From: Promethearchaeota archaeon
GTDB lineage: Archaea; Asgardarchaeota; Lokiarchaeia; Sigynarchaeales; SOKP01
Length of the DNA: 10,307 nucleotides
Assembly (NCBI GenBank): GCA_019057735.1
Contig: JAHLWV010000064.1
Coordinates: 1 to 10,307 of the forward strand
Direction of reading: 5' to 3'
Shown here: positions 1 to 10,307 of the stretch, one piece after another
How the letters are laid out: each line of letters starts with the position of its first letter
Position numbering within the stretch: position 1 is the first letter of the stretch
Notes under the pieces: model-generated
Seen by the model: only the letters and a program-made list of their open reading frames with translations
The model's database searches: none
What the model was told of the DNA's origin: nothing
Program-made: the position numbers and the translations under genes

Positions 1-2
1 GT

Positions 3-656
3 CCAAGGCAATCGTGCTTCTGTACGTCTGTAGGTGGTCACCCCTTTCAAAAAGAAAGTACAGATGTATTCCTGTCAGATTTAGGAGATACTTATTTAGT
101 TGAGGCCATAAGTGAAAAAGGAGAGAATCTCTTGAAGAAGTTATCTTGGCTTACTGACGCTAAAAAAGCAGATGTTGACAAAGCAAAGGATTTGACTAAG
201 CAAGCGGAAGAATCGATTACGACTAAATTTAATTTTGATTTAGTCACTAAGGTATTGGACGAGAATTTCGAACATCCCGTCTGGCAAGAAATTAGCGAAA
301 GTTGCATCGGGTGTAGTTCTTGTACTTTTCTATGCCCTACTTGTACTTGTTTTGATGTTATCGACGAAAACGACGAATACAATAACCGGGGTAGACGAAT
401 TAGGATTTGGGACACTTGTCAGTCGTGTCTTTATACGCTCGAAACGAGCGGTCACAACCCTCGCCCAGCTAAAATACAAAGGTGTAGAAATCGAATCATG
501 CACAAGTTTAGCTATTATCCCTCGAATTACGATTGTTTAGGATGTGTGGGGTGCGGGAGATGCATTACTGCTTGTCCCGTTAATAATGAACTCAGACTAA
601 TAATCGATAAAATACTGGAAATTGAAGAAAAAAGTGGTGAGAAAGTAAGTGCCTAA
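3..656 (+). CDS. hydB: Sulfhydrogenase beta-type 4Fe-4S electron-transfer subunit (partial, 5' end missing)
   Basis: This is the C-terminal part of an iron-sulfur protein of the HydB / anaerobic sulfite reductase A type (COG1145-like), which passes electrons between a flavin partner and a catalytic subunit in the cytoplasm. The reading frame has no stop back to the left edge. The segment before the TTG at 132 (CFCTSVGG, then GDTYLVE and SEKGENLL) is typical of this family, so TTG 132 is internal and the true start lies outside the window. Two ferredoxin-like clusters are visible: CIGCSSCTFLCPTCTCFD (from 303) and CLGCVGCGRCITACPV (from 534). Between them is the family segment WDTCQSCLYT...GHNPRP. 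The gene overlaps the next one by 8 nt, indicating translational coupling. Family assignment is firm; the partner complex (group 3b [NiFe]-hydrogenase, sulfite reductase or Hdr-type) cannot be decided here. Confidence 0.85.
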   Translation, partial: PRQSCFCTSVGGHPFQKESTDVFLSDLGDTYLVEAISEKGENLLKKLSWLTDAKKADVDKAKDLTKQAEESITTKFNFDLVTKVLDENFEHPVWQEISESCIGCSSCTFLCPTCTCFDVIDENDEYNNRGRRIRIWDTCQSCLYTLETSGHNPRPAKIQRCRNRIMHKFSYYPSNYDCLGCVGCGRCITACPVNNELRLIIDKILEIEEKSGEKVSA

Positions 657-1488
657 TCCATACATTCCTATACTAACAAAAGTTAAATCGATGGTATCAG
701 AAAACGATGCTAATGATATTAAAACCTTCGAACTTGAATTCGTCAATGAAGAAGAATACAAAAGTTTTGATTATACCCCTGGACAATTTGCCGAAATCAG
801 TATTATCGGAAAGGGAGAATGCCCAATAGGTATCGCCTCTTCTCCAACTGAAGAAGGAACTATTAAATTCACGATCAAAAAAATGGGAACCGTTACCTCA
901 GCATTTCATAATTGTGAGATCGGAGACACTATTGGGATTAGAGGCCCTTTAGGAAACGGTTGGCCAATGGAAGAACTAAAAGGAAAGAATATCGTTGTAA
1001 TTGGCGGTGGATTTGCGTTCTCGACTTTACGATCATTGATTTTGTATGTCTTAGATGACAAACATAGAAAAGATTATGGGAAAATTACTGTTATATATGG
1101 AAATCGTAATTCAGGAGAACTTCTCTATCGAGATGTTCTTGAAGAATGGGAAAATAGAGACGATATTGAGGTAGTTTTGACAATAGATAGCGAAGAAGAA
1201 AGCTGGACTCGAAAAGTAGGGTATGTTGCCGCTGTTGTTAAAGAAGTTGCTCCATCTTCAGAAAATGCAGTTGCAGTAGTTTGTGGTCCGCCTATTATGA
1301 TTAAAACAGCTCAAAACGAGCTTGAAAAATTGAATTGGAAAGACGATCAGATTCTTAATTCATTAGAAATGCGAATGAAATGCGGAATCGGGAAATGCGG
1401 AAGATGTAACATAGGTGATAAATTTGTGTGCATTGATGGACCAGTCTTCTCTTTAGCAGAATTAAAGGAAATGCCGAAAGAGCATTAA
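649..1488 (+). CDS. hydG: Sulfhydrogenase gamma-type FAD/NAD(P)-binding and 2Fe-2S oxidoreductase subunit
   Basis: A 279-aa protein of the ferredoxin-NADP reductase superfamily, PyrK/HydG/AsrB type. It exchanges electrons between NAD(P)H and the iron-sulfur subunit encoded just upstream. An FAD-binding barrel occupies about residues 8-100 (PGQFAEISI; CPIGIASSP in place of the usual RPYS-type motif; GPLGNGWP). The nucleotide-binding fold covers about 105-230 (VVIGGGFAFSTLRSL and VVCGPPIMI). A C-terminal 2Fe-2S site has cysteines 245, 250, 253 and 261 (CX4CX2CX7C) followed by the family tail DGPVFSL. The GTG start is chosen because GGTGA at 636-640 sits 8 nt upstream and because the 8-nt overlap with the upstream gene fits coupled translation. 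Length is normal for the family. Hydrogenase delta and alpha subunits, which often follow, are absent downstream. Confidence 0.85.
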   Translation: MPNPYIPILTKVKSMVSENDANDIKTFELEFVNEEEYKSFDYTPGQFAEISIIGKGECPIGIASSPTEEGTIKFTIKKMGTVTSAFHNCEIGDTIGIRGPLGNGWPMEELKGKNIVVIGGGFAFSTLRSLILYVLDDKHRKDYGKITVIYGNRNSGELLYRDVLEEWENRDDIEVVLTIDSEEESWTRKVGYVAAVVKEVAPSSENAVAVVCGPPIMIKTAQNELEKLNWKDDQILNSLEMRMKCGIGKCGRCNIGDKFVCIDGPVFSLAELKEMPKEH

Positions 1489-1520
1489 CTTCTTTATATA
1501 AACATAAACATCGATTAAAC

Positions 1521-1541
1521 TCTTTTTTATTTCTTTTTTAA
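1521..1541 (+). terminator. T-run terminator after the hydB-hydG pair
   Basis: Two T6 runs (1523-1528 and 1534-1539) lie 35-50 nt after the HydG stop codon and overlap the last codons of the convergent transporter gene. Archaeal transcription commonly ends at such T-runs without a hairpin. An archaeal TATA-like word, TTTATATAAA, lies at 1493-1502, but no gene starts downstream of it. Confidence 0.45.
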
Positions 1542-2807
1542 TTCGTAAGTTTCAGCTAAATGCGGTATTAAATAATACACTACTACTAGATAGAGAGGAA
1601 TTAGCGATAATTCAACAAATATTGAAATAATAAAGGGATAGTTTGGACCGTAAAAATCCCAGACAACACCTCCTAAAATTGGACCTATGACGCTTCCTAA
1701 AAACTGAAAAAACTCACCAGACCCTAACATTTTTCCACGATTCTTTACCGATATTCTACTTAACAAATTTTGAAAAATTAGTCCAGAAGCAATCATAATA
1801 GTCATATCTATCAATAGAAGCAATGAAAAAACCCAAATATTTGCCGAATTTATTAATAACCATGTGACTAGTGCTCCTAATGTGCTTGTAACCGTTATGC
1901 CTATAGCAGGGCGAAATTTATCGACAAGTTTTCCCAATTTTGGAGCTAAAAGCGTTGCGACAATTCCCGCAGGTAAATATGCCCAGATAACTAATTGGAT
2001 GTTACTTTCTATAGTTTCAATCACATAAATATTTAAAAAAGGTTTTGCAATTGAACCGTTAATATTACTTAGAAATAAAACGGACATCAAGAAAAATGAT
2101 CCTAATATTAAAGGTCCAGCAAGTTTGGCGTGTTTTTCCTTATTTTTTTTAATAAACGGATTAGTAAGGTTATCTGAGGGATCGTTAAATTTAATTGATT
2201 CGTCCACATCTCGATTGAACTTAAAACCCGCATAAAAGTTAGCAATTCCAAAAATTGGAATACTAGCGTATAAAAGGAAGGGATTACTAGTGAAAAGCTC
2301 AAGTATCATTAGAAGAATAAAACCTATAACACCTCCAATCATTTGGCCTATGGCATTAAAAGAATTTCGCTTTCCATAGGCCTCAGAACGGTTGTCTTTA
2401 TTTGATTTTTCTGCTATCAGGGTATTAAATGGAACCCAAAAAACACCTGCCATAAAGCCTAGAGCAAATGTTCCTATTCCTATCAGTATTATTGAATTTA
2501 AAATTATCGCGGTATAGATTATGAAATAAGAGGTCCCTCTACCAATTGATCCTATTAATACGAGTTTTTTCCTTGATTTCATCCGATCAGTTAAAAATCC
2601 CGTAATTGTACCGCTAATAGTTCGACCTAATACTTGAAAAGAAACAATTAGACTTATTTGTATAGCAGTTGCGAACATATTATATCTAGCAATAATTGGG
2701 ACTAAGAAACCAATAAAAAAAAAGCCTAAACTATTAAGAATAACAATTTTTAACATATGATTAAAATCTGGTGTGAATCGATTCGAATCAATTTCTTTGT
2801 TTAACAT
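1527..2807 (-). CDS. Major facilitator superfamily transporter, substrate unknown
   Basis: A 426-aa membrane protein with about twelve hydrophobic segments, roughly at 18-40, 46-68, 82-103, 105-127, 148-168, 175-193, 232-252, 272-293, 302-323, 327-347, 364-385 and 393-415. A hydrophilic loop at about 194-230 separates the two six-helix halves, as expected of the MFS. The diagnostic motif A between helices 2 and 3 is intact (G70-x-L-x-D-R-x-x-x-R-K80). There is no cleavable signal peptide; the N-terminus is short and cytoplasmic. The family is clear, but the sequence gives no safe hint of substrate; drug, sugar or organic-acid export are all possible. ATG 2807 is the first start of the frame. 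A TATA-like box on the minus strand at 2857-2868 would place transcription start near 2835. The gene appears monocistronic. Confidence 0.85.
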   Translation of the reverse strand: MLNKEIDSNRFTPDFNHMLKIVILNSLGFFFIGFLVPIIARYNMFATAIQISLIVSFQVLGRTISGTITGFLTDRMKSRKKLVLIGSIGRGTSYFIIYTAIILNSIILIGIGTFALGFMAGVFWVPFNTLIAEKSNKDNRSEAYGKRNSFNAIGQMIGGVIGFILLMILELFTSNPFLLYASIPIFGIANFYAGFKFNRDVDESIKFNDPSDNLTNPFIKKNKEKHAKLAGPLILGSFFLMSVLFLSNINGSIAKPFLNIYVIETIESNIQLVIWAYLPAGIVATLLAPKLGKLVDKFRPAIGITVTSTLGALVTWLLINSANIWVFSLLLLIDMTIMIASGLIFQNLLSRISVKNRGKMLGSGEFFQFLGSVIGPILGGVVWDFYGPNYPFIISIFVELSLIPLYLVVVYYLIPHLAETYELKKK

Positions 2808-2856
2808 GGATCTTTGAAGCGTGTGTATTCTTGCATTCTGAAATAATCTATCTAAT

Positions 2857-2868
2857 TTATTTTTTAAG
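2857..2868 (-). promoter_or_regulatory. Candidate TATA box for the MFS transporter
   Basis: On the minus strand the word CTTAAAAAATA lies behind a purine-rich stretch that could serve as a BRE. It sits about 50-60 nt before ATG 2807, giving a predicted leader near 28 nt. It is the best match in the 127-nt gap 2808-2934, but AT-richness makes chance matches common. Confidence 0.3.
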
Positions 2869-2934
2869 TTTTCTTCAATTGTATTAAAACTGAATGAGTA
2901 GGGAAGAAAAATAAGGATTTTTCAATATTATCGG

Positions 2935-3909
2935 TTAGATGTCGAAAATATTACCTGAGCTGTATATTGTATCATCTAAATTTAGAAGGATTTGCCCACC
3001 AGATGCGATTTCTATAGCGCAATTAATACCCTCTAATACTCTTTTCATCATAAATTCATACGCTCGAAATAAATCTTCGAGCTGAGCCTGATTACTACCA
3101 GAATAAGCATTTGATATTGCAGGGATTAATACTGGAATAAAATCTTGGTTTAGCATAAAATCTTCGGCATCAATCATGACTTCTTTTCCTTCAGAAAACG
3201 GATCAAATACATCAATCTGTGCGAACATTACTTTACATACGAAAATTGAAGCCTTAATTTCTCTCATTATGAACTTTATTCGATTATTATCGTCTAAATA
3301 TTTCTTAAAAGTTATTGCATTAATTATATCCTTGTTAGTTATGATGTCCTTAAGGTCTATTAATTTACTAACTCTGTCTGAAACTCTTTTAGAAGAGAGC
3401 ATTAGTTTAAGATTCATCTTATTTTTATGAGTATAGTCCTTATAGAAAGAAGAGATAAACATGTGAGGTGCTAAATCTTCTTGTTCTTCTTGTATATTTA
3501 ATTTAAAATCATTATCTTTAAAACTATCCATAAAATGCTTGATGAACAGAAATTTTAACTTTAATCTATGTAAAGCTAAATAAAGACAAACGCGTGTTTT
3601 CGTATAAGCCACAACTTTTCCCATTCTAAAGCGATCGTGATGATCTCTTGCATACATTACTATGGGTTTGAGTTTTTGAACAACACCATCTATAAAATAT
3701 CTAATAATATTTTCAAGAGGTTGGCATTCTAAAATTCGGAAAGTTTCAATGACTTTTTGACTTGAAGGTTGGCTTCTTGGTATTTCTTTAATAAGATCAT
3801 AATTATAGTATTCTAAGAACAAGGAAGTTAATGCCTCCATCTCCAAAACCGTTCTACAAGGTATAAATACCTTGTTCAGATCGTTTAAAATAATACTACT
3901 TTCAGGCAT
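2935..3909 (-). CDS. Unrecognised 324-aa protein downstream of actin
   Basis: I do not recognise this family. It encodes a soluble protein rich in charged residues and predicted helix, without signal peptide, membrane segment or zinc-binding cysteine cluster. Visible landmarks are ARDHHDRFRMGK at about residues 87-98, followed by a basic-hydrophobic stretch (VCLYLALHRLKLKFLFIKHF), an acidic patch (NIQEEQEDL) and a C-terminal part rich in isoleucine and leucine. The start is supported by GTGAT on the minus strand, 4 nt before ATG 3909, close to the archaeal AGGTGAT ribosome-binding consensus. It lies downstream of actin on the same strand, but 198 nt and a strong terminator intervene, so it is probably transcribed on its own. 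A link to actin function is only a neighbourhood guess. Confidence 0.75.
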   Translation of the reverse strand: MPESSIILNDLNKVFIPCRTVLEMEALTSLFLEYYNYDLIKEIPRSQPSSQKVIETFRILECQPLENIIRYFIDGVVQKLKPIVMYARDHHDRFRMGKVVAYTKTRVCLYLALHRLKLKFLFIKHFMDSFKDNDFKLNIQEEQEDLAPHMFISSFYKDYTHKNKMNLKLMLSSKRVSDRVSKLIDLKDIITNKDIINAITFKKYLDDNNRIKFIMREIKASIFVCKVMFAQIDVFDPFSEGKEVMIDAEDFMLNQDFIPVLIPAISNAYSGSNQAQLEDLFRAYEFMMKRVLEGINCAIEIASGGQILLNLDDTIYSSGNIFDI

Positions 3910-3958
3910 ATTATTATCACTTCGTTGTTGGTGCTGGAAAATCCTTTGGACTAAACCC

Positions 3959-3982
3959 TAAAATATCCTTAGAGATATTTTA
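3959..3982. promoter_or_regulatory. 9-bp perfect inverted repeat upstream of the unknown gene (candidate operator)
   Basis: The arms TAAAATATC (3959-3967) and GATATTTTA (3974-3982) are exact reverse complements separated by 6 nt. The repeat lies 50-73 nt before ATG 3909. A TATA-like TTTTAAATAAAA on the minus strand at 4015-4027 would place transcription start near 3993, just upstream of the repeat, so a bound dimeric repressor could block transcription. A 5'-leader hairpin is the alternative. Confidence 0.4.
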
Positions 3983-4045
3983 AATTCAATAATTAAATCA
4001 AATTTATGATTATATTTTATTTAAAAGTTATTGTTTAAAACAAGA

Positions 4046-4107
4046 AGTAAAAATTAAAAAAGAAAAATAAAAAAATTCAAAAAATTTAGGAATTTGCCCT
4101 AAAGGGC
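4046..4107 (-). terminator. Hairpin plus T-run terminator of the actin gene
   Basis: Directly after the actin stop codon, the minus strand carries a GCCC/GGGC stem with a 4-nt loop (4096-4107). Several U-runs follow (4079-4084, 4069-4075, 4063-4067 and 4056-4061). The combination resembles a bacterial intrinsic terminator placed in front of the multiple T-runs usual in archaea. It should end the actin transcript before the downstream gene. Confidence 0.6.
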
Positions 4108-5256
4108 TTAGAAGCATCTGTGAATGACTTGTGGTCCCATTTCTTTATATTCCCTTCTAGTTACCCACATTCTGTGGAAAGTTTTCAAGGAACTTAAAAT
4201 TGAACCACCAATCCATACGGAATACATACGCTCTGGAGGAGCAATAATCTTTACATCAACTGATTCTGGAATCTGTTCTTTAATTTCTTTTGTTAATCTT
4301 TCTTTGATTCCAGGGAACATTGTTGAGCCACCAGAAAGCACAATATTACCATAAAGGTCTCTACGAAGGTCGACATCACAATCTGAAATAGCACTGACAA
4401 TTACATCATCGAGAGGTTCTAATTCTTTCCCGATTACTGATGGATTGAAGAAGCATTCAGGTGCTAAAAATCTTTCTACACCTACATTTATAGTTTCTCC
4501 GTCAGGAAGCATGTAGCTTTTTTCCATTCCAGCAACTTTCTTTGAAAGCATCATCTCTTTCTCTGGATCGATTGCTACATAGCAGAGTTTTTCTTTTATA
4601 TCTCTAACAATTTCTTTCTCTGCAGAGGTTGTAAATGAGTATCCTTTTTGTCGGAGTAATCTTTGTAGGTACGTTGTGATATCACGGCCAGCAAGATCGA
4701 TTCTTTGGATTGCATGACTTAGAGCAAAGCCTTCGAAAATAGGTACTACGTGAGAAACACCATCCCCAATATCTATGACGCATCCAGTCGTTCGACCAGA
4801 AGCATATAGCGATAAAACTGCTTGCATTGCTACATAAAGGGCTGGAACGTTAAAGGTTTCAAACATAATTTCAGCCATTTTCTCTCTGTTTGGTCTAGGG
4901 TTTAATGGAGCTTCAGTTAATAGAACCGGATGTTCGCTAGGATCGATTCTCAAGTCTGTATAAAAAGTGTAATGCCAAATCTTTTCCATAGCGGTCCAAT
5001 CTTCGATAATACCATGTTCTACTGGAAACATTAACTTTAGAACACCTTTCAATTGCATTGCTTCTTCTCCAATGTAGTATTCACGAGTGTAATGCTCGAC
5101 ATCAGTCATTATCGATTCATATTTTGGATAGCCAATAAGAGTTGGAAATACAGAACGAGGTTGGTCTTCACCAGCGAAGCCATTCTTGGAAATTCCAGTC
5201 CCATTATCGACTACTAAGGCTTTCGCGTTTAAAAAACTACTATCTTCTTCTGCCAT
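4108..5256 (-). CDS. Asgard archaeal actin (lokiactin)
   Basis: A 382-aa actin, seven residues longer than rabbit muscle actin and alignable to it end to end. It should bind ATP and polymerise into filaments of the archaeal cytoskeleton. Nucleotide-binding residues are conserved: D17 and K24 in [15 protein letters not shown] (actin D11, K18), Q145 in [14 protein letters not shown] (catalytic Q137), D162 in DIGDGVSH (D154) and H169 (H161). Other near-identical blocks are [27 protein letters not shown] (here [16 protein letters not shown]), [12 protein letters not shown] and [18 protein letters not shown]. The DNase I-binding loop region (44-66) is two residues longer and more acidic than in muscle actin; Met44 is kept as M50. 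The C-terminus ends HRCF rather than HRKCF. The Asgard family members polymerise and interact with profilins; no profilin or gelsolin gene is in this window. The gene has its own promoter and terminator. Confidence 0.97.
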
Positions 5257-5632
5257 AATATTCAGCTTTTTAATTTATATAAACGGTTTTTAAATTTTTT
5301 AATGGTTATCCATATTATTTTTTTAATAGGTATAATAATATCGATAAATTATAACAAATCTAAATTATCATAATAATAAATTTCGTATATATAAATTTTT
5401 TTTATTACAAAAAAAATGAGATGTCTTAGAGTGTTTCTTTCGACTAATTAATTTTTTCTCTATAAGATCGAAGTAAATAAATGCACATATTGATTTCTTT
5501 TTTATTTTTTTACATTAATTTGTGTAAACAAAATAGTTGTTTTTGAGACTTCAAAAAACCATTTGTGTATACAGAAAATCTTAATTAGGGGGAATAATGG
5601 ATAACCACGAATTTTCCGAATGATTCCAATCA
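5257..5632. other. 376-nt AT-rich gap between the acetyltransferase and actin genes
   Basis: No convincing ORF or RNA gene is visible on either strand. Besides the actin promoter it holds several symmetric elements. A T8 run (5396-5403) and an A8 run (5409-5416) flank 5 nt and give a U8 signal on both strands, so this could end the acetyltransferase transcript. Others are a TTTTTGA/TCAAAAA inverted repeat (5540-5557), a direct repeat of ATTTGTGTA (5518-5526 and 5561-5569) and an 11-bp split inverted repeat (5303-5313 and 5597-5607). The rest is featureless AT-rich sequence. Confidence 0.5.
5274..5284 (-). promoter_or_regulatory. TATA box of the actin gene
   Basis: The minus strand carries a consensus-like archaeal TATA box, TTTATATAAA, starting 28 nt before ATG 5256. 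With the usual spacing of about 26 nt, transcription would start at or within a few bases of the start codon. No convincing ribosome-binding site precedes the ATG, so a leaderless or nearly leaderless mRNA is likely. A second TATA-like word (AAATTTAAAA, about 5289-5300) would give a leader of about 13 nt. Confidence 0.55.
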
Positions 5633-6196
5633 TCATGGATTATTATTTAAGTAGTCATCTATCCAAAGTTCCATCATTACTTCATCATAGTAACTCGAAT
5701 CCATGTAAAATTGCTTTTTCCTTATTCCAGCCGTTTTAAACCCGATTTTCTTGTAAAGAAAAAGAGCCCTCTCATTATCTAAAAAAGTGCTTAGAACGAT
5801 TTTTTCTTTATTTAATCTTTTTGATTCGCGGATAGCTTTATCGATTAAATTAAAGCCTATGCCTAAGTCCCTGAATTTTTTCTGAACAATTATGCCTAGG
5901 CTACCAACGTGAGTAGCAGCATCCCATTCGAGATTCGAAATCTCACACTGGCCTAAAATATTGTGTGGACTTGCCATGGTTGGATGAATTGCTACGATAC
6001 ATATTTCTCTTTCTTTTTGAATGTTATGAAACCATGATTGCTTTTCGAATTTTGATCTAACAGGAAATAACACCGGAAGATAGATTTTTTCATCAACAAC
6101 TTCATTAAAATTGTTCCAAACGCCATCAATATCGGATTCAATGACGTGTCTGAGGAGAATTTTTTCTCCGTTCCTTAGCTTGAGAACTTCTTTCAT
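5633..6196 (-). CDS. GNAT family N-acetyltransferase (RimJ/RimL-like)
   Basis: A 187-aa single-domain GNAT protein that transfers the acetyl group of acetyl-CoA to an amine. The acetyl-CoA-binding motif A is clear: strand LGIIV, then QKKFRDLGIG, matching Q/R-x-x-G-x-G/A. The preceding N-terminal strand-helix pattern (ILLRHVIESDIDGVWN) and the later LSTFLDNERALFLYKKIGFKTAGIRKKQ resemble RimI/RimJ-like acetyltransferases, in which an N-x-RA-x-x-LY-x-K-x-GF segment forms motif B. The substrate (a protein N-terminus, a polyamine or a small molecule) cannot be told. ATG 6196 is taken as start. No ribosome-binding site precedes it, and a TATA-like box about 22 nt upstream suggests a leaderless transcript. 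It diverges from the next gene with only 45 bp between start codons. An ATGATT/AATCAT inverted repeat (5620-5633) lies at its stop codon. Confidence 0.85.
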   Translation of the reverse strand: MKEVLKLRNGEKILLRHVIESDIDGVWNNFNEVVDEKIYLPVLFPVRSKFEKQSWFHNIQKEREICIVAIHPTMASPHNILGQCEISNLEWDAATHVGSLGIIVQKKFRDLGIGFNLIDKAIRESKRLNKEKIVLSTFLDNERALFLYKKIGFKTAGIRKKQFYMDSSYYDEVMMELWIDDYLNNNP

Positions 6197-6241
6197 TAAT
6201 TAAATATAAATTTTTATAATTAAATTCCTTATCGTATTATT
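6197..6241. promoter_or_regulatory. Compact 45-bp divergent promoter region
   Basis: The start codons of the acetyltransferase (minus) and the winged-helix-like gene (plus) lie only 45 bp apart. The region is almost entirely A and T. TATA-like words are AAATATAAATTT (6202-6212, plus strand) and TTAATTATAAAAA (about 6212-6224, minus strand). At normal spacing both place transcription start within about 10 nt of the start codons, and neither gene has a visible ribosome-binding site. Both transcripts are therefore probably leaderless, with overlapping promoters. Confidence 0.45.
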
Positions 6242-6703
6242 ATGGAAAACAAAAACGAACGCGATAAGGTGAAAAAAGATTCAGATGATAAAGAAAAAAT
6301 TCGAGGTTACATCGAACTAATGGCTCAGTCTAAGAAAACTCCAGTTGCAAAAGACCTCGTCCAGTTAAAACATGTCGAAGTAAAGAAACAAGAAATAAGT
6401 CCTGCGACTCAAAACTTAGCAAATGCCCTTAAAGAACGATATATAGAACACGATCAGTTTGAACGCCTTACAAATGATGAACTTACGGTGCTTGAATCTT
6501 TTACTAGTAAAAGATTGTTCTTAAGGCGAATCGCGATTATCGCTAATCAGAGTAGAATTCCTTTAGGTATCGAACCATTCAATAAAGCAGATTTGGAAAA
6601 AATTTTAAATACTTTAATATCGAAAGGTTATTTAGAAGTTGAACTGGTTGGAGGGAAAAATGTGTACATTTTAACGGAGAGAGGGAAATATAGGCTTCAA
6701 TAG
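6242..6703 (+). CDS. Small protein with a C-terminal winged-helix-like region
   Basis: A 153-aa protein with no family I can name. Its first 50 residues are highly charged (MENKNERDKVKKDSDDKEK) and probably disordered. The C-terminal part, about residues 75-153, has the helix-helix-helix-strand pattern of a winged-helix domain: LTNDELTVLESFTSKRLFLRRIAIIANQ, then NKADLEKILNTLISKGYLEVE as a likely recognition helix, and VYILTERGKYRL as a wing. The ending resembles archaeal transcription regulators in which a TERG or T-x-x-G segment closes the wing. A DNA-binding or transcription-related role is inferred, not shown. It converges on rpoK with only 10 nt between stop codons, and diverges from the acetyltransferase gene. 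Confidence 0.7.
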   Translation: MENKNERDKVKKDSDDKEKIRGYIELMAQSKKTPVAKDLVQLKHVEVKKQEISPATQNLANALKERYIEHDQFERLTNDELTVLESFTSKRLFLRRIAIIANQSRIPLGIEPFNKADLEKILNTLISKGYLEVELVGGKNVYILTERGKYRLQ

Positions 6704-6713
6704 AACGTAACCC

Positions 6714-7016
6714 TTAATCTTTCTTTAGAATCAACTTATTAATATTAATATCTTGGTATTCTCCGCTTGGATATTTACGCCTTATAGTTAAAGGTAAGAT
6801 TTTTGATTTTAATTCTAATAGCGCAATTTTAATTGGATCGATGACATTTTTGGGTTTGTTTATTAGGATAGGAGCGCCGAACGAGATTTGTAAAGCCCTA
6901 GCACCAGTAATTCGGGCTTTTTCATATCTTGTAAGAAAGATTGAACCAACCTTAATCGTTTTTCGAACTTCTTTATATAACTTCCTCAATTCACGAGATT
7001 CTAAAAAAGAAGACAT
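6714..7016 (-). CDS. rpoK: DNA-directed RNA polymerase subunit K (Rpo6, RPB6 homologue)
   Basis: A 100-aa small core subunit of archaeal RNA polymerase, homologous to eukaryotic RPB6 and bacterial omega; it stabilises assembly of the largest subunit. The family signature is intact: LTRYEKARITGARALQIS, then FGAPILI, DPIKIALLELKSKILPLTIRRKYPSG. A basic N-terminal extension of about 27 residues precedes the conserved domain, so it is longer than the shortest archaeal forms (near 57 aa) but within family range. The start is supported by AGGT on the minus strand at 7024-7027, 7 nt before ATG 7016. A TATA-like stretch at 7055-7070 predicts a leader of about 19 nt. The tRNA-Val gene ends 109 nt upstream on the same strand, so read-through from it is also possible. 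Confidence 0.93.
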   Translation of the reverse strand: MSSFLESRELRKLYKEVRKTIKVGSIFLTRYEKARITGARALQISFGAPILINKPKNVIDPIKIALLELKSKILPLTIRRKYPSGEYQDININKLILKKD

Positions 7017-7054
7017 AGTATAAACCTAAGAATTAGTAACTGTCTTTTCAAATG

Positions 7055-7070
7055 TATTTTAAAATAAAAC
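7055..7070 (-). promoter_or_regulatory. Candidate TATA box of rpoK
   Basis: On the minus strand GTTTTATTTTAAAATA lies about 39-54 nt before ATG 7016. At standard spacing transcription would begin near 7035, leaving a leader of about 19 nt that contains the AGGT ribosome-binding site. Confidence 0.4.
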
Positions 7071-7142
7071 TTTTTTGGTTTTCTTCCGATATCAGTTAGT
7101 TCGATTATTTTTACGTTGTTAGAGATGGTGCGCAAGGGGGGA

Positions 7143-7172
7143 ATTTTTCAGCTTAAAAGAATTTTTTAGACT
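7143..7172 (-). other. tRNA-Val intron 3 (about 30 nt, T-loop)
   Basis: Between T-stem strands GGGGG and CCCCC lie 37 nt where 7 are expected. The inner helix GTCTAAAA/TTTTAAGC has one C-A mismatch and one T-G pair. The central helix is TTCA/TGAA and the 5' bulge is AAA. The 3' bulge is AAATT, two bases larger than canonical. The cut positions are therefore uncertain by one or two bases; either TTCAAAT or TTCAATT would be a valid T-loop. Confidence 0.65.
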
Positions 7173-7187
7173 TTTGAACCCCCGACC

Positions 7188-7219
7188 GTCGAGATTAACG
7201 CCTTGAATTGGCGAAAATT
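7188..7219 (-). other. tRNA-Val intron 2 (32 nt, variable loop)
   Basis: Inserted between nucleotides 44 and 45; removal restores a standard AGGTC variable loop. The fold has inner stems CGCC/GGCG and ATT/AAT with a TT/TT internal loop. The central helix is CGTG/CTCG with one T-T mismatch, the 3-nt bulges are TAA and ACG, and a 2-bp outer helix follows. Cuts at TA^A and AC^G reproduce the expected tRNA exactly. Confidence 0.7.
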
Positions 7220-7235
7220 TACACGGTGTGAGCGT

Positions 7236-7267
7236 TTAACGCTTTCCAAAGTAACCCATTAGAAAGT
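7236..7267 (-). other. tRNA-Val intron 1 (32 nt, anticodon stem)
   Basis: The intron lies between nucleotides 28 and 29, inside the anticodon stem rather than at the usual 37/38. A canonical bulge-helix-bulge is visible: central helix AACG/CGTT, 5' bulge ACA (cut AC^A), 3' bulge AAA (cut AA^A) and inner helix CTTTC/GAAAG. An ACAC/AC repetition at the joint makes the exact cut ambiguous by up to two bases without changing the product. The outer helix is weak in this fold. Confidence 0.75.
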
Positions 7268-7320
7268 GTCGTTATACGTCTAAACCACTCGCGCAGCCTA
7301 TTGTGAATAAATATTATAGA

Positions 7321-7330
7321 TTAATTATTA
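7321..7330 (-). promoter_or_regulatory. Candidate TATA box of tRNA-Val
   Basis: On the minus strand TAATAATTAA is centred about 31 nt before the mature tRNA 5' end, which would give a leader of roughly 5 nt. Other AT-rich words at 7308-7319 and 7340-7353 compete with it, so the assignment is weak. Confidence 0.25.
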
Positions 7331-7417
7331 AAAAGGTATTAATATAATTTAAGAGATTCTATAGACTCTGTAACTTTAATATATTTCTAAGCTATACCTC
7401 TTTGAAAGAGTTTCGTT

Positions 7418-7490
7418 ATGATATATACTGGTGATTTGAGTATCAAATAAGGAAGACTTTATATCACACCCGCTTTTAAAGGAAAACATT
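7418..7490 (+). promoter_or_regulatory. hef upstream region: promoter, ribosome-binding sites and possible lost N-terminus
   Basis: In frame with hef and upstream of GTG 7491, codons from 7440 are open and read VSNKEDFISHPLLKENIV. The HPLxK-type segment followed by RxYQ is, as I recall it, the usual start of archaeal Hef proteins. No ATG, GTG or TTG precedes it in that frame; a TGA lies at 7437. Possible solutions are an ATA start at 7461 behind GGAAG (7451-7455), or a +1 shift from the ATG at 7418, whose frame stops at TAA 7448. GTG 7491 has its own AAAGGA site (7478-7483). TATA-like words lie at 7379-7385, 7420-7428 and 7458-7465. Confidence 0.45.
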
Positions 7491-9776
7491 GTGCTGAGGA
7501 GAGCATATCAAGAAAATATTTTTATAAATTGCCTTAATACAAACTGCTTAGTTGTCATTCCAACGGGATTAGGAAAAACAATTATTGCTTTAATGTTAGC
7601 TATACACAAATTGTCAGAAACGCCTAATTCTAAAATAATCTTCTTAGCTCCAACTAAACCTCTTGTAAATCAACATTATAAATCTTTTTTAGATCTAACG
7701 GTTATACCTGAGGAAAACTTAAAAGTAATTACTGGAACCACATCACCAGAAAAAAGGAGAGATATCTGGAAGGGTTTAGAAATTGCTTTTATGACACCAC
7801 AAGTACTTCAAAATGATATTATATCCAATCTTTATTCGTTAGAGAATGTACCGTTAATTATTTTTGATGAATGTCATCGGAGTGTAGGAGATTACGCGTA
7901 TTGTTTTATTGCTAAGAAGTATGTAGAATCTGCTAAGAATTTTCAAATCTTAGGGCTTACCGCAAGTCCAGGATCTACGGAAGGGAAGATTAACGAAATA
8001 AAAAAGAATTTATATATCGACCACATTGAAATTAGAACAGAACAAGATTCGGATGTGAAACCTTACATCTTTAAGGTCGAGAACGAGTGGATTAAAGTTA
8101 AGCTTCCAAGTGAATTTATGGATATCAAACTAATAATAACCGAGAAACTAAGAACAATTTATAAATGGTTAAAACAACAAGAATTACTAAATTCGTCAGA
8201 TATTACTAAAGTTACTAGAAAAGATTTGCTTGCGTTAGACAGAATAATTAATGGAAGAATTTCATCTGCAAGAACAGATGAGGAGAAGTTTCGATTATTT
8301 ACTGCGAAAAAATCTGTAGCAAATGCGATAAGATTGTCCCACATGGATGAACTTATCGAAACTCAAGGAGTTAGTGCATTAAATGATTATATGAGAAAAA
8401 ATATTAAAAAGATAAAACAAAACACTGCAAATAAATCACTAAAAGAACTTTTTAGAGATTCTGATATAAAGCGCGCTCTTAGGTTAATTGAAACTATCAA
8501 ACAAAAAGGTATTGTTCATCCTAAACTAGAAAAACTTGCGAAAATTTTACATAATCAAATCATTGAAAATAAAGACTCGAGAATATTAGTATTTTGTCAT
8601 TTTAGAGACTCAGTCAACAATATAGTTAAATTTATTGAAAAAGATGAAGTAATAAGGGCTCACAAATTCGTAGGACAAGCTAACAGAGCTCTAGATAAAG
8701 GCCTGACTCAAAAAAAACAAATACAATTACTAGAAGAGTTCAAAGAAGGAATATATAATACATTAATAGCTACAAGTGTTGGAGAAGAAGGTTTAGATAT
8801 AGCAGAATGTGATTTAGTAATATTTTATGACATTGTACCGAGTGCTGTACGTTCTATTCAACGTCGAGGAAGAACTGGGAGAAAAAAGGAAGGAAAAGTT
8901 CTCTTACTAATGGCTGAAGGTACTCGTGATGAAGGATATTTTTGGGCTGAAAAAGCTAAGGAACGGGTTATGAATCAAAGCTTAAAAACCATGAAAGAAA
9001 ATGATTCAAGTTCGAAAGCAGGACAATCAAACCTTTTAAATTTTATAAAAGAAGACGAAGACAATAAGGATCCTAGTAATTTAAAAAATATTTCAGATTT
9101 ATCGTCTATCCAAAAGATTGAGGGTGCTCAGGATTACACAATAATTTGCGATAATAGAGAGACAGTCTCTGCTGTTGTTAGAGCACTATCCCTTATGGGG
9201 GTTAGTTTAGAACTAAAACAATTACCCATCGCAGACTATATACTCTCAGAAAGAGTTGGAATCGAAAGAAAATCAGCGCAAGATTTTAACGAGTCCGTTA
9301 AAGATGGGAGACTGTTTAACGAACTATTTGAGTTAAAAAATAATTTTGTCAGACCCATATTAATATTAGAAGGAGACCCTTTTATAAATTCAAACATCAA
9401 CCAAAACGCGCTCTACGGTGCGATTACTTCAATTATTTTGAATTTAGGAATTACAATATATAAAACAAACAATCCGTCTGACTCTGCCATGTTTATTTAT
9501 CAGCTTGCTAAAAAAGAACAATCAGACTCTAAAAAGGAATTTAAATTAAGATTTGACAAGAAACCAATAGAAATTACTAGTTTATTAGAATACATCGTTG
9601 CAGGTATTCCAGGTATAAACGCTCTTAGAGCTAAAAACTTACTTAGAGAATTGAAATCGCTTCAAAAGATTTTTAACGCTGATATTGGGGATTTAATGAG
9701 TGTTGAAAATATTGGAAAGAAAATTGCTCAAGAAATATATAAGCTAAGCAGATTTAAATATCAAAATGACCACTAA
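7491..9776 (+). CDS. hef: Hef: archaeal XPF/FANCM-family helicase and fork-structure endonuclease
   Basis: A 761-aa protein (from this start) that unwinds and cuts stalled or branched replication-fork DNA, the archaeal counterpart of eukaryotic FANCM and XPF. The superfamily 2 helicase has a Q-motif RRAYQ (3-7), Walker A PTGLGKT (24-30), DECH box (126-129), TAS (157-159) and motif VI QRRGRTGR (457-464). A PIP-box, QSNLLNFI (512-519), should bind the PCNA clamp. The XPF-type nuclease follows: D554-NRE and the catalytic ERKSAQD (592-598). A tandem helix-hairpin-helix domain ends the protein (AGIPGINALRAKNLL from about 704, then VENIGKKIAQEI). Every motif of the active fused form is present. GTG 7491 has an AAAGGA site 7 nt upstream, but conserved N-terminal sequence seems to lie upstream of it. 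It converges on the aminotransferase gene with 18 nt between stop codons. Confidence 0.95.
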   Translation: MLRRAYQENIFINCLNTNCLVVIPTGLGKTIIALMLAIHKLSETPNSKIIFLAPTKPLVNQHYKSFLDLTVIPEENLKVITGTTSPEKRRDIWKGLEIAFMTPQVLQNDIISNLYSLENVPLIIFDECHRSVGDYAYCFIAKKYVESAKNFQILGLTASPGSTEGKINEIKKNLYIDHIEIRTEQDSDVKPYIFKVENEWIKVKLPSEFMDIKLIITEKLRTIYKWLKQQELLNSSDITKVTRKDLLALDRIINGRISSARTDEEKFRLFTAKKSVANAIRLSHMDELIETQGVSALNDYMRKNIKKIKQNTANKSLKELFRDSDIKRALRLIETIKQKGIVHPKLEKLAKILHNQIIENKDSRILVFCHFRDSVNNIVKFIEKDEVIRAHKFVGQANRALDKGLTQKKQIQLLEEFKEGIYNTLIATSVGEEGLDIAECDLVIFYDIVPSAVRSIQRRGRTGRKKEGKVLLLMAEGTRDEGYFWAEKAKERVMNQSLKTMKENDSSSKAGQSNLLNFIKEDEDNKDPSNLKNISDLSSIQKIEGAQDYTIICDNRETVSAVVRALSLMGVSLELKQLPIADYILSERVGIERKSAQDFNESVKDGRLFNELFELKNNFVRPILILEGDPFINSNINQNALYGAITSIILNLGITIYKTNNPSDSAMFIYQLAKKEQSDSKKEFKLRFDKKPIEITSLLEYIVAGIPGINALRAKNLLRELKSLQKIFNADIGDLMSVENIGKKIAQEIYKLSRFKYQNDH

Positions 9777-9820
9777 ATTGGTCAATTTTAGTGTTTAAGC
9801 TAATTTTTTAATCTTTTTAA
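9771..9820 (+). terminator. Hairpin and T-runs between the convergent hef and aminotransferase genes
   Basis: CACTAAA (9771-9777) and TTTAGTG (9787-9793) form an exact 7-bp inverted repeat with a 9-nt spacer that overlaps the hef stop codon. For the hef transcript it is followed by T6 and T5 runs within 9800-9820. Being symmetric, the hairpin could also act on the opposite transcript. Confidence 0.5.
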
Positions 9821-10307
9821 CTCCTTCACCAATTCTTTTTAGAATCTCTTCAATTTCTTCCTCTTTTACGACTAGCGGTGGCATCATTATGAGCGTATCA
9901 TTTTTATTACCACAGTAATTTTGAAGAACGCCTTCTTTTATTATGGAAAGCATAGCTAATTGTCCGAGAGTTTCGCTATTAAACTCTACACCCCACATAA
10001 GTCCTCTCCCTCTCACTTCTTTTATTAGTTCAGAATTATCGTTAGCGATTTCACCTAAACCCTTTCCAAATAATTTACCCATCTCTGTTACATGATTCAA
10101 GAATTTTGGATCAGATTGGATATCTAGCATTTCACATGCAATAACACACCCTAAATCGGAACCTCCCGTAGTAGAAATGTGTATGAATGGGTCGTCTTTA
10201 AAAACTGCTTTCTCTATAAATGGTTTATAGCTGCAAGTAGTGATAGGATAAATTCCCGCACTCATACCCTTACCTAATACCATAAAATCAGGTATAACCT
10301 TTTCGTG
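9795..10307 (-). CDS. Class-III PLP-dependent aminotransferase (partial, N-terminal part missing)
   Basis: This is the C-terminal 170 or so residues of a class-III (ornithine/acetylornithine/4-aminobutyrate type) aminotransferase, which moves an amino group between an omega-amino compound and an oxo-acid. The frame is open to the right edge: HEKVIPDF precedes ATG 10283, so that ATG is internal. The PLP-binding lysine lies in PDFMVLGKGMSAGIYPI. The following TTGGSDLGCVIACEMLDI block is the family's substrate-phosphate region (usually T-x-x-GNP-x-x-C-A), and EVRGRGLMWGVEF plus the closing MPPLVVKEEEIEEIL are also typical. GSD replaces the more common GNP. Exact substrate cannot be given because the N-terminal half is outside the window. 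Confidence 0.88.
   Translation of the reverse strand, partial: HEKVIPDFMVLGKGMSAGIYPITTCSYKPFIEKAVFKDDPFIHISTTGGSDLGCVIACEMLDIQSDPKFLNHVTEMGKLFGKGLGEIANDNSELIKEVRGRGLMWGVEFNSETLGQLAMLSIIKEGVLQNYCGNKNDTLIMMPPLVVKEEEIEEILKRIGEGVKKIKKLA

Follow-up and report, generated by a model that had tools for sequence, protein, structure and literature searches.

Does the minus strand of the window (the whole stretch of DNA analysed, 10,307 nt) hold a working tRNA-Val(CAC) gene that is interrupted three times? A first-pass annotation had claimed a tRNA-Val(CAC) gene with introns at 28/29, at 44/45 and in the T-loop. We consider it very probable that this is a functional Lokiarchaeal tRNA-Val(CAC) gene, yielding one precursor that would be spliced at 28/29, 44/45 and 58/59 by the ordinary archaeal machinery. 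Comparison among sequences demonstrates the gene, its boundaries and the conservation of its splice motifs, as well as the presence of both processing enzymes in relatives.

The locus and its predicted spliced product

Two genes identify the window as Asgard-archaeal: an actin-family gene (4108-5256; Pfam Actin, E = 6e-133; 'lokiactin' in the wording of the first-pass annotation) and a Hef-like helicase with 94% identity across 760 columns to its counterpart in 'Candidatus Lokiarchaeota archaeon E44_bin85' (L001). This Hef-like helicase-nuclease (7491..9776, plus strand; DEAD, Helicase_C, ERCC4 and HHH domains) is the upstream, divergent neighbour of the tRNA gene, and RNA polymerase subunit Rpb6/RpoK (6714..7016, minus strand; PF01192) is its downstream neighbour. 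An A+T-rich, TATA-box-like element (7322..7334, minus strand), ~28-40 nt upstream of the tRNA gene, was recognized by eye, as were such elements upstream of tRNA-Val in several relatives; it is a putative promoter. The window's ORF list holds no ORF of at least 60 aa that spans the tRNA gene.

The gene runs on the minus strand from 7294 to 7129 (to 7126 with CCA). Exon and intron lengths in that direction are 27, 32 (intron A), 16, 32 (intron B), 14, 30 (intron C) and 15 nt; the precursor from base 1 to base 73 has 166 nt, and the spliced exons have 72 nt, or 75 with CCA. All parts lie on the minus strand. Exon 1 (7268..7294) provides positions 1-28, with the 5′ acceptor strand, the D-arm and positions 27-28. 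It is followed by intron A (7236..7267) at 28/29 and by exon 2 (7220..7235; positions 29-44), the anticodon stem-loop with CAC. Intron B (7188..7219) at 44/45 separates this from exon 3 (7174..7187; positions 45-58), which carries the variable loop, the 5′ T-stem and TTCAA. Intron C (7144..7173), whose position was set by the motif, interrupts the T-loop at 58/59, and exon 4 (7129..7143; positions 59-73) supplies T59, T60, the 3′ T-stem, the 3′ acceptor strand and A73. Insert lengths had been predicted as 32, 32 and about 30, which is borne out, the T-loop intron being 30 nt. A split or permuted tRNA gene is ruled out, all exons being in order within 166 nt.

With the Hef-like helicase as anchor we collected 32 Lokiarchaeota loci. 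The relatives' genomes are, going by record title, all metagenome assemblies, and our copy number and enzyme data come from these relatives. The comparison with related Asgard genomes that had been suggested as a check gave an orthologous tRNA gene in 25 of the 32 loci, on the strand opposite to Hef and at most 1.3 kb upstream of it; one of these genes is intronless. In the other seven loci no orthologue was counted: L001, L010 and L015 have short upstream flanks (149, 67 and 584 nt), and none of the search patterns matched in L018, L021, L026 or L031. The L006 orthologue was too short for automatic extraction and was entered by hand, and the Hef tree was made without L028 and L031.

Among the 26 genes, counting the window's own, all three introns (A+B+C) occur in 11 (window, L002, L003, L004, L005, L019, L020, L022, L023, L029 and L030). 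The other patterns are A alone (8), B+C (2), D alone (2), B alone (1), D+C (1) and none (1), where D is an anticodon-loop intron of the 37/38 type; A is absent from 7 genes, B from 12 and C from 12. The window indeed has no intron at 37/38, as first described; the orthologues L007, L017 and L025 do have the anticodon-loop intron.

Intron removal restores a cloverleaf that ARAGORN calls tRNA-Val(cac). The acceptor stem GCGCGAG/CTTGCGC, described earlier as perfect, has 7/7 pairs, but one of them is G-U and the word is not strictly apt. The T-stem is GGGGG/CCCCC, the anticodon loop is CTCACAC, with CAC in a 7-nt loop after U33, and A73 is present. In nearly all tRNAs a GG in the D-loop is used for contact with the T-loop, and a D-loop without it should weaken that standard contact. 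The window's D-loop, AGACGTA, lacks the GG, so the spliced product is not fully standard: the 'normal 75-nt valine tRNA' of the first-pass annotation is right in length and in the ARAGORN identity but not in the D-loop. The GG is absent from eight of the 26 orthologues (window, L002, L003, L004, L005, L019, L022 and L030), and these eight group together in the Hef tree. A CCA does directly follow A73 (7126..7128, minus strand), as had been noted, but it is encoded in only 2/26 orthologues, those of the window and L020; it is therefore probably fortuitous, and we reject it as a genuine feature.

Two standard searches lose the gene, as had been foreseen for general tRNA finders. On the unspliced window ARAGORN at its normal threshold reports no tRNA, whether or not introns in the anticodon loop are permitted. 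Rfam, with E values up to 1 accepted, does not report the tRNA-Val gene either. At a lowered threshold ARAGORN makes 17 calls, the tRNA-Val gene not among them; one of these overlaps it and would be a tRNA-Phe containing a 267-nt intron. In relatives, at the Rfam gathering threshold, the intronless L006 gene scores 67.2 bits and the one-intron L032 gene 48 bits, and the two-intron L027 gene is missed. The tRNA-Val case thus illustrates how genes of this sort can escape standard tRNA searches.

We used a custom program that looks for an acceptor stem, a T-arm and a D-loop, and then for bulge-helix-bulge inserts whose removal yields a cloverleaf. It is not wholly blind, because its D-loop pattern was widened to admit the window's GT for GG. 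Run on the window, both strands included, it yields a single candidate: the tRNA-Val gene, with CAC, inserts of 32/32/30 and a score of 61. On a complete Lokiarchaeal chromosome it gave 34 solutions, 26 of them scoring at least 53 and tRNA-like; the same 2.27-Mb chromosome reversed, as a control, gave 12 chance solutions with a best score of 44.

Splice sites and competing readings

The motif of intron A has helix H AACG/CGTT with 4/4 pairs, bulges AC|A and AA|A, and inner helix CTTTC/GAAAG. For intron B, H is CGTG/CTCG with 3/4 pairs (one U-U) and the inner helix is ATT..CGCC/GGCG..AAT. For intron C, H is GTTC/GAAA with 3/4 pairs and the inner helix is AGTCTAAAA/TTTTAAGCT, with one mismatch. 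Tested as bulge-helix-bulge motifs (3-nt bulges, 4-bp helix), A is perfect and B and C are relaxed, with one mismatch each; the outer exon helix is incomplete in the window's introns, which makes them HBh′-type. When the inserts were shuffled with the cuts fixed, the observed motif score was reached in 0, 11 and 5 of 5000 cases for A, B and C, respectively.

Pairing and covariation were counted over distinct sequences only (n = 18 for A, 14 for B, 12 for C), with the intron C cuts of L017, L023 and L029 put at 59/60; for L023 intron C the raw motif score is higher at another cut, which spoils the T-loop. Motif pairs are kept in 144/180 (A), 108/140 (B) and 106/120 (C) cells; sliding the partners by 1-3 nt, as a control, leaves no more than 85, 74 and 60. 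Cells changed on both sides number 16 (A), 14 (B) and 32 (C), against at most 12, 6 and 11 in slid controls. Taken by itself, the inner helix of A has 74/108 paired cells, compared with 66/108 after a slide by one; the number of extra pair types does not exceed that of the slid control for A (11 vs 11) or for B (8 vs 8). On these last figures we grade the apparent compensatory change in the splice motifs as strong in intron C and moderate in intron B; in the inner helix of A it is weak. At the fixed cuts the motif fits poorly in L020 intron B (P 0.52) and L013 intron A (P 0.24).

A tRNA with three introns whose splice sites lie slightly elsewhere, chiefly those of intron B with its U-U in the window's clade, would agree with the 3/4 pairs in H of that intron and with the custom program's preference for another cut of L020 intron B. 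We regard such a shift as unlikely, since the proposed cuts reproduce the exon sequence of the B-less orthologues L006, L007 and L025, and in L023, L027, L028 and L029 these cuts give an H of intron B with no mismatch.

Conservation separates exons from introns. The exons of L003, L004, L019, L022 and L030 are identical to the window's at 72/72 positions, and those of L002 and L005 at 71/72. The introns of the same five relatives match the window's at 23/36 to 30/32 (A), 27/32 to 30/32 (B) and 23/30 to 28/30 (C) positions; in L003 the figures are 23/36, 28/32 and 23/30. The intronless L006 orthologue, 73 nt long and intact, agrees with the predicted spliced product at 69/73 positions. A 15-base anticodon-arm pattern, allowing up to one mismatch and therefore missing interrupted copies or those in assembly gaps, has one match in each of the seven genomes of the window's clade (L002, L003, L004, L005, L019, L022 and L030). 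Over 14 genomes it is present in 13, with two matches in the genomes of L027 and L020, one of the two in L020 having a mismatch; no match occurs in the L007 genome because an intron breaks the pattern. The two matches in the L027 genome (G014) are both perfect and lie on two contigs, which would fit either a duplicate gene or a mixed bin.

These data bear on a pseudogene, that is, a tRNA broken by insertions and no longer processed, GUG being read by another tRNA-Val. From general knowledge tRNA-Val(UAC) could read GUG by wobble, and the failure of ARAGORN and Rfam to call the unspliced gene and the D-loop without GG also speak for this reading. Nevertheless we think it very unlikely: 72 bases of exon are unchanged in five relatives whose introns have changed, the splice motifs carry compensatory changes, the anticodon-arm pattern occurs just once in each of the seven genomes searched from the clade, and the intronless orthologue is intact. 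The same comparisons uphold the gene identity, the intron sites and the spliced product of the first-pass annotation.

The precursor is predicted to fold at -53.3 kcal/mol (z = -4.3), forming the acceptor stem and three hairpins but neither the D-arm nor the anticodon arm of the mature tRNA. A structured RNA working unspliced with its three extra hairpins would suit so good a fold, but its chances are negligible, because 15/26 orthologues keep the tRNA body while lacking one or more of the three inserts, and because the inserts start and end at splice-type bulges.

Splicing enzymes and known systems

For the preferred reading, a functional three-intron gene, we infer transcription, cutting, ligation, CCA addition and GUG decoding as follows. 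The gene would be transcribed as a single 166-nt precursor, which a two-subunit endonuclease of the (alpha-beta)2 type would cut in the bulges at the three non-canonical sites. RtcB would then join the exons, CCA would be added and the finished tRNA would decode GUG codons.

Two paralogues of the tRNA-intron endonuclease family, ~200 aa each, are present in 7/8 relatives' genomes; in the L020 genome only the second, beta-type paralogue was found. RtcB is present in 8/8 genomes, a set partly different from that used for the endonuclease. The alpha paralogue (L033-L039) has Tyr, His and Lys at what are presumably the catalytic positions, and the His is absent from all eight beta rows (L040-L047). 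Judged from these sequences, the relatives' enzyme probably combines a catalytic with a structural subunit in an (alpha-beta)2-type assembly. The best PDB matches of alpha are 3p1z, 3ajv and 2cv8, which we take to be crenarchaeal endonucleases. GISKPR of L039 aligns with DVEKPR of 3p1z, and KPR is found in 7/7 alpha sequences; by sequence alignment these have the lysine, then Pro/Val, then Arg/Lys that mark the Crenarchaea-specific loop. In Aeropyrum pernix this loop is K44-P45-R46 and is tied to broad substrate recognition, according to PMC12397907, a text that does not contain the word Asgard. Two endonuclease paralogues, one of them with the KPR loop, together with RtcB, point to ordinary archaeal splicing by a broad-specificity enzyme as the proposed mechanism. 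The KPR loop in a Lokiarchaeal endonuclease also bears on the origin of relaxed splice-site recognition near the eukaryote branch.

Earlier work states that archaeal tRNA genes hold up to three introns (PMC8450103), that three per tRNA gene is the maximum in Thermoproteales (PMC4033280), and that intron positions include 29/30, 30/31, 45/46 and 59/60 (PMC4090602). Thermoproteales (Pyrobaculum and others) thus have multi-intron tRNA genes likewise, in a lineage different from Lokiarchaeota. The first-pass annotation did not know of the arrangement in a lokiactin-bearing genome; the suggestion that it would be new to Asgard archaea is only partly right. In 2024 Atabeyarchaeia and Freyarchaeia, Asgard archaea of other lineages than the window's, were described as having introns, often non-canonical, in 92-95% of their tRNA genes and multiple introns in over half (PMC11291895); the main text does not contain the phrases two, three or four introns. 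Before that, a non-canonical T-arm intron had been reported for the Lokiarchaeota tRNA-Sec (Mariotti 2016, cited by PMC5330540), but that is one intron in another tRNA. Three introns, in the D-, anticodon and T-arms, likewise interrupt tRNA-Ile(UAU) of Cyanidioschyzon merolae (PMC9602550), but this is a eukaryote (a red alga) and the tRNA and the positions differ. Titles and abstract openings of the open-licence literature yielded nothing on multi-intron tRNA genes in Lokiarchaeota. The kind of gene is therefore already known from other archaea, Asgard archaea included, and the Lokiarchaeota tRNA-Val(CAC) adds a member; the comparison gives good support for extending the range of multi-intron tRNA genes to Lokiarchaeota.

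Intron turnover and other Lokiarchaeal tRNA genes

The orthologues form a natural series of none, one, two and three introns in the same gene beside the same neighbour, along which archaeal intron gain and loss can be traced. The Hef tree places L013 and L017 as sisters (support 100/99), and their 5′ flanks, compared over 120 nt, are almost the same as far as the first tRNA base. The tRNA-Val gene has A in L013 versus D+C in L017, and the tRNA bodies differ, as do the next ~40 nt (L013) or ~80 nt (L017) on the 3′ side; identity returns before the next gene. This suggests that intron content switched while the flanks stayed as they were, as if the tRNA gene had been replaced in place. Intron A of L020 shares 94% identity with its counterparts in L019 and L004, yet the Hef proteins match at only 66-68% (L019: 68%); for the 121 locus pairs with Hef identity below 75%, counting the L020 pairs, intron A identity averages 68% (sd 7). 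Introns B and C of L020 match the window's at 15/36 and 19/30 positions. Both the L013/L017 and the L020 cases suggest recombination, and assembly chimaeras may lie behind either pattern.

Two observations concern L004. Its contig end (before about position 25) reads CTGTCTCTTATACA on the minus strand, a sequence that we take to resemble a sequencing-library adapter. Over the 414 nt that follow this sequence, upstream of Hef, L004 and the window agree at 94% of positions, though for the Hef protein the identity is only 78%.

The core of intron A (up to three mismatches; this search was made for intron A only) occurs in 4/14 genomes, at one place each and always in tRNA-Val. Since it is found nowhere else in the 14 genomes, copying from another tRNA gene, and with it transposition, is unsupported for A. 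In this, intron A differs from the introns of Thermoproteales, whose spread is ascribed to transposition between tRNA genes.

A wider picture seems possible to us, though we would lean slightly against it as a whole. Lokiarchaeota would be another hot spot for tRNA introns among archaea, and the main cause of changes in intron content there would be homologous exchange between lineages, replacing tRNA genes in whole or in part, and not transposition. An endonuclease with the loop thought special to Crenarchaeota would permit this, and some genes would have four introns, more than the three of PMC8450103.

To survey other tRNA genes we took the complete chromosome of L007's genome (2,265,824 bases, including 13,700 N). 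Introns are present in 18/26 resolved tRNA genes and absent from eight; six of the 26 have two or three, so multi-intron tRNA genes are not rare in this genome, whose own tRNA-Val(CAC) has one intron. These counts are from an incomplete survey: ARAGORN lists further tRNA genes, and single cuts may be wrong, the gene at 703796-703899 having been resolved with an implausible cut.

A 207-nt tRNA gene on the L007 chromosome (L168; G008:C1:741716-741922, minus strand) has four inserts, in the D-arm, the anticodon loop, the variable loop and the T-loop; its loop CTTATAA corresponds to Ile UAU if read directly. We treat it as a lead, because inspection by eye found no standard bulge-helix-bulge motif at the anticodon-loop insert and the custom intron program gave no solution for the gene. 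The gene was read by eye against its relatives, 8/16 loci being readable. L169 (205 nt) has the same four inserts, and L170, L171, L172, L175, L177 and L179 are without the variable-loop insert, the T-loop insert or both. A further insert lies in the D-loop of L172 and L175.
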